From Streptacidiphilus pinicola (GTDB lineage Bacteria; Actinomycetota; Actinomycetes; Streptomycetales; Streptomycetaceae): a DNA stretch of 64,000 nt. Below are positions 1-64,000 of the stretch, one piece after another. How positions within the stretch are numbered: position 1 is the stretch's first letter; every line of letters begins with the position of its first letter. The notes beneath the pieces are model-generated. The model did no database searches. It was not told the DNA's origin and was given only the letters and a program-made list of their open reading frames with translations. The stretch lies in the NCBI RefSeq assembly GCF_003258295.1, contig NZ_QKYN01000037.1, forward strand, positions 124,001 to 188,000. The letters are read 5' to 3'. The translations under genes and the position numbers were made by a program.

Positions 1-468
1 GACCGGTGCGGGCGCCGCGCTCGCGGCGAGGGAGTGCAGCGGGTACGCGGCGAGCAGGGTGATCACCAGCACGGCCCCGATGATCCCGGCGAGGACACCG
101 GCCAGCCTGCCTCCGGCGGACGTCGACGCCGGTTGCGGCGGGCCGGGCGGCGTCGCCGGTCCCCAAGGACCGCCGGCGCCGGGCCCGCCGGGCGGTTCGG
201 TGGGACCGCCGGGCGGACCCGGCGGTCCGGGCGGCGGCATGGCGGGGCCGAACCCGCCGGGCGGTCCGGCAGGGCCGAATCCGCCGGGCGGCGTGGAGCC
301 GCCTGGGCTGTGCGGAGCACCGGCGGGCTCGGTCGGGGTGTACGGCGCACCGGCGGGCTCCGTCGGCGTGTACGGCGCACCAGCGGGCTCGGTGGGCGTG
401 TACGGCACACCGGCGGGCTCGGGAGGGACGGCGTCCCTCGGGGTTGCGCGCGGGTCGTCGTCCGTCAT
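1..468 (-). CDS. Pro-rich repeat membrane protein (3' end outside window)
   Basis: The ATG at 468..466 opens a frame that runs without a stop to the window edge (156 codons seen). The N-terminal half is a hydrophilic, disordered tail with about four copies of a ten-residue unit of the type TEPAGAPYTP, followed by Gly/Pro-rich sequence. After a short Ser/Gly stretch comes one hydrophobic segment (about residues 127-148, beginning GRLAGVLAGIIGAVLVI) that looks like a membrane anchor. Pro-rich cytoplasmic tail plus single TM is a common layout of actinomycete extracytoplasmic proteins, and the protein at 24858 has the same layout. The function cannot be judged because the exported part lies beyond the window. 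Confidence 0.7.
   Translation of the reverse strand, partial: MTDDDPRATPRDAVPPEPAGVPYTPTEPAGAPYTPTEPAGAPYTPTEPAGAPHSPGGSTPPGGFGPAGPPGGFGPAMPPPGPPGPPGGPTEPPGGPGAGGPWGPATPPGPPQPASTSAGGRLAGVLAGIIGAVLVITLLAAYPLHSLAASAAPAPV
311..421. repeat. 30-bp minisatellite inside a coding sequence, about 3.7 copies
   Basis: Tandem 30-bp units begin at 311, 341, 371 and 401 and differ by a few, mostly synonymous, substitutions. They encode the ten-residue Pro/Thr repeat of the protein read on the minus strand. The unit is a multiple of three, so copy-number change would keep the frame. Confidence 0.75.
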
Positions 469-665
469 CGCGTGTCCGCCTCCTCTTTCGTCCGTGCGAT
501 GCTGCCTCGTTCTGCCACCGAGCCTGCCGCCGTGCGTCGTGCCGTCACCAGAGCAGCAACCGGCCATTTATGACCTGTCGTCCGACCGGGCACGATGCGC
601 GCGATGGCGGGCAGACCGATCCCCGAGAGCGTAGTGCAACAGCCCGGGCCGGACGGCGGGCCGTG

Positions 666-1814
666 TCAGCCCTCGATCACCGCTGGATTCGCGGGTGGCG
701 CGTCCCAGTCGTCGGTGTTCGCGACGAACGGGTAGCGGGTGCGGGTGCGGCGGTTTCGGGAGGAGCCCCCGCCCGGTGCGCCCGAGGGTCGCAGCCCCTC
801 CCCCGCCGCTGCGCCCGGCTCGGGTTCGGTCTCGGCGGAGCCGGTCCGGCGGGTCTCGGGCGCGGACGCGCGGGCCGTGGGTGAGACCTCGGGCGGCGGG
901 GCGCCCACCCAGCCGGTCGTGGTGGTCGGCGCCGCCGTGGCGCCGGGCCCCAGGCCGGCGCCGGGCAGGCCGGCCCCGACGGCGCCTGTCCCGGCGCGCA
1001 GTCGGCCCTCGCCGTCCAGGCCGGCCTGGACGGCCCCGGGCGCCGTCGCGGGCGCGGAAGGCCACGCGCCGTGGGTGTGCGCGGTCGTCGGGGGCTTGGG
1101 CGGGTGGTTCAGCCGCGCCGTCGCGTCGTTGTAGGCGACCCCCAGCCGCTCCATCACCACGACGGCCTGCTGCCGGGCCTGCTCGGGCGCGGACAGCTGT
1201 GCGCCGTCAGCGGCCAGGGCGTGCGCGAGCCCGTGCCGGGCGGCGTCGGTCTTGAACTGCCAGTCCGTGGTCTGGGAGGTGACGGCGCGCAGGACCGTGC
1301 CGAGCAGGCCCGGGTCCGCCGGCATGTCGGCCCGCGCGCGGGTGAGCGCGGTCGCGACGCCTCCGGTCGCGGTCGCGGCGTTCGCGGCGTGGGCGGCTCC
1401 GTTGGTCAGGCTCGTGTGCAGGGTCGCGGTCTGGCGGCGGAACGCGTCGGCGGCGGGGCCGTTCCAGTGGTCGAGCAGGTTGCCGGCGTGGATGGTGAGT
1501 TGGGCCGCGGTCTCCTGCAGTTCGTCGTGCAGGTGCTGCCAGTGGTCGGCGACGCCCTGGACGGCGGCGGGGTCGGCGGTCTCGATCATGGCGCTCAGCG
1601 CCTCGACGGTCGGCACCGCCTCGAAGTCGGTGGTGAAGGTGCCGGCGTGGTGGTTGCCGCCCCGGTTGGCCCGCAGCACCTTGTTCCACAGCGTGTCGGC
1701 CAACTGTTGCGCGTCGACGACCTGGAGGACGGCGCCGACCACACCGGACAGCGCGCCCTCGACCGCGCCGACGACCTCGCCGGCCGCGTCGGCCTGGGGG
1801 GAGAAGTCGCTCAC
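666..1814 (-). CDS. WXG100/PPE-like secretion-associated protein
   Basis: This encodes 382 aa. The GTG start at 1814 overlaps the stop of the upstream small gene by 4 nt, so the two are translationally coupled. The first 230 residues are predicted helical and contain a WNG turn at residues 117-119 flanked by heptad-like helices, the hallmark of the WXG100/ESAT-6 and LXG families. The remaining 150 residues are low-complexity Pro/Ala/Thr/Gly sequence ending in a charged tail. WXG100 proteins are exported by type VII (ESX) systems or serve as N-terminal domains of their toxins. No toxin domain is recognisable at the C-terminus, and no EccC/EccB gene lies in the window. The family call is an inference from motif and operon layout. 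Confidence 0.65.
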   Translation of the reverse strand: MSDFSPQADAAGEVVGAVEGALSGVVGAVLQVVDAQQLADTLWNKVLRANRGGNHHAGTFTTDFEAVPTVEALSAMIETADPAAVQGVADHWQHLHDELQETAAQLTIHAGNLLDHWNGPAADAFRRQTATLHTSLTNGAAHAANAATATGGVATALTRARADMPADPGLLGTVLRAVTSQTTDWQFKTDAARHGLAHALAADGAQLSAPEQARQQAVVVMERLGVAYNDATARLNHPPKPPTTAHTHGAWPSAPATAPGAVQAGLDGEGRLRAGTGAVGAGLPGAGLGPGATAAPTTTTGWVGAPPPEVSPTARASAPETRRTGSAETEPEPGAAAGEGLRPSGAPGGGSSRNRRTRTRYPFVANTDDWDAPPANPAVIEG

Positions 1815-2128
1815 GCCGTCCTCCCGAAGCCCGCGGTGGTCCCCTGCTCCTGCTCGAGGTAGCGCCGGTGGACCTGCTCGGTCCGGTCGGTGACCTCCTG
1901 CAGCATGCCGCCGAGGATCTCCACCATGGCCTTGAGCGAGGTCTGCATCTCGACATGGGCGCCGTGCAGGCTGTCGGCCTCCAGGAAGTCCGGAGAGCCG
2001 AGCTGCGCCCGGCTCAGGCCGGTCTGGTAGTCGGCGATCTGGCGCTTGCCCTCCATGGCGTCGGTGATGCCCTGGAGCTTGAGCACCGTCTCCCTCAGGA
2101 AGTCGACGTCGACCTGGTACCCGCTCAC
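1811..2128 (-). CDS. Small helical WXG100-like partner protein
   Basis: This encodes 105 aa. The GTG start at 2128 is chosen because a GGGGGGAAGA ribosome-binding site lies just upstream; a longer ATG version at 2191 would begin with atypical sequence. The protein is almost wholly helical with no signal peptide or membrane segment, and its size fits ESX/WXG100 partner proteins that form a helical hairpin. It is the first gene of a two-gene unit with the WNG-containing protein (4-nt overlap). Such pairs usually form a heterodimer secreted by or regulating a type VII system. No specific family was recognised from sequence alone. Confidence 0.6.
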   Translation of the reverse strand: MSGYQVDVDFLRETVLKLQGITDAMEGKRQIADYQTGLSRAQLGSPDFLEADSLHGAHVEMQTSLKAMVEILGGMLQEVTDRTEQVHRRYLEQEQGTTAGFGRTA

Positions 2129-2284
2129 TCTTCCCCCCCGCTCTCTCTGTCGGTTCGCCCTCGGTCCGGTCCGGTGATCCGCTGCCTCCACCGTGACCGG
2201 GCGGGGCCGGACAGGAACAGGTCAGCCGACCGGTCACATACGTCCGGTCACCGATGAACACCGCTGACCTGGGCATTGCCGGGC

Positions 2285-2521
2285 TCAGTGCCCGCTCAGC
2301 CAGGCCAGGACGAGCGCCGCGAGCAGCAGGAGGGCCAGGCAGAGGAGCACCAGGCACCCCTGGCCGACGTCGCTCCACCGGTGCCGTCTCTCCCGGTGAC
2401 CGCCCGGGACGACGCCGGCGTGCCACCGCGCGTAGTGCCGCAGTTGGGCCAGGCGGCCCGCCGGCTCGTCGGCCCAAGGCGTCTTGTATCCGCACTCCCC
2501 GCACCAGTAGCGGTACTTCAA
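2285..2521 (-). CDS. Small zinc-ribbon-like protein with C-terminal TM
   Basis: This encodes 78 aa. A TTG start at 2521 is preferred because GGAGG lies 5 nt upstream; an in-frame ATG at 2599 would add 26 residues with no ribosome-binding site. The N-terminus has a CxxC pair (WCGECGYKT), then histidines in the spacing HYARWH, which together could bind one zinc. The last 25 residues form a Leu-rich membrane segment. It probably sits on the cytoplasmic face of the membrane, but no function can be assigned. Confidence 0.55.
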   Translation of the reverse strand: MKYRYWCGECGYKTPWADEPAGRLAQLRHYARWHAGVVPGGHRERRHRWSDVGQGCLVLLCLALLLLAALVLAWLSGH

Positions 2522-2657
2522 GGCGACCTCCTGCCGCGGCCGAACTGCGCAGATCCTCGTGGGGCGGCTCGTATGACGCCAGGTCAGAGGACCGGCCATG
2601 GATGGCCGGTGGGCGCGCTAGGGTTCACGCGAACGATCTACTGGTGCGTAAGGAGCC

Positions 2658-5024
2658 GTGGTGACGGAGCTGGGCACTGCTCTACGGGGGTTGCGGGCGG
2701 CCGCTGGGCTGACGCAGGAGCAGTTGGCGGAGCGCTCGGGGGTGAGCGTGCGCACCATCCGCCGACTGGAGACCGGTGCTCTGCCTGATCCCCGGCTGAC
2801 GACGCTCAACCAGCTGGCAGCCGCGCTCGGGGTGCCGCCGCAGGCGCTGCAGCCGTCCCCCGGCGACGGCACCGGGGGCGGCAACACCGACGCGGAGAGG
2901 CCTGCCGCGCCGAGGCCCGCGCCCGCTTTCCCGTTCCAGGTGCACGGCGCTCTCGAGGAGGCGGCCGGGGAACTGGCGCGGGAGGTGCGGCGCCGCTGGC
3001 GCCGCGAGGAGGAGCAGCAGCGCGTCCGGGACCCGTTCGTCCTCCCGGTGCGGTGGCGTCCGGCGACCTCGGACCTGGTGGACCGGTGGGACAACATCCA
3101 GCGGCTGGGCCCCGGGGAGGCCGCCGAACCGCTGGACCTGTCGGGCGAGCTGCCGGACGTGGCCCAGGCGTACCGGCGCATCCCCTCGGAACGCCTGCTG
3201 ATCCTGGGCCGGGCGGGAGCCGGCAAGTCCGTGCTGGCGGTCCGGCTCGTGCTGGACCTCCTGGAGACCGGCCACACGCGGGTGCCGGTGATCTTCAGCC
3301 TGGGGGCCTGGGACCCGTCCACGGCGTCCCTGCCGGACTGGCTGGTCGGCCAGCTGCTGCGCGACCACCCGCATCTGGCCCGCCGCACCCCGGGCGGCAC
3401 GCGCTCCCTGGCCGAGGCGCTGGTCCACAGCGACGTCGTGCTGCCCGTGCTCGACGGCTTCGACGAGATCGCCGAGGGACTACGGCCGGCGGCGCTGCGG
3501 GAACTGACCACGACCTCCACGGCGCTCGTGCTGACCAGCAGGCGGGCCGAGTTCGCGGACGCGGTCCGCGTCACCGGGACCCCGCTCGCCTGGGCCGCGG
3601 GCATCGAACTGGGTGACATCACGCCCGACGACCTGGCGCACTACCTGCCGCGAACGGCCCTCAACGACGGCCCCGGGGGCTGGGACGCGGTCCTGACGGT
3701 GGCTCAGGAACCGGCCGGTGCCGACGGGTCGCGCGTCACCGAGGCGCTCAGCACCCCGCTCATGGTCGCCCTGGCCCGCGTCCTGTACAGCGACACGACC
3801 CACCAGGAGTCGGCCGACCTCCTGGACACCACCCGGTTCCCCGACGCCCGCGCCCTCGAGGAGCACCTCGTGGCGGGTTTCGTGCCCACCCTCTACCGCG
3901 GTCGCGCCCCCGAGCAGCCCGCCGCGCCTCGCGCTCGGCGGACCCGGTCCTGGACCTCGGAGCAGGCCGGACGCTGGCTCAGCCACCTCGCCCACGGCCT
4001 GGCCGTCCCCGAGGCCAACCGGCAGGATCTGGCCTGGTGGCAGATAGGCGACACCCTGCGTCGTTCGTCCCGCATCCTCGCGGTCGTCCTGTCGACCGCC
4101 GTCTGCCTGACCGTCGCCACCTGGCTGATGGGGACGTTGACGCCGCTCTCCGCGGTCCAGGACGTCCTCCTCGGCCTCCTGGTGGGGCCGGCGGCCGGCC
4201 TGGCCTTCGGCTGCACCTACGCCCTCACGATCAGACCCGGCGGCCGGCCCGGCATCGAACCCTCCCGCACCCGGCTCCGCCTGCGCGGCCACCAGTCGAT
4301 GGCCCGCCGCTCCCGCCGGACACTGACCACCCAGCTCGGGGCGGTGCTGCTCGGGGGGTTCGTCATGGGGGCCGGCACGGCGGTGGCCATCACCCTGGAG
4401 CGCAGCCTGTTCTACGGCTTCTCGCTCACCGCCCCAGGAGTCCGGGAGTTCACCCTCGTCAACATCGTCGTCTTCGGACTCGTCTTCGGGATCGCGGCGA
4501 CCCTGGTCTTCGGCCTGCTCGCCACCTTCGAGACGCCGCTGGACACCCGTTCCGCCGCGACCCCGTCCGCGTTCCTCGCCGCGAACCGGGCCGAGGCGGG
4601 CCGACAACTCCTCATCCTGGGCCCGCTGCTGACCCTGTCGATCTTCGTCGTGGGCCAGGCGGTCATCACCACCTTCCAGGGCACCCTCGGCCCCCTGGTC
4701 TGGGGCGCGGGCGGCCTCGAGGTCGGCGCGATCGGCGGGGTGGGCGGCGCCACCGCCTACGTGCTCACCTTCACCGCCTGGGGCCAGTGGCTGGTCCTGG
4801 TCCGGTTCTGGCTTCCGCTGACCGGCCGACTCCCCTGGGACACCGCCGCCTTCCTCGACGACGCCTACCGACGCGGCGCGCTGCGCCGCTGCGGCGCGGT
4901 CTACCAGTTCCGCCACATCCGCCTCCAGCACCACCTCGCCCGCGCGCACCGCGAGCGCGAGGGCCACTTCACCGACGCCGACCTCGCCGATCCGCCGTCC
5001 CTCGTGGGCGAGCGGCAGCCCTGA
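2658..5024 (+). CDS. HTH-NACHT NTPase with C-terminal multi-pass membrane domain
   Basis: This encodes 788 aa. GTG at 2658 or the adjacent GTG at 2661 follows AAGGAG; the second has better spacing. Residues 5-62 form an XRE-type helix-turn-helix. A linker leads to a NACHT ATPase with Walker A GRAGAGKS at 184-191 and Walker B VLPVLDGFDE at 261-270. From about residue 470 there are roughly seven hydrophobic segments, and the C-terminus is short and basic. This is the STAND/NLR-like NTPase architecture common in Streptomyces. Bacterial NACHT proteins (bNACHT) are established antiphage sensors, but an N-terminal DNA-binding domain with a membrane C-terminus is an unusual pairing whose output is unknown. 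It has no obvious operon partner; it is convergent with the hydrolase at 5044. Confidence 0.85.
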   Translation: MVTELGTALRGLRAAAGLTQEQLAERSGVSVRTIRRLETGALPDPRLTTLNQLAAALGVPPQALQPSPGDGTGGGNTDAERPAAPRPAPAFPFQVHGALEEAAGELAREVRRRWRREEEQQRVRDPFVLPVRWRPATSDLVDRWDNIQRLGPGEAAEPLDLSGELPDVAQAYRRIPSERLLILGRAGAGKSVLAVRLVLDLLETGHTRVPVIFSLGAWDPSTASLPDWLVGQLLRDHPHLARRTPGGTRSLAEALVHSDVVLPVLDGFDEIAEGLRPAALRELTTTSTALVLTSRRAEFADAVRVTGTPLAWAAGIELGDITPDDLAHYLPRTALNDGPGGWDAVLTVAQEPAGADGSRVTEALSTPLMVALARVLYSDTTHQESADLLDTTRFPDARALEEHLVAGFVPTLYRGRAPEQPAAPRARRTRSWTSEQAGRWLSHLAHGLAVPEANRQDLAWWQIGDTLRRSSRILAVVLSTAVCLTVATWLMGTLTPLSAVQDVLLGLLVGPAAGLAFGCTYALTIRPGGRPGIEPSRTRLRLRGHQSMARRSRRTLTTQLGAVLLGGFVMGAGTAVAITLERSLFYGFSLTAPGVREFTLVNIVVFGLVFGIAATLVFGLLATFETPLDTRSAATPSAFLAANRAEAGRQLLILGPLLTLSIFVVGQAVITTFQGTLGPLVWGAGGLEVGAIGGVGGATAYVLTFTAWGQWLVLVRFWLPLTGRLPWDTAAFLDDAYRRGALRRCGAVYQFRHIRLQHHLARAHREREGHFTDADLADPPSLVGERQP

Positions 5025-5043
5025 GCCGGGAGGGTGCGAGCGG

Positions 5044-5910
5044 TCACGGCGGAAACCGGTTCGCAATCGCCGTGACGATCGCTTCCGGCGCGTGCTCCTG
5101 GACGAAGTGCCGCACGTGCGGCAGCTCGACCACCTCGAGATCCGCGAAGGCGGCCCGCATGCGCGGGAGGCAGGCGTGCGGGCGGAACACCATGTCCCGC
5201 ATGCCCCACACCACCAGCGCGGGCTTGTCGCCGAGCTGGGCGGGCACGTCCCGGGCGAGCCGGGCCAGCAGCGGTCGCGCGGCGCGGATCTCCCTCGGCA
5301 TGACGGCGAGTCCGCGACGGGCCTCGGGGCTGGGCTGCACCGCGCGGTAGTGGTCGGCCTCGGCCGCGCTGAGCCCGGACCCAAGCTCCGCGAGCAGGAC
5401 GCGCTCGACCAGGAAGTTCCGTTCGAGGATGCGCCGTTGCATCGGACGGCTGCTCATGACGGAGCTGAACGCCCGGTTCGCCATCGCGTCGATCGGCCAG
5501 AACGCGGTGTTGCCCAGCGCGATCCCCCGCACCCGCTCGGCCCGGTCTGTGACCGCGCCCAAACCGATGGGGCCACCCCAGTCCTGCCCCATCAGGACGA
5601 AGTCCTCGAGCTGCAGGTGATCGATCAACTCACCCAGGACTGCGGTGTGTTCGGCGACGGTGTAGCCGAAGCCCACAGGACGCTCGGACAGTCCGAAACC
5701 CAGGTGGTCGACGGCGACGCACCGGTACCGGCCGCGCAGGCCCTTGATGATGTGCCGGTAGAGGAAGCTCCACGTCGGCGCGCCGTGACAGAACAGGAGC
5801 GTGGCCGGTCCGGTCCCCTCGTCGACGTAGTGGACCCGTCCGGCGGACGAGTCGAACCAGCGCGAACCGAACGGGTAGAGAGCCCTGTCGGGAACGAAGT
5901 CGATCAGCAT
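5044..5910 (-). CDS. Haloalkane dehalogenase-like alpha/beta hydrolase
   Basis: This encodes 288 aa; the ATG at 5910 follows AGGGAGGG with 6-nt spacing. The alpha/beta hydrolase core is complete: oxyanion motif HGAPTW (42-47), nucleophile elbow GQDWGG with Asp110, acid Asp239 in WGMRDM, and base His268. Aspartate instead of serine at the elbow, followed directly by Trp111, is the pattern of haloalkane dehalogenases, where the Trp helps bind halide; epoxide hydrolases share the Asp. It is probably a cytoplasmic hydrolase of small halogenated or epoxide substrates; the substrate cannot be read from sequence. Confidence 0.8.
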   Translation of the reverse strand: MLIDFVPDRALYPFGSRWFDSSAGRVHYVDEGTGPATLLFCHGAPTWSFLYRHIIKGLRGRYRCVAVDHLGFGLSERPVGFGYTVAEHTAVLGELIDHLQLEDFVLMGQDWGGPIGLGAVTDRAERVRGIALGNTAFWPIDAMANRAFSSVMSSRPMQRRILERNFLVERVLLAELGSGLSAAEADHYRAVQPSPEARRGLAVMPREIRAARPLLARLARDVPAQLGDKPALVVWGMRDMVFRPHACLPRMRAAFADLEVVELPHVRHFVQEHAPEAIVTAIANRFPP

Positions 5911-5981
5911 GTGCACCCCTCCCTCGCCCACCACACTACAGGCGTAGTGGCCGCGGGGCCGGTCGGGCAAGGAAACGCGAA

Positions 5982-6009
5982 GTCCCCCGTCGCTGGCGCG
6001 ACGGGGGAC
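5982..6009 (-). terminator. Strong hairpin, likely terminator of the secreted-protein gene
   Basis: This is a perfect 12-bp stem with a TGGC tetraloop (arms 5982-5993 and 5998-6009), 23 nt downstream of the stop codon of the minus-strand gene ending at 6033. No U-tract follows, which is usual in high-GC actinomycetes. Confidence 0.7.
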
Positions 6010-6032
6010 CACGTGGGTGTGCGCGTCTGCGT

Positions 6033-6446
6033 TCAGCGCACGATGGTGACGGTGACCGGGGCGGACTCCGTCTCCACCCAGGTCTTGCCGCCCCACGAGT
6101 GCTGCACGCCCTCCAGGACGCCACGCACCTGCAGTACCCCCTGGTGCCCGGCGCGCACCTTGCCGAACGAGGACGCGTCCTGGCGCGACGCGTCGACGGT
6201 GCGGCCGCAGAAGACGTTCTGCCAGGCGCCGCGGGTGCCGTAGCGCTCCTGGACGCAGAAGCGCTGCCAGCCGACGGAGTCGGAGATGCCGCTGCCGCTC
6301 ACGTTGAACCACTGGCCGACGTGCTGGGTGTGCGGGCTGACGTGGAAGTCGATGCTGCTCTTGGCCGACGCGGTGCCGATCCCGGCGACCGCGACGGTGC
6401 CGGCCGTGACGCCGACGGCGAGCATTCGGGCAATGGACTGGAACAC
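6033..6446 (-). CDS. Small secreted protein with one likely disulfide
   Basis: This encodes 137 aa. The GTG at 6446 is preceded by AGGGGG. It starts with a typical Sec signal peptide (hydrophobic core MLAVGVTAGTVAVAGIG, likely cleavage after TASA at about residue 28). The mature domain is about 110 aa, rich in beta-forming residues, with two cysteines about 18 residues apart (FCVQER...VFCG) that could pair outside the cell. It resembles small Streptomyces secreted beta-sandwich proteins of unknown function. It is monocistronic, with its own terminator. Confidence 0.7.
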   Translation of the reverse strand: MFQSIARMLAVGVTAGTVAVAGIGTASAKSSIDFHVSPHTQHVGQWFNVSGSGISDSVGWQRFCVQERYGTRGAWQNVFCGRTVDASRQDASSFGKVRAGHQGVLQVRGVLEGVQHSWGGKTWVETESAPVTVTIVR

Positions 6447-6604
6447 TGTGAACCCCCTAGGTGATCCGTTCACCAACAACTGCCCACACGCGACCCACAG
6501 GCCGCCGGTTGCCACACCCCGGCGAATCCGGCCGGTCGGCGGGGGTCCCCCGCCAACCGGCCCCCCGCCGCCCGGACTTCAGGGGGGTGAGGGGCCTGCG
6601 GGCC

Positions 6605-7435
6605 TCAGGGGCGGCGTCGGGAACGGAGCCACTCGGCCGGGTTCCACTCGACGCCCGTCGCCCCGACCGGCTCGAAGGTGATCTCCGGGTCGTCGCTCTG
6701 GACCAGGCCGAGCACGCGCTGCCGACGCACCGCCGCTGCTCGTCCGTGGTCGGCCAGGATGTCGAGGACGATCTGCGCCTCACGCGGGCAGCCCCGCGCG
6801 AAGCGGTCGTAGTGGGTGAACGCGAGGACGAAGCCGACGGAGTCCGCCGGGACCCCGTACTCGCCGGCGACGACGTCGCGCAGGCAGTCGTTCAGCGCGT
6901 CGAGGTTGTGGCCGTAGTAGTCGGGGAAGTCCAGGGCCACCGCGAGGTCCTGGTGCATGGCGTCCACGGTGGTCCAGCCGGAGGCATCCACTTCGACGAC
7001 GGCGAAGTGCTGCTCACGAAGCCGCTCGACCGTCCGGTCGAAGACCTCCTGACGCCAGTACAGCGTCACGAAGGTGTTGCCGGCCAACTCCCGATAGAGA
7101 CCCTCGGCCAGAGGGATGGCCGAGCCGGTCCAGGACCCCGGTTCGGTGAGCCTGGCCTTCACCTGGTGGTTGTGGTCGGCATGATCGATGACTTCTCCGG
7201 ACACCCGCTCTCCGAGCTCGGGCAGGATCGCGTCGACGGGCATCGTGGTGATCTCGGCCAGGCCGACCACGTCAGGGTGATGGTCGAAACGGAGGAAAAC
7301 CCCGAAAGGCCGTCGCCCGACGACCTCGCCCGTGAACGCCGTGCCGACAGGGAACACGTGACGGACAGTCGGCCAGGCAGCGCGGATGCGAGCCGCCTGC
7401 TCGGCGTCGCCGGCGGGCCAGGAGAACTCACTCAT
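6605..7435 (-). CDS. S1 RNA-binding domain fused to barstar-like domain
   Basis: This encodes 276 aa. Residues 25-95 fit an S1/OB-fold RNA-binding domain ([20 protein letters not shown]...VGLAEI). Residues 120-205 fit the barstar family: a strand-helix unit ending in [16 protein letters not shown], the conserved barnase-binding helix, with the VVEVDASGW strand before it. Barstar proteins are cytoplasmic inhibitors of barnase-like RNases. The S1 fusion would let the inhibitor act on or near RNA or the ribosome. No barnase-type RNase gene is adjacent. Domain calls come from motif reading; the biological role is inference. Confidence 0.75.
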
Positions 7436-7486
7436 GGGCCGATCATCGCATTCTCCCCCACTCCCGTGGCCGTGCTGGGAGGTGAC

Positions 7487-7733
7487 CGTTCCTCGGCATC
7501 AAGGCGGTCGTCCCGGCGATGCGCGAGGCGGGCGGTGGATCGATCGTCAACATCTCCCCGTCGCTCCGGTGCTCGGCGCGGACGCCGGGGCACGGGAGTG
7601 GCCGAACGTGCCGCTGCGCCGAATGGGCCGGCCCGAGGAGGTGGCCTCGATGGTGCTGTATCGGGCGTCTGACGCCTCGTCCTACGTGACCGGCGCGGAA
7701 TTCGTCGTCGACGGCGGACTGACCACCCGATGA
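7487..7733 (+). pseudogene. Short-chain dehydrogenase remnant (frameshifted, deleted)
   Basis: From 7489 one frame reads a typical SDR stretch, [20 protein letters not shown] then NIS. About 90 bp later a different frame reads the SDR C-terminus: [16 protein letters not shown] followed by [14 protein letters not shown] and a stop at 7733. The N-terminal Rossmann region and the catalytic YxxxK segment are missing and the two pieces are out of frame, so this is a decayed gene. It lies between the S1-barstar gene and the oxidoreductase at 7856. Confidence 0.75.
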
Positions 7734-7855
7734 GCGCGCACGATCCGCTCAGGTGTGACGTGGTTCACATCCAAGCCCTGTCACGCGCGACCCGGGTCGT
7801 CTGTCCCATGGGCGTCACCGGCAGCGAGGTCGGTGCGCGACCCTGGGAGATCGAG

Positions 7856-9034
7856 ATGGGCAACGGCCACCGCATCGTCATCGTCGGCGCCGGCTACACG
7901 GGCCTGTTCACCGCCGTCCGACTGGCGCACCGCACGCGCGGGACGGGCACGGAGATCACCCTGGTGAACCCGTCGAGCCGGTTCGTCGAGCGGCTGCGGA
8001 TGCACCAGTTGGCCGCCGGGCAGCAGCTGGCGGACCACCGGATCCCCGACCTGCTGGCCGGCACGGGCGTCCGGTTCGTGCCGGGCACGGTCACCGCCAT
8101 CGACCCGGAGCGCCGGACCGCCACCGTCGACGGAGCCGGGGCACTGCCCTACGACACGCTCGTCTACGCGCTCGGGAGCTCGACCGACACCAGCAACGTC
8201 CCCGGCGCCGACACCCACGCGTTCACGCTCAACAGCCCCGAGGTCGCCGGCCGGTTCGCCGCGCGGCTGACCGAGGTGGCGGCGGCCGGCGGCAGCGTGA
8301 GCGTCTGCGGCGGCGGCCTGACCGGGATCGAGGCCGCCGCCGAGATCGCCGAGAGCCACCCCGGCCTGCATGTCACGCTGATCAGCGCCGACGAGCCCGG
8401 CGCCATGATGGGCGCCACGGCCCGCGCCTACCTGCTCCGCGCGCTGGACCGTCTCGGGGTCACCCTGGAGACCGGCGCCCGGATCGGCAAGGTGCTGCCC
8501 GACGCCGTCGAGCTGGCCGACGGCCGGCTCGTCCAGAGCGACGTCTGTCTGTGGACGGCCGGCGTCAGGGTGTCGCCGCTGGCCGCCGAGGCGGGGATCA
8601 CCACGGACGAGCGCGGCCTGATCCAGGTCGACGCCACGCTGCGGTCGGTCTCCCACCCGGAGATCCTCGCGATCGGCGACGCGGCCGCGGTCCGCCTGGC
8701 CTGGGGGCCGCTCCACGGCACCTGCCAGAGCGGACTGCCCACCGCGCAGCACGCCGCCGACACCATCGCCCGGCTGCTGCGCGGCAAGGCCGCGAAGCCC
8801 TTCCGCTTCGGCTACTTCCACCAGCCGGTCAGTCTCGGCCGCCGGGACGCGGTGATCCAGTTCACCAAGGCCGACGAGACCCCGCGTCGCCTGCACCTCA
8901 CCGGCCGCTTCGCCGTGGCGTACAAGGAGACGGTCAGCGGCAGTCCGCTGCTGACCTACCGGCTCAGCAAGCGCGTGAACGTCACCACGGCCGTCTCCAA
9001 GGGCGGCCGTGCCACCCGCACGCCCGCGGCGTGA
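7856..9034 (+). CDS. FAD/NAD(P)-dependent oxidoreductase, NDH-2-like
   Basis: This encodes 392 aa; the ATG at 7856 follows GGGAGATCGAG. It is a two-dinucleotide-binding-domain flavoprotein: FAD-binding GAGYTGLFTA near the N-terminus, NAD-binding CGGGLTGIEAAAE around residue 155, and the second FAD motif EILAIGDAAAV near residue 272. This matches type II NADH dehydrogenase-like enzymes. There is no clear C-terminal amphipathic membrane helix, so a soluble or peripheral oxidoreductase is possible. It would pass electrons from NAD(P)H to a quinone or another acceptor. An upstream ATG at 7808 would add 16 residues and is less likely. It appears monocistronic. Confidence 0.8.
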   Translation: MGNGHRIVIVGAGYTGLFTAVRLAHRTRGTGTEITLVNPSSRFVERLRMHQLAAGQQLADHRIPDLLAGTGVRFVPGTVTAIDPERRTATVDGAGALPYDTLVYALGSSTDTSNVPGADTHAFTLNSPEVAGRFAARLTEVAAAGGSVSVCGGGLTGIEAAAEIAESHPGLHVTLISADEPGAMMGATARAYLLRALDRLGVTLETGARIGKVLPDAVELADGRLVQSDVCLWTAGVRVSPLAAEAGITTDERGLIQVDATLRSVSHPEILAIGDAAAVRLAWGPLHGTCQSGLPTAQHAADTIARLLRGKAAKPFRFGYFHQPVSLGRRDAVIQFTKADETPRRLHLTGRFAVAYKETVSGSPLLTYRLSKRVNVTTAVSKGGRATRTPAA

Positions 9035-9127
9035 AGCCCCGGCGACGGGAGCGAACGGCTGACGTCCGCTCAGGCCTGTCCGGCCGTCAGCTGGGCGACG
9101 GTCGGGTGGTCCGGATCTCGACGGCGG

Positions 9128-12100
9128 TCACGGGGCCGTCACCGCCTCGAGGTCGGCGAGCAGCTCGGACGCGGCGATCGGGTCGAGGTCGCCGAACAGG
9201 TGGGTGTAGTCCCACCGCGGCATGTGGTCCCCGGGTGAGGCGGCCAGCCACACGGTTTCGAAGGTCTGGTCCGGGAACTCGTTGACCATGCCGACGGCGA
9301 TCCCCATGCTCAGCTCGATGACCAGGTAGCAGCCGTCAGCGAGCTTCTTGGAGAACCAGCGTTCGACGCCCGCGTCCTGCGGCTCCCCGCGCTCCCAGCC
9401 GCGCTTGGTCAGGCCGAGCAGCCGCCCGACCGGCACGGTGCAGCCCTCGAACCGCTCAAGGCGGTTGGCGTTCGCCTCCTTCGGCGTCAGGTGCCGGACG
9501 GCGCGGCCGAGCTGGTTGAACGGCTGCAGGATCTCGTAGCCGGCGAAGAGCTCCGACCAGGGCGCGAGGGCGTCGCCCAGGTGCAGCGGATGAGCCAGCC
9601 GGACGGTCGCGTCCTCGGCGAGCACGAACTCGTCGTCGTTCACGTCGGCGAAGCCGCGGTCCTCGGCCACGCGGAACGCCGTGGGCGCCCCGCCTTCGGC
9701 GGCGTCGGCGAGCCAGACCAGGCGCCGCACCAGGTGCCAGACCAGCGGGTGCCGCACGAACAGCTCACGGAACTCGCCGGCCGTCCAGGTCCGCTGCGCC
9801 ACCATCGCCGCCTCCAGGCGGCGGATCTGGTCGGAGGCGATGGTGCGGACGTCCTTCTTCAGCCCCATGAAGCGCTTGCGCTCCGCCGGGGCGAGCTCCT
9901 GGTCGTCCTTGACCCCGGGGGCAGGCAGATCCTTGCGGCGCTTGCCGTCCGCGTCCAGTACGAAGGGACGCAGCTGCTCGTCGAAGCCCACCGTGAACCG
10001 GCGCGGGCCGTAGTCGATGACGGTGGTGCCGTCCGACTCCAGGCCGAGATCGGGGACCAGGCGGTCCGACAGCTGGTCGCCGGTCAGCCCGAGGCCCTCG
10101 GCCACCTCGGCGATCTTCTCCTGGGCGCGCACCTTGAGCGCCTTGAACTTCACCCGCTGGGCTATGCCGTGCAGGTGCAGCAGGGCCACGTCCGTGCCGA
10201 TCCCGGCCAGGACGTCCAGACCCTCGACCGCGCGGTGGTGGGCGCCCTGCCCGGGCCAGTCACGCAGGATCGGCGTGAGCCGGCGCACCGTCCCGTCGTC
10301 GCCAAGGGTGCCTTGCGCGTGCAGGACCCAGCTCTCCTTGGCCGGCATCGCGGCCTGGCGCCACTCCTCGAACAGTGCCCAGACGAACGCGGCGAGCGAG
10401 TCGGCACGACAGCTGTCGGTGACGACCGCGAGGCCGGCGTACGGCTCGCCCGGCTTGGACAGCGCGAGCATCGTCAGCACGTGGAAGACGGCGGCCTCGG
10501 GCAGCGCCTCGCCCGAGTGGAGCAGGATCTGCGGCAGCACGGCCGGCTGCACCCAGGCGGGAAGCTCCGGCATCCGCGCCGGCAGCGCGTTCTCCAGCGG
10601 GTCGGCGCTGAGCGCCGCGGCAACGATCTGTGCCGCCTCGTCACCGTAGCGGGCGGCCACGGCGGCCAGGACCGTCTCGGCGCCCTGCTCGGCCGCCACG
10701 GTGCGCAGCGCCTGCTCCGCCGCCCGGCGCGGGGCTCCCGCCCGGCCGACCGCGTCGGGAACCATCAGCAGCCCGGCGGCGATCCCGTGCCGGGCGAACC
10801 AGGAACGGGCTGTGACCTGCATCGACTTGAGCCGGACCAGGGCGCTCGCCATCACCCGAGCCGCCCTGACGTCGAGGACCGGCATCAGCAGCCGCCCGAG
10901 GTTCGCCGGCTGACGCTCCGCCACCCAGACCGCCATCGTGACGGCCGCCGACTCGTACTTGGCCACCACGGCGGGAAGCCAGTCGCTGCCACCCCACAGC
11001 TCCTCGGGCCGCCACTGCTCCACCCACGGCGCCAGTACGTCGACGGGCCCCTGGTGGAGCAGGATGGCCGCCTGCCAGAGGCTGCCGCTCGGCCCGAGGC
11101 GCTGGGCCGCCTCCTGGGCCCAGTCCGTCGACTGCGGGGGGTACCTCCAGCCCGCCGCGTAGTCGAGCACCGACCACCGCTCGCGCTCACCCTCCCGCCA
11201 GGTCACGGTCGAGGTGCTGTCGGGTTCGAGCCCGGCCAGCACCCGCGCCTTGGCCGGCGCTCGCTTGCGGGTCCAGGGCGGCGTCACCAGCAGCGGGGGC
11301 AGCGCCTCGGGGGCTGCTTCGGCCACCCGCTCACGGGCCCCGTCGAGCGAACGGACCAGCTCCGCCTCGGCCGCGTCGAGCTGCTGCAGCAGCTCCGGCA
11401 GGTGCGCGCTGTGGAGCATCACGTGGGTGTTGAGGAGCTGACGTGCCGCCGGCGCGTTCTTCCCGTCCTTGAGCACCGTTTCGGCGAGCAGCCGCGTGGC
11501 CCTGCGGGGATAGCGCAGCATGGCCTCCTGGACCGCCGGCCGGACCAGCTTGTCGTCCAGCCGGTCCAGCAGCAGCCGGAACGCCTCGTCCGTGGGGAAG
11601 CGGGTGACCGCCGTGATCAGGCTGCGGCGGTGATCGGCGTCCCCGGCGCGGTCGACGGCCACGTCCAGAAGCCCCGCACAGGCCGTGCCCACACCGTCGG
11701 CGAGGGTGGCGATCAGTCCGGTGGTCCAGGCGCGCCAGCCGAGTTGGGGAGCGGGCCCGAGCCGATCCAGCTGCGCCGGGTCGTCGAGAGCGGACAGGAG
11801 CAGCAGGCGCAGGTCGACTCCGGCCGCGCCGTAACCGGGCTCGTCCGCGAGGCACGCGTCCATCCACCCCGGCGTGCCGGGTGCGAGATAGGCCGCCACC
11901 GCGCGCCGCCGGGGCGTGGTGCGGCACTCCTCCAGGGCGAGGACGGCCTCGCGGTAGGCCTCCTCGTCGGCGGTGGCCAGCAGCGCGCGCAGCCGGTCCG
12001 CCAGGGGCAGCACGATGTGCGTGGAGAACCTGTCGGTCTCGCCCCGCAGCAGCAGCGGAGGCAGGTGGCGCTGCCCGTACCCTCGCCACCCGCAGTTGAC

Positions 12101-12727
12101 GTCGAAGGCCGCGACGACGGCGCGGGCGGCGAACGGGAGCCCGTGCAGGGCCGTCCAGCCGTCGACGCACTGGACGGCGAGGGCGTCCTCGGCTCCGTGC
12201 TGGGTGATGACGCACGGCACGACGGCGGCCCCGAGCGGGTCGGCCTCCCCCGCCAGGAAGGCCCGGCCCGCGCGCACCAGCGTCGGATGGGCCTCGCTGC
12301 TGCTGAACACCTGCTCGATCCAGGCCAGTTCGCCGTCGGTCCGCTCCTGGAGCCGGGCCGCCGCGTCGGCCGCCGGGGCGGCGACGGTCCGCAGCGCCCC
12401 GCCGCGCCGCGGCAGGACCAGGCGGCGCCACGAACTCGGCATCACGAACGTGTCCTCGTCGGGCAGCCCTGCCTCCGGGCCATCCTGATCGACCGGCTCC
12501 GGGCCGGAGGGTGACGCCGCCGCGGCGGCCTCGGTGTAGCCCTTCTGCTCCTTCTCGGCGACCAGCTTGGCGAAGTGCGCCTCCGCCGCCTCGGCGGAGG
12601 CGAGTTCCCTCGCCTGGGTGCGCCCCTCCGTGCCGATGCGTCCATAACGCACCGTCACGTTCACGCCCTCGACCGCCGCCTCCCAGAACTTCGACGACCC
12701 GCCACCGACCAGCTCCCAGCGCCGCAC
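9128..12727 (-). CDS. WGR domain plus DUF4132 protein
   Basis: This encodes 1199 aa from a GTG start preceded by GGAGGAG. Residues 1-75 are a WGR-type domain, the fold found in PARPs and E. coli MolR; the signature is altered to RYGRIGTEG, with Tyr in place of the defining Trp. A long helical-repeat middle follows, then a C-terminal DUF4132 region (from about residue 920: ERKRFMGLKKDVRTIASDQI, then RHPLVWHLVRRLVW). The family is abundant in Streptomyces and related to MolR; no biochemical function is established. Its size and helical repeats suggest a scaffold or sensor. There is no operon partner. Confidence 0.8.
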   Translation of the reverse strand: MRRWELVGGGSSKFWEAAVEGVNVTVRYGRIGTEGRTQARELASAEAAEAHFAKLVAEKEQKGYTEAAAAASPSGPEPVDQDGPEAGLPDEDTFVMPSSWRRLVLPRRGGALRTVAAPAADAAARLQERTDGELAWIEQVFSSSEAHPTLVRAGRAFLAGEADPLGAAVVPCVITQHGAEDALAVQCVDGWTALHGLPFAARAVVAAFDVNCGWRGYGQRHLPPLLLRGETDRFSTHIVLPLADRLRALLATADEEAYREAVLALEECRTTPRRRAVAAYLAPGTPGWMDACLADEPGYGAAGVDLRLLLLSALDDPAQLDRLGPAPQLGWRAWTTGLIATLADGVGTACAGLLDVAVDRAGDADHRRSLITAVTRFPTDEAFRLLLDRLDDKLVRPAVQEAMLRYPRRATRLLAETVLKDGKNAPAARQLLNTHVMLHSAHLPELLQQLDAAEAELVRSLDGARERVAEAAPEALPPLLVTPPWTRKRAPAKARVLAGLEPDSTSTVTWREGERERWSVLDYAAGWRYPPQSTDWAQEAAQRLGPSGSLWQAAILLHQGPVDVLAPWVEQWRPEELWGGSDWLPAVVAKYESAAVTMAVWVAERQPANLGRLLMPVLDVRAARVMASALVRLKSMQVTARSWFARHGIAAGLLMVPDAVGRAGAPRRAAEQALRTVAAEQGAETVLAAVAARYGDEAAQIVAAALSADPLENALPARMPELPAWVQPAVLPQILLHSGEALPEAAVFHVLTMLALSKPGEPYAGLAVVTDSCRADSLAAFVWALFEEWRQAAMPAKESWVLHAQGTLGDDGTVRRLTPILRDWPGQGAHHRAVEGLDVLAGIGTDVALLHLHGIAQRVKFKALKVRAQEKIAEVAEGLGLTGDQLSDRLVPDLGLESDGTTVIDYGPRRFTVGFDEQLRPFVLDADGKRRKDLPAPGVKDDQELAPAERKRFMGLKKDVRTIASDQIRRLEAAMVAQRTWTAGEFRELFVRHPLVWHLVRRLVWLADAAEGGAPTAFRVAEDRGFADVNDDEFVLAEDATVRLAHPLHLGDALAPWSELFAGYEILQPFNQLGRAVRHLTPKEANANRLERFEGCTVPVGRLLGLTKRGWERGEPQDAGVERWFSKKLADGCYLVIELSMGIAVGMVNEFPDQTFETVWLAASPGDHMPRWDYTHLFGDLDPIAASELLADLEAVTAP

Positions 12728-12835
12728 CGCTCCTCCTCCACGCCATGGCGAACACCGGGTGCAGGACCCAACCGGTGATCAGTCGGCGTCACCCTAACGG
12801 CGGGCTCTGACAGACGATCCCCCCGGAGCACCTGA

Positions 12836-13747
12836 TCAGCGCGCGCCGTAGACGGGCTGGGGTGGTTCGGACTTGGCGAGGAGGGTGCGGGCGGCCTCAC
12901 CGGCCTCGGCGGGGGTCCAGCGGGCGGCCTTGTCGGCGGTGGGGCCGGGGCGCCAGCCCTCCATGACGGTGATCCGGCCGCCCTCGGCCTCGAAGACACG
13001 GCCGGTGACCCCGGCCGAGGCGTCCGAGCCGAGCCAGACCACGAGTGGGGAGACGTTCTCGGGCGCCATCGCGTCGAAGGCCCCAGCGGTGGGCGCGGCC
13101 ATGGCGTCGGCGAAGGCCTGCTCGGTCATGCGGGTGCGCGCGGCCGGGGCGATCGCGTTGACCTGTACCCCGTAGCGGCCCATCTCGGCGGCGGCGACCA
13201 GGGTGAGTCCGATGATCCCGGCCTTGGCGGCGGAGTAGTTGCCCTGGCCGACGCTGCCCAGCAGGCCCGCGCCGGAGCTGGTGTTGACGACGCGGGCGGC
13301 CGGGGTGCGCCCCTCGCGGGCCTCGGCGCGCCAGTGGGCGGCGGCGTACTTGAGCGGCAGGAAGTGGCCCTTGAGGTGGACCCGCATGACGGCGTCCCAG
13401 TCGTCCTCGTCGAGGTTGACGAGCATCCGGTCGCGCAGGAAGCCGGCGTTGTTGACCAGCGTGTCGAGGCGGCCGAAGGCGTCGAGCGCGGTGGCGACCA
13501 GTGCCTGGGCGCCGTCGGCGGTGGCGATGTCGGAACCGTCGGCCACCGCCTTGCCGCCCAGCGCGCGGATCTCCTCGACGACGTGCTGCGCGGGCGTCTC
13601 CTCCCCGCGGGTGCCGTCCAGGCCGACGCCGAGGTCGTTGACCACGACCTTGGCGCCCTCGGCGGCGAACGCGAGCGCGTGGGCGCGGCCGAGGCCGCGG
13701 CCCGCTCCGGTGACGACGACGACGCGGCCGGCGCTGAGCTCGGTCAT
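12836..13747 (-). CDS. Short-chain dehydrogenase of steroid ring C/D cluster (Rv3548c-like)
   Basis: This encodes 303 aa. It is a classical/extended SDR: cofactor motif TGAGRGLGRAHALAF, NNAGFLRD, catalytic Ser region NTSSGAG and YSAAKAG. Length and sequence style match the fabG/HSD17B4-type dehydrogenases next to echA20 in the mycobacterial KstR2 regulon (Rv3548c). It would oxidise a hydroxyacyl-CoA intermediate during degradation of the HIP rings. It overlaps the next SDR gene by 4 nt (13744-13747) and shares its promoter at about 14560, divergent from echA20. The precise substrate is inferred from gene order only. Confidence 0.8.
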   Translation of the reverse strand: MTELSAGRVVVVTGAGRGLGRAHALAFAAEGAKVVVNDLGVGLDGTRGEETPAQHVVEEIRALGGKAVADGSDIATADGAQALVATALDAFGRLDTLVNNAGFLRDRMLVNLDEDDWDAVMRVHLKGHFLPLKYAAAHWRAEAREGRTPAARVVNTSSGAGLLGSVGQGNYSAAKAGIIGLTLVAAAEMGRYGVQVNAIAPAARTRMTEQAFADAMAAPTAGAFDAMAPENVSPLVVWLGSDASAGVTGRVFEAEGGRITVMEGWRPGPTADKAARWTPAEAGEAARTLLAKSEPPQPVYGAR

Positions 13748-14538
13748 GTCTGCTCTCCTTCGTGCGGGTTGTTGACGGTGGCGGCGTCCAGGAACGCGGG
13801 GCGCTCGCCGCCGCCGTGGACGTGGAGGCTCGCGCCGCTGATGTAGCGGGCGCGGTCGGAGGCGAGGAAGACGCAGGCGTCGCCGACCTCGGCGGGCTCG
13901 GCGAGCCGGCCGAGCGGGACGGTGCGGCCGACGGCGGCGATGCCGGCCTCGTCCCCGTAGTGCAGGTGGGACAGTTCGGTGCGGACCATGCCGAGCACGA
14001 CGGTGTTGACCCGCACCTCCGGCGCCCACTCCACGGCCATCGAGCGGGCGAGGTTGTCCAGGCCCGCCTTGGCGGCGCCGTAGGCGGCGGTGCCGGGGGA
14101 CGGACGGGTGCCGCTGACGCTCCCGATCATGCTGATGCTGCCGCCGCCCTTCTGCCGGCGCATCACCTGGTACGCGGCGAGCGACGCGCTCAGCGGGGCG
14201 ACGAGGTTGAGCTCGACGATCCGCGCCTGGCGGACCGGGTCGGCGTCGCCGAGCAGGCCGAAGGGCGTGCCGCCGGCGTTGTTGACCAGCGCGTCGAGGC
14301 GTCCGTACTCCTGCGCGACCTGGTCGAAGCCCTCCCGGACGGCCGAAGGGTCGCGCAGGTCGAGCCGGAGGAACCGGGCCGTCCTGCCGTCGACTTCGAC
14401 CGGTGCGTCCGGTGGCCGCCGGGCGCAGACGACGACCTGTGCGCCCGCCGCGAGGAAGGCGCGGGCGATGCCGGCGCCCACGCCTCGCGTGCCGCCGGTG
14501 ACGAGCGCGACCTGTTCGGACAGATCCGTTGCGGGCAT
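13744..14538 (-). CDS. Short-chain dehydrogenase of steroid ring C/D cluster (Rv3549c-like)
   Basis: This encodes 264 aa; the ATG at 14538 follows GGAGACGG. SDR motifs: TGGTRGVGAGIARAF (cofactor), NNAGGTPFG, GSVSGTRPS and YGAAKAG (catalytic Tyr/Lys). It is the first gene of a two-gene unit transcribed away from echA20, with a KstR2-like palindrome between them. In mycobacteria the same divergent arrangement is Rv3549c/echA20. It is expected to oxidise or reduce a hydroxyl group on HIP-CoA intermediates with NAD(P); which step is not established from sequence. Confidence 0.8.
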   Translation of the reverse strand: MPATDLSEQVALVTGGTRGVGAGIARAFLAAGAQVVVCARRPPDAPVEVDGRTARFLRLDLRDPSAVREGFDQVAQEYGRLDALVNNAGGTPFGLLGDADPVRQARIVELNLVAPLSASLAAYQVMRRQKGGGSISMIGSVSGTRPSPGTAAYGAAKAGLDNLARSMAVEWAPEVRVNTVVLGMVRTELSHLHYGDEAGIAAVGRTVPLGRLAEPAEVGDACVFLASDRARYISGASLHVHGGGERPAFLDAATVNNPHEGEQT

Positions 14539-14564
14539 CCGTCTCCTCCCGTACCTTCACACCT

Positions 14565-14578
14565 AACAAATGTTTGGT
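14565..14578. promoter_or_regulatory. Probable KstR2 operator between SDR operon and echA20
   Basis: The 14-mer AACAAATGTTTGGT is a near-perfect palindrome in the divergent promoter. It fits 8 of 10 fixed positions of the mycobacterial KstR2 consensus as recalled (A-n-CAAG-nn-CTTG-n-T). A second, 9-of-10 match lies at 21596. kstR2 itself is encoded at 20041, so local regulation is plausible. Confidence 0.6.
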
Positions 14579-14599
14579 TGAAAGGTAGCTGATCCCGCC

Positions 14600-15373
14600 A
14601 TGGCTGTCTCCACCTCGGCGCCCGAAAAGGGCGTGGCCGTTGTCACCGTCGCCTTCCCACCCGTCAACGCCCTTCCGGTGCAGGGCTGGTACGACCTCGC
14701 CAGCGCCGTCCGGGCCGCGGGCGCCGACCCGCAGGTGCGCTGCGTCGTCCTGGCCGCCGCCGGGCGCGGTTTCAACGCGGGCGTCGACATCAAGGAGATG
14801 CAGCGCTCCGCCGGTCACGACGCGCTGATCGGCGCCAACCGCGGCTGCTACGAGGCGTTCGCCGCCGTCTACGAGTGCGAGGTGCCGGTGGTGGCCGCCG
14901 TGCAGGGCTTCTGCCTGGGCGGCGGCATCGGCCTGGTGGGCAACGCGGACGCGATCGTGGCGAGCGAGGACGCCGCCTTCGGCCTGCCGGAGCTGGACCG
15001 GGGCGCACTCGGCGCGGCGACCCACCTCGCCCGGCTGGTCCCGCAGCACCTGATGCGCACCCTGTACTACACCTCACGCACCGTCAGCGCCCAGGAGCTG
15101 CACCGGCACGGCTCGGTCTGGCAGGTCGTGCCGCGCGAGGAGCTGGCGGACGCCGCACTGGAGCTGGCGCGGGAGATCGCGACCAAGGACGGCTACCTGA
15201 TCCGGCTCGCCAAGGCCGCGATCAACGGCATCGATCCGGTGGACGTCCGCCGCAGCTACCGCTTCGAGCAGGGGTTCACCTTCGAGGCCAACCTCAGTGG
15301 CGTGGCCGACCGCCACCGGGAAGCCTTCGTGACCGGCAGCGCCGCCGGTGCCGGCAAGGAGGAAGAGCGTTGA
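14600..15373 (+). CDS. echA20: (7aS)-HIEC-CoA hydrolase-type crotonase
   Basis: This encodes 257 aa with the crotonase fold: the oxyanion-forming regions GRGFNAGVDIKEM (about 57-69) and GFCLGGGIGLVGNADAI are conserved. In Mycobacterium EchA20 hydrolyses ring D of the steroid-derived HIEC-CoA to give COCHEA-CoA, the substrate of IpdAB. The assignment rests on direct coupling to ipdA (4-nt overlap), identical gene order to Rv3550-Rv3553, and matching size. The ATG lies 22 nt downstream of the KstR2-like palindrome, and no strong Shine-Dalgarno is visible, so a very short leader is likely. Confidence 0.85.
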   Translation: MAVSTSAPEKGVAVVTVAFPPVNALPVQGWYDLASAVRAAGADPQVRCVVLAAAGRGFNAGVDIKEMQRSAGHDALIGANRGCYEAFAAVYECEVPVVAAVQGFCLGGGIGLVGNADAIVASEDAAFGLPELDRGALGAATHLARLVPQHLMRTLYYTSRTVSAQELHRHGSVWQVVPREELADAALELAREIATKDGYLIRLAKAAINGIDPVDVRRSYRFEQGFTFEANLSGVADRHREAFVTGSAAGAGKEEER

Positions 15374-16236
15374 GCGACAAGATCATGACGCCGGATCAGG
15401 TCGTCTCCCGCCTGGAGAGCGGGATGACGCTCGGCATCGGTGGCTGGGGTTCGCGTCGCAAGCCGATGGCCCTGGTCCGCGCCCTGCTCCGGTCCGAGGT
15501 CACCGATCTGACGGTGGTCTCCTACGGCGGCCCCGACGTCGGCCTGCTCGCCGCCGCCGGGAAGATCCGCAAGCTGGTGACCGCCTTCGTCACCCTGGAC
15601 TCGATCCCGCTGGAACCGCACTTCCGCGCGGCCCGCGAGCGCGGCGCCTTCGACCTCGTCGAGCTGGACGAGTCGATGTTCATGTGGGGGCTGACCGCCG
15701 CCGCCCACCGCCTGCCCTTCCTGCCCACCCGGGCCGGTCTCGGCTCCGATGTCCTGCGGGTCAACCCACAGCTGCGGACCGTCACTTCGCCGTACGCGGA
15801 CGGGGAGGAGCTGGTCGCCGTGCCGGCGCTGGAGCTGGACGCGGCCCTGGTCCACGTCAACGCCGCCGACGCCCGCGGCAACGGCCAGTACCTCGGCCCG
15901 GACCCGTACTTCGACGACCTGTTCTGCGCGGCCGCGCAGCAGGCCTACCTGTCCTGCGAGCGCATCGTCGACACCGCCGACCTGCTCAAGGCGGGCGCGC
16001 CGCAGACGCTGCTGATCAAGCGCGCCGACGTGACGGGGGTCGTGGAGACGCCGAACGGCGCCCACTTCACCTCCTGCGCGCCCGACTACGACCGCGACGA
16101 GGCCTTCCAACGCGCCTACGCGCAGGCCGCCGCCGATCCGGAGGCGTGGGCCGCCTTCGAGCGGCGCTTCCTCTCCGGGGACGAGGACGCCTACCAGGCC
16201 GCCGTGACGAACTTCCGCCAGGAGGCGCAGCGATGA
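15370..16236 (+). CDS. ipdA: COCHEA-CoA hydrolase alpha subunit
   Basis: This encodes 288 aa (the M. tuberculosis protein is about 290). The TTG start at 15370 overlaps the echA20 stop as TTGA and follows a perfect AGGAGG inside the upstream gene. It is a class I CoA-transferase-fold subunit: GMTLGIGGWGSRRKPMALVR near the N-terminus and VELDESMFMWG around residue 100. In mycobacteria and rhodococci IpdAB is a heterotetramer that hydrolyses the last steroid ring (ring C) of COCHEA-CoA, despite its CoA-transferase ancestry. It overlaps ipdB by 4 nt. Confidence 0.88.
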   Translation: MSDKIMTPDQVVSRLESGMTLGIGGWGSRRKPMALVRALLRSEVTDLTVVSYGGPDVGLLAAAGKIRKLVTAFVTLDSIPLEPHFRAARERGAFDLVELDESMFMWGLTAAAHRLPFLPTRAGLGSDVLRVNPQLRTVTSPYADGEELVAVPALELDAALVHVNAADARGNGQYLGPDPYFDDLFCAAAQQAYLSCERIVDTADLLKAGAPQTLLIKRADVTGVVETPNGAHFTSCAPDYDRDEAFQRAYAQAAADPEAWAAFERRFLSGDEDAYQAAVTNFRQEAQR

Positions 16237-16985
16237 CCACCACCCGCGCCGAGTACTGCGTCGTGGCCTGCGCCGAGGCATGGCGCGGCGACGGCGAGAT
16301 CCTGGCCACCCCGATGGGCACCGTGCCCACCATCGGCGCCCGGCTCGCCCGGCTGACCTTCTCCCCCGACCTGCTGCTGACCGACGGGGAGGCGATGTTC
16401 ATCGGCGACGTCCCCGCGGTCGGCGCCAAGGCCGAGGTGGTCGAGGGCTGGCTGCCCTACCGGCAGCACCTGTCCATGGTGGCGGGCGGACGGCGGCACG
16501 TCATGATGGGCGCGAGCCAGATCGACCGGCACGGCAACCAGAACATCTCCTGCATCGGCGACTGGCCCCGGCCCACCCGCCAGCTGCTCGGCGTGCGCGG
16601 GGCACCGGTCAACACCGTCAACAACCCGACCAGCTACTGGATCCCCAAGCACTCGCCGCGGGTCTTCGTGGCGGCGGTGGACATGGTGTGCGGGGTCGGC
16701 TTCGACCGGGCGGCGGCCGCCGGGCCGGCCGCGAGCCGCTTCCACGGGCTGCGCGTCGTCGTCAGCGATCTCGGCGTCTTCGACTTCGAGACCCCGGACC
16801 GGACCATGCGGGTCCGCTCGCTGCACCCGGGCGTCGACGTCGAGCAGGTGCAGGCCGCGACCGGCTTCCCGCTGGCCGTGCCGGAGCAGGTGCCGACGAC
16901 CCGGGAGCCCAGCGAGTCGGAGCTGCGCCTGATCCGTGAGGTGATCGATCCGAAGGGGCTGCGCGAGCGCGAGGTGCGCGCGTGA
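16233..16985 (+). CDS. ipdB: COCHEA-CoA hydrolase beta subunit
   Basis: This encodes 250 aa, the same size as the mycobacterial IpdB. The fold is that of the beta chain of class I CoA transferases, with conserved GASQIDRHGNQNISCIGDW in mid-protein and TVNNPTSYWIPKHSPRVFV after it. It pairs with IpdA to open ring C of the steroid remnant, producing the linear MOODA-CoA. It starts with ATGA at the ipdA stop and ends in GTGA at the start of ipdC, so stoichiometric coupled translation is expected. Confidence 0.88.
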   Translation: MTTTRAEYCVVACAEAWRGDGEILATPMGTVPTIGARLARLTFSPDLLLTDGEAMFIGDVPAVGAKAEVVEGWLPYRQHLSMVAGGRRHVMMGASQIDRHGNQNISCIGDWPRPTRQLLGVRGAPVNTVNNPTSYWIPKHSPRVFVAAVDMVCGVGFDRAAAAGPAASRFHGLRVVVSDLGVFDFETPDRTMRVRSLHPGVDVEQVQAATGFPLAVPEQVPTTREPSESELRLIREVIDPKGLREREVRA

Positions 16986-18049
16986 ACTCCGCCGGGGGCT
17001 TCGAGACCGCCCTCACCAGGCTCGTCGGCGTCCGCCATCCGCTCGTGCAGACCGGCATGGGCTGGGTCGCCGGCCCGCGCCTGGTCTCGGCCACCGCGAA
17101 CGCCGGCGCGCTCGGCATCCTCGCCTCGGCCACCATGACGACCGATCACCTGCGCGCGGCGGTGCGCGAGGTCAAGGAACGCACCGACGCGCCGTTCGGC
17201 GTCAATCTGCGGGCGGACGCGAGCGACGCCCGGGACCGGGTGCGGATCATCATCGAGGAGGGGGTGCGGGTCGCCTCCTTCGCCCTGGCCCCCTCCCGCG
17301 AGCTGATCGCCGAGCTCAAGGACGCCGGGGTCGTCGTCATCCCGTCCATCGGCGCCCGGCGGCACGCCGAGAAGGTCGCCGCGTGGGGCGCGGACGCCGT
17401 GGTGGTCCAGGGCGGTGAGGGCGGCGGACACACCGGCGCCGTCGCCACCACCGTGCTGCTGCCGCAGGTCGTCGACGCGGTCGACATCCCGGTGATCGCG
17501 GCGGGCGGCTTCCAGGACGGGCGCGGGCTGGTCGCCGCGCTGGCGTACGGCGCGGCCGGGGTCGCCATGGGCACCCGCTTCCTGCTCACCTCGGACTCCA
17601 CAGTCCCGGACGTCGTCAAGGCCCGCTACCTCGCCGCGACCGTCCAGGACGTCACCGTCACGACCAAGGTGGACGGCCTCCCGCACCGGATGCTGCGCAC
17701 GGAACTGGTCGACGGCCTGGAACGCTCCGGCCGCGCCGCCGCGCTGCTCCGCGCGGTGCGGCACGCCGCGGCGTTCCGCCGGATCTCCGGCATGACCTGG
17801 TCCGGCATGGTCCGCGACGGCCTGGCGATGAAACACGGCAAGGAGCTGACCTGGAGCCAGATCCTGCTGGCCGCCAACACCCCGATGATGCTCAAGGCCG
17901 CGATGGTCGACGGCCGCCCGGACCTGGGCGTGATGGCCGCCGGCCAGGTGGCGGGCCTGATCGAGGACCTGCCGTCGTGCAAGGAGCTGGTGGAACGGAT
18001 CATGACCCAGGCCGCCGACACCCTGGCCGCCCTGCCGGGCCGGGGTTGA
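16982..18049 (+). CDS. ipdC: IpdC, nitronate monooxygenase-family flavoprotein
   Basis: This encodes 355 aa; the GTG start overlaps the ipdB stop. It is an NPD/2-nitropropane dioxygenase-type TIM barrel with the FMN-phosphate motif QGGEGGGHTG and IAAGGFQDGRGLVAAL. In mycobacteria the homologous gene (Rv3553) follows ipdAB and the enzyme acts as a flavin-dependent oxidoreductase on a HIP-CoA intermediate before ring D cleavage. It is the last gene of the echA20-ipdA-ipdB-ipdC operon; the mycobacterial ferredoxin gene (fdxB) that normally follows is not present. Confidence 0.85.
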   Translation: MNSAGGFETALTRLVGVRHPLVQTGMGWVAGPRLVSATANAGALGILASATMTTDHLRAAVREVKERTDAPFGVNLRADASDARDRVRIIIEEGVRVASFALAPSRELIAELKDAGVVVIPSIGARRHAEKVAAWGADAVVVQGGEGGGHTGAVATTVLLPQVVDAVDIPVIAAGGFQDGRGLVAALAYGAAGVAMGTRFLLTSDSTVPDVVKARYLAATVQDVTVTTKVDGLPHRMLRTELVDGLERSGRAAALLRAVRHAAAFRRISGMTWSGMVRDGLAMKHGKELTWSQILLAANTPMMLKAAMVDGRPDLGVMAAGQVAGLIEDLPSCKELVERIMTQAADTLAALPGRG

Positions 18050-18080
18050 GGGTCCACCGGAGTGACCGCTCCACGCCATC

Positions 18081-18126
18081 GTCAATTTCATCTTGACGGG
18101 CGGGCCAGCGTCAACTTACTCTTGAC
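18081..18126. promoter_or_regulatory. Two GTCAA-N7-TTGAC palindromes over a leaderless promoter
   Basis: GTCAATTTCATCTTGAC (18081-18097) and GTCAACTTACTCTTGAC (18110-18126) are two copies of the same interrupted palindrome, 29 bp apart centre to centre. Between them they form a promoter: -35 TTGACG at 18093-18098, 18-bp spacer, -10 TACTCT at 18117-18122. The expected start point coincides with the ATG at 18129, and there is no ribosome-binding site, so the mRNA should be leaderless. The palindromes would block both promoter elements; autoregulation by the HTH protein is the simplest reading. Confidence 0.65.
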
Positions 18127-18128
18127 GC

Positions 18129-18830
18129 ATGAGCCCTCTCGACATCAATCTCGCTGACCTGATCACACGTCTCGACGAGGAACTCCGGGACGCCAACGAC
18201 CTGAGCCGCATCAGTGAGGCGCGGCTTCGCGCCCAGACCCTGTCCGACCTCGGCGACCAGCTCATCGACCACTACGTCAGCAAGGCCAAGCAGAACGGCG
18301 CGTCCTGGACCGAGATCGGCGACGCCATCGGCGTGTCCAAGCAGGCCGCGCAGCAGCGCCACACGCCCTCCGCGTTCGAGGGGTTCACCAACCTGAACCG
18401 GCACGGCATCGTGCTGGCGCAGGAGGCCGCCCGCACGCACCGGCACGACTTCATCGGCACCGAACACCTGCTGCTCGGCCTGCTCGGCGAACCCCGGGGC
18501 CTCGCCTACGAGATGCTGGTGGCCAAGGCCGGCTCGGAGCAGCGCGTGCGCGAGGCGATCGAGGAGGCGATGGCGCCGGCCGGGGAGAAGGCGCTGCGGG
18601 GTCACATCCCGTTCCGGCCGGAGAGCAAGGAGGCCATCGACCAGGCGCGCCGCGCCTCGGCCGACCTCGGCCACGACTGGGTCGGCACCGAGCACACCCT
18701 GCTGGGCCTGATCCGCGGCGAGGGGAGCCCGGCCGCGCGGATCCTGCGCGGCCTGGGCTTCACCTCGGACGGGCTCCACGAGACGGTCAGGACCGAGGTC
18801 GCCGACCGGCGGGCCGCACGCGGCCGTTGA
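18129..18830 (+). CDS. HTH protein with two Clp N-terminal repeats
   Basis: This encodes 233 aa. Residues 58-77 (SWTEIGDAIGVSKQAAQQR) read as a helix-turn-helix. Residues 95-150 and 160-225 are two Clp-N repeats, each with the T-E-H-(L/T)-L-L-G-L core (TEHLLLGLLG, TEHTLLGLIR). The Clp-N domain is the substrate- or adaptor-binding domain of ClpA/ClpC, but no AAA+ module follows. It is probably a cytoplasmic regulator that links protein quality control or ClpC to transcription, and it likely binds the palindromes in its own promoter. It sits inside the steroid cluster between ipdC and fadA6, facing fadA6 convergently, and looks unrelated to that pathway. Confidence 0.75.
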   Translation: MSPLDINLADLITRLDEELRDANDLSRISEARLRAQTLSDLGDQLIDHYVSKAKQNGASWTEIGDAIGVSKQAAQQRHTPSAFEGFTNLNRHGIVLAQEAARTHRHDFIGTEHLLLGLLGEPRGLAYEMLVAKAGSEQRVREAIEEAMAPAGEKALRGHIPFRPESKEAIDQARRASADLGHDWVGTEHTLLGLIRGEGSPAARILRGLGFTSDGLHETVRTEVADRRAARGR

Positions 18831-18851
18831 CCGCGGCCTGCGCCCCGTGCG

Positions 18852-20009
18852 TCAGAGCCGCTCGATGACGGTGACGTTGGCCTGGCCGCCGCCCTCGCAC
18901 ATGGTCTGCAGGCCGTAGCGGCCGCCGGTGCGCTCCAGTTCATGGAGCAGCGTGGTCATCAGCTTGGTGCCGGTGGCGCCCAGCGGGTGGCCGAGGGCGA
19001 TGGCGCCGCCGTTGACGTTGACCTTCTCCGGGTCCGCGCCGGTCTCCTTGAGCCACGCGAGGACGACGGAGGCGAAGGCCTCGTTGATCTCGACCAGGTC
19101 GATCTCGTCGAGGGTGAGGCCGGTCTTCTTCAGCGCGTGGGCGGTGGCCGGGATCGGCGCGGAGAGCATCCGGATCGGGTCCTCGCCGCGGACGGAGAGG
19201 TGGTGGATCCGGGCGCGCGGGGTCAACCCGTGCTCGCGCACCGCGCGTTCGGAGGCGAGCAGCAGCGCCGACGCGCCGTCGGAGACCTGCGAGGAGACCG
19301 CGGCCGTCAGCCGGCCGCCGTCGACGAGCGGCTTCAGGCCGGCCATCTTCTCCAGGGTGGTGTCGCGGCGCGGGCCCTCGTCGTGCCGGACGTCGCCGAA
19401 GGGGACGACCTCGCGGTCGAAGCGGCCCTCGTCGATCGCCCGGATCGCCCGCTGGTGGGAGCGGAGCGCGAACTCCTCCATCGCCTCGCGGGTGACACCC
19501 CACTTGGCGGCGATCAGCTCGGCGCCGTTGAACTGGTTGACGGGCTGGTCGCCGTAGCGGGCACGCCATCTCTCGCTGCCCGCGAACGGGCCGTCGGTCA
19601 GGCCGAGCGGTGTCGCGGCCTGACGGCTGGCGTAGGCGATGGGGATCAGGGACATGTTCTGCACGCCGCCCGCGACCACCAGGTCGCTGGTGCGGGACAT
19701 GACGGCCTGGGCGGCGAAGTGGACGGCCTGCTGGGAGGAGCCGCACTGGCGGTCGACGGTGACGCCGGGCACCTCCTCGGGCAGACCGGCCGCGAGCCAG
19801 GCGGTGCGGGCGATGTCGCCGGCCTGCGGGCCGACGGTGTCCAGGCAGCCGAAGACCACGTCCTCGACGGCGGCCGGGTCGGCCCCGGAGCGCTCCATCA
19901 GGGCCTTGAGGATGTGGGCGCCGAGGTCGGCGGGGTGCACGGCGGACAGTCCGCCGCCGCGCCGGCCGACGGGGGTGCGGACGGCTTCGACGATATAGGC
20001 CTCGGGCAT
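18852..20009 (-). CDS. fadA6: Thiolase of steroid ring C/D catabolism
   Basis: This encodes 385 aa. It is a complete degradative thiolase: nucleophile Cys89 in DRQCGSSQ, His341 in GGAIALGHPLGATG and Cys371 in MCEGGGQAN. In the mycobacterial KstR2 regulon fadA6 lies next to kstR2 in the same orientation, as here (31-nt gap), and cleaves the beta-ketoacyl-CoA formed from MOODA-CoA. It is the last gene of the fadE30'-ipdF-kstR2-fadA6 transcript that starts near 21590. The general acetyl-CoA acyltransferase role is certain; the steroid substrate rests on context. Confidence 0.85.
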   Translation of the reverse strand: MPEAYIVEAVRTPVGRRGGGLSAVHPADLGAHILKALMERSGADPAAVEDVVFGCLDTVGPQAGDIARTAWLAAGLPEEVPGVTVDRQCGSSQQAVHFAAQAVMSRTSDLVVAGGVQNMSLIPIAYASRQAATPLGLTDGPFAGSERWRARYGDQPVNQFNGAELIAAKWGVTREAMEEFALRSHQRAIRAIDEGRFDREVVPFGDVRHDEGPRRDTTLEKMAGLKPLVDGGRLTAAVSSQVSDGASALLLASERAVREHGLTPRARIHHLSVRGEDPIRMLSAPIPATAHALKKTGLTLDEIDLVEINEAFASVVLAWLKETGADPEKVNVNGGAIALGHPLGATGTKLMTTLLHELERTGGRYGLQTMCEGGGQANVTVIERL

Positions 20010-20040
20010 CGGTGCTGCTCCTTGTCGTGGGCGTCGTACA

Positions 20041-20634
20041 TCAGGAGGGACGCGGGGTGATGCCGTCGAGCACCATGGAAAGGTACTGACGGGCGATCAC
20101 CTCGGGGCTGTGCTGTCCGTCGGGCCGGTACCAGGAGGCGGCGACCCAGACGGTGTCGCGGATGAACCGGTAGGTGAGGCGCACGTCGAGGTCGGCGCGG
20201 AACGAGCCGCCGGCCAGGCCGCGTTCGAGGGTGCCGAGCCAGGCGCGCTCGAACTGCCGCTGCGACTCGGCGAGATAGCCGAAGCGCGGCTGAACGGCCA
20301 GGTTCCTGGCCTCGCGCTGGTAGATCGCCACCGCCGACCGGTGCCGGTCGATCTCCCGGAACGAGGCGGTGACGAGCGCCTCGATGGTCTCGCGCGGGCC
20401 GAGGCCCGCCGCGAGGACGCCGTCGTAGCCGGCCCAGAGTTCGTCGAGGAACCCGGCGAGGATCTCGTCGAGCATCGACTCCTTGGAGTCGAAGTGGTAG
20501 TAGAGGCTGCCCGCCAACATCCCGGCGGCGTCCGCGATCTCGCGGACGGTGGTCGCGTTGTAGCCCTGCTCGGCGAAGACCTCCGCGGCGATCCCGAGCA
20601 GTTCGCCGCGGCGGGCGGGAGAAGGGGGGCTCAT
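20041..20634 (-). CDS. kstR2: TetR-family repressor KstR2
   Basis: This encodes 197 aa. The N-terminal TetR helix-turn-helix (TTVREIADAAGMLAGSLYYHF, in two parts around residues 28-48) is followed by DSKESMLDEIL and an all-helical ligand domain. KstR2 represses the HIP catabolic genes and is released by HIP-CoA. Identification is by gene order (between fadA6 and ipdF, as Rv3556c-Rv3559c) and by two KstR2-like operators found in this cluster. It is co-transcribed with genes it would control, giving negative autoregulation. Confidence 0.82.
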   Translation of the reverse strand: MSPPSPARRGELLGIAAEVFAEQGYNATTVREIADAAGMLAGSLYYHFDSKESMLDEILAGFLDELWAGYDGVLAAGLGPRETIEALVTASFREIDRHRSAVAIYQREARNLAVQPRFGYLAESQRQFERAWLGTLERGLAGGSFRADLDVRLTYRFIRDTVWVAASWYRPDGQHSPEVIARQYLSMVLDGITPRPS

Positions 20635-20647
20635 GGGTGGCGCTGCC

Positions 20648-21427
20648 TCAGGGGTGCTGGCTGCTGACGGACACGGTCTCCCCCGTCATGTACGACGAGT
20701 AGCCGCTGGCCAGGAAGACGATGACGTTGGCGATCTCCCACGGCTCGGCGTAGCGGCCGAAGGCCTCGCGGGCGGTGAGCTCCTCCAGCAGTTCCGGGGT
20801 GGTGACCTTGACCAGGTGCGGGTGCATGGCCAGGCTCGGCGACACGGCGTTGACGCGCACCCCGTAGGCGGCCGCCTCCATGGCCGCGCACCGGGTCAGC
20901 GCCATGACGCCCGCCTTGGCGGCGGCGTAGTGGGCCTGACCGGCCTGGGCGCGCCAGCCGATCACCGACGCGTTGTTGACGATCACTCCGCCACTGCCGC
21001 CAGTCTTCATCCGGCGCAGCGCGGCGCGGGTGCAGCGGAAGGTGCCGTTGAGGGTGACGTCGATGACGCGGTCCCACTGCTCGTCGGTCATGTCGACGAG
21101 TTCGGCAGTGCCACCCAGGCCGGCGTTGTTGACCACGATGTCGAGCCGCCCGTGGCGGGCCTCGGCGAGGTCGTAGAGGGCGGCGACCTGCTCCTCGTCC
21201 GTGACGTCGCAGGCGCGGCCGGCCACCCGGTCCGCGCCGAACCCCGCGGCGAGCTCGTCGACGGTCTCCTTCGTCCTTCGGGCGTGGGCGTCGCCGATGA
21301 CGACGCGCGCGCCCTCCTCCAGCAGCCGGCGGGCGGTCGCGCCGCCGATGCCGGCTCCGGCGGCGGCGGTCACCACGGCGGTGCGGCCGACCAGCAGTCC
21401 GTGGGCGGGGACGTAAGGCGGGGTCAT
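20648..21427 (-). CDS. ipdF: 5-hydroxy-HIP-CoA dehydrogenase-type SDR
   Basis: This encodes 259 aa. SDR motifs: [15 protein letters not shown] for the cofactor, [19 protein letters not shown] (catalytic Ser) and YAAAKAG. The closest functional match by context is Rv3559c/IpdF, which oxidises the C5 hydroxyl of the HIP-CoA intermediate. Its ATG overlaps the stop of the truncated fadE30 remnant by 4 nt, and it lies 13 nt upstream of kstR2. In mycobacteria the same order is fadE30-ipdF-(PPE)-kstR2-fadA6. Confidence 0.8.
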
Positions 21428-21537
21428 GGGCGGGGCTCCCTGGGCAGGCCGAGCACCCGCTCGGCAATGAGCTTGCGCTGGATCTCGTTGCTGCCGGCGT
21501 AGACGGTGTCCGAGCGGGAGACGCCGTCGCTGGTCAT
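21424..21537 (-). pseudogene. 37-codon C-terminal remnant of an acyl-CoA dehydrogenase (fadE30-like)
   Basis: The ATG at 21537 opens a 37-codon frame ending in TGA that overlaps ipdF by 4 nt. Residues 12-32 read [20 protein letters not shown] and then LPREP, the invariant C-terminal segment of acyl-CoA dehydrogenases. Nothing of the FAD or active-site domains is left. In mycobacteria the gene in exactly this position and overlap is fadE30, so a deletion joined the operon promoter to the end of fadE30, leaving only its tail. The short frame may still be translated and keep ipdF coupled. Confidence 0.8.
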
Positions 21538-21595
21538 CTCAGCTCCTTACCTCTCGGCCTTGGCTCTCGACGACCGACTGGGCGTACGTTAACCT

Positions 21596-21609
21596 ACCAA
21601 ACACTTGTT
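21596..21609. promoter_or_regulatory. Probable KstR2 operator in the second divergent promoter
   Basis: ACCAAACACTTGTT matches 9 of 10 fixed positions of the mycobacterial KstR2 consensus as recalled (A-n-CAAG-nn-CTTG-n-T). It lies between the ipdF-kstR2-fadA6 transcript and the enoyl-CoA hydratase/acyl-CoA dehydrogenase operon, 18 nt upstream of the ATG at 21628. It shares the CAAA-nn-nTTG core with the site at 14565. Confidence 0.65.
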
Positions 21610-21627
21610 AGGGAAGGGAGCCGCAGG

Positions 21628-22473
21628 ATGGCCCAGGAGCAGGAGACGGTCCAGTACACCCGGCAAGGGCCTGTCGCCGTGGTGACCATGAACCGCCCGG
21701 ACTACCGCAACGCCCAGAACTCCGCGATGACCTATGCCCTGGACCGGGCCTTCTACCGGGCCGCGGAGGACAACGAGGTCAAAGTCGTCGTCCTCGCGGG
21801 CGCGGGCAAGCACTTCAGCGCCGGACACGACATCGGCACGCCCGGACGGGACGCCCATCTGCCCTTCGAGAGGCGGGCCGGCCTGTGGTGGGACCACTCC
21901 GACAAGTCCGGCGCGGAGAGCCGCTACGCGCGCGAGTCCGAGGTCTACCTCGGCATGTGCCGGCGCTGGCGTGAGCTGCCCAAGCCGGTGATCGCCTCGG
22001 TGCAGGGTGCCTGCGTGGCCGGCGGGCTGATGCTGGCCTGGGTGTGCGACCTGATCGTCGCCTCCGACGACGCCTTCTTCGCCGATCCGGTGGTGCGGAT
22101 GGGCATCCCCGGCGTGGAGTACTTCGCCCACCCGTGGGTGATGCCGCCGCGCGTCGCCAAGGAGTTCCTGTTCACCGGCGAGCGCATGAGCGCGCAGCGC
22201 GCCCACGAGCTGGGCATGGTCAACCGGGTCGTGCCGCGCGAGGAACTGACGGCGCGAACGCTGGAGTTGGCCGAGAAGATCGCCGAGATGCCGCGCCTCG
22301 GCCTGGCGTTGACCAAGCGGGCCGTCAACCAGGCCGAGGACCTCCAGGGTCTGCACAGCGGCATGGACTCCGTCTTCGGCCTGCACCACCTCGCCCACGC
22401 CCACAACGCCGAGACCGCCACCGACTCGCTCGGCGGCATGGACATCGCGGCGATGAAGAAGGCGGCTCAGTGA
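21628..22473 (+). CDS. Enoyl-CoA hydratase (crotonase) of the steroid cluster
   Basis: This encodes 281 aa; the ATG follows GGGAGCCGCAGG. Crotonase-fold motifs are present: KHFSAGHDIGTPG and SVQGACVAGGLMLAWVCDLI, the two oxyanion-hole segments. The insert after the first motif (LPFERRAGLWWDHSDKSGAE) is typical of actinobacterial steroid-associated hydratases. It likely hydrates an unsaturated acyl-CoA made by the two dehydrogenase subunits that follow. It overlaps the next gene by one base (TGATG). Whether it is the equivalent of a named mycobacterial EchA is not decided. Confidence 0.8.
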   Translation: MAQEQETVQYTRQGPVAVVTMNRPDYRNAQNSAMTYALDRAFYRAAEDNEVKVVVLAGAGKHFSAGHDIGTPGRDAHLPFERRAGLWWDHSDKSGAESRYARESEVYLGMCRRWRELPKPVIASVQGACVAGGLMLAWVCDLIVASDDAFFADPVVRMGIPGVEYFAHPWVMPPRVAKEFLFTGERMSAQRAHELGMVNRVVPREELTARTLELAEKIAEMPRLGLALTKRAVNQAEDLQGLHSGMDSVFGLHHLAHAHNAETATDSLGGMDIAAMKKAAQ

Positions 22474-23642
22474 TGGACCTCGCCTTCACCGCCGAGGAGG
22501 ACGCCTTTCGGCTCGATGCGCGGGCCTGGCTCGCCGCCCACCTGCCCGCCGCTCCGCTGCCCTCGCTGGAGACCGCCGAGGGCTTCGCGGCCCACCGTGC
22601 CTGGGAGCGCGAACTGGCGGCCGACCGCTGGTCGGTGGTCTCCTGGCCCGAGCCCTACGGCGGGCGCGGCGCCTCGGTCGTGCAGTGGCTGGTCTTCGAG
22701 GAGGAGTACTTCGCCGCGGGCGCGCCGGGGCGGGTCAACCAGAACGGCATCAACCTCCTCGCCCCCACCCTGTTCGAGCACGGCACCGAGGAGCAGCGGG
22801 CCCGGATCCTGCCCGCGATGGCGAGCGGCGAGGTGATCTGGGCCCAGGCCTGGTCCGAGCCCGGCTCCGGCTCCGACCTGGCCTCGCTGCGCTCCACCGC
22901 CACCCGGGTGGACGGCGGTTGGCTGCTGAACGGGCAGAAGACCTGGTCCTCGCGGGCCGCCTTCGCCGACCGCGCCTTCGGCCTGTTCCGCAGCGATCCG
23001 GGCGCCGACCGGCCGCACCGGGGCCTGACCTACCTGATGTTCCCGCTCGACGCGGCGGGCGTGACCGTCCGGCCGATCGGACGACTGGACGGCAAGCCGG
23101 CCTTCGCCGAACTCTTCCTCGACGACGTCTTCGTGCCCGACCAGGACGTGATCGGCGAGCCCGGCCAGGGCTGGGCGGTGGCGATGAGCACGGCGGGCAA
23201 CGAGCGCGGGTTGACCCTGCGCAGCCCCGGCCGCTTCACCGCGGCCGCCGACCGACTGGTGACGCTCTGGCGCGAGCAGGCCGACCCGGCCGACACCGCG
23301 CTGCGCGACCGGGTCGCGGACGCGGTGATCGGCGCCCGCGCCTACCGGCTGTTCACCTACGCCCATGCGTCAAAGCTGGCTCAGGGGGCGGACATCGGCG
23401 CCGAGTCCAGCCTCAACAAGGTCTACTGGTCCGAGCTCGACATCGCCCTGCACGAGACCGCGCTCGATCTCCTCGGTCCGCTGGGCGAGCTGTCGGACGC
23501 GGCGTCGGACGCCCCCGCTCACGGCGGTTGGGCGGAGGGCTGGACGTTCTCGCTGGCCGGCCCCATCTACGCGGGCACCAACGAGATCCAGCGCGACATC
23601 ATCGCCGAGCGGCTGCTCGGCCTGCCGAAGGGACGCCGCTGA
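22473..23642 (+). CDS. Acyl-CoA dehydrogenase, large subunit of a likely heterotetramer
   Basis: This encodes 389 aa. The FAD-binding loop WAQAWSEPGSGSDLASLRST is canonical, and the C-terminus ends AGPIYAGTNEIQRDIIAERL. By contrast the segment around RSPGRFTAAADRL lacks the usual R-x-QFG flavin-contact motif. The partner gene downstream shows the reverse pattern. Such split FAD sites mark the alpha2-beta2 acyl-CoA dehydrogenases of actinobacterial steroid degradation (FadE28-29, FadE31-32 types). It probably desaturates a propionyl- or methyl-branched acyl-CoA after ring opening. It is coupled to both neighbours by 1-nt overlaps. Confidence 0.8.
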   Translation: MDLAFTAEEDAFRLDARAWLAAHLPAAPLPSLETAEGFAAHRAWERELAADRWSVVSWPEPYGGRGASVVQWLVFEEEYFAAGAPGRVNQNGINLLAPTLFEHGTEEQRARILPAMASGEVIWAQAWSEPGSGSDLASLRSTATRVDGGWLLNGQKTWSSRAAFADRAFGLFRSDPGADRPHRGLTYLMFPLDAAGVTVRPIGRLDGKPAFAELFLDDVFVPDQDVIGEPGQGWAVAMSTAGNERGLTLRSPGRFTAAADRLVTLWREQADPADTALRDRVADAVIGARAYRLFTYAHASKLAQGADIGAESSLNKVYWSELDIALHETALDLLGPLGELSDAASDAPAHGGWAEGWTFSLAGPIYAGTNEIQRDIIAERLLGLPKGRR

Positions 23643-24628
23643 TGCAGTTTCTGCTCGACGCCGAGCAACGGGAGTTCGCCCGGACGCTGGACCGACTGCT
23701 CGCGGCGGGCGACACCCCGGCGGTCGTGCGCGCCTGGTCGACCGGTGACCACGGCCCGGGGCGGCTGCTGTGGGGCCGGCTGGCCGAGGCCGGGGTCTTC
23801 GCCCTGGCCGTCCCGGAGAAGTACGAAGGACTCGGCCTGCTCCCGGTGGAACTCGCCGCCGCCTTCGTCGAACTGGGCCGGCACGCCGTGCCCGGACCGC
23901 TGGTGGAGACCGTGGCCGCCGCCGCACTGCTCGACCGGCTCGGCGTCGCCGCGGCGGCCGAGGAGTGGTTGCCGCACATCGCCGCCGGGGAGGCCCGGCT
24001 GTCCCTCTGCCTGCCTGCCGCGGGCCCCTACGCGCTCGACGCGGACGCGGCCGACGCCGTGTTCGTGGTCGACAGCGAGGGCGAGGGCGACCGGCTGCTG
24101 CTGACCCGGGAGTCGGGACCGGTCCAACCCTCGGTCGACCCGGCCCGCCGCCTGTCCCGACCGGTCGGCGGCAGCGTCGTGGCGCGCGGCCCGGAGGTGA
24201 CCGAGGCGGCCGCGCACGCCGCCGGCCTGGCGGCCTTCGCCACCGCCGCGCAGGCCCTGGGGGTGGGCCAGGCCTTGGTGGAGCGCACGACCGCGTACGT
24301 GAAGCAACGGGCCCAGTTCGGGGTGCCGATCGGCTCGTTCCAGACGGTGAAACACCAACTCGCGGACGCGCTCCTGCGGTTGGAGTTCGCCCGTCCGCTG
24401 CTGTTCGGCGCGGCGCTGACCCTGGAGCCCGCCGACGTCGCCGCCGCCAAGGTGGCCTGCGGCGAGGCCGTCTACGCCGTCGCGCGCACGGCACTGCAGC
24501 TGCACGGCGCGATCGGCTACACCGCCGAGTACGACCTCTCGCTGTGGCTCACCAAGGCCCGGGCGCTGCGCTCCGCCTGGGGCACCCCGTCCGCCTGCCG
24601 CGCCCGCGTCCTGGCGGACCTGGGCTGA
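23642..24628 (+). CDS. Acyl-CoA dehydrogenase, small subunit of a likely heterotetramer
   Basis: This encodes 328 aa, shorter than a standalone acyl-CoA dehydrogenase. It has QRAQFGVPIGSFQTVKHQLA and ALQLHGAIGYTAEYDLSLW, the flavin/substrate-contact segments missing from the upstream subunit. Its own central FAD loop is degenerate (SLCLPAAGPYALDA). The two proteins would therefore complete each other's active sites. It is the last gene of the operon starting at 21628; the end of the steroid cluster follows. Confidence 0.8.
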   Translation: MQFLLDAEQREFARTLDRLLAAGDTPAVVRAWSTGDHGPGRLLWGRLAEAGVFALAVPEKYEGLGLLPVELAAAFVELGRHAVPGPLVETVAAAALLDRLGVAAAAEEWLPHIAAGEARLSLCLPAAGPYALDADAADAVFVVDSEGEGDRLLLTRESGPVQPSVDPARRLSRPVGGSVVARGPEVTEAAAHAAGLAAFATAAQALGVGQALVERTTAYVKQRAQFGVPIGSFQTVKHQLADALLRLEFARPLLFGAALTLEPADVAAAKVACGEAVYAVARTALQLHGAIGYTAEYDLSLWLTKARALRSAWGTPSACRARVLADLG

Positions 24629-24680
24629 TTCCTCGGTCTTCTGCCCCGCGCACAGCTCCAGCACCTGGCCGCGGATCCCC

Positions 24681-24776
24681 CATGCGCGCCGCTTCGCCGT
24701 CGACATCCTCGGCGCGGAGCAGGAACCGCTCTGCCCACGCCGGAAGTCTTCGGGCGTGAGGGCCAGTCACAAATGA
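24681..24776 (+). pseudogene. Possible flavin reductase-like fragment
   Basis: One frame of the 229-bp gap after the dehydrogenases reads RRFAVDILGAEQEPLC then SSGV and a stop. This resembles the conserved core of flavin reductase-like proteins such as HsaB (F-x-V-N-x-L-x-x-x-Q-x-x-L). There is no start, and the rest of the domain is absent. It may be a relic of a steroid-cluster gene. The match is short and could be chance. Confidence 0.3.
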
Positions 24777-24857
24777 CCGACGGAAGATCTGGCCTCGTCA
24801 CGGGCCTTCCCGCATCCTCGTCCCATCAGCTTGGACGCTTACGAGGGGGAGTAGGCA

Positions 24858-27041
24858 GTGACCGACCATCTGACGCCCGAGGACGAGGGAGCCCAGCGGC
24901 CACCGGCGCCGCCCGCCGCACCGCCCGCCGCACCGCCCGGATTCGGCCCGCCGCCACTCATGACTCCCGGACCCGTGCCGCCGCCGCGGCAGCCCGTTCC
25001 GCCGTTCGGTCCGGCCATCGGACCCGCACTCGGTCCCGCCGCGGGACCGGCACCCGCGCGCCGGCCGCGCCGGACGTGGGTGGTCGCCGGTCTCACGGCC
25101 TTCCTGCTGGTCGTCGGCGGCGTCGGCTGGTGGGTGTGGCCCGGCGGCTCCGACCCGCGCGCGGACGGGCGGGCGGCCGCGCAGACCCTGGCCGCGTTGC
25201 CGGCCGTGCAGCTCTCCACCACCTTCGAGGGCACGGACGGGGCGGTGACACGGTCCCAGCTGACGGTCACGGCCGCCGGTCTGGCCACGGGCACCGTCCA
25301 CGGCCCGCTGGACTCGACGGCCGACCTGGCCTCGACCAGTAGCCGGACGCTGCTGCGCGGCGACGACTCCTACTGGGGCACGCACACCCCGAACGACGTC
25401 GGGTCCGCGGTCGGACACTGGGTCACGTCCACCCAGCCCGCCACCGATCTGGGTCTGGACGTCTCCCAGCTGACCCCGGCCGCGCTGGCCCGGCTGGTCA
25501 CCCGGGTCGTCAACGACCCGACCGCCACCCCGCAGGACGCCGGCACCGTCCACGGGCAGGCGGCCACGAGCTTCACGGCCGGCGGCTGGACCGTGCTGAT
25601 CAGCACCGGATCGCCGCACCAGGTGCTCGGGCTGGGCGGGAGCGTCGGCAGCGGCGGCTCCGCGGGCGTTCCGACGTCCCCGGGACCCTCGGCGTCGGAT
25701 TCCACCGGCACGCCCGGGGTCTCGTCCGCCGCGCTGCTGACGGCGGGCAGCGGTCCGGTCGCGGTGCCCGTCGACGACTCCAGCTACTCGCCCTACGTCT
25801 TCATCCAGCCACAGCCCGCCGCTCCCGCTCAGGCCGCCGCCGTGCCCTCAGCCGTCGCGACGGCCACCAGCTCGCCGAGCGGCAGCCCCACGGGTGGCGG
25901 TGACGGCCGGGTCACGCAGCCGCCGCCCGCCGCGTTCTCCGCGCAGCTGCCGCCCGAGCCCCTGTGCACCAGTCCCACCTGCAGCGCCGATATCCAGGTC
26001 ACCAACACCGGCGGTCGCGCGGCCCAGGCCACCGCGTTCGTCTCGGTCTCCCCCGGCCTGGCGCAGACGGCCCTCACGCTGGGGACGGTGCAGCCGGGCG
26101 CGACGGTCACCCGGCAGTTCAGCTACCCGAACCAGGCCCAGCCGGGAGGTCCGCAGGTCACCGTCTACGTGAAGGCGTGGCTCTTCTCCCCCAGCCAGGA
26201 CGGTCCCGATCCGGCGGCCGCCGAGCGACTGCAGAAGCGCCAACTCGACCCGTCGAAGGAGTTGCAGGTCACCTCCCTGGATCCGATCTACCAGCCCACG
26301 GCCGTGCGGATGCTGGACCTGCTCACCGACCAGGCGGGAGCCACCAACCAGCAGGCCCTGGAGGTGCTCGACATGGCCACCACCCGGGGATTCCTGCCCG
26401 AGCTGTCCGTGCTCTCGTCCTCCGACGGCCTGCAGAACCCCAAGGACCTCTACCGGCTCCTGAGCACCGACATCGGCCAGGAGACCCTGCCCTCCGGGCA
26501 GACCCCGGCGCCGACGCCCGGCGGCGTCGAGCAGATCGGCAACCGGCGGGTCCTGGAGCAGGTGACGCAGCTGTTCCTGACGGATCCGAAGGCGAAGATC
26601 TGGTACGACGGGGTCTACGAGCAGAATGGAGCGAAGGCGAAGACCGACATCATCTTCGAGGGCACTGTGGGCGGCCGGCCGGTGCAGCGCGCCTACCAGA
26701 TCAAGACCGTCACCTCCGACAGCATGCTGGGAAAGCGGCTGGGTGAGGCCGGCAAGCAGCTGAACGGCCTCGGCGGCGTCGAGGTCGCGACGGGCATCCC
26801 CGAGCAGGCCCCGCCCGGCTTCCAGCGAATCATCCAGATCTACCTGGAGCCGACCGTGGACCCGCGCATCTACACCGCCGACCAGGCGGGCCTGGAACGC
26901 CAGCTGTCCAAGCGCCTGCAGCAGGCGATGCGGAACCTGTGCGGCGCCGACGGCAAGCCGCTCGCCGACCTGCTCGTCGTCGTCAACGGCACCGGCGTCC
27001 ACGAGTGGACCGATCTGAAGGCCGTGGGAGTGCCGTGCTGA
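24858..27041 (+). CDS. Membrane-anchored protein with CARDB-like and nuclease-like domains
   Basis: This encodes 727 aa from a GTG start after GAGGGGGAGTAGGCA. Order: Pro-rich cytoplasmic tail (1-67), RRPRR stop-transfer then one TM (about 72-95), an extracytoplasmic domain, Ser/Thr/Pro linkers, a CARDB-type immunoglobulin-like module around 375-435 (DIQVTNTGGRAAQATAFV), and a C-terminal domain from about 560. The last reads KTDIIFEGTVGGR...YQIKTVTSD, a D-x(n)-QxK spacing seen in PD-(D/E)xK-type nucleases and contact-dependent toxin tips. The downstream gene overlaps by 7 nt and may be a partner or immunity protein. The nuclease idea is inference; the membrane topology is direct. Confidence 0.6.
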   Translation: MTDHLTPEDEGAQRPPAPPAAPPAAPPGFGPPPLMTPGPVPPPRQPVPPFGPAIGPALGPAAGPAPARRPRRTWVVAGLTAFLLVVGGVGWWVWPGGSDPRADGRAAAQTLAALPAVQLSTTFEGTDGAVTRSQLTVTAAGLATGTVHGPLDSTADLASTSSRTLLRGDDSYWGTHTPNDVGSAVGHWVTSTQPATDLGLDVSQLTPAALARLVTRVVNDPTATPQDAGTVHGQAATSFTAGGWTVLISTGSPHQVLGLGGSVGSGGSAGVPTSPGPSASDSTGTPGVSSAALLTAGSGPVAVPVDDSSYSPYVFIQPQPAAPAQAAAVPSAVATATSSPSGSPTGGGDGRVTQPPPAAFSAQLPPEPLCTSPTCSADIQVTNTGGRAAQATAFVSVSPGLAQTALTLGTVQPGATVTRQFSYPNQAQPGGPQVTVYVKAWLFSPSQDGPDPAAAERLQKRQLDPSKELQVTSLDPIYQPTAVRMLDLLTDQAGATNQQALEVLDMATTRGFLPELSVLSSSDGLQNPKDLYRLLSTDIGQETLPSGQTPAPTPGGVEQIGNRRVLEQVTQLFLTDPKAKIWYDGVYEQNGAKAKTDIIFEGTVGGRPVQRAYQIKTVTSDSMLGKRLGEAGKQLNGLGGVEVATGIPEQAPPGFQRIIQIYLEPTVDPRIYTADQAGLERQLSKRLQQAMRNLCGADGKPLADLLVVVNGTGVHEWTDLKAVGVPC

Positions 27042-28063
27042 ACCCCTGGTTCACCTACGAGAACGAGTCGCTGTGCTGGGCCCTGGAGTTCCCGGACGGG
27101 CACCCGGTGGACGCGCTGCGCGCGTGGCAGCGCCGGGTGCTGGAGTCCGGCGAGCGGCACCGGGTCTACCGGGTGCGCGCCGTCCGGGCGCTCGACTACC
27201 GCGCCGAGCGGGACGGCTTCCTCGCCGACTTCCTCGACGACCACCCCGACCGGCTGAAGCGGGCCCTGCCCTACCAGGAGCTGATCCCCGGCGTGGTCTT
27301 CAACGAGGGCCTGTGGCTGGACGTCTCCGCCGTCCTCGCGGTCGACCTGGCCGAGGGCCGGGTGGGCGAGGTCGAGGCGGAGACGATGTCGCCGCTCACC
27401 GCGCTGCCCTCGGTGTTCACCCACCGCTACGACACCACCGTCGTCCCGCTGGAGCTGCGCGGGCGTCAGCTCCTGGACGACGAGGGGCGGTCCGGCCCGT
27501 ACCGGTGCGAGGTCGTGCCCGGCGGCAACATCTGGTTCCCGTGGAACCCGGCGCCCTACGACCTGCTGGGCGCCGACGGGGACTTCCTGGACAACCGCCG
27601 CCTGGCCTCGCGGAACTCGGCCCGGCTCAACGCGTTCCTGCGGGAGGTCACCGCCGCGACGGCCGAGGCGGGCGGAGCCTGGCTCGGGGCGGTCGACGTC
27701 TCTCCTTCGGTGGCGTTCCAGGTCGACGACGACGGCGTGCTGCTGGACGCCGAGCACCGGCTCGACGTCGTCTGGGACGCGCCACCGGCGGCCGACCCGG
27801 CCGACGCCGTGGGCGCGGGCCTCGCCTGGTTCGCCGCGCATCCGCCGCCGGCGGGGCGTCAGGCGGTGATCCGGGTGGCGCTCACAGCGGACAGCCGCTG
27901 GCACGCCGCCACCACGGAGGCGCTGACGGCGGCCGTGGCCACCGCCGCGGGGCTGGCCGGCTACGCGTGGTCGGCGCCGGACGCCGTGGCGAAGGTGCAG
28001 ATCACCAATGACCGTGGCGAGCACCTGCTGGGCAGGCGCCGCCTCGCCGCGGCCCGCGGCTGA
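27035..28063 (+). CDS. Unknown soluble partner of the membrane-anchored protein
   Basis: This encodes 342 aa. The GTG start at 27035 lies inside the end of the upstream gene (7-nt overlap), which strongly couples their translation. There is no signal peptide or TM. It is acidic, with many aromatic residues and a repeated F/W-P-W-N-P style motif (IWFPWNPAPYDLLG). No known family was recognised. The overlap and position argue that it works with, or protects against, the protein encoded upstream. It could be an immunity protein, though its length is above the usual range. Confidence 0.6.
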   Translation: MLNPWFTYENESLCWALEFPDGHPVDALRAWQRRVLESGERHRVYRVRAVRALDYRAERDGFLADFLDDHPDRLKRALPYQELIPGVVFNEGLWLDVSAVLAVDLAEGRVGEVEAETMSPLTALPSVFTHRYDTTVVPLELRGRQLLDDEGRSGPYRCEVVPGGNIWFPWNPAPYDLLGADGDFLDNRRLASRNSARLNAFLREVTAATAEAGGAWLGAVDVSPSVAFQVDDDGVLLDAEHRLDVVWDAPPAADPADAVGAGLAWFAAHPPPAGRQAVIRVALTADSRWHAATTEALTAAVATAAGLAGYAWSAPDAVAKVQITNDRGEHLLGRRRLAAARG

Positions 28064-28068
28064 TCCGC

Positions 28069-28263
28069 TCAGCCGAGGATATCGACACGCCGCGCGGCTG
28101 ACGCCGGCTGCGCGGGTTCACCCGCCGGGGTCCGGGCCTCGGCTGCCGGGTGCGCCTGCCGCGCGGGCTGCCTGCGCGGCAGGCGCACCCGGCTCTCGAA
28201 GGCCAACCCGACCAGCAGCAGGAAGAGCGGGGTGAGCAGGACGGTGAGGACGACGGTCATCAT
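28069..28263 (-). CDS. Small single-pass membrane protein
   Basis: This encodes 64 aa. The ATG pair at 28263/28260 follows GGAG with 7-nt spacing. One TM (VVLTVLLTPLFLLLVGLAF) is followed by a basic Arg/Pro/Ala-rich tail, giving a cytoplasmic C-terminus. It is convergent with the gene ending at 28063 and lies downstream of the alcohol dehydrogenase. No function is recognised. The coding call rests on start context and hydrophobic pattern. Confidence 0.5.
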   Translation of the reverse strand: MMTVVLTVLLTPLFLLLVGLAFESRVRLPRRQPARQAHPAAEARTPAGEPAQPASAARRVDILG

Positions 28264-28403
28264 GGGACAACTCCAGGACGGCTCCTGAAAGGTTTCCCCC
28301 CGCCCCTTCAGCCTTCCGCACCAGGCGGGCTGACGCACTGTTTCACCACCGACTTCCACCCCGATGGCCCAGTTCTCCCCAGGGCCTTCACATCGAGGGC
28401 CTC

Positions 28404-29423
28404 TCACATCGTCAGCACCATGCGGAAGCGGGCCGCCCCGGCGAGCATCTTCTGGAACGCCTCGCCGGCCTGGGCGAGCGGCACGGTCTCGCTGATGGGA
28501 CGGATGCCGTGCAGGGCGCTGAAGGCCATGGTGTCCTCGACGTCCTGGGCGGTGCCGGAGGGGTGGCCGCTGACGACCTTGGCGGACCCGATGAGCTGGC
28601 CCGGAGTGATCTGCAGGGGTTCCGCGTCGACGCCGACCAGCACCAGTTCGCCGCGGGGCACGAGTCCGTCGACCGTCGCGCTGATCGCCGCGGAGTTGGC
28701 GGCGGTGGCGAGCACGACCCGGGCTCCGCCGAGCGCCTGCAGGGCCTGGGCGACGCCGGTCGACGCCGTGCTGTCGACATAGTGGTGGGCGCCCAGCTGC
28801 TTGGCGAAGTCGGCCTTCTCGGCGCCGCGGGCGATCGCGACGGTCTCGAACCCCATCGCGACGGCGTAGCGGACGGCGAGGTGGCCGAGTCCGCCCAGCC
28901 CGAGGACGGCGACCCGGTCGCCGGGCCGGGCGGCGCTGCGGCGCAGCCCGTTGAACGTGGTCACGCCCGCGCAGCCGAGCGGCGCCGCGTCGGCGGCGGC
29001 GAGCCCGTCGGGGATCCGCGCGAGGGCGTCGACGGGCGCGGTCACGGACTCGGCGTAGCCGCCGTCGTAGGCCCAGCCGGGGACCTTCAGGTTCCGGCAG
29101 ACGATGAAGTCGCCCTGGCGGCACTGGGGGCAGACCCCGCAGCTGCCGCCGAACCAGCCCACCGCCACCCGGTCGCCCACCTGCCACACGTCGGGGACCC
29201 CGTCCCCGAGCTCGGCGATGCGGCCGGCGATCTCGTGGCCGGGCACCAGCGGGAAGCGCAGGCCCGGCAGCACGCCGCCGACGAAGTACGCGTCGCTGTG
29301 GCAGATGCCGCAGGCCTCCACGGCGATCCGCACCTGGCCCCGGCCGGGCGGGACGAGCTCCCGTTCGACCGCCGCGAACGGCTGGCCCGCCGCCGCCACC
29401 TGCTGGACTCGATAGCTGCCCAT
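28404..29423 (-). CDS. Zinc-dependent alcohol dehydrogenase
   Basis: This encodes 339 aa; the ATG at 29423 follows GGGAGG. It is a medium-chain dehydrogenase with catalytic-zinc ligands Cys38 (ACGICHSD) and His62/Glu63 (GHE), a structural-zinc lobe with Cys95, 98, 101 and 109, and the Rossmann motif GLGGLGHLAVRYA. It matches the AdhA/AdhP type of NAD(P)-linked enzymes that interconvert primary alcohols and aldehydes. The protein is cytoplasmic and probably tetrameric. The gene seems monocistronic; the small TM gene lies downstream on the same strand. Confidence 0.85.
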   Translation of the reverse strand: MGSYRVQQVAAAGQPFAAVERELVPPGRGQVRIAVEACGICHSDAYFVGGVLPGLRFPLVPGHEIAGRIAELGDGVPDVWQVGDRVAVGWFGGSCGVCPQCRQGDFIVCRNLKVPGWAYDGGYAESVTAPVDALARIPDGLAAADAAPLGCAGVTTFNGLRRSAARPGDRVAVLGLGGLGHLAVRYAVAMGFETVAIARGAEKADFAKQLGAHHYVDSTASTGVAQALQALGGARVVLATAANSAAISATVDGLVPRGELVLVGVDAEPLQITPGQLIGSAKVVSGHPSGTAQDVEDTMAFSALHGIRPISETVPLAQAGEAFQKMLAGAARFRMVLTM

Positions 29424-29502
29424 CCGGATGCCTCCCACGCTGTCGGCCCCCGGGCCAGTAGACGCCCGGTCCCGGCTCGCCGCATGTCGGAGACCCGGCG
29501 GG

Positions 29503-32076
29503 TCAACCCGTGGTGAAGACGGTCACCGCCTGGGGGGCGCAGGAGGTGCCGGTGGCGGAGGTGGCCCCGCCGCCGTCCAGTACCTTGGTCCAGCTCCCGG
29601 CCGCCGGCAGGGTGACGTTGTAGGTGCTGGTGGTGGGGTTCACCACGACGACGGTGTCGTACGTGGTCGGCGCCGCCGGGTTCGAGCTGATCTCGGCGAT
29701 GACGACCGAGCCGTCGACCCGGGTGGCGATCTGGTTCTTGACCGCGGCCCAGGTCGTGAGCCGCAGCGAGGCGGTGGCCTTGCGCAGGGCGATGGCGTCC
29801 CGGTAGTAGCCGGCGATGTTCGCGTTGGTGACCAGGTCGCCCCAGTGGATCGCGTTGACCGCGTCGGGGGCGTTGTAGGAGTTCATCGCCGTGGTGTAGT
29901 CGCCGTTCACCACCTTGGACCGGAGGAACTCGTCGCCCTCGGCGATGACCGGGACGCCCTGCGAGGTGAGGATCGTGCCGACGGCCAGCTTGTCGATCGC
30001 CCCGGCGGTGCCGGTGGCTCCGCCGGTCCCGCCGGAGTAGGTGATCTTGTCGTAGAGGTTCAGGTTGTCGTGGATCGAGACGTAGTTCATGGTCTGTTCG
30101 GGGTTGACCGCGAAGGCCGGGGTCCACAGGTTGGAGACCGTCGCCGTGCTGTCCGCGTCGGTCGGCGAGCCGGTCATGCCGAAGGCGATGGCGGAGGGGT
30201 TGCCGTTGTCGCCCATGTAGCCGAAGACGTTGTCGTTCGTGCCGCCGCGGATCGCGTCACGGTAGACGCCGTTGAAGGCGCCGAAGTGCACCGGCGACAG
30301 CGCGGGCATGGTGCCGTAGCGGACCTTCTGCGGCTCGTTCGGGTCGCTCGCCCCGCCGTTCCACGGTTCGCCGTACATCATCAGGTCGCGGTCGGCGTAG
30401 CTGGTCTGGAGGTAGTTCGCCCAGGCGTAGACGTTGTTGTAGTAGTGCACGCCCGCCAGGTCGAAGCGGAAGCCGTCGACGTTGTAGTCGCGGACCCAGT
30501 GCTCCAGGGAGTCCTGGATCATCTGGCTGACCATCGGGTTGCCGTCGTCGATCGAGTCGCCCGTGCCGGACAGGTCGGTCGCCGTGTAGTACTTGCCGCT
30601 GATGTTGCCGAACACGCTCTTGGTGTAGGTGTGGTTGTAGACCACGTCCATGATCACGCGGATGCCGTTCTTGTGGAACGCGTTGACCATGTCCTTGAAC
30701 TCGCGGATCCGGTCCTCCGGCGCGGTGAACTGGGAGTACTGCTCCTCGGGCACGTTGTAGTTCACCGGGTCGTAGCCCCAGTTGGGCACGGTGCTGCCGA
30801 AGTCGAACGAGGGCATGATCTGGACGGCCGTCACGCCCAGCTGCTTGAGGTGGTCGATGCCGGTGCTGACCCCGTCGTAGGTGGTGCCGTTCTCCACCAG
30901 CCCGAGGAACGTGCCGCGCTTGGCCGCGTCCACGCCGGAGCTCGGGTCGACGGTGTAGTCGTGGACGCTCAGCTCGTAGACCACCGCGTCCGTGCGGTCG
31001 ACCAGGGCCGGGCGCGGGTCCCAGCCGCCGTCGGTGGGGGTGACGGCGGCCGTGTCGACGACGACACCCTCCGTGGTGTTCGGCACCACCATCTGCGCGT
31101 ACGGGTCCGGCACGGCCACGCCGTTGACGTAGAACTGGTAGTCCTGGTCCAGCAGGTTGCCGCTGACGACCGCCTGGTAGACGTTCGAGTAGCCGCTGAG
31201 CGCGGTCGGACTCAGCGGGTGACTGGTGCCGCCGATGCTGACGGTGACGTTGGAGCTGTCCGGGGACCAGAGCCGGAAGGTGGTGGCGGAGGCGGTGTAC
31301 AGCGCCCCCAGCGTGTTGAGCGGAGCGGTCGGGCCGTTGCTGCTGACGACCGTCTCCAGGTGGGTGGCCTCGTTGTAGGAGAAGGTCGTGGTGGCCCCGT
31401 TGTCGGGCACCGTGAACGGGATGTTGGCGCCGTTCGCTACCCCGCCCGCCCCGTAGTTGGTGTTCCAGGACTGGCCGAGAGTGACCTTGGTGTTCCAACT
31501 GCCCGCAGGGATGGCGGTGGTTGACCAGGTGGAGACTCCGGTTCCGGACGGGTCCGTCATGGTCGTACCCGCACAGGTGGCGGACCAGGTGGCGCCGCAA
31601 CCGACCGCGGTCTGCCAGTCGCCGGTGGCGGTGACGACCGGCATCGCGGAGTCGTCGGTGACGACGTGGGTGTCCGGGTCGTAGACGAAGGCCACGGTTT
31701 CGCCACCGGCGGGCACGGTGATGTCGATGTTCGCGCCGCCAGGCGCGCCGCCCGCGCCGTAGTTCTCCGTCCACGCGCCGTCGATGGCGACCTTGTAGGA
31801 GTAGCTGCCGGCGGGCAGGTTCAGTGACGCCTTCCAGCGCCCGTCGGACGCGAGGGTCATCTGGTCCTGCGCACAGGCCGGCTGCCAGGTGCCGGAGCAG
31901 CCGAGGGCGGTGTCGAAGGTCCCCGGCAGCCCGACCGAGGTCGGCGCGTCCGCCCGGGCGGGCACCGGCCGGGAGACGGCGCCGCCACCGAGCAGCGCGA
32001 CGACCGCGAGGAGCGCCCCGGCTCGCCCGATCCAGCGTCGTCCCGGTCTCGGAGGTCTGACGAGGTGGTGGTTCAT
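29503..32076 (-). CDS. Secreted type I pullulanase (GH13)
   Basis: This encodes 857 aa; the ATG at 32076 follows AGGAG. A basic signal peptide with a twin-Arg pair ends near residue 44 (PVPARA). Two tandem X25-type starch-binding modules follow (about 45-140 and 145-245, each with a Cys pair and a W-x(3)-YGAGG motif), then a CBM48-like module and a GH13 barrel. The pullulanase signature NWGYDP is present, as are the four GH13 regions: DVVYNH (about 475), GFRFDLAG with the nucleophile Asp (about 537), YGEPW with the acid Glu (about 570) and HDN (about 668). It cleaves alpha-1,6 branch points of pullulan and starch outside the cell. CTTGCAG-like repeats upstream suggest maltose/MalR control. 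Confidence 0.9.
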   Translation of the reverse strand: MNHHLVRPPRPGRRWIGRAGALLAVVALLGGGAVSRPVPARADAPTSVGLPGTFDTALGCSGTWQPACAQDQMTLASDGRWKASLNLPAGSYSYKVAIDGAWTENYGAGGAPGGANIDITVPAGGETVAFVYDPDTHVVTDDSAMPVVTATGDWQTAVGCGATWSATCAGTTMTDPSGTGVSTWSTTAIPAGSWNTKVTLGQSWNTNYGAGGVANGANIPFTVPDNGATTTFSYNEATHLETVVSSNGPTAPLNTLGALYTASATTFRLWSPDSSNVTVSIGGTSHPLSPTALSGYSNVYQAVVSGNLLDQDYQFYVNGVAVPDPYAQMVVPNTTEGVVVDTAAVTPTDGGWDPRPALVDRTDAVVYELSVHDYTVDPSSGVDAAKRGTFLGLVENGTTYDGVSTGIDHLKQLGVTAVQIMPSFDFGSTVPNWGYDPVNYNVPEEQYSQFTAPEDRIREFKDMVNAFHKNGIRVIMDVVYNHTYTKSVFGNISGKYYTATDLSGTGDSIDDGNPMVSQMIQDSLEHWVRDYNVDGFRFDLAGVHYYNNVYAWANYLQTSYADRDLMMYGEPWNGGASDPNEPQKVRYGTMPALSPVHFGAFNGVYRDAIRGGTNDNVFGYMGDNGNPSAIAFGMTGSPTDADSTATVSNLWTPAFAVNPEQTMNYVSIHDNLNLYDKITYSGGTGGATGTAGAIDKLAVGTILTSQGVPVIAEGDEFLRSKVVNGDYTTAMNSYNAPDAVNAIHWGDLVTNANIAGYYRDAIALRKATASLRLTTWAAVKNQIATRVDGSVVIAEISSNPAAPTTYDTVVVVNPTTSTYNVTLPAAGSWTKVLDGGGATSATGTSCAPQAVTVFTTG

Positions 32077-32171
32077 GCGTGCACTCCTGAGGGGCCGTCG
32101 GGGACGCGTCGGCGAGTCCCCTCGTCGCGCGCTCACGACAGTCGCACCGGCGGAGCCCCAGGACAAGAAGT

Positions 32172-32191
32172 CTGCAAAGATTTTCTGCAAG
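32172..32191. promoter_or_regulatory. Direct repeats of the CTTGCAG type upstream of pullulanase
   Basis: Read on the minus strand, CTTGCAG (32191-32185) and TTTGCAG (32178-32172) are spaced 13 bp apart, about 100 bp upstream of the pullulanase start. Such repeats are known in front of Streptomyces amylase genes, where the LacI-type regulator MalR/Reg1 binds. Assignment is by motif and target gene. Confidence 0.5.
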
Positions 32192-32220
32192 TTTCTGGAC
32201 TGAGGAGCGGCAAGCCGCAT

Positions 32221-32736
32221 TCAGCACTCGAAGACCGACCAGCAGATCTCGTTGCGCAGGCGCTGGTCGTCCAGGACAAGCTCACGAATCGCGTCCGGGA
32301 GTTGTTCGCGCTGCCAGCGACACTCGATCCGTCCGGCGGTCTCCGCCTCGCTCGCGGGCACCGCCGCACGGACAGCCTTGATCGCGTAGGCCGCAGCACC
32401 CAGCTCGTGTGCGGCGACATGCGCCACCACCGCGGCTTGGCCGGCAGCGAACGCTGCGTGACGAGCCGCGCCGCTCAACACTCGGGCCGCAGCCATGGCA
32501 TGGCCACCCGCCGCGCGCGATTCAGACATCCTGATCTCGCCGCGAGCCCACGCGCGAATCTGCTCGATCGCCTCACGAGGCCGGAGGTCTGCGGGCTGCG
32601 CCGCCTCGAAGTGGTGCAGCACGTGCTCCGCACACGCAGCCGCCCACACAGCCAGGAGCCGATGATCGGCGTCTGTGAGGCTTCCGCCACGGCGGATGGT
32701 GATGAACCGAGGGTCGCGCTCCTTGGGCAAGATCAC
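32221..32736 (-). CDS. Imm5-like putative immunity protein
   Basis: This encodes 171 aa. It is alanine-rich and all helical, with the conserved N-terminus RDPRFITIRRGGSLTDADHR and later GQAAVVAHVAAHELGAAAYA, the pattern I associate with the Imm5-type immunity family of polymorphic toxin systems. Proteins of this type neutralise a cognate secreted toxin in the cytoplasm. No toxin gene is adjacent: upstream is a small membrane protein, downstream the divergent promoter region of pullulanase. It may be an orphan immunity gene guarding against neighbours' toxins. Confidence 0.65.
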   Translation of the reverse strand: MILPKERDPRFITIRRGGSLTDADHRLLAVWAAACAEHVLHHFEAAQPADLRPREAIEQIRAWARGEIRMSESRAAGGHAMAAARVLSGAARHAAFAAGQAAVVAHVAAHELGAAAYAIKAVRAAVPASEAETAGRIECRWQREQLPDAIRELVLDDQRLRNEICWSVFEC

Positions 32737-32857
32737 AGTTCAACCCCTCCGGCTCGTTCGCCGGAGCAGGACTGGCGCTCGGCGTAGCGCGACTGCTGAT
32801 CAGCCGGGAGAACCCGACCCTACGAGGATATCGACGACGAAGTTGGCGCGCGGGCGT

Positions 32858-33052
32858 CTACCTCTGGCCGCGCCCCACATTGATCCACTCGAAGGTCACA
32901 CGACCGATCAGAAGCCCAATCGGCGCCTCAGCCCACGGCGCCGGAATACCGACCAACCACAACACCACCGTGAACACCACAGCGACGCCAACGGTCACAA
33001 CCCACTTCAACCCACGCTTCGATCTCGGCACGACGAGCAGCGTACGGGTCAC
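32858..33052 (-). CDS. Small two-TM protein
   Basis: This encodes 64 aa from a GTG at 33052 preceded at 11 nt by a G-rich GGAGGGGGG; an internal GTG is possible. After a basic N-terminus (RSKRGLKW) come two hydrophobic segments (VVTVGVAVVFTVVLWLVGI and APIGLLIGRVTF). Third-position G/C is lower than in neighbours. It could be a short membrane peptide of unknown role. The rest of the 32737-33174 interval shows no other convincing gene. Confidence 0.45.
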   Translation of the reverse strand: MTRTLLVVPRSKRGLKWVVTVGVAVVFTVVLWLVGIPAPWAEAPIGLLIGRVTFEWINVGRGQR

Positions 33053-33174
33053 CGATCAGCCCGCCCCCCTCCGTCCGCCATCGAGCAGGAACGGAGAAGC
33101 TGCCAGGTCCGGCCCGCCCTAGCGTGAGAACGCGGCCGGAACTCCCGGCTGCAGGGAACTCAGGAGCGTGTGCC

Positions 33175-33525
33175 ATGGCTGACAACTTCAAGGCGATCAT
33201 CTACCCCACCAAGGACCTGGAGCAGGCAAAGGCCCTGTTCACGACCCTGCTGGGTGAGCCGCCGGCCCAGGACACGCCGTACTACGTCGGCTGGACCGTC
33301 GACGGCCAGAACATCGGGCTGAACCCGCACGGCTTCGAGCAGGGCATGACGGGGCCGGTCCCCTACGTGGACGTCGACGACATCCGGGCGCGGTTCGACG
33401 CGCTGGTCGCGGCTGGCGCCGGCGTGCTGCAGGAGCCGACCGACGTAGGCGGCGGCGCGCAGATCGCCACGGTCAAGGACGCCGACGGCAACGTGATCGG
33501 TCTGCGCGGCGCGCCGAGCGCCTGA
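33175..33525 (+). CDS. VOC (glyoxalase/bleomycin-resistance) family protein
   Basis: This encodes 116 aa; the ATG at 33175 follows CAGGAG. It is one VOC repeat-pair: beta-alpha-beta units with IIYPTKDLEQAKALFTTLLG at the N-terminus and a DADGNVIGL C-terminal strand. The typical metal ligands are only partly kept, so it may be a binding protein rather than an enzyme. It is convergent with the ssuD gene (17-bp gap). Confidence 0.75.
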   Translation: MADNFKAIIYPTKDLEQAKALFTTLLGEPPAQDTPYYVGWTVDGQNIGLNPHGFEQGMTGPVPYVDVDDIRARFDALVAAGAGVLQEPTDVGGGAQIATVKDADGNVIGLRGAPSA

Positions 33526-33542
33526 GCAGGCGCGCCCGAAGG

Positions 33543-34625
33543 TCAAGGGATGGTGCGGGACGGGGTCTGCCGCAGCAGCGGGAGGAGTTGGTCACCGATC
33601 CGGGCGATCTCCTCCTTGTAGGGCGTGTCGGACAGCACGAAGTGCGTCACGCCGAGGGCGCGGTAGCGGTGCAGCGCGGCCGCGACGTCGCTCGCCGAGC
33701 CGACCAGCCACGTCGTCCCCGCACCCGCGCCCCCGTACCGGCCGGGCGCGGTGTAGAGGCAGCTGTCCAGGACCTCGCCGCGCTCCGTCAGGTCGAGCAG
33801 GCGGCGCTGGCCGACGGCCGTCCGGCGCTGGAGCGCCTCGGGATCCTGCCCGCCCTCCCGTGCCATCCGGGCGACCTTCCGCTCGGCGTCGTGCCAGGCC
33901 TGCTCGGTGGTGTCGCGGACCACGGTGGTGACGCGGAGCCCGAACTCCAGTGGCGGGTGTGTCCGGCCGACCGCCTCGCTGAGCGTACGCAGCCGGTCGA
34001 TCCGCCCGGCGACGCCGTCCAGCGGCTCGCCCCAGAACAGCTGGACGTCGGCCTCGCGCGCCGCGACCTGCTCGGCGGCGGCGCTGGCGCCGCCGAAGTA
34101 GAGCCGCGGCTGGCGTCCCTCCTCCGCGCCCCACGGGCGGGGCCGCAGCGTGGAGTCGTCCACGCGGTAGTGCTCGCCGTGGAAGGTGACCTGCTCCTCG
34201 CGCCACAGGCGCCGCACGAGCCGCAGGAACTCCAGGGTGCGGGCGTAGCGCTGGGCCGGGTCGAACGCGCCGTCGCCGTAGGCGGCGGGGGTGTCCAGGC
34301 CGCTGACGATGTTGACCAGCACCCGGCCCCGGCTGAGCTGGTCGAGCGTGGCGGCGGCCGCGGCGAAGTTGGCCGGGTGCCAGTAGCCGGGGCGGACCGC
34401 GATCAGCGGCTTGAAGGTCGTGGTGCGGGCGGCCAGGGCGGCGGCCACGGTGAAGGTGTCCGGCCGGCCCCAACCGGTGCCGAGCAGCGCCCCGGCCCAG
34501 CCGTGCTCCTCGGCCGCGAGGGCGAGCTCGGTGGAGTGGTCGAGCGTGCCCCAGCCGTCCCGGGTGTCGTCGCCGCGGTGGCCGGGCTCGACGGTGTTGG
34601 GGATGTACCAGAGATGCTCCCCCAC
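33543..34625 (-). CDS. ssuD: FMNH2-dependent alkanesulfonate monooxygenase
   Basis: This encodes 360 aa. It is a bacterial luciferase-fold TIM barrel close to SsuD (LLGTGWGRPDTFTVAAALA, VNIVSGLDTPAAYGDG, YFGGASAAAEQVA). It cleaves alkanesulfonates to aldehyde and sulfite using FMNH2 from a separate reductase; a flavin reductase gene lies at 48452. Its GTG start is 1 nt after the ssuB stop. It is the final gene of the tauD-ssuA-ssuC-ssuB-ssuD run on the minus strand. Confidence 0.85.
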   Translation of the reverse strand: MGEHLWYIPNTVEPGHRGDDTRDGWGTLDHSTELALAAEEHGWAGALLGTGWGRPDTFTVAAALAARTTTFKPLIAVRPGYWHPANFAAAAATLDQLSRGRVLVNIVSGLDTPAAYGDGAFDPAQRYARTLEFLRLVRRLWREEQVTFHGEHYRVDDSTLRPRPWGAEEGRQPRLYFGGASAAAEQVAAREADVQLFWGEPLDGVAGRIDRLRTLSEAVGRTHPPLEFGLRVTTVVRDTTEQAWHDAERKVARMAREGGQDPEALQRRTAVGQRRLLDLTERGEVLDSCLYTAPGRYGGAGAGTTWLVGSASDVAAALHRYRALGVTHFVLSDTPYKEEIARIGDQLLPLLRQTPSRTIP

Positions 34626-34626
34626 G

Positions 34627-35418
34627 TCAGTTCCCTCCGGCCGGTTCGCCGTCGGGGCGGACGCCGAGGGCGGCCAGCAGCCGCTCGCGGTACTCGCCCA
34701 GCCGCGGGTCGCGATAGGACCGGGGGTGCGGCAGGTCGACCGTCAGGTCGACGGCGATCCGCCCGTGGTCGAGGACCAGGACCCGGTCGGCGAGCACGGC
34801 GGCCTCGTCGACGTCGTGGGTGACCAGCAGCACCGAGGGGTGGTGGCGCTGCCACAGCTCGCGCAGCAGGGTGTGCATGCGGATCCGGGTCAGCGCGTCG
34901 AGGGCGCCGAACGGCTCGTCGGCGAGCAGGAGTTCGGGCTCGCGGACCAAGGAGCGGGCCAGCGCGGCGCGCTGCTGCTCACCGCCTGACAGCTGCCCCG
35001 GCCAGGCGTTCTCCCGTCCCGCCAGGCCGACCTCGGCGAGCGCCGCCCGGCCGCGCCCGGCCGCGTCGCGCCCCTCGGCGTCCCGCTTGGGCGTGCCGAG
35101 CAGGACGTTGTCGAGCACCCGCCGCCAGGGCAGCAGGCGGGAGTCCTGGAAGACCACCGAGACCCGTTCCGGGGTGCTGAGTTCGCCACTGCCCGCGGTG
35201 TCGTGGTCGAGGCCCGCGACGGCGCGCAGCAGGGTGCTCTTGCCGGAGCCGGAGTGGCCGAGCAGGGCGACGAACTGCCCGGCCGGGATGTCCAGGTCGA
35301 CGCCGTCGAGGACGGTCCGGGCACCGAAGGAGCGGGTGAGCCCCGTGAGCCGGACGGCGGGGCGGGACGGGGTCGGGGTCGGCTGCGGGGCCTTCAACTG
35401 CTCAGTGAGCGGCGCCAT
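34627..35418 (-). CDS. ssuB: Aliphatic sulfonate ABC transporter ATPase
   Basis: This encodes 263 aa. Walker A GHSGSGKST, Q-loop VVFQDSRLLPW, signature LSGGEQQR, Walker B LLLADEPFGALD and H-loop THDVDEA are all present. The VFQD-x-RLLPW Q-loop is typical of the nitrate/sulfonate/taurine (TauB/SsuB) subfamily. The ATG at 35418 lies within the end of the permease gene (25-nt overlap). Energises sulfonate import at the cytoplasmic face. Confidence 0.87.
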   Translation of the reverse strand: MAPLTEQLKAPQPTPTPSRPAVRLTGLTRSFGARTVLDGVDLDIPAGQFVALLGHSGSGKSTLLRAVAGLDHDTAGSGELSTPERVSVVFQDSRLLPWRRVLDNVLLGTPKRDAEGRDAAGRGRAALAEVGLAGRENAWPGQLSGGEQQRAALARSLVREPELLLADEPFGALDALTRIRMHTLLRELWQRHHPSVLLVTHDVDEAAVLADRVLVLDHGRIAVDLTVDLPHPRSYRDPRLGEYRERLLAALGVRPDGEPAGGN

Positions 35419-36299
35419 GCCAGCACCCTCCTCTCCAGAAGACGGACGGCTGAGTCGGAGGCGAAGCCGAAGACTCCGTAGATCAGCAGTCCGAGGACGA
35501 TGACGTCGGTCTGGCCGTAGTTCTGCGCCTGGAACATCAGGTAGCCGAGGCCGTTGGTGGCGTTGATCTGCTCCAGGACGACCAGGGAGAGCCAGGAGCC
35601 GGTGACGGCCAGGCGCAGCCCGACGAAGAATCCGGGCAGGGCTCCGGGAATGACGACCTGTCGGACGAACTGCCATCGGCTCAGTCTCAGCACCTCGGCG
35701 AGTTCGACATAGCGTGCGTCGATACCGGCGAGGGCGGCGTGCAGGTTGAGGTAGACGGGGATGTACACGACGATCGCGATGATGACGACCTTGAAGGTCT
35801 CACCGATGCCGAGCCAGAGGATGAACAGCGGGATCAGGCCCAGGGTGGGCACGGCGCGGTTGACCTGGACGGTGCCGTCGATCAGTGCCTCGCCGGTCCG
35901 GCTCAGCCCGGCGGCCAGCGCCAGCACCACCCCGGCCGCCAGGCCGATGGCGAATCCCTGCGCGGCCCGCCACAGCGAGGTGGCCAGATCGGTGCGCAGC
36001 GTTCCCCCCGTCCACAGGTGCGCGCCGGTGTGCAGCACGGTCCAGGGGGCCGGCAGCACGCGCGGGTCCAGCAGCCCGGCGCCGCTGGCTCCGGCCCACA
36101 CGGCGAGCAGCAGCAGCGGGCCGAGCAGCCGGGCGTAGGGCCGGCGCGGCCCGGGCGCGAGCCGGCGGGTGCGGGGACGGCCGGTCGGCCCGCCGCGCGC
36201 GACGGACACCGGCGTCGTGGCCGGCGCCGGAGCCGGCATGGACGCGGGATGGACCGGCTGGGGCGCGGTCACGACCGCCGTCGATACGTGTTCGGCCAT
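35394..36299 (-). CDS. ssuC: Sulfonate ABC transporter permease
   Basis: This encodes 301 aa. After an extended Pro-rich cytoplasmic N-terminus (about 55 aa), longer than in E. coli SsuC, come about six TM helices and the BPD_transp_1 EAA-type loop (EVLRLSRWQFVRQVVIPGALP). It fits the TauC/SsuC permease family and forms the channel with SsuB. Start ATG at 36299, 2 nt after the ssuA stop codon. Confidence 0.87.
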   Translation of the reverse strand: MAEHVSTAVVTAPQPVHPASMPAPAPATTPVSVARGGPTGRPRTRRLAPGPRRPYARLLGPLLLLAVWAGASGAGLLDPRVLPAPWTVLHTGAHLWTGGTLRTDLATSLWRAAQGFAIGLAAGVVLALAAGLSRTGEALIDGTVQVNRAVPTLGLIPLFILWLGIGETFKVVIIAIVVYIPVYLNLHAALAGIDARYVELAEVLRLSRWQFVRQVVIPGALPGFFVGLRLAVTGSWLSLVVLEQINATNGLGYLMFQAQNYGQTDVIVLGLLIYGVFGFASDSAVRLLERRVLAWRRSLSS

Positions 36300-36301
36300 G
36301 G

Positions 36302-37375
36302 TCAGCTCCGGTACTCGACGGGGACGGCGGCGGCCGCGAGATGCTCGAAGCGGCGATCGAAGAGGGTCTCGGCTCGGAAGGACTTCACATAGCCGCCCTG
36401 GGCGAGGAGGTCGATCGTCTGCTGCTCCCAGGCGATGGCCTCGTCCCAACTCGGCGGCAGCAGCGGCTTGTTGCTCAGCGCTGTCACCTGCTGCGCCTGG
36501 GCGAGGCTGATGTTCTGGGTCTTGACGTAGTACTCCTGCTCCCACACCGACGGGTTCTCGTAGACCCAGACCAGGCCCTTGGCCCAGATCGGGACGAAGG
36601 CCGCGACGGCCGCGGCCTTGTCCGCGTCCGCGAGCACCTCGGCCGGCGCCCACAGCAGGTTCAGCAGGTCGACCACGGCGGTGTCGATGGTGTGGGCGCC
36701 GTCCGCGGCGTAGCGGTTGAGGTAGGCCAGGGCCTGCGAGATCGCCAGCGGCGCGATGTCCACCTGGCCCGCCTCCAGCGCGGTGAGGAACTGGTCGCTG
36801 GTCAGCGGCACCAGCTGCACGTCCGAGTCCTTGAGCCCGGCGGCGTGCAGGGCCCGCAGCAGCACCACGCCCTGGGCCTGCCCCTGGGAGAACGCCAGCC
36901 GCCGGCCCGCGAACTGCGCCACCGTCCGGATGTCGCTGTGCGGCTTGGTGGCGAACAGGTAGGACGGCTTGCGGGTCAGGTCGAGGGCGACGATGCGGGC
37001 GTCGTAGCCCTGGTAGTGCGCCTGGATCGGCGGGATGCCGGCGTTGTTCGCCAGGTCGAGCGAGTGGGCGCGGAAGGCGTTGATCACGTCCGGTCCGGCC
37101 GCGATGTTCGGCCAGGAGGAGACGGTGAACGGGATCTGCCGGATCAGCCCGGAGAGCTGGAGTTGGAGCTGTTGGGCGCCGAGCGCCGAGGCGACGCTCA
37201 GGCTGGTGCCGGTGGGCAGGCTGCTCGGCAGCGGGGCGCTCGACGACAGAGCGGGGCCGCTGGCGGCGGCCGCCGTGCAGGCGCTGAGGCCGAGCGCGGC
37301 GCCGGCGCCGAGCAGGGTCTGCAGGAAGACGCGTCGGTTCGGGGCGGGGGCGGAGTGGCCCTGGAGCGCGGACAC
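36302..37375 (-). CDS. ssuA: Sulfonate ABC transporter substrate-binding lipoprotein
   Basis: This encodes 357 aa from a GTG start. A twin-Arg signal (NRRVFLQTLLGAG) ends in the lipobox LSAC with Cys33 as lipidation site. The body is an NMT1/SsuA-type periplasmic-binding fold (DIRTVAQFAGRRLAF, IAPLAISQALAYL). Expected on the outer face of the membrane, capturing aliphatic sulfonates for SsuBC. It is 89 nt downstream of tauD, so the two may form one transcript. Confidence 0.85.
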   Translation of the reverse strand: MSALQGHSAPAPNRRVFLQTLLGAGAALGLSACTAAAASGPALSSSAPLPSSLPTGTSLSVASALGAQQLQLQLSGLIRQIPFTVSSWPNIAAGPDVINAFRAHSLDLANNAGIPPIQAHYQGYDARIVALDLTRKPSYLFATKPHSDIRTVAQFAGRRLAFSQGQAQGVVLLRALHAAGLKDSDVQLVPLTSDQFLTALEAGQVDIAPLAISQALAYLNRYAADGAHTIDTAVVDLLNLLWAPAEVLADADKAAAVAAFVPIWAKGLVWVYENPSVWEQEYYVKTQNISLAQAQQVTALSNKPLLPPSWDEAIAWEQQTIDLLAQGGYVKSFRAETLFDRRFEHLAAAAVPVEYRS

Positions 37376-37464
37376 GGGGGGAACGGTCCTTTCGGGTGGG
37401 AGGCGGCCCCCGCTGGAGGGGCCGCCTTCCGGTCGGGGACGGGGGGACGCCGGGTGAGCCGTCG

Positions 37465-38415
37465 TCAGGAGGCGACGGCGACCCGGTGGTCGGCGGTGAA
37501 GGGGCGTCCGGCGAGCAGCTCCGACTCGCGTCCTTCCGGCCCGACAGGCGTCTCGCCGATCAGCGTGACGCGGTGCAGGCGCCGCTCGACGTCCAGGTGC
37601 TCCAGGTCGCGCGGGGCCAGGTGGGCGGTGGCGCGGTTGTCCCAGAAGGCGACGTGCCCGGCCTCCCAGCGCAGTCGCACCGTGTACTCGGGCCGGGTGA
37701 TCTCCGCGTAGAGCAGGTCGAGGATCCGCTTGCTCTCGGCCGGGGTGACGTCGACGATGTGGCTGGTGAACACCGGGTTCACGAACAGCGCGCGCTCCCC
37801 CGTCTCCGGGTGCACGCGCACCACGGGGTGGACGGCCACGAGCAGGTTGTCGTTGATCCGGCGGGCGTACTCGCTGTCGCTCTCCACCGGTCGGCTGCCG
37901 CCGTAGCGGTGCTCGGCGCGCAGGGTGTCCACGAAGGCGCGGACCGGCGCGGACAGTCCCTCGTAGGCTGCCACGAGGCTCGTCCACTGCGTGTCGCCGC
38001 CGAACTCCGGGACGGTCTCGGCGCGCAGGATGGAGCCGGCCGGCGGGTTCACCGCGGCGGTGACGTCGGTGTGCCAGCCCTCGACGTAGCTGTACTGGCG
38101 CTTGCGGTACTCGTCGCGGAAGTCCTTGCCGTAGCGCTCCTCGAAGCGGCGCGGGTCGACGGTGAAGATCTCCGGGTGGTCCTGCGGCGGGGCGTCGTCG
38201 TGCGGGTGGGCGTAGGTCAGCTCGCCGAACTGGCGGGCGAAGGCGATCTGGGCCGCGTGGTCCAGGGTCTGGCCCCGGAAGAAGACGACCTTGTGGCGGT
38301 GCAGGGCCTGCCGGACGGCGTCGACGTCCTCGGCGGACAACGGCCGGGCGAGGTCGACGCCGTCGATGTCGGCGCCGATGTGACCGGCGACGGGACGGAC
38401 GGAGAGCGTGCTCAT
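37465..38415 (-). CDS. tauD: TauD/AtsK-type alpha-ketoglutarate dioxygenase
   Basis: This encodes 316 aa; the ATG at 38415 follows GAAGGGAAA. Fe(II) ligands are His115 and Asp117 (GWHTDVT) and the distal His281 (RLHRVT); the 2-oxoglutarate-binding Thr/Arg region is conserved. TauD-family enzymes hydroxylate taurine or alkyl sulfates next to sulfur, releasing sulfite or sulfate. Together with ssuABCD it forms a sulfonate-sulfur acquisition operon. Upstream lies a 430-nt leader region with a hairpin and a 34-codon ORF. Confidence 0.87.
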   Translation of the reverse strand: MSTLSVRPVAGHIGADIDGVDLARPLSAEDVDAVRQALHRHKVVFFRGQTLDHAAQIAFARQFGELTYAHPHDDAPPQDHPEIFTVDPRRFEERYGKDFRDEYRKRQYSYVEGWHTDVTAAVNPPAGSILRAETVPEFGGDTQWTSLVAAYEGLSAPVRAFVDTLRAEHRYGGSRPVESDSEYARRINDNLLVAVHPVVRVHPETGERALFVNPVFTSHIVDVTPAESKRILDLLYAEITRPEYTVRLRWEAGHVAFWDNRATAHLAPRDLEHLDVERRLHRVTLIGETPVGPEGRESELLAGRPFTADHRVAVAS

Positions 38416-38490
38416 GGGGAGTTTCCCTTCGGAAATGGGATGGCTGACGGTGTGTCGGTGATCGTGCGTCGGTGACGGTGGCTCGCTCGG

Positions 38491-38513
38491 GGCGCCTCGG
38501 GGCATGAGGCGCC
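38491..38513 (-). terminator. Hairpin in the tauD leader, possible attenuator
   Basis: GGCGCCTC, a 7-nt loop and GAGGCGCC form a perfect 8-bp stem (38491-38498/38506-38513), 76 nt upstream of the tauD start. A second small stem (GGCGGC-GAA-GCCGCC, 38552-38566) lies just before it in the direction of transcription. The placement suits premature termination in a leader. Confidence 0.45.
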
Positions 38514-38664
38514 GGGGCATGACGGCATCGCGTGCCGACGAGAACACGCAGGGCGGCGAAGCCGCCGGCCCGCGCGTCAGCGCGGGGCGAGCGGGGAGGT
38601 GGCGCGGACGGCGGCGCTCGGCGCCGCGGGCCGGACGCGGCGGAGCGCGTCGGCGAGGGGCCGG

Positions 38665-38769
38665 TCAGCCGGCGTGACAGCCCAGCCCGGCGAAGTGGTG
38701 CGCGCGGAAGGCGTTCACGGGGATCCGCTGTGCGGCTCCCCGGATCGTGGCCTTGCGCTGCGCGTCCAT
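38665..38769 (-). CDS. 34-codon ORF, possible leader peptide of the tau/ssu operon
   Basis: The ATG at 38769 opens a 34-codon frame with a basic N-terminus (MDAQRKATIRGAAQR) and C-terminus GLGCHAG, with Cys three residues from the end. It lies on the same strand as tauD, 250 nt upstream, with two hairpins between. It does not share the D-L-x-R-V motif of the other leaders in this island. A cysteine near the end and the position suggest a regulatory leader, but the coding evidence is weak. Confidence 0.4.
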   Translation of the reverse strand: MDAQRKATIRGAAQRIPVNAFRAHHFAGLGCHAG

Positions 38770-38846
38770 GGCCTCAGTCTGGCGCCCGGCCCCGGAGCCG
38801 GACAACGGTTTGTGGCGGCGCGGAAGAAACTCCGCGCGGGAGCGCG

Positions 38847-40100
38847 TCATCGGGCGCCGCCGACCGTGCGCAGGCCCAGCGGGTCCTGGTAGACGGCGGC
38901 GAGCACCGGCGCGGCCGCCGCCACCGCGAGCGTGTCCGCTCCGAAGGAACCGGCCCGCACGAGGCCGCGGGCGCCGCCGAGCGCATGGCTCACCTCCGGG
39001 AGCAGGTACGGGAGATGGAGCACGGCCGCCTCGGTCAGGACGACGGAGTCCGGGCTGATCACGTCCAGCATCGGCCGGACGGCCTCGGCGACCAGCCGGA
39101 TTCTGGCCCGCAGCAGTTCCACCGCACGCGCGTCGCCCGCGTGCGCCGCCCGCAGCAGCAGGGGCAGCTCGGGCCGTGCGGTGACGCCGTCGGCCGCGGC
39201 GCGGGCGGCGAGGACGCGGTCGGAGACGGTGACGCGCAGGCAGCCGGTGCGGCCGCACGGGCACGTCTGGTTCGACCCGGGCACGGGCAGGTGGGCGATG
39301 CCGCCCGCGCCGTGCCGGCGGCCCCGCAGCAGGGTGCCGCCGGTCGCGATCGCCGCGTCGACGGTGTTGCCCACGAAGAGGTGCATCAGCACGCCGTCGC
39401 CGGCCTCCGCGCCGAACAGCATCTCGGCGCGGGCGAGCGCGCGGGCGTGGCCGTCCACGTGGACGGGTAGCCGCACCGCCCGCCGCAGGGCCTGCCGCAG
39501 CGGGACGTCGCGCCAGCCGAGCGCGGCGTTCTCGACCAGCACGCCCGCGTCCGGGTCCACCCAGCCGCCGGTGACCACGCCGAGCCCGAGGACGGAGCGC
39601 GCGCCCGCGTGCCGGCGGAGGAAGCCCGGCAGCCGTTCGGCGATCCCGTCGAGTACCGCCTCGGGCCGCGGCCCGCGCGGCGTGCGTTCGGTGGCGACGA
39701 CGCGCCCGCGCAGGTCGGTGAGCGAGAAGGTGAGCTGCGGGACGGCGATGTGCACGCCCGCCGCGAGGTGGTGGGAGGTGTCGATGTCGAGGGGGATGCG
39801 GGGTCGGCCGGGTCGGGGCTGCTGCGCCGGTTCGGGTGGCTGCCAGACCAGGCCCATCGCGAGCAGGTCGGCGGTGTGCCGCGAGACGGCGGCCGCACTC
39901 AGTCCAATCCCGGCGGCGATCGCCGTGCGGGCCAGGGGTCCGGCGTCCAGGACGGCGCGCAGCACGGCGGCGGCCCCGTCCGGCCGGTCGGCGCCGGACT
40001 GTGGCGGGCCCGGCGGGGCGACCAGGGTCGGCACCCGCGCCGAGGTGCGGTCCGGGCCGGCCCACGGGGCGTCGGGGCGGCCCGTGGCGGTGAGGGTCAT
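38847..40100 (-). CDS. ROK-family transcriptional regulator
   Basis: This encodes 417 aa. An N-terminal winged helix-turn-helix (about 45-95: LARTAIAAGIGLSAAAVSRH) is followed by a ROK kinase-like domain with the ROK zinc motif CPCGRTGCL and the VGNTVDAAIATGG phosphate loop. ROK repressors usually sense sugars, which fits poorly with the sulfur genes around it. It lies 13 nt downstream of the GNAT gene on the same strand, so it is probably part of the importer operon and may control it. Which ligand it binds is unknown. Confidence 0.8.
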   Translation of the reverse strand: MTLTATGRPDAPWAGPDRTSARVPTLVAPPGPPQSGADRPDGAAAVLRAVLDAGPLARTAIAAGIGLSAAAVSRHTADLLAMGLVWQPPEPAQQPRPGRPRIPLDIDTSHHLAAGVHIAVPQLTFSLTDLRGRVVATERTPRGPRPEAVLDGIAERLPGFLRRHAGARSVLGLGVVTGGWVDPDAGVLVENAALGWRDVPLRQALRRAVRLPVHVDGHARALARAEMLFGAEAGDGVLMHLFVGNTVDAAIATGGTLLRGRRHGAGGIAHLPVPGSNQTCPCGRTGCLRVTVSDRVLAARAAADGVTARPELPLLLRAAHAGDARAVELLRARIRLVAEAVRPMLDVISPDSVVLTEAAVLHLPYLLPEVSHALGGARGLVRAGSFGADTLAVAAAAPVLAAVYQDPLGLRTVGGAR

Positions 40101-40113
40101 GGCTGCCGCGCCG

Positions 40114-40854
40114 TCAGTCGGGGCGGCCGGGGGCGCGGACCAGCAGGAAGGAGGTGCGGCGGCGCAGGGTGAAGCCGAGGTTCTCGTAGAGCCGGATGGC
40201 ACCGGTGTTCGTGGCGGCCGCGTGGAGGAACGGGATCTCGCCGCGGTCCCTGATCCCCGCGGCGACGGCGCGGACCAGACGGGTCGCCAGGCCCTCGCCG
40301 CGGTGGGCGGGATCCGTGCAGACCGCGCTGATCTCGGTCCAGCCGGGCGGGTGCAGCCGCTCGCCCGCCATGGCGACGAGCCGGCCGCCGCGGCGGATGC
40401 CGAGGTAAGTGCCGAGTTCGACGGTGCGCGGCAGGAAAGGCCCCGGGCGGGTGCGGGCGACGAAGTCGAGCATCTCGGGGACGTCGTCGGGGCCGAGGCG
40501 CACCGCCTCCGGGGCGGGTTCGGCCCGCAGGGCGACGTCGACGAGCTGGACGCCCTGGCCGGACTCGACGATCTGCCAGCCCTGCGCGGCCTCCGCCGCC
40601 GCGCCCGCACCGGCGCCGGTCACGGCGGTGAGCCGCCCCGGGCCGACGAGCAGGGCGAGGTCGTCCCAGGCGCGGGGATCGGCGGGGTCCTCCAGCGCGG
40701 TGAACGGCGAGACGTCGCCGGGATAGCGGGCGGCGCGGCCGACGTGCTCGGCGAACCGGGCCTGCGGGCCGGTGAGCGCGGCCCAGGCGGGGTTGTCGAG
40801 GGGGTGCGTCGCGGCCGGGCTCGCGGACTGCGGTGGGCGAAGGGTGGTGGACAC
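40114..40854 (-). CDS. GNAT N-acetyltransferase (FR47-like)
   Basis: This encodes 246 aa from a GTG start. The C-terminal 120 residues form a GNAT domain: motif A VCTDPAHRGEGLATRLVRAV (acetyl-CoA pyrophosphate loop) and GAIRLYENLGFTLRRR. The N-terminal half is a degenerate GNAT-like region. Located between the ROK gene and a cystine-type solute-binding protein gene. In Bacillus S-alkylcysteine operons an acetyltransferase first N-acetylates the substrate; this protein could do the same, though it belongs to another GNAT subfamily. Confidence 0.75.
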   Translation of the reverse strand: MSTTLRPPQSASPAATHPLDNPAWAALTGPQARFAEHVGRAARYPGDVSPFTALEDPADPRAWDDLALLVGPGRLTAVTGAGAGAAAEAAQGWQIVESGQGVQLVDVALRAEPAPEAVRLGPDDVPEMLDFVARTRPGPFLPRTVELGTYLGIRRGGRLVAMAGERLHPPGWTEISAVCTDPAHRGEGLATRLVRAVAAGIRDRGEIPFLHAAATNTGAIRLYENLGFTLRRRTSFLLVRAPGRPD

Positions 40855-40918
40855 CGTGGTGCGCTCCCGTGGGTCGTTCGGTGGGGCGGGCCCGTCACGG
40901 GCCCGCCCTGTCGGGTCG

Positions 40919-41944
40919 TCAGGAGTTGCTGAGGGGCAGGCCCGGAGGGTTGATCTGGGCGGTGCGGACGGCCTCGTTGGACAGGTTCCAGGCCGCCAGC
41001 CACGCGGCGTACTGGCCGCCCGCGATCAGGTGGTTGATCGCGTCCGCGACCGGCTTGGCCAACCCGTCGCCCTTCTTGGTCGTCGCGGCGATCAGCCCCT
41101 GGAGCGTCGCGCCCGCGCCGGAGTAGGTGCCCGCGTTGCGGGTGGGGTTGGGCGTCCGCGCATCCTGGGCGATCTGGTAGGCGATGCCGGGGTTGGGGCC
41201 GAAGTAAGCGTCGATCTTGCCGCCGACCAGCGCCAGGTGGGTGGCGTTGTTGTCGGGGAAGTACTTGACGGTGAGCTGCTTGCCGGCCGCCTTCAGCCTG
41301 GCCTGCCACTCCAGCAGGAGCTTCTCCTGGTTGGTGCCGGCGCCGACGGCGACGGTCTTGCCCGCCAGGGTCGTGTAGTCGCCGTCGAAGTTCCAGTTGC
41401 TGCCCTTGACCACCTCGAAGGCCAGGTTGTCCTCGCGGTAGGAGGCGAAGTCGTACTTCTTCTGGCGTTCCTCGGTGTCGGTGATGTTGGAGAAGCCCAC
41501 ATCGGTCCGGCCGCTGTCGATGCCGACGAAGAGGTTCTCCCAGGTGGAGTTCACCACGACCGGCTTGAGGCCGAGGACGGCGGCCACGAGCCGGCCGAGA
41601 TCCGGCTCGGAGCCGGTCAGGGTCTGCTGGTCGCTGCCGACGTAGGCGAGCGGCGGGAAGCCGGCGGGCAGTGCCCCGACGCCGATGACCAGCTGTCCGC
41701 CGCTGGCGACGGACGCGGGCAACTCCGCGTGCAGGGAGGCGACTTCGGCGACCTTGACGGCGGTCTGCGTGCCGGCGCCGTTGGCGAGCGCGGCCACGGT
41801 GACGGCGCCGGTCGCGGCGTTGGCGGCGGAGTTGGCGGCTGCGCCGCTGTCGGAGGCGGCGCCGCTCCCGCAGGCGGTGAGGCCCACGGTGAGCACGGCT
41901 GCGACGGTGCCTGCGGAGAGGCCCTGGATGACTCTGCTGGGCAT
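40919..41944 (-). CDS. Amino-acid-type ABC transporter substrate-binding lipoprotein
   Basis: This encodes 341 aa; a lipoprotein signal ends at LTAC with Cys25. It is a family 3 solute-binding protein: PDLGRLVAAVLGLKPVVVNS then WENLFVGIDSGRTDVGFSNI, and a KIDAYFGPNPGIAYQ segment. Members bind polar amino acids including cystine. Setting (monooxygenases, Cys-type leader) suggests a sulfur-containing amino acid. It is 68 nt downstream of the ATPase gene and in the same operon. Confidence 0.82.
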   Translation of the reverse strand: MPSRVIQGLSAGTVAAVLTVGLTACGSGAASDSGAAANSAANAATGAVTVAALANGAGTQTAVKVAEVASLHAELPASVASGGQLVIGVGALPAGFPPLAYVGSDQQTLTGSEPDLGRLVAAVLGLKPVVVNSTWENLFVGIDSGRTDVGFSNITDTEERQKKYDFASYREDNLAFEVVKGSNWNFDGDYTTLAGKTVAVGAGTNQEKLLLEWQARLKAAGKQLTVKYFPDNNATHLALVGGKIDAYFGPNPGIAYQIAQDARTPNPTRNAGTYSGAGATLQGLIAATTKKGDGLAKPVADAINHLIAGGQYAAWLAAWNLSNEAVRTAQINPPGLPLSNS

Positions 41945-42012
41945 GGCTGTTCCTTGTGTGCGGGAGACGTCGGTGGTGTGTACGGACGAGGGGCTGCGGC
42001 GGACGAGGGGCT

Positions 42013-42833
<821 letters not shown>

Positions 42834-42837
<4 letters not shown>

Positions 42838-43850
42838 GCCGCGGTCTCCCTCCGGACGCGGGCCGCCAGGGTGGCCACCGCGACGCGCAGGCGCCGCACC
42901 GGCGTCGGGGGCAGGGCCCGCAGCGCACCGCGGGCGTAGTGACGTTCGACGTAGAACTGGACGACCGAGACGACGCTGGTGAGGATCACGTACCAGACGG
43001 TCGCGACCAGCAGCAGCGGCACGATGTCGCCGGGGTAGGTGCTGCCCATGCTCTGCACGGAGCCGAACAGGTCGAGCAGCGAGACGTAGAAGACCAGCGA
43101 GGTGCCCTTGACCAGGCCGATCAGCTGGTTGACGTAGGCCGGCACGATGGCGCGCAGCGCCTGGGGGAAGACGATCCGGGCGAACTGGTAGCGCCGGGGC
43201 AGTCCGAGGGCGGCGGCCGCCTCGTGCTGGCCCTGGTCGACGGAGAGGATGCCCGCGCGCACCACCTCGGCGGCGTAGGCGGCCTCGTTGAGGCTCAGGC
43301 CGACGACGGCGATCACCAGGTCGGTGGCCAGGTGCGCCTCGTCGAAGTGCCAGAACGCCGGCCCGAAGGGCACGCCCAGGCTCAACGTGCGGTACAGGGC
43401 GCTGAAGTTGTAGAGGAAGAGCAGCACCACGATCAGCGGGATTGAGCGGAACAACCAGACGTAGACCCAGCTGATCGCGCGCAGCACCGGGCTGCGGGAG
43501 AGGCGGGCCAGCGCGAGCGCGATGCCGCCGGCCAGCCCGAGAACGGCGCTGTACGCCGTGACCTCCAGGGTGACGACCAGCCCGTTCACGATCACCGGTC
43601 GGGCGAACCAGTACTGGAAGCGGTCCCACTGGTAGAAGGGGTTGGTCGCCAGCCCGTGGACGAGCTGGGCGACGAGGACCAGGGCCACCGCGCTGAGGAT
43701 CCAGCGGCCCGGGCGGCGCAGCGGGAGCACCCGCTGCGCGGAGGTGACCGGTTCGGAGGGGGGCTGAGGCGGCGTGGACGGCGGGGGCCGGCCCGCGTCC
43801 GGCGGGCGGGTCGTGCCCGAAGGCACGGCAGGGGCGAGTGCGTCGCTCAT
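42834..43850 (-). CDS. Polar amino-acid ABC transporter permease
   Basis: This encodes 338 aa; the ATG at 43850 follows CGGAG. A Pro-rich cytoplasmic N-terminus (about 55 aa) precedes five or six TM helices and the EAA loop ([20 protein letters not shown]). It matches the HisM/GlnP family of one-component permeases, which act as homodimers. First structural gene after the 48-aa leader peptide at 44010; 160 nt of hairpin-rich leader separates them. Confidence 0.85.
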
Positions 43851-43976
43851 GGATGGACTCCGGCGAAGGCCGGTGTCGGGCGTGCCCGTGCCGACGGGCC
43901 GCCGCACCGGCGGAGGGGGGAAGCCGCCCCGGGGCGCGCCGGGGCACGCCGCACCGAAGGCGGGAGTCGAGGAGGT

Positions 43977-43997
43977 GCACGCCGCGAAAGGGCGTGC
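43977..43997 (-). terminator. Attenuator-like hairpin after leader peptide 1
   Basis: GCACGCC / GGCGTGC form a perfect 7-bp stem with a 7-nt loop, 12 nt after the leader stop codon. A second 7-bp stem (43925-43944: GCCCCGG...CCGGGGC) follows before the permease start. Stalling of a ribosome at the Cys codons near the leader end would be well placed to alter these structures. Confidence 0.55.
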
Positions 43998-44009
43998 GTC
44001 AGCGGGCGG

Positions 44010-44156
44010 TCAGCGCCGACAGAGGGCGCGGCCCGAGCCCGGACACAGGGCGCTGCTGACCCGCTGCAGGTCGACGGCCCGGTCCAGGAAGGCGGCAGCG
44101 CGGCCGCGGTGGCGGCCTTGGGCCGTCCCCGGAGCTGCGTGCGTCGCCGTCACCAT
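44010..44156 (-). CDS. Leader peptide with V-D-L-Q-R-V-S-S-A-L-C-P motif
   Basis: This encodes 48 aa. The last part reads DRAVDLQRVSSALCPGSG, then a second Cys four residues before the stop (ALCRR). This motif is shared with two other ORFs in the window and with the putative leader peptides of actinobacterial sulfur operons. Cysteine-responsive attenuation by such peptides is established in mycobacteria. No ribosome-binding site is seen; the promoter at 44165-44194 predicts a leaderless or nearly leaderless message starting at this ATG. Confidence 0.75.
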   Translation of the reverse strand: MVTATHAAPGTAQGRHRGRAAAFLDRAVDLQRVSSALCPGSGRALCRR

Positions 44157-44164
44157 GGTCGGCA

Positions 44165-44194
44165 AAGCTAGGCGGGTTCCGCGCGGAATGTCAA
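44165..44194 (-). promoter_or_regulatory. Promoter of the importer operon (leaderless)
   Basis: Read on the minus strand: -35 TTGACA (44194-44189), exactly 18 bp, -10 TAGCTT (44170-44165). The predicted start point lies 2-3 nt before the ATG at 44156. It is divergent from the promoter of the second leader (candidate TTGTGC at 44237, TACGGT at 44261). Confidence 0.65.
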
Positions 44195-44297
44195 CGACCG
44201 CCCGGAGCCTGAGACATCGTTGGACTTGCCACGGGATTGTGCCCGCCGCCGTTCACGGGTTACGGTGCGAACTGATCGGATGACGGAGGTGACGACA

Positions 44298-44468
44298 GTG
44301 CGGCACGCCGAGCAGCGCCCTGCGCTCGTCACCGTGATGGCCCGCTTCAGCGTCACCACGACCTGTGCGCGGCTGCACATCGATCTCCAGCGCGTGACCA
44401 CCGCGCTGTGTCCGGCGTCCCCGCACGCCGACGTGCAGCGCGCCGCCGCGCTCCACGCCGCCGCCTGA
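44298..44468 (+). CDS. Leader peptide with I-D-L-Q-R-V-T-T-A-L-C-P motif
   Basis: This encodes 56 aa. GTG at 44298 is preceded by GGAGG with 8-nt spacing. The C-terminal part has HIDLQRVTTALCPASPHADV, the same motif as the peptides at 44010 and 52781; it also has an earlier Cys (TTTCARL). It precedes the flavin-monooxygenase operon by 146 nt, with a perfect hairpin between. Probable cysteine-responsive leader, transcribed divergently from leader 1. Confidence 0.75.
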   Translation: MRHAEQRPALVTVMARFSVTTTCARLHIDLQRVTTALCPASPHADVQRAAALHAAA

Positions 44469-44500
44469 CCCGCGGCGCCGCACCCGCTCCCGCGTTCTGA

Positions 44501-44521
44501 CCGACGGCCCCGTGCCGTCGG
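44501..44521 (+). terminator. Attenuator-like hairpin after leader peptide 2
   Basis: CCGACGGC-CCCGT-GCCGTCGG is a perfect 8-bp stem with a 5-nt loop, 32 nt after the leader stop and 93 nt before the monooxygenase ATG. Confidence 0.55.
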
Positions 44522-44614
44522 CGGCACCAGGCGTGCCGCGCGCCGCGCTCCGCACCCTCTCCGCGCCGGCCCCTGAACGTCGGCCGAACCACTTCGTACA
44601 GGAAGCGGTCTCCC

Positions 44615-45880
44615 ATGCCTGATTCCCGGCCCGATTCTCGGCCCGAGTCCCCTGCCCCGCTGCACCTGGCCGTCGCCCTGGAGGGCGCCGGCTGGCATCC
44701 CGCGGCCTGGCGCGAGCACGACGCGCGTCCCGCCGAGCTGTTCACCGCCCGCTACTGGGCCGACCTGGTCGCCGAGGCCGAGCGCGGCCTGCTCGACCTG
44801 GTCACCCTCGAGGACGCACTGAGCCTGCAGTCGGCCCACCCGTTCGAGCCGGACGAGCGCACCGACCAGGTGCGCGGCCGGCTCGACGCGGTCCTGGTCG
44901 CCGCCCGGATCGCGCCGCTGACCCGGCACATCGGTCTGGTGCCGACCGCGACCGTGACGCACACCGAGCCGTTCCATCTCTCCAAGGCCGTCGCCACCCT
45001 CGACTACGTGAGCAACGGCCGGGCAGGGCTCCGCGTCAAGGTCTCCGGGCGCGCCGACGAGGCCGCGCACTTCGGCCGCCGCCCGGCGCCGCGGCTGAGC
45101 GTCGAGGACTTCGACACGCCGTCAGGGCGGGCGGTGCTGGAGGAGCTCTTCGGCGAGGCCGAGGACTACGTCGAGGTGCTGCGACGGCTCTGGGACAGCT
45201 GGGAGGACGACGCGGAGATCCGCGACGTCGCCACCGGCCGGTTCATCGACCGCGACAAGCTGCACTACATCGACTTCGAGGGCAGCCGGTTCCGGGTGCG
45301 CGGGCCCTCGATCACGCCGCGCCCGCCGCAGGGCCAGCCGCTGGTCGCCGCGCTCGCGCACCGCAGCGAGCCCTACCGCCTGGTCGGGCGCGCGGCCGAC
45401 CTCGGGTTCGTCACCCCGCGCGACGCGGACGACGCGCGGCGGATCGTGGCCGAGATCCGCGAGGCCCAGGCGGCCGCGGGCCGCGCGGAGGAGACCGTGC
45501 ACGTCTTCGGCGACCTGGTGGTCTTCCTCGACGAGGACCCGGGCGCCGCCGCCGACCGCAAGGCCCGCCTGGACACTCAGGGCGGCGCCGTCTGGGCCGG
45601 TGACGCGGCCGTCTTCACCGGGACGCCCGCCGAACTCGCCGACCTGCTGCAGGAATGGCAGCAGGCGGGGCTGACGGGCTTCCGGCTGCGGCCGGGCGCC
45701 CTGCCCTACGACCTGGAGCAGATCACCCGCGGCCTGGTGCCCGAACTGCAGCGCCGCGGGGCGTTCCGCACCGCCTACGAGGCCTCCACCCTGCGCGGAC
45801 TGCTCGGCCTGCCGCGACCCGCCAGCCGCTATGCCCCCGCCGTCCGTGACGCCAACCGCGCCGCCGGCGCCCTCGTCTGA
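44615..45880 (+). CDS. LLM-class flavin-dependent monooxygenase
   Basis: This encodes 421 aa; the ATG at 44615 follows ACAGGAAG. Luciferase-like TIM-barrel features: LLDLVTLEDAL, LTRHIGLVPTATVTHTEPFH, ATLDYVSNGRAGLRVKVSGR and RLWDSWEDDAEIRD. It uses reduced flavin supplied by a reductase (gene at 48452). In the island it probably oxidises an organosulfur compound, perhaps cleaving a C-S bond. First structural gene of a four-gene operon behind a Cys-type leader. Confidence 0.8.
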   Translation: MPDSRPDSRPESPAPLHLAVALEGAGWHPAAWREHDARPAELFTARYWADLVAEAERGLLDLVTLEDALSLQSAHPFEPDERTDQVRGRLDAVLVAARIAPLTRHIGLVPTATVTHTEPFHLSKAVATLDYVSNGRAGLRVKVSGRADEAAHFGRRPAPRLSVEDFDTPSGRAVLEELFGEAEDYVEVLRRLWDSWEDDAEIRDVATGRFIDRDKLHYIDFEGSRFRVRGPSITPRPPQGQPLVAALAHRSEPYRLVGRAADLGFVTPRDADDARRIVAEIREAQAAAGRAEETVHVFGDLVVFLDEDPGAAADRKARLDTQGGAVWAGDAAVFTGTPAELADLLQEWQQAGLTGFRLRPGALPYDLEQITRGLVPELQRRGAFRTAYEASTLRGLLGLPRPASRYAPAVRDANRAAGALV

Positions 45881-45901
45881 GCCCGAAGGACCGACCGAGC
45901 G

Positions 45902-47269
45902 ATGAGCAAGCCCGTCAAGCAGATCCATCTCGCCGCGCACTTCCCCGGCGTCAACAACACCACCGTCTGGAGCGATCCGGCCGCCGGCAGCCAGATCGAC
46001 TTCCGCTCCTTCGTCCACCTCGCACAGACCGCCGAGCGCGCCAAGTTCGACTTCCTCTTCCTCGCCGAGGGGCTGCGGCTGCGCGAGCAGAACGGCCGGA
46101 TCTACGACCTCGACGTGGTGGGGCGGCCGGACACCTTCACCGTGCTCGCCGCCCTGGCCGCCGTCACCGACCGGCTGGGCCTGGCCGGGACCATCAACTC
46201 CACCTTCAACGAACCCTACGAGGTGGCACGGCAGTTCGCCTCGCTCGACCACCTCTCCGCCGGTCGCGCCGCGTGGAACGTGGTCACCTCCTGGGACGCG
46301 TTCACCGGCGAGAACTTCCGCCGCGGCGGCTTCCTCGCCCAGGAGGACCGCTACGAGCGCGCCCGGCAGTTCCTGACCGCGGCGTCGGAGCTGTTCGACT
46401 CCTGGCGTGGCGACGAGATCGTCGCGGACAAGGAGAGCGGCGTCTTCCTGCGGGAGCCCAACCCGGGCCGGTTCGAGCACCACGTCAGCGAGTTCGACAT
46501 CTCCGGGCGGTTCGACGTGCCGCGCGGCCCGCAGGGACGGCCGGTGATCTTCCAGGCCGGGGACTCCGAGGCGGGCCGCGAGTTCGCCGCCTCGGCCGCC
46601 GACGCCATCTTCACCCGGCACGGCACCCTGGAGGCGGGCCGCGCCTTCTACACCGACGTCAAGGACCGCCTGGCCCGCTACGGCCGCACCCACGACGAGT
46701 TGAAGATCCTGCCCGGGGTCACCTTCGTCCTCGGCGACACCGACGCCGAGGCCCAGGAGAAGGCCGACCTGATCCGCCACCAGCAGGTCAGCGGCCAGAC
46801 CGCGATCAAGCTGCTGGAGCAGCTGTGGAACCGCGACCTCGGCGACCACGACCCCGACGGGCCGCTGCCGCGGCTCGACCCGCTCGTCGGCGAGCACACC
46901 GTCGCGCAGGGCCGGGCATCGGTGCGGATGCACCGGGACCCGCTGGCCGTCGCCGCGCAGTGGCGCGCCCTGGCCGAGGCCAAGAACCTGTCGACCCGCG
47001 AGCTGATCATCGAGGTGACCGGGCGTCAGTCCTTCATCGGCACCCCGGCCCGGGTCGCCGAGACGATGAACGAGTTCGTGCAGACCGACGCGAGCGACGG
47101 GTTCATCCTCGCCCCGCACCTGACGCCGGGCGGTCTGGACGAGTTCGCCGACTCCGTCATCCCGCTGCTCCAGGAACGCGGCGTCTTCCGCACCGAGTAC
47201 CAGGGCACGACGCTCCGCGACCACCTGGGCCTCGGCGCTCCCCGCCCGCTGCGCGCCGCCGCGCACTGA
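45902..47269 (+). CDS. NtaA/SnaA/DszA-family monooxygenase
   Basis: This encodes 455 aa. N-terminus KQIHLAAHFPGVNNTTVWSDP and WNVVTSWDAFTGENFRRGG are family hallmarks. The family includes DszA (dibenzothiophene sulfone), nitrilotriacetate monooxygenase and Bacillus YtnJ/CmoJ, which cleaves N-acetyl-S-alkylcysteines. It needs FMNH2 from a separate reductase. With two other LLM genes and a reductase in one operon, and with amino-acid importers alongside, an S-alkylcysteine or similar thioether is the best guess as substrate. Confidence 0.83.
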   Translation: MSKPVKQIHLAAHFPGVNNTTVWSDPAAGSQIDFRSFVHLAQTAERAKFDFLFLAEGLRLREQNGRIYDLDVVGRPDTFTVLAALAAVTDRLGLAGTINSTFNEPYEVARQFASLDHLSAGRAAWNVVTSWDAFTGENFRRGGFLAQEDRYERARQFLTAASELFDSWRGDEIVADKESGVFLREPNPGRFEHHVSEFDISGRFDVPRGPQGRPVIFQAGDSEAGREFAASAADAIFTRHGTLEAGRAFYTDVKDRLARYGRTHDELKILPGVTFVLGDTDAEAQEKADLIRHQQVSGQTAIKLLEQLWNRDLGDHDPDGPLPRLDPLVGEHTVAQGRASVRMHRDPLAVAAQWRALAEAKNLSTRELIIEVTGRQSFIGTPARVAETMNEFVQTDASDGFILAPHLTPGGLDEFADSVIPLLQERGVFRTEYQGTTLRDHLGLGAPRPLRAAAH

Positions 47270-47282
47270 CGAAGGACCTGTG

Positions 47283-48455
47283 ATGGCCAACACCCCGCTC
47301 ACCGTTCTCGACCTCGTCCCGGTCTCCTCCGGCTCCAACGCCGCGCAGGCGCTGCGCAACAGCATCGACCTGGCCCAGCACGCCGAGGACCTCGGCTACG
47401 CGCGCTACTGGTTCGCCGAGCACCACCTCAACCCCGGTGTCGCGGGGACCTCCCCCGCCGTCGTCCTCGCGCTGACCGCCGCCGCGACCTCGACCATCCG
47501 GCTCGGGGCGGGCGCCGTCCAGATGGGCCACCGCACCGCGCTCGCCACGGTCGAGGAGTTCGGGCTGCTCGACGCGCTGCACCCGGGCCGCTTCGACCTC
47601 GGGCTCGGCCGCTCCGGCGGCCGGTCGGCGCCCGACGCCGTCCGCGAGCCGGCCCTGGTCGGCGCGACGACCGTCCCGGCACCCGTCGTCGACGGGCTCA
47701 CCCCGGGCGGTCAGGGGGTACCCCCGGCCGAAGGCTGGGGGAGGATACCCGCCCGCTTCTCCGTCGAGCACCTGCTGCGCCACCCGCGCTTCGCCCTGCA
47801 CCGGCGGCTGCTGCAGCTGCCGGGCGCCGAGTCCCAGCCCTACGACGAGCAGGTCGCCGACGTCCTGGCCCTGCTCGACGGCAGCTACACCACCGCGGAC
47901 GGCGTGGAGGCCCACGTGGTGCCCGGCGAGGGCGCGGACCTGCAGGTGTGGATCCTCGGCAGCAGCGCCGGGATCAGCGCCCAGGTGGCGGGCGCGCACG
48001 GCCTGCGGTTCGCGGCGAACTACCACGTCAGCCCGGCGACCGTGCTGGAGGCCGTGGCGGGCTACCGGGCCGCCTTCACGCCCTCCGCCGAGCTGGACCG
48101 GCCCCATGTCAGCGTCTCCGCCGACGTGGTGGTCGCCGAGGACGAGGCCACCGCCCGCGAGCTGGCCACCGGCTACGGCCTGTGGGTGCGCAGCATCCGC
48201 AGTGGGGACGGCGCGATCGCGTTCCCCACCCCGGAGGAGGCCCGCGCGTACCGCTGGACCGACGCGGACCGGGCGCTGGTCGAGGACCGGACGCAGACGC
48301 AGTTCGTCGGCTCGCCGGCGCAGGTCGCCGACCAGTTGGAGACGCTCCGGGACGCCACCGGCGCGGACGAGCTGATCATCACCACGATCACGCACCGGCA
48401 CGAGGACCGGGTCGAGTCCCACGAGCTGCTGGCCGAGGAATGGGGACGGCGATGA
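47283..48455 (+). CDS. LLM-class oxidoreductase (YtmO-like) with in-frame insertion
   Basis: This encodes 390 aa; ATG at 47283 (an adjacent GTG at 47280 is possible). Typical MsnO8/YtmO-type luciferase-like sequence: YARYWFAEHHLNPGVAGTSP and LDALHPGRFDLGLGRSGGR. At about residues 144-156 a short stretch (GGQGVPPAEGWGRIP) is encoded by a palindromic element at 47712-47750 and looks like a later insertion in a surface loop. Bacillus ytmO sits in the S-methylcysteine operon beside ytnJ, the same pairing as here. Overlaps the reductase by 4 nt. Confidence 0.8.
   Translation: MANTPLTVLDLVPVSSGSNAAQALRNSIDLAQHAEDLGYARYWFAEHHLNPGVAGTSPAVVLALTAAATSTIRLGAGAVQMGHRTALATVEEFGLLDALHPGRFDLGLGRSGGRSAPDAVREPALVGATTVPAPVVDGLTPGGQGVPPAEGWGRIPARFSVEHLLRHPRFALHRRLLQLPGAESQPYDEQVADVLALLDGSYTTADGVEAHVVPGEGADLQVWILGSSAGISAQVAGAHGLRFAANYHVSPATVLEAVAGYRAAFTPSAELDRPHVSVSADVVVAEDEATARELATGYGLWVRSIRSGDGAIAFPTPEEARAYRWTDADRALVEDRTQTQFVGSPAQVADQLETLRDATGADELIITTITHRHEDRVESHELLAEEWGRR
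47712..47750. repeat. Palindromic mini-element inserted in a coding sequence
   Basis: Outer arms GGGTA (47716-47720) and TACCC (47746-47750) enclose an imperfect hairpin CCCCCGGCC-GAA-GGCTGGGGG (47721-47741). Sequence of this type is, as I recall, scattered through Streptomyces chromosomes. The element keeps the reading frame open. Confidence 0.6.
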
Positions 48456-48976
48456 CCGCGACGCACTCGGAGGCCCGCCCGCTCGGCGCGCAGGAGCTGC
48501 GGCACGCGTTCGGGGCGTTCCCGAGCGGGGTGACCGCCGTGGCGGCGCTGGCCGACGACGGCACCCCGATCGGCCTGGCGGCCAGCTCGTTCACCTCCGT
48601 CTCGCTGGACCCGCCGCTGCTGTCGGTCTGCGTCGCCCACAGCTCGACGACGTGGCCGCTGCTGCGCGACCGCGCCCGACTCGGCGTCAGCGTGCTCGGC
48701 GCACACCAGGAGCTCGCCTGCCGCCGGCTGGCCGCCCGCGACGGCGACCGCTTCGCGGGCCTCGACTGGCACGCCACCTGCGAGGGTGCGGTCCTCGTCG
48801 AGAGCGCGGCCGCCCGCTTCGACTGCTCGGTCGAACGCGTCGTCCCGGCGGGCGACCACGACATCGTGCTGCTGCGCATCCACGCCCTCGAGGCCGACCA
48901 CGCGGTCACGCCGCTGGTCTTCCACGCGAGCGGCTTCCACCGCATCGCCGTGCCCCAGCCGCCGGCGCAGACCTGA
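48452..48976 (+). CDS. Flavin reductase (NAD(P)H:FMN)
   Basis: This encodes 174 aa; its ATG overlaps the upstream stop. It is a flavin reductase-like FMN-binding split barrel: FGAFPSGVTAVAAL, GLAASSFTSVSLDPPLLSVC and a C-terminal GDHDIVLLRI. It supplies reduced FMN to the monooxygenases encoded upstream, and perhaps to SsuD, whose operon has no reductase. End of the operon starting at 44615; it is convergent with the DUF1684 gene. Confidence 0.85.
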   Translation: MTATHSEARPLGAQELRHAFGAFPSGVTAVAALADDGTPIGLAASSFTSVSLDPPLLSVCVAHSSTTWPLLRDRARLGVSVLGAHQELACRRLAARDGDRFAGLDWHATCEGAVLVESAAARFDCSVERVVPAGDHDIVLLRIHALEADHAVTPLVFHASGFHRIAVPQPPAQT

Positions 48977-49025
48977 CGGCCGGCCGACGGCTGGGGCGTG
49001 TGGGCCGTTCCCGGGCCGCGGTGGG

Positions 49026-49814
49026 TCAGTGGTGTGCGAGGAGGCGCCGCTCGCCCGCCCGGACCGGGAACGGCAGTTTGTTGCCCGCGGGCGGGAGCGG
49101 GCACAGGTAGTGGCCCGCGAAGGCCGAGGGCGGCAGCTGCGCGCGGTTGAAGTCGACGACCGTCCACCCCGCGCGGTCGGGCGCGAGAACCTCCACAACG
49201 CGGAAGTCGTTCCGTTCCGCCGAGCGCGTGGCGTCGGACAGGCTCAGGCTCAGCACGCCGTCGGCCGCGCGCTGGACCGTCACGGTGGCGGCCGCGCCGC
49301 CGCGACGGAACGTCAGCGTCCCCGCGAAGACGGCCGGTCGGGTCCGGCCGTCGCTGTGTGCGAGCGGGACCGTGTGGTCCGAGGGGAAGGCCACGAAGCG
49401 CGCCGGCACGACCCAGCCGGGGTCGTAGGGGAACGCGTCGATACCGGCGAAGAGCGTGCGGGCGGGCGCCGCCGGGTCGAAGACCCGGACGGCGTACCCG
49501 TCCGTGCGCGTGATCAGCTCCAGCCGGCGACCGCCGTGGGTGACGCGTGGCGCGGCCGTCCCGCCGTCGGGACAGAGCCGGACGGTGCCGTCCAGTGGGG
49601 TGTCGTCCACCGAGACCCCGTCGTGCCGCGCGGCGGTCAGCCGGACGTTCCCGGCCGGCCGGTCGACCAGCCAGTGCCCCGGCAGTTCTCGGCCCGCGCG
49701 CCGCGGCGCGTCGAGCCAGTGCGTGCCGGTCAGCGACAGCGGCCCGTAGGGCGCGCGGGCGCTGACGACCCGCTCGTCCCGCCAGGACTTCCATGCCTCG
49801 ACTGCGGACTCCAT
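49026..49814 (-). CDS. DUF1684 protein
   Basis: This encodes 262 aa. Family features: WKSWRDERVVSARAPYGPLS at the N-terminus and FVAFPSDHTVPLAHSDGRTR, with C-terminal FNRAQLPPSAFAGHYLCPLP and PAGNKLPFPVRAGER. DUF1684 proteins are widespread in actinobacteria, have no assigned enzyme activity and lack a signal peptide here. On the same strand as, and 54 nt downstream of, the second importer's binding-protein gene, so possibly the last gene of that operon. Confidence 0.8.
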   Translation of the reverse strand: MESAVEAWKSWRDERVVSARAPYGPLSLTGTHWLDAPRRAGRELPGHWLVDRPAGNVRLTAARHDGVSVDDTPLDGTVRLCPDGGTAAPRVTHGGRRLELITRTDGYAVRVFDPAAPARTLFAGIDAFPYDPGWVVPARFVAFPSDHTVPLAHSDGRTRPAVFAGTLTFRRGGAAATVTVQRAADGVLSLSLSDATRSAERNDFRVVEVLAPDRAGWTVVDFNRAQLPPSAFAGHYLCPLPPAGNKLPFPVRAGERRLLAHH

Positions 49815-49868
49815 AGCTCCTCCTCGGGGTGATCACTCGACACGTCGTCGCCTCAGAACCTCGCCGCC

Positions 49869-50858
49869 TCAGAACGTCGCCGTCGGGTTGACGACCGAGC
49901 GGCTGACCCGGGTCTCCGGAACGCTCCACTTGGCGAAGATCCGCGCGTAGTCGCCGGTGGCGACGAGCTTGTTGACGGCGTCGCTGAGCGCCTTGGCCAG
50001 CCGCGAGCCCTTGGCGGTGACGAAACCGACGGGGGTGCTGCTGATCTGGCCCAGGTAGGTGGTGCCGGGCAGGTGCAGCGCGTCGTACTTCAGGGCCAGG
50101 GTCGGGCCGAAGTAGATGTCGATCTTCCCGTTGGCGAGTCCGAGGAAGATCGGCGCGGTGTCGGCGAAGTACTGGACGCGGTACGGGCTCTTGCCGACCG
50201 CCGCGCACCGGGCGGCACCCGCGGTGAGGATCTGCTGGAAGGTCGAGCCGGGGGTGGTGGCGACCGTGTGACCGCAGAGGTCGGTCAGCGAGGTCACCTT
50301 GTCCAGTCCGATCCCCTGCGCGCCCAGGAAGGACTGCCCGTCGTTGAGGTAGGTGGCGAAGTCGACCACCTGCTCGCGGGCCTTGGTCACGCCGAAGTTG
50401 TCCTGCCCGACGTCGAACCTGCCGTTCTGCACGCCGGGAATGACGGTGGGAAAGGTGCCGTACTGGACGTCCCACCGGACGCCGAGCACCTTCGCGACCG
50501 CGTTGCGCAGGTCGACGTCGAGGCCGACCGTGGTGCCGTCCGGCGCCTGACCGGCGTGCGGCAGGGCGGACGTGCCGATCGCGGGGCTGGTGCCGAGCAG
50601 CAGGGTGCCGCGGGTGCGGACGGCCTGCGGCAGCTCGGCCCGCACGGCCGGGTCGACCGTGACCTGGGAAACGACGTCCTGGGTCGGGATCTTCGCGGTG
50701 GCGGCACCGGCGGCGACCGCCTCCCCGGGGTGGGTGCCGGTCGTGGACGTGTCGGAGCCGCAGGCGCTGAGCAGGGCGAGGGCGAGCGCGGCGACGGACG
50801 CGACGGCGGTGGTGCGGGAGCGGCGCGAGGAGTGCGCGGGGTGCGCGTGGGTCGTCAC
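49869..50858 (-). CDS. Amino-acid-type ABC transporter substrate-binding lipoprotein
   Basis: This encodes 329 aa from a GTG at 50858. A basic signal peptide leads to the lipobox LSAC with Cys33. Family 3 solute-binding domain: GLDVDLRNAVAKVLGVRWDV, VQNGRFDVGQDNFGVTKARE, and DIYFGPTLALKYDALH. Same transporter class as the protein at 40919 but clearly diverged, so the two importers probably differ in substrate. Follows the ATPase gene by 53 nt. Confidence 0.83.
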   Translation of the reverse strand: MTTHAHPAHSSRRSRTTAVASVAALALALLSACGSDTSTTGTHPGEAVAAGAATAKIPTQDVVSQVTVDPAVRAELPQAVRTRGTLLLGTSPAIGTSALPHAGQAPDGTTVGLDVDLRNAVAKVLGVRWDVQYGTFPTVIPGVQNGRFDVGQDNFGVTKAREQVVDFATYLNDGQSFLGAQGIGLDKVTSLTDLCGHTVATTPGSTFQQILTAGAARCAAVGKSPYRVQYFADTAPIFLGLANGKIDIYFGPTLALKYDALHLPGTTYLGQISSTPVGFVTAKGSRLAKALSDAVNKLVATGDYARIFAKWSVPETRVSRSVVNPTATF

Positions 50859-50911
50859 GGGAGAGCCTTTCGTGCGTGTGGAGCGGCGACGTTGAGAGGA
50901 AGTCGTGGGTG

Positions 50912-51700
50912 TCACAGGACCGCGGCGAGGAAGGCGCGGGAGCGCTCGTGGCGGGGATCCGTCAGCACCCGCTCGGGTGCGCCGGATTCGACGATCCGGC
51001 CGCCGTCGAGGAAGACCACGGTGTCGGCGACCTCGCGGGCGAAGGCGATCTCGTGGGTGACCACCAGCATGGTCATCCCGCTGCGGGCCAGGTCCTTCAT
51101 CACGGCCAGCACCTCGCCGACCAGTTCGGGGTCGAGCGCGCTGGTGGGCTCGTCGAAGAGGAGCAGCTGCGGCTCCATGGCCAGGGCCCGCGCGATGGCG
51201 ACGCGCTGCTGCTGTCCGCCGGACAGCTGCCGCGGGAACGCGTCCTCGCGCCCGGCCAGTCCGACGCGCTCCAGCAGGTCCCTGGCCCGCGCCGCCGCCT
51301 GCCGGCGCGGGACGCCGCGCACCGCGACGGGTGCCTCGACGAGGTTGTCGAGCACGCTGAGATGCGGGAAGAGGTTGAACTGCTGGAACACCATGCCGAT
51401 CCCGGCCCGCTGCCGGGCGATCGTGCGCGGGCCCGACTCGTGCAGCCGGCCGCCGTGGTAGCGGTGGCCGACCAGCTCGCCGCCCACCTCGACGACTCCG
51501 GCATCGGGCCGTTCCAGGTGGTTGACGGTCCGCAGCAGCGTCGACTTGCCCGACCCGGACGGCCCGAGCAGCACCGCGACCTCGCCCTGGTGCACGTCGA
51601 GGTCGACGCCGTCCAGGACCACTTGCCCGCCGAAGCTCTTGCGCAGGCCTCTGATCCGCACCAGCGGCCGCGACGTCACCTGCGCCGGCGCGCCCGTCAT
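50912..51700 (-). CDS. Polar amino-acid ABC transporter ATPase (second importer)
   Basis: This encodes 262 aa. [46 protein letters not shown] and [13 protein letters not shown] are conserved. ATG overlaps the permease stop (51697-51700). It is a close paralogue of the ATPase at 42013, and gene order permease-ATPase-binding protein is the same, so the two transporter operons are likely an old duplication. Confidence 0.87.
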
Positions 51701-52677
51701 GACAGCCCCGCCAGCAGGGGCGCGTTGCCGCGCAGGATGCGTCGGAAGCTCGTCGCCGTCCGCTGGTCCCGCCCGCGGGCGAAGCGGCGTTCGACGAGGA
51801 ACTGACCCGCCGACAGCAGCGTGGTGAGCACGACGTACCAGAGCGTCGCGACCAGGAGCAGCGGGATGACCAGGAAGTTCTGGTTGTAGATCAGCTGTGC
51901 GGAGTAGAGCAGGTCCTGCACCGCGATCACACTCACGATGGAGGTGGCCTTGAGCATGCCGATCAGCAGGTTGCCCGAGGCGGGCACGATCGCCGGCATC
52001 GCCTGCGGGAGCACGATCCTGCGGAAGATCCGGGTCCGCCCGAGGCCCAGCGCCTGGGCGGCCTCGGTCTGCCCGCGCTCCACGGAGAGCAGGCCGCCGC
52101 GGACGATCTCGGAGGAGAAGGCGGCGACGTCCAGGCTCAGCCCCACGTAGGCGGCGAGCACCCCGCTGAACAGGTGCGCCGTGCGTACGGTGACGAACTC
52201 GTGGCCGAACGGGATGCCGAGCGACAACCGCGGGTAGAGCGAGGCGAGTTCGTACCAGAAGAGCAGCTGCACCAGCGGCGGGACCGAACGCAGCAGCCAG
52301 ACGAACCCGAAGCCGAGCGGCGCGAGGACCGGGTTGCCCGACAGCCGCATCGCGGCGACGCCGATCCCGAGCAGGTAGCCGGTGGCCATCACCGCGGCCG
52401 TGAGCCAGAGGGTCAGCTCCAGCCCGCGCAGGATCGAGCCGTCGAGGAGGTAGGCGCCCACGGTGCCCCACTGGAAGCGGGGGTTGGTCACGACGGTGTG
52501 GACCAGCATCGCGGCGAGCACGAGCAGGACCAGGGCCGAGATCCACCGCCCGGGCCGGCGCGGCGCGACGCGGGGCGCGGCGAGCAGATCCTCCAGGCGG
52601 TGCAGGGGCGGTGGTGGTTCAGGCGCGGGCGCGAGCGCGGCGGCGCGTGGGCGTGCGGACGTGTCGGAGCTGCTCAT
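51697..52677 (-). CDS. Polar amino-acid ABC transporter permease (second importer)
   Basis: This encodes 326 aa; ATG at 52677. A Pro/Ala-rich N-terminal tail, several TM helices and the EAA loop ([20 protein letters not shown]) mark a HisM/GlnP-type permease. Paralogue of the permease at 42834. First structural gene after leader peptide 3; the 104-nt spacer contains a strong hairpin. Confidence 0.85.
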
Positions 52678-52711
52678 GGGTGTCCGTCCCGGGAGGGCAC
52701 GCCGACCGACA

Positions 52712-52729
52712 CCGCCGGGCCGCCGGCGG
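52712..52729 (-). terminator. Attenuator-like hairpin after leader peptide 3
   Basis: CCGCCGG-GCCG-CCGGCGG is a perfect 7-bp GC stem with a tetraloop, 51 nt after the leader stop and 34 nt before the permease ATG. Confidence 0.55.
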
Positions 52730-52780
52730 CGGCTGCTCAGCGGTGCGGAGGGAACGTGCGGGCGACTGCGGGCGAGTTCG

Positions 52781-52927
52781 TCAGACGAGTGCCGAGTCGC
52801 CGGGACACAGCGCGCTGCTGACACGCAGCAGGTCGACGTGACGACGGGTCACGCTGTCCAGGGAGACGAAGGAGGCCAGGTGGGTCCGCGGCGCGCTCCC
52901 GTGGTCGTTGCACTGCGCTCGCACCAT
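52781..52927 (-). CDS. Leader peptide with V-D-L-L-R-V-S-S-A-L-C-P motif
   Basis: This encodes 48 aa, the same length as leader 1. The C-terminal part is TRRHVDLLRVSSALCPGDSA, and there is an extra Cys at position 6. The ATG at 52927 follows GAGG with 8-nt spacing; an internal GTG (VTRRHVDLL...) is a second possible start. It precedes the second importer operon. Probable cysteine-sensing leader like the other two. Confidence 0.75.
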   Translation of the reverse strand: MVRAQCNDHGSAPRTHLASFVSLDSVTRRHVDLLRVSSALCPGDSALV

Positions 52928-53132
52928 GCGGATCACCTCGCAGTCCTCAGGGGCCACGTGGGCCTCGCGCTTACAGAACGGCTCCGTCCTGTCCGGTCGT
53001 CACCTGGAGCACCCCACCGCGACGGAGGGTTGCCGGCCAGCAAGCCAGGGCTTGTCGCTGACACTCTTGACCAAGACCAAAGTTAACCTGCCGACACCGC
53101 TCGGCGCTAGACCGCGCCCCACTGGAGGTCGG

Positions 53133-54419
53133 TCACTCGGCCGACGGGCTGAGCTCGTCGATCGGCCGGCTGAGCACGTACAGACCGCTCGCGCGGAGCG
53201 TACCGATCGCGACGACGGCCAGGACGCCCGCGAAGCAGAGCGTGGCGGTCGTCGCGCCGAAGGCCGAGGCGAGGGCGCCGGCGGCGATGGCGCCGAGCCA
53301 GCGGATCGAGGCCGCACCGAAGTTGATCGCGCTGGTCACCCGACCCAGCAGGGCGTCGGGGATCATCTTCGCCTCGTAGGTGGAGAAGACGACGTTGAGC
53401 GGCGCGGCGAGGAAGAGCATCGCCGCCAGCAGGGCGCCGATCATCCAGGGAGTCGGCACGAAAGCGATGCCGACGACCACGGCGGCCGAGATCCAGCTGA
53501 TCACGATGACCATCGCCCGTCCGGGGACCCGTTCCGCGATCCGACGCGACAGCAGCGCGCCGGCCAGTCCTCCGACGGCGCCCAGCGAGCCGACGGCGCC
53601 GACCAGCAGCGGGCTGCCGTGGCGGTGCTGGATCAGGACGATGACCAGGAGCAGGAGTCCCGCGTTGCAGGCGTTCGCCACGGCCGCCCACACCGTCAGG
53701 AACCGCAGGTAGGCACTGCCGGCGATGTAGCGCATGCCTGCCCCGATGCTCGCGAGGACCGACTCGTCGGTGCCGCGTTCCTCGGGATCCGGGCCGAGCG
53801 GGCGCCGGATGAGGAACGCTCCCGTCGCGCCGACCAGGAATGACACCGCGTCACCGAGAAAGGGCACCCACCGCGCCAGGCCGAACAGGAACCCGCCCGC
53901 AGAGGGCCCGGCCAGCCGGATCGCCATGCGGCGGCCCTGCATCTGCGCGAACGCGGTCGGCCGCTGCTCCTCGGGCACCACCCGGCACAGCGTGGCGAAC
54001 CACGCCCCTCCCGCCACGCCGTCGGCCAGGCCCTGGACGAACCCGGCGACGCCCAGGTGCACCATGCTGACGTGTCCGGCCGCCACCGCCGTCGCGACCG
54101 AGCCCACGGCGGCCGCCTGCACCAGCGGCGAGGCCACCAGGATCGCCCGCCGCGAGAAGCGGTCGGCCAGCGCGCCGCCGAGCAGCATGGTCACCAGACC
54201 GCCGATGCCGGCCGCCGCCTCGACCGTGCCCGCCCCGGCGGCGGATCCCGTCTGCACCAGGACGAGCAGCGGGAACGCGACGAGCGACAGCGCACTGCCG
54301 AAGTCGGAGATCGTCTCCCCGACCCACCAGCCGGTGTAGTCACGGTTGCGGAACAGCAGCCGCGCCCACCGCGGCGCGGCGTCCTGCGCCTCGTCGGTCA
54401 TGCCTGACGTCGTCGTCAC
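53133..54419 (-). CDS. MFS transporter (MFS_3-type exporter)
   Basis: This encodes 428 aa from a GTG, with an in-frame ATG six codons later. About 12 TM helices; the loop motif GGALADRFSRRAILVAS between TM2 and TM3 is the MFS signature and the start RLLFRNRDYTGWWVGETIS is typical of the enterobactin exporter/MFS_3 group in actinobacteria. It probably exports a drug or metabolite with proton exchange. A palindrome at 54476-54492 upstream may be its operator; no regulator gene is adjacent. Confidence 0.83.
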   Translation of the reverse strand: MTTTSGMTDEAQDAAPRWARLLFRNRDYTGWWVGETISDFGSALSLVAFPLLVLVQTGSAAGAGTVEAAAGIGGLVTMLLGGALADRFSRRAILVASPLVQAAAVGSVATAVAAGHVSMVHLGVAGFVQGLADGVAGGAWFATLCRVVPEEQRPTAFAQMQGRRMAIRLAGPSAGGFLFGLARWVPFLGDAVSFLVGATGAFLIRRPLGPDPEERGTDESVLASIGAGMRYIAGSAYLRFLTVWAAVANACNAGLLLLVIVLIQHRHGSPLLVGAVGSLGAVGGLAGALLSRRIAERVPGRAMVIVISWISAAVVVGIAFVPTPWMIGALLAAMLFLAAPLNVVFSTYEAKMIPDALLGRVTSAINFGAASIRWLGAIAAGALASAFGATTATLCFAGVLAVVAIGTLRASGLYVLSRPIDELSPSAE

Positions 54420-54475
54420 GTGCCGCGTCCCATCGCCCGGGGTCTCCCGATCAAGACGTCACGGCCGCCCCACCG

Positions 54476-54492
54476 GTTTCACTCAGCGAAAC
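54476..54492. promoter_or_regulatory. GTTTC-N7-GAAAC palindrome upstream of the MFS gene
   Basis: A 17-bp interrupted perfect palindrome lies 57 bp upstream of the MFS start. The form resembles operators of IclR-type regulators. The 54420-54631 gap holds no convincing gene. Confidence 0.45.
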
Positions 54493-54631
54493 GGCCGGTT
54501 CGAGCAGCGACGACTTCCGCTGCTGCGCGCCGCGCCTCAGGGCACGGAGCCGGAGCAGCCGGGGCGGAGCGGAACCTGTCATGGCGTCAGTGTGGCGGGC
54601 GCTTCGGCGGGGGTCACCCGGTCTTCTGCGC

Positions 54632-55429
54632 TCAGGCGGGTTGAGCCGCCCGGGCCTGGACGGGCTCGGCGGAGGCCTCGATGTACTGGTCGGCCCAGGC
54701 GCTGATGATGTGGGCGGCGCGGCGGGCCTGGCCGCGGGCGGTGAGGAGGTGGTCGGCGCCTTCGAGGGAGATGAAGCTGCGGGGGTGCTGGGCCTCGCGG
54801 AAGATCTCGCCGGCGTTGGCGATGTCGACGGTGTCGTCCGTGGGCGAGTGCATGACCAGCAGCGGGCGGTTCAGCTCGCGGATCCGGTCGCGCAGGCGGG
54901 CGGCGCGGACGTCGTTGACGAAGGCGCGCTTGAGGACCAGGGTCCGGCCGCCGACGAACCACTCGTGCTCGCCCTCGCTGAGCACGCGGTCCACGACCGC
55001 GTCGTACTGGTGCTCCACCGTGCTGGGGTTGGACGGCGCGCCGATCGTGGCGACGGCGCGGACGCCGATCGCCTCGGACGCGGCGGCGATGGCCGCGGCC
55101 CCGCCCCAGGAGTGGCCGACGATCAGGTCGGCCGGGGTGCCGCGCTCGGCCATCAGGGCCGCGGCGCGGATGGTGTCCTGCACCTTGACGGTGAAGGAGC
55201 CGTCGCCCCAGTCGCCGTCGGAGTCGCCGATGCCGAGGTTGTCGTAGCGGAGCATGCCGATGCCCTCGCGGGCGAGCTGCTTGCTGACGCGCGAGGCGGC
55301 CGGCGAGTTCTTGCCGAGGGTGAAGCCGTGGACGAAGATGCCCCAGCCGCGGACCTCGCCCTCGGGCAGGTCGATCGATCCGGCCAGCTCGGGACCGACG
55401 ACGCTCTTGAATCTGACTTCTTCGGGCAT
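54632..55429 (-). CDS. Alpha/beta hydrolase (serine type)
   Basis: This encodes 265 aa; ATG at 55429 after GAGGCGAG. Start of the fold: VHGFTLGKNSPAASRV. Nucleophile elbow GHSWGGAAAI with Ser, acid in MHSPTDDTVD and base His in EGADHLLT. The pattern fits the hydrolase group that in many bacteria is fused to or paired with an OsmC domain, probably a small esterase or acyl hydrolase. Cytoplasmic; single gene between the MFS gene and the GltB-like gene. Confidence 0.78.
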   Translation of the reverse strand: MPEEVRFKSVVGPELAGSIDLPEGEVRGWGIFVHGFTLGKNSPAASRVSKQLAREGIGMLRYDNLGIGDSDGDWGDGSFTVKVQDTIRAAALMAERGTPADLIVGHSWGGAAAIAAASEAIGVRAVATIGAPSNPSTVEHQYDAVVDRVLSEGEHEWFVGGRTLVLKRAFVNDVRAARLRDRIRELNRPLLVMHSPTDDTVDIANAGEIFREAQHPRSFISLEGADHLLTARGQARRAAHIISAWADQYIEASAEPVQARAAQPA

Positions 55430-55569
55430 GGGGGGCTCGCCTCGGTTCGAACTGTGCGTGGGGTCAGGGCAGATGGGGGCCGAGGGCGGCACCGGCCGGT
55501 GCCGCCCTGCGACGGGTGATGTGCGGCGCGCGTCAGAGCGCGGGCGTCTGAGTCACTCGGACGTCCGGG

Positions 55570-57093
55570 TCACTCGGACGTCTGGGTCATCAGCGCGGTG
55601 ATCTCCTTGGCGTGCTGCGGGCTGAGCGCGCCCCAGCCGTCCTTGTAGCCGTAGACACCGGCCAGGGTACGGGCCTCGTAGTCGCCGTTCATGATCTCGA
55701 TGTCGTCCGGGGTGATCAGCCCGGGGTGGGCGACGCCGACGGCGCCGGAAACCTTGATCAGCTCCCGGCGCAGCGTGCGCAGGTAGACCGCGGCGCGGGT
55801 GGACTTCGACGTCGGGTCGAGGCCCCGGGCCAGCCACGCGTTCTGGGTGGCGATGCCGGTCGGGCACTTGTCCGTGTGGCACTTCTGCGACTGGATGCAG
55901 CCGATCGACAGCATCGCCTCACGGGCCACGTTGATCATGTCGGCGCCGAGCGCGAAGGCGACCGCGGCGTTCTCGGGCAGGCCGAGCTTGCCCGAGCCGA
56001 TGAAGGTCAGCTCGTCGGTCAGCCCCAGCTCCGCGAAGGTGCCGTAGACGCGGGAGAAGCCCATCCGGAACGGCAGTGCGACGGAGTCGGCGAAGATGCG
56101 CGGCGCCGCGCCGGTGCCGCCCTCGCTGCCGTCGATCGTCACGAAGTCGACGCCGCGGTCGCCGCGCGCCATCAGCGTGGCCAGCTCCTGCCAGAAGCCC
56201 ATCTCGCCCACGGCGCTCTTGACGCCGACCGGCACGCCGGTCTCCGCGGCGATCAGCTCGACGAAGTCCAGCATCGAGTCGACGTCGCTGAAGGCGGTGT
56301 GCCGCGACGGGGAGGCGCAGTCCTTGCCGACCGGTATGCCGCGGATCTCGGCGATCTCCGGGGTGACCTTGGCGCCCGGCAGCATGCCGCCCAGGCCCGG
56401 CTTGGCGCCCTGGGAGAGCTTGATCTCGATCGCCTTGACCGGGGCGCTCGCGACGACGTCCTTGAGCTTGTCGAGGTTGAACGAGCCGTCCTCGTTGCGG
56501 CAGCCGAAGTAGGCGGTGCCGATCTGCAGCACGAGGTCGCCGCCGTTGCGGTGGTACGGCGACAGGCCGCCCTCGCCGGTGTTGTGCATGGTGCCGGCCT
56601 GCGCCGCACCCTTGTTCAACGCGCTGATGGCCGCCCCGGACAGCGAGCCGAAGCTCATCGCGGAGACGTTCACCACACTCGCCGGCCGGAACGCCTTCGC
56701 GCGCCCGCGCGGCCCGCCGAGCACCTTGGCCGACGGCAGCGGGGCCAGCGGGTCGTGCGCGTCGGGCAGCGCCCCGGCGAAGGTGCGCTGCTTGAGGTAG
56801 GCGTGACCCTGGACGTGCTCGACGTCGACCTCGGTGCCGAAGCCGAAGTAGTTGTTCTCCTCCTTGGCCGACGCGTAGATCCAGCTGCGCTGGTCGCGGC
56901 TGAAGGGACGCTCCTCCTCGTTGGAGGTGACGATGTACTGCCGCAGCTCGGGGCCGATCGTCTCCAACAGGTACCGGGCGTGCCCGAGCACCGGGAAGTT
57001 CCGAAGCAGTGCGTGCCTCTTCTGGACGAGATCGCGGGCAGCCAGGAGCGCCACTGCGGTTGCGGCGGCCGCGCCGATCTTCCGGGCCTGCAT
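55570..57093 (-). CDS. GltB-like FMN/iron-sulfur oxidoreductase, membrane-anchored
   Basis: This encodes 507 aa; ATG at 57093 follows GAGGAGGAACG. An N-terminal TM-like segment (ATAVALLAARDLVQ) precedes a glutamate synthase central/FMN barrel (MSFGSLSGAAISALNKGAA, EIKLSQGAKPGLGGMLPG) and ends with a cysteine cluster CIQSQKCHTDKCPTGIA as in GltS 3Fe-4S sites. There is no amidotransferase domain, so this is not a full glutamate synthase; related proteins are archaeal-type GltB or uncharacterised FMN dehydrogenases. It could be a membrane-associated dehydrogenase passing electrons to a quinone. Confidence 0.8.
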   Translation of the reverse strand: MQARKIGAAAATAVALLAARDLVQKRHALLRNFPVLGHARYLLETIGPELRQYIVTSNEEERPFSRDQRSWIYASAKEENNYFGFGTEVDVEHVQGHAYLKQRTFAGALPDAHDPLAPLPSAKVLGGPRGRAKAFRPASVVNVSAMSFGSLSGAAISALNKGAAQAGTMHNTGEGGLSPYHRNGGDLVLQIGTAYFGCRNEDGSFNLDKLKDVVASAPVKAIEIKLSQGAKPGLGGMLPGAKVTPEIAEIRGIPVGKDCASPSRHTAFSDVDSMLDFVELIAAETGVPVGVKSAVGEMGFWQELATLMARGDRGVDFVTIDGSEGGTGAAPRIFADSVALPFRMGFSRVYGTFAELGLTDELTFIGSGKLGLPENAAVAFALGADMINVAREAMLSIGCIQSQKCHTDKCPTGIATQNAWLARGLDPTSKSTRAAVYLRTLRRELIKVSGAVGVAHPGLITPDDIEIMNGDYEARTLAGVYGYKDGWGALSPQHAKEITALMTQTSE

Positions 57094-57220
57094 GAACGTT
57101 CCTCCTCGATGCGCGACGCCATCGCCTGCGGTGTCATCGCCTTGCGGTGCCGTCGTGGTGTCGTGTTGGCGGCGTGGGGCGGCACGCACGGTGGTGCGCG
57201 CCGCCCGAGACCGTCGAAGA

Positions 57221-57535
57221 ATGCCAGATGATATTAGGAGGTGGCCCGAGGTCACCGGTCCCCCGGGGTGCCCCACCGGACCGTCGTTTCGGCGTCCACC
57301 GAAATCATTGCCGGTGGCCGGGGCGGCGCTCGCCCTGTCGCTGGGCCTGGCCACGTCCGCGTCCGCGTCGGGGAAGTACATCGACCTCAGCGGCAACGTG
57401 GTGTTCTACGAGAACCAGCCGCACAGCTGGCCGTCCGCGACCGCGCACCTGGACTGGCAGACCGACGGCAACCTCGTCCTGTACTGCAACAACGGACGCC
57501 CGATCTGGGCCAGCAACACCTACCACGCGTGCTGA
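57221..57535 (+). CDS. Small secreted protein with a bulb-type lectin motif
   Basis: The chosen frame gives 104 aa; the start is unsure. ATG at 57221 lacks a ribosome-binding site, while AGGAGG at 57236 precedes only a GTG in another frame (57241). From about residue 28 a signal peptide is clear (LPVAGAALALSLGLATSASA). The mature part is about 50 residues with WQTDGNLVLYCNNGRPIWAS, the QxDxNxVxY mannose-binding motif of B-lectins, and two Cys. Known B-lectin domains have three such repeats; this one has one good copy. A frameshift or a truncated gene is possible. Confidence 0.6.
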   Translation: MPDDIRRWPEVTGPPGCPTGPSFRRPPKSLPVAGAALALSLGLATSASASGKYIDLSGNVVFYENQPHSWPSATAHLDWQTDGNLVLYCNNGRPIWASNTYHAC

Positions 57536-57565
57536 GACCGGCCTGATCGCCCGGCCTTGAACAGG

Positions 57566-57602
57566 CGTGCCCCGCGGACACCGCGGGTGTCCGCGGGGCA
57601 CG
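57566..57602. terminator. Bidirectional terminator between convergent genes
   Basis: A perfect 15-bp stem (arms 57566-57580 and 57588-57602) with a 7-nt loop lies 30 nt after the lectin-like gene and 4 nt after the stop of the membrane protein on the other strand. Confidence 0.8.
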
Positions 57603-57605
57603 GCT

Positions 57606-58289
57606 TCAGGACTCCGCGCTGAGCCTGCGGAGGGTGCCGCGGGCCGCCGACAGCACCAGCAGGGCCCAGAGCACGGCGGCGACGCCGACCAGGTAGCCGC
57701 CGGTGTCGAGGCCGGAGTAGTCGACGTCCGTCGAGACCGGCGGCGCCCAGCCGTCCGGGTCGACCAGGACCGTCTCGGTGGTGCCGACCTGCGAGGTCCC
57801 CCAGCAGTCGGAGTCACCCAAGGTGGCGTGCGGCAGCGGCTTGCCGTCGACGCGACGGATGTCGCAGGTCCAGCTCAGGGTGCCGTTCTTACCCTTCGAA
57901 CTGTGCGCCGCCGTGACCACGACGTCCGTGCGCACGCCCCGGTGGAGCATGATCTCGGACGGGAAGACCGCCGCGGGCACCGACAGCAGGGCGATCACCA
58001 GCAGCACGCCGGGCAGCACCAGCCATCCTCTGGACGCCACCGCCAGCAGCCCGTACAGGCCGGCGATCATCACCGCCACGCCGCCGACGAGCGCGGCCCC
58101 GTAGTCCGGGTTGCTGGCCAGCACACCGAAACCCGCGAGCAGGAGCGGCGTGAGGATCGCCACGAACACCGACGTCCGGCGCACCTGGCGCTGCGTCAGC
58201 CTCGGTATCCCCCGCCGCGCGCCGCCCGTCCGCCGCTCGTTCGCGGGCCAGTGCTCCCGCTGCCCCTGCCCTGCCTTCACTCCCGCCAC
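57606..58289 (-). CDS. DUF3592-like membrane protein
   Basis: This encodes 227 aa from GTG 58289 (after GGAAGAG); a GTG at 58280 is an alternative. Basic N-terminus, then TMs at TSVFVAILTPLLLAGFGVLA, AALVGGVAVMIAGLYGLLA, LPGVLLVIALLSVPAAV and near the C-terminus YLVGVAAVLWALLVLSAA. Between TM3 and TM4 an extracytoplasmic domain has two Cys (WTCDIRRVDG, DSDCWGTS) in the style of DUF3592. Function unknown. Divergent from the GNAT gene at 58482. Confidence 0.65.
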   Translation of the reverse strand: MAGVKAGQGQREHWPANERRTGGARRGIPRLTQRQVRRTSVFVAILTPLLLAGFGVLASNPDYGAALVGGVAVMIAGLYGLLAVASRGWLVLPGVLLVIALLSVPAAVFPSEIMLHRGVRTDVVVTAAHSSKGKNGTLSWTCDIRRVDGKPLPHATLGDSDCWGTSQVGTTETVLVDPDGWAPPVSTDVDYSGLDTGGYLVGVAAVLWALLVLSAARGTLRRLSAES

Positions 58290-58481
58290 GCGCCGGCTCT
58301 TCCGCTCCCGCGCGCTTCCGTCTCCCCCGGCCACAGCCGTCCCCCGTTCACTCCTCCACGCCGGCTCCGGCGCCCGCGACAGTCTGGCGGCCACGCCACC
58401 CACCTGCAAAGCCCGGGACCGTGGCGGCCGCGGCCAAACAATTTTCGGCGGCTGGTCGCGCAGCTGAGTAGGGTCGTCGGG

Positions 58482-58988
58482 ATGCCCGAACTTCAGCGGC
58501 TGCGAGCCGACCATGCTGCCGCCGTCCTCGCCTTCGAGGTGGCGAACCGCGCGTACTTCGCCGCGTCGGTCTCCGACCGGGGTGACGCGTTCTTCGAGCG
58601 GTTCGGCGCCGGGTACGAGGCGCTGCTGGCCGAGCAGGAGGCCGGGGTCTGCGCGTTCTACGTGCTGGTCGACGAAACCGGCTCGGTGCTGGGCCGGTTC
58701 AACCTGTACGACCTCAAGGACGGCGTCGCGGTGCTCGGCTACCGGGTCGCGCAGCAGGCAGCCGGGCGCGGCGCGGCCACGAACGCCGTGCGGGAGCTCT
58801 GCTCGCTGGCCGCCGCGCAGCACGGCCTGCGGACGCTGCGCGCGGCCACGTCGCGGCGGAACGTCGCGTCGCAGCGGGTGCTGCTCAAGGCCGGGTTCGT
58901 CCCTGACGGTCCGGCGGACCCGGCCGAACTCGGCGGCAAGCCGGGTTCCTGGTACCGGCGCGAGCTGACCCGCCCGGAGCGGGCCTGA
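58482..58988 (+). CDS. GNAT N-acetyltransferase (RimJ/RimL-like)
   Basis: This encodes 168 aa. GNAT pattern: GRFNLYDLKDGVAVLGYRVA, then QQAAGRGAATNAVREL as the acetyl-CoA loop, and ATSRRNVASQRVLLKAGFV. It matches RimJ/RimL-type enzymes that acetylate N-termini of proteins or small amines. No ribosome-binding site better than GGGTCGTCGGG is seen at the ATG. Confidence 0.8.
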   Translation: MPELQRLRADHAAAVLAFEVANRAYFAASVSDRGDAFFERFGAGYEALLAEQEAGVCAFYVLVDETGSVLGRFNLYDLKDGVAVLGYRVAQQAAGRGAATNAVRELCSLAAAQHGLRTLRAATSRRNVASQRVLLKAGFVPDGPADPAELGGKPGSWYRRELTRPERA

Positions 58989-59068
58989 GCCCGGCGAGGC
59001 GGGATGACGGGGACGGCTGCGCGGGGCAAGCTGGAGTCGCGCACCCGGGGGAGTTGAGGAGAGCACCG

Positions 59069-59407
59069 ATGACGGCGACGCTGACGGTGACGCACAAGGC
59101 CATCGGGGCGGAGGTCCGCCGCGGCACGTACGACGTCCTGCTCGACGGCGGGCGCGTCGGGTCGGTCGCGATGAACGCCACCTACGCGAGGCCGGTCGAG
59201 CCCGGCACGCACACCCTCCAGGTCCGGGAGGGCCGCAAGTCCAGCCGTACGGTGACGTTCGACGCCGCCGACGGCGAGACCGTGGCTTTCCGCTGCACCG
59301 GCAAGCGGTTCCTGCCGATCTTCCTCGCGTCCTTCTTCGTGCCCCGCCTCGCGCTCGCGCTCCGACGGACGGGGGCCGGGACGGACGAGAGGACGGCTAC
59401 GGCTTGA
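59069..59407 (+). CDS. Small protein with PEGA-like domain and C-terminal hydrophobic segment
   Basis: This encodes 112 aa; ATG at 59069 after GAGGAG. Beta-rich N-terminal part with YDVLLDGGRVGSVAMNATY and VEPGTHTLQVREGRKSSRT, similar in pattern to PEGA domains, then a hydrophobic stretch (FLPIFLASFFVPRLALAL) that could be a membrane anchor. Its 3' end overlaps the methyltransferase gene on the other strand by 11 nt. Function unknown. Confidence 0.65.
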   Translation: MTATLTVTHKAIGAEVRRGTYDVLLDGGRVGSVAMNATYARPVEPGTHTLQVREGRKSSRTVTFDAADGETVAFRCTGKRFLPIFLASFFVPRLALALRRTGAGTDERTATA

Positions 59408-60236
59408 CGCCCACCGCGGCGTAGAACGACACCTGGGCGTCGGTCGCGTCCGCGGGACAGGAGCGGTCGCTGAGGTCCGGACGCCAGCGGTGGGCGGTGA
59501 CGATGCCCGGTTCGAGAAGGTCGAGGCCCTCGAAGAAGGTGGCGAACTCGACGCTGGTGCGCAGCTGGAGCGTGGTGCCGACCTGGTTGTAGATCTCCTG
59601 GACCTTCGGCGCGCCTTCCGGATCGAGCTCGGCCGTGGCGTGGGAGAGGACGAGGGCGGAGCCCGAGGGCAGCGGCTTCAGGAGCCGGTCCACGATGGCG
59701 TGGGCCTCGGCGATGTCCGGGACGAAGTGCAGCAGGGCGACCATGGAGAGCACGACGGGCCGGTCCAGCTCCAGGGTCTTCGCCAGCTGCGGGGCGGCCA
59801 GGATCGCGTCGGGGTCGTGGACGTCACCGTGGATGTAGGCCGTGCGGCCCTCCGGCGTGCTGGTCATCAGGGCACGCGAGTGCGCGAGGACGACGGGGTC
59901 GTTGTCCACGTACACGACGCGGGCGTCGGGGGCGACCGACTGCGCGACCTCGTGCAGGTTCGGCGAGGTCGGGATGCCGGTGCCGACGTCCAGCCACTGC
60001 CGCAGGCCGCGCTCGGCGAGGGCGCGGGTCGAGCGCCGCATGAACGCGCGGTTGGCCTGGACGGCGGTGCGCATGTTCGGGAAGACGGTGAGCACGCGCT
60101 CGGCGGCCTCGCGGTCCACGGCGTAGTGGTCCTTGCCGCCGAGGAAGTAGTCGTACATCCGGGCGCTGTGCGGCACGTCCTGCCGGATGAGGGTACTGAG
60201 CGGCACGTCCTGCCCAAGGTTCGCTGCGTCGCTCAT
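59397..60236 (-). CDS. DUF574-family SAM-dependent methyltransferase
   Basis: This encodes 279 aa; ATG at 60236 after AGGGGAG. SAM-binding signature DVGTGIPTSPNLHEVAQ, acidic YVDNDPVVLAHSRALM and late HRWRPD are typical of this actinomycete family (PF04672). N-terminus carries SARMYDYFLGGKDHYAVDRE, also diagnostic. Family members are numerous in Streptomyces and their substrates are unknown. Confidence 0.85.
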   Translation of the reverse strand: MSDAANLGQDVPLSTLIRQDVPHSARMYDYFLGGKDHYAVDREAAERVLTVFPNMRTAVQANRAFMRRSTRALAERGLRQWLDVGTGIPTSPNLHEVAQSVAPDARVVYVDNDPVVLAHSRALMTSTPEGRTAYIHGDVHDPDAILAAPQLAKTLELDRPVVLSMVALLHFVPDIAEAHAIVDRLLKPLPSGSALVLSHATAELDPEGAPKVQEIYNQVGTTLQLRTSVEFATFFEGLDLLEPGIVTAHRWRPDLSDRSCPADATDAQVSFYAAVGVKP

Positions 60237-60560
60237 CGTCTGGCTCCCCTGCCTGTCTCGCGTGCGGGACACCCCCGCCGGGGTGAAGTCTAGTCAAGTC
60301 GATGATCTTTCAAGCAAATCCCTGCTCGCGTTCACCGTCAACGCGCCGGCTGCCGCGGGGTTGCCGCCCGGCATCGGTGATCACTAAGGTCGGTCGGGTG
60401 ACTGCCGGGTCGGCCATGGGCCATGCACGAGTGAGGTTCCCGGCCTCGGCGTGAGCCCGAGGCGGGTGCGAGGCCCGCCCTTCTCTCCACGTCTTCGCCA
60501 GCGGCGCCCGCACTACGCGCCTCGTCCACCAGCGGATCACAAGACCGGAAAGTCACCACT
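60237..60560. other. Non-coding gap between divergent genes
   Basis: This 324-bp stretch separates the methyltransferase start from the VOC gene. Read on the minus strand it contains a TAGACT -10-like element near 60290, followed by the AGGGGAG site of the methyltransferase. No convincing ORF or structured RNA was seen in the remainder. Confidence 0.4.
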
Positions 60561-60989
60561 TTGTCGCATGACCAGCATTCCCCGCCCGCGTCCGAGCAAG
60601 CCGCGGCCGGCATCCGGCTCAACCACACCGCCGTCCACGCGAGCGACCGCTACCTCTCCGCCGAGTTCCTCGCCGTCCTCCTGGGCCTGGAGGTCGGCAA
60701 GCCGTTCGGGCCGTTCCTGCCGGTCGACCTGGGCAACGGCGTCACGCTCGACTACTGCGAGAAGCGCGACGAGCCGATCCAGCCGCAGCACTACGCGTTT
60801 CTCGTGCCGGAGGACGCGTTCGACGCCGTGATCGCCCGCCTCGACGCCGTCGGCGTCACCTACTTCGCCGACTCCGGCCACACCGACCCGGGCCGCGTCA
60901 ACCACATGTTCGGCGGCCGGGGCGCCTACTTCGACGACCCGGACGGCCACAACATGGAGATCATTACCCGCCCTTACGCCCGCCCGTAG
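60561..60989 (+). CDS. VOC family (glyoxalase-like) protein
   Basis: This encodes 142 aa from a TTG at 60561 (GGAAAG upstream); a later start near RLNHTAVHASDRY would still give a full domain. One VOC unit pair: LNHTAVHASDRYLSAEFLAV at the start with His, and YFDDPDGHNMEIITRP at the end, the metal-ligand Glu strand. Could be a dioxygenase or lyase on a small hydrophobic molecule. Convergent with glyQS with a terminator between. Confidence 0.75.
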   Translation: MSHDQHSPPASEQAAAGIRLNHTAVHASDRYLSAEFLAVLLGLEVGKPFGPFLPVDLGNGVTLDYCEKRDEPIQPQHYAFLVPEDAFDAVIARLDAVGVTYFADSGHTDPGRVNHMFGGRGAYFDDPDGHNMEIITRPYARP

Positions 60990-61008
60990 GGCGCGGCGCG
61001 CACCGCGG

Positions 61009-61042
61009 CCGGGGGCGGGCGACAAGCCTGCCCGCCCCCCGG
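61009..61042. terminator. Bidirectional terminator before glyQS end
   Basis: Arms GGGGGCGGGC and GCCCGCCCCC (10 bp) with a 9-nt loop lie between the convergent stops at 60989 and 61062. Confidence 0.75.
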
Positions 61043-61061
61043 CAGCGGATCCTCCAGGCCG

Positions 61062-64000
<2,939 letters not shown>

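Follow-up and report, generated by a model that had tools for sequence, protein, structure and literature searches.

Nuclease toxins and Imm-SUKH proteins are among the listed toxin–immunity pairings (Zhang et al. 2012, PMC3482391). Streptomyces exports alarmone synthetases that have no immunity genes and, although toxic in the cytoplasm, leave the producer unharmed (PMC12691689). Among the PD-(D/E)XK nucleases, the Mrr PD-QXK type has a cited D-to-Q spacing of 10–12 residues (PMC11037411). TerY-P modules are found with restriction-like systems, and modules related to them have antiphage activity (PMC11090510). Here, we analyzed two overlapping genes in a 64-kb window, which is the whole stretch of DNA under study. 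The first gene (gene 1) encodes a membrane protein that is likely, as predicted, a surface-displayed nuclease-like effector, and the second (gene 2) encodes a soluble orphan protein.

The two overlapping genes described in the initial annotation were confirmed (Table 1). Both are coding, with a strongly actinobacterial GC pattern by codon position (0.71/0.58/0.92 in gene 1 and 0.78/0.51/0.97 in gene 2), and the coding frame switches at their junction. Gene 1 starts with GTG, and of the possible gene 2 starts near the junction only the GTG at 27035 has a ribosome site. The overlap makes translational coupling likely. A hairpin, which the initial annotation did not contain, lies 71 nt after the end of gene 2 (-77.9 kcal/mol, z -6.69; 0 of 200 shuffles equally stable), suggesting that genes 1 and 2 are probably carried on one transcript ending there.

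Table 1 Features of the two-gene locus and of related loci.
Feature	Position	Strand	Basis
Shine-Dalgarno-like GAGGGGGAG, gene 1	24843..24851	+	sequence
Gene 1, 727-aa type II membrane protein	24858..27041	+	ORF, codon-position GC, homologues
Pro-rich cytoplasmic tail, residues 1-72	24858..25073	+	sequence
Single TM helix, residues 73-94, RRPRR just before	25074..25139	+	sequence
LprG/LppX/LolA-like domain, about residues 97-338	25146..25871	+	AlphaFold2, VIA-align, Foldseek
CARDB Ig-like domain, about residues 353-448	25914..26201	+	VIA-align, weak Pfam match
Helical linker, about residues 445-536	26190..26465	+	AlphaFold2 secondary structure
PD-(D/E)XK-like domain, residues 557-727	26526..27038	+	AlphaFold2 secondary structure, motif conservation
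Shine-Dalgarno-like GGGAG, gene 2, within gene 1	27026..27030	+	sequence
7-nt overlap between genes 1 and 2	27035..27041	+	sequence
Gene 2, 342-aa soluble orphan, candidate immunity protein	27035..28063	+	codon-position GC
Long GC-rich hairpin, 35-nt arms, 3' of gene 2	28134..28204	.	folding vs shuffles
VWA, PP2C and kinase-like genes, TerY-P-like	L031:7385-8991, L056:1972-5590, L061:3011-5104		

Both flanks of the locus encode ordinary metabolism. One has genes for thiolase, TetR, SDR, enoyl-CoA hydratase and two acyl-CoA dehydrogenases, and the other for an alcohol dehydrogenase and a pullulanase-type enzyme. A search for a flanking repeat that would mark mobile-element borders gave nothing convincing. 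The window also encodes, at 32221–32736 on the reverse strand, a 171-aa protein with a match to the putative immunity family Imm5_like (Pfam E 7e-34). Its gene adjoins the pullulanase-type gene, and no toxin was recognised beside it.

The Pro-rich cytoplasmic tail and the single transmembrane (TM) helix claimed for the gene 1 protein could be read directly from its residues, and the relatives likewise have Pro-rich tails. The positively charged RRPRR ahead of the helix places the C-terminus outside the cell (positive inside). No lipobox Cys anchor was found in the gene 1 sequence, which has the TM helix instead. In an AlphaFold2 model of residues 97–727, built from a nine-sequence alignment (mean pLDDT 67.6), the TM helix and the Ig-like domain are separated by an LprG-like domain that was absent from the initial annotation. 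This domain, which includes a low-confidence insert, aligned with LprG 3mh9 (VIA-align, Z 13.1, rmsd 4.1, 172 residues aligned) and 3mh8 (Foldseek, E 1.3e-4), and at this Z score it has the LolA-like fold of the LprG/LppX family. The spacer, previously recognised only as Ig-like, was identified as a CARDB fold (VIA-align to 3idu, Z 9.4, rmsd 2.6, 90 residues aligned; weak Pfam CARDB match, E 0.048), in which Cys 370 and Cys 375 are invariant. Together with Cys 695 and Cys 727, which are conserved in the C-terminal domain, this Cys pair fits with an extracellular location.

The LprG-like domain of the scaffold is shared by lipoproteins of one other actinobacterial family (L065, L066, L067 and L068), in which it is apparently followed by an Ig-like domain, and each of their genes lies downstream of an ammonium-transporter-like gene. 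These lipoproteins are a possible source of the gene 1 stalk.

A nuclease-like C-terminus with a D-x(n)-QxK pattern had been claimed for gene 1. The pattern was found as D-x(16)-Q-I-K (D597, Q614 and K616), and its spacing of 16, larger than the cited 10–12, counts against a nuclease effector. Over most of its length the domain was modelled with a pLDDT of about 80–90, and its predicted elements (helix 557–575, strands within 580–618, helix 621–635, strand 656–663) follow the order helix-strand-strand-strand-helix-strand. The model puts E567 within the first helix, D597 at a core strand's edge and Q614-I-K616 in the strand that follows, so that these residues occupy the elements where a PD-(D/E)XK fold has its E, D and (D/E/Q)xK. 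By its predicted secondary-structure order and conserved E-D-QxK residues, the domain fits a PD-(D/E)XK nuclease, in line with the original claim. Neither sequence nor fold searches linked it to a known nuclease; the fold lists were filled by the two N-terminal domains, and PDB and Pfam profile searches returned nothing credible. The viral fold library gave no coherent match, and a control search with the Cap4 nuclease matched nowhere and was uninformative. An IL-18 receptor match to this domain (E 0.015) was rejected as chance.

Judged by sequence comparison, the gene 1 scaffold is an unnamed and sparse actinobacterial family. Searches against Pfam, NCBIfam, PHROG and PADLOC gave it no match above the cut-offs, and the family scans returned no signature of RHS or filamentous repeats, of HINT or of WXG. 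Single-sequence genome searches missed the relatives, which were recovered by tblastn on plasmids, a profile search and a pattern scan of species genomes. The profile search of 395 Streptomycetaceae genomes yielded 11 further copies in 10 of the 394 other genomes, as well as four partial Ig-domain matches. Family members are present in Streptomyces, Kitasatospora and Amycolatopsis, and several copies sit on linear plasmids or close to the end of a chromosome or contig. No distant full-length member was found in 364 class-level genomes, where the matches corresponded to the LprG-like part of other proteins. The closest relative, from Kitasatospora (L033/L055), shows 43% identity in the core. 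Actinosynnema and Actinokineospora contain fragments of the QxK-domain family, apparently decayed copies (L062:6001-6423 and L063:6001-6138).

The relatives share a constant N-terminal part and have varied C-termini, which is the organization of polymorphic toxins, and they fall into three groups. Group 1 proteins (L002, L003/L059, L025, L026, L029/L060 and L061) carry an Endonuclea_NS_2 domain after a linker, with E values of 1.6e-10 to 2.3e-8 in five of them; the NS_2 domain of L061 is a different one (E 1.8e-11). The next gene is SUKH-like in five of the six NS_2 loci. Two of these SUKH-like genes were scanned and matched Pfam SUKH_6 under the cut-off (E 2.7e-4 and 2.2e-3), and the remaining three were assigned by eye as their evident homologues. 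In the sixth locus, L061, the open frame after the family gene had no Pfam match. Members of group 2 (L004–L006, L027, L028, L030 and L035, which is frameshifted) carry a different C-terminal domain, in which a FDQLYRL...LIVEAK stretch resembles the REase-type toxin motifs of PMC3482391. In L035 (4856-6364), the frame breaks inside the C-terminal part of this EAK type and the remainder lies in another frame. Group 3 comprises the short forms (the window, L031, L032/L056, L033/L055, L034/L058 and L057), which end at, or no more than 10 residues from, the last Cys of the QxK domain. They occur in Kitasatospora, Streptomyces, Amycolatopsis and the genus of the window, and the five distinct short forms other than that of the window have no recognisable immunity-like gene directly downstream. 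Both an EAK-type and a short copy occur in one Streptomyces genome (S. atratus, matching L058), as L027 (G617:C24) and L034 (G617:C68), respectively. Given the recognised nuclease domains of the relatives, most with adjacent SUKH-like genes, the earlier proposal of a surface-displayed effector fits the family.

The state of the QxK motif differed between the short and NS_2 forms. The six short forms retain D (6/6), Q (6/6), K (5/6) and E (5/6), and the six NS_2 forms retain D (6/6), with Q in 0/6, K in 2/6 and E in 1/6. The motif is kept in 5/6 short forms and eroded in 6/6 NS_2 forms. All NS_2 forms grouped in one clade (100/99) nested among the short forms, with L031, a short form with QVQ, as its neighbour; the window sequence formed a long branch. 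This nesting suggests that the QxK form is probably older in that branch. The simplest reading of these sequences is that, in this branch, the QxK domain began as the active tip and its active site was lost around the addition of NS_2, a pattern that is only suggestive since it represents a single evolutionary event.

The gene 2 protein has no TM helix, and family and profile scans returned no match, in agreement with the initial annotation of a partner of no known family. No SUKH model (SUKH/SMI1-KNR4) matched with an E value of 1 or below. Homologues of gene 2 were sought with peptide patterns in 84,980 species genomes and in viral contigs, by tblastn against plasmids and phages, and in all six frames of 394 genomes at class level and 395 at family level; these searches returned only gene 2 itself or chance-size matches. 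One of these, a 25% match over 132 aa to a 660-aa frame beside ABC-transporter genes (L008), was judged chance because its per-genome E of 8.6e-4 was obtained across 394 genomes. AlphaFold2, given the single gene 2 sequence, yielded no usable model (mean pLDDT 38).

The initial annotation proposed gene 2 as the cognate partner of gene 1 and named the co-occurrence of the two genes elsewhere as a check set beforehand. The outcome of this check went against the partnership. Gene 2 accompanied gene 1 in no relative examined: tblastn found no gene 2 relative beside 18 other gene 1 family loci, and the closest gene 1 relative, L033/L055, has no gene 2-like neighbour. The cognate partnership is unsupported so far. 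The overlap favours a link between the two genes, and the absence of co-occurrence weakens it. From its position, gene 2 may have an immunity role; two readings fit it, an immunity protein that evolves fast or was acquired recently, and an unrelated insertion.

We tentatively favour, as a possible explanation of the locus, that gene 1 encodes a displayed nuclease effector of a polymorphic-toxin-like family and gene 2 its lineage-specific immunity protein. The Pro-rich tail would remain in the cytoplasm and one helix would anchor the protein, while the LprG/LolA-like domain, the CARDB domain and the helical linker would hold the PD-(D/E)XK-like domain outside the cell. On contact with competing bacteria, the nuclease domain might then be released or delivered and cleave their nucleic acid. 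Gene 2 would be translated off the same message via the overlap, and its cytosolic product would protect the producer. The overlap, the ribosome site of gene 2 and the hairpin after it count for an effector–immunity pair. Against the pair count the five other short forms, with neither a recognisable immunity gene nor gene 2, and against an effector counts that no delivery machinery for it was identified. It is doubtful that the fullest version of this explanation holds, namely an undescribed actinobacterial displayed toxin whose original Mrr-like QxK warhead on an LprG-CARDB stalk became a spacer in the NS_2 clade and is guarded in the window by an immunity protein of a new family.

The lack of a recognisable immunity gene directly downstream in the five other short forms, and the restriction of gene 2 to one lineage, would also be expected of an exported nuclease that has no immunity partner and degrades environmental or phage nucleic acid for nutrition, defence or competition, with gene 2 being an unrelated or regulatory gene that entered the operon by chance. 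Such a nuclease would be harmless to its producer because it is exported, and the exported Streptomyces alarmone synthetases provide a precedent (PMC12691689). We consider this rather unlikely, as most NS_2 relatives have adjoining SUKH-like genes and the 7-nt overlap implies that production of gene 2 is coupled. The position of the QxK domain upstream of another nuclease or nuclease-like domain in the NS_2 and EAK relatives, and its degenerate motif in the NS_2 forms, could instead indicate a dead spacer or pre-toxin domain on a scaffold that lost, or never had, a warhead. This is unlikely given that short forms of several genera end near the same Cys, mostly with the whole motif, and that the NS_2 clade is surrounded by short forms in the tree.

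The neighbours of a few relatives raise another explanation, in which a TerY-P-like triad drives a membrane stress or defence signalling module with gene 1 as its output. In L031 and L056 (=L032), the family gene has VWA, PP2C and kinase-like genes as neighbours, and in L056 all four genes are adjacent and co-directional. L061 has a damaged copy of the triad, in which the kinase gene is apparently internally deleted. The PP2C genes matched Pfam (E 3e-24 and 4e-23), but the VWA and kinase matches were below the Pfam cut-offs. The association of TerY-P modules with restriction-like systems, and of related modules with antiphage activity (PMC11090510), would suit such an output. This explanation is improbable for the window, as tblastn found no triad gene in its 64 kb or in the other family loci examined.

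If the displayed-effector explanation is true, an unannotated TM-anchored toxin scaffold would be added to actinobacterial competition, and the family would offer a readable case of warhead replacement, with the older nuclease motif decaying in the members to which a new nuclease was appended. The 342-aa orphan would then be a candidate for a new immunity family.

The locus can be compared with several known systems. The membrane-proximal domain of gene 1 has the fold of the mycobacterial LprG/LppX lipoproteins (Z 13), but unlike them the gene 1 protein is TM-anchored, has no lipobox and is fused to CARDB and nuclease-like domains. Unlike the Mrr/BisI-type PD-(D/E)XK nucleases with D-QxK, its C-terminal domain is predicted to be extracellular, with a conserved Cys pair, a D-to-Q spacing of 16 and no sequence-level family match. 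The exported alarmone synthetases of Streptomyces (PMC12691689) resemble gene 1 in being exported enzymes whose adjacent immunity gene can be missing; they differ in being another enzyme and in using signal-peptide secretion rather than a membrane anchor. The VWA-PP2C-kinase genes of L031, L056/L032 and L061 recall TerY-P triads (PMC11090510), with weak VWA and kinase matches. The initial annotation could match the layout to no described system. This holds for the scaffold, for which none of the Pfam, NCBIfam, PHROG and PADLOC families scored above the cut-offs, but not for its logic, which matches that of polymorphic toxins. Unlike polymorphic toxins, the scaffold (Pro-rich tail, TM, LprG-like, CARDB, helical and REase-like parts) has no Pfam or NCBIfam model and the short forms of the family have no recognisable immunity gene; like them, the gene 1 family combines a constant N-terminal presentation part with a varied C-terminal nuclease, and a SUKH-like immunity gene follows most NS_2 members.
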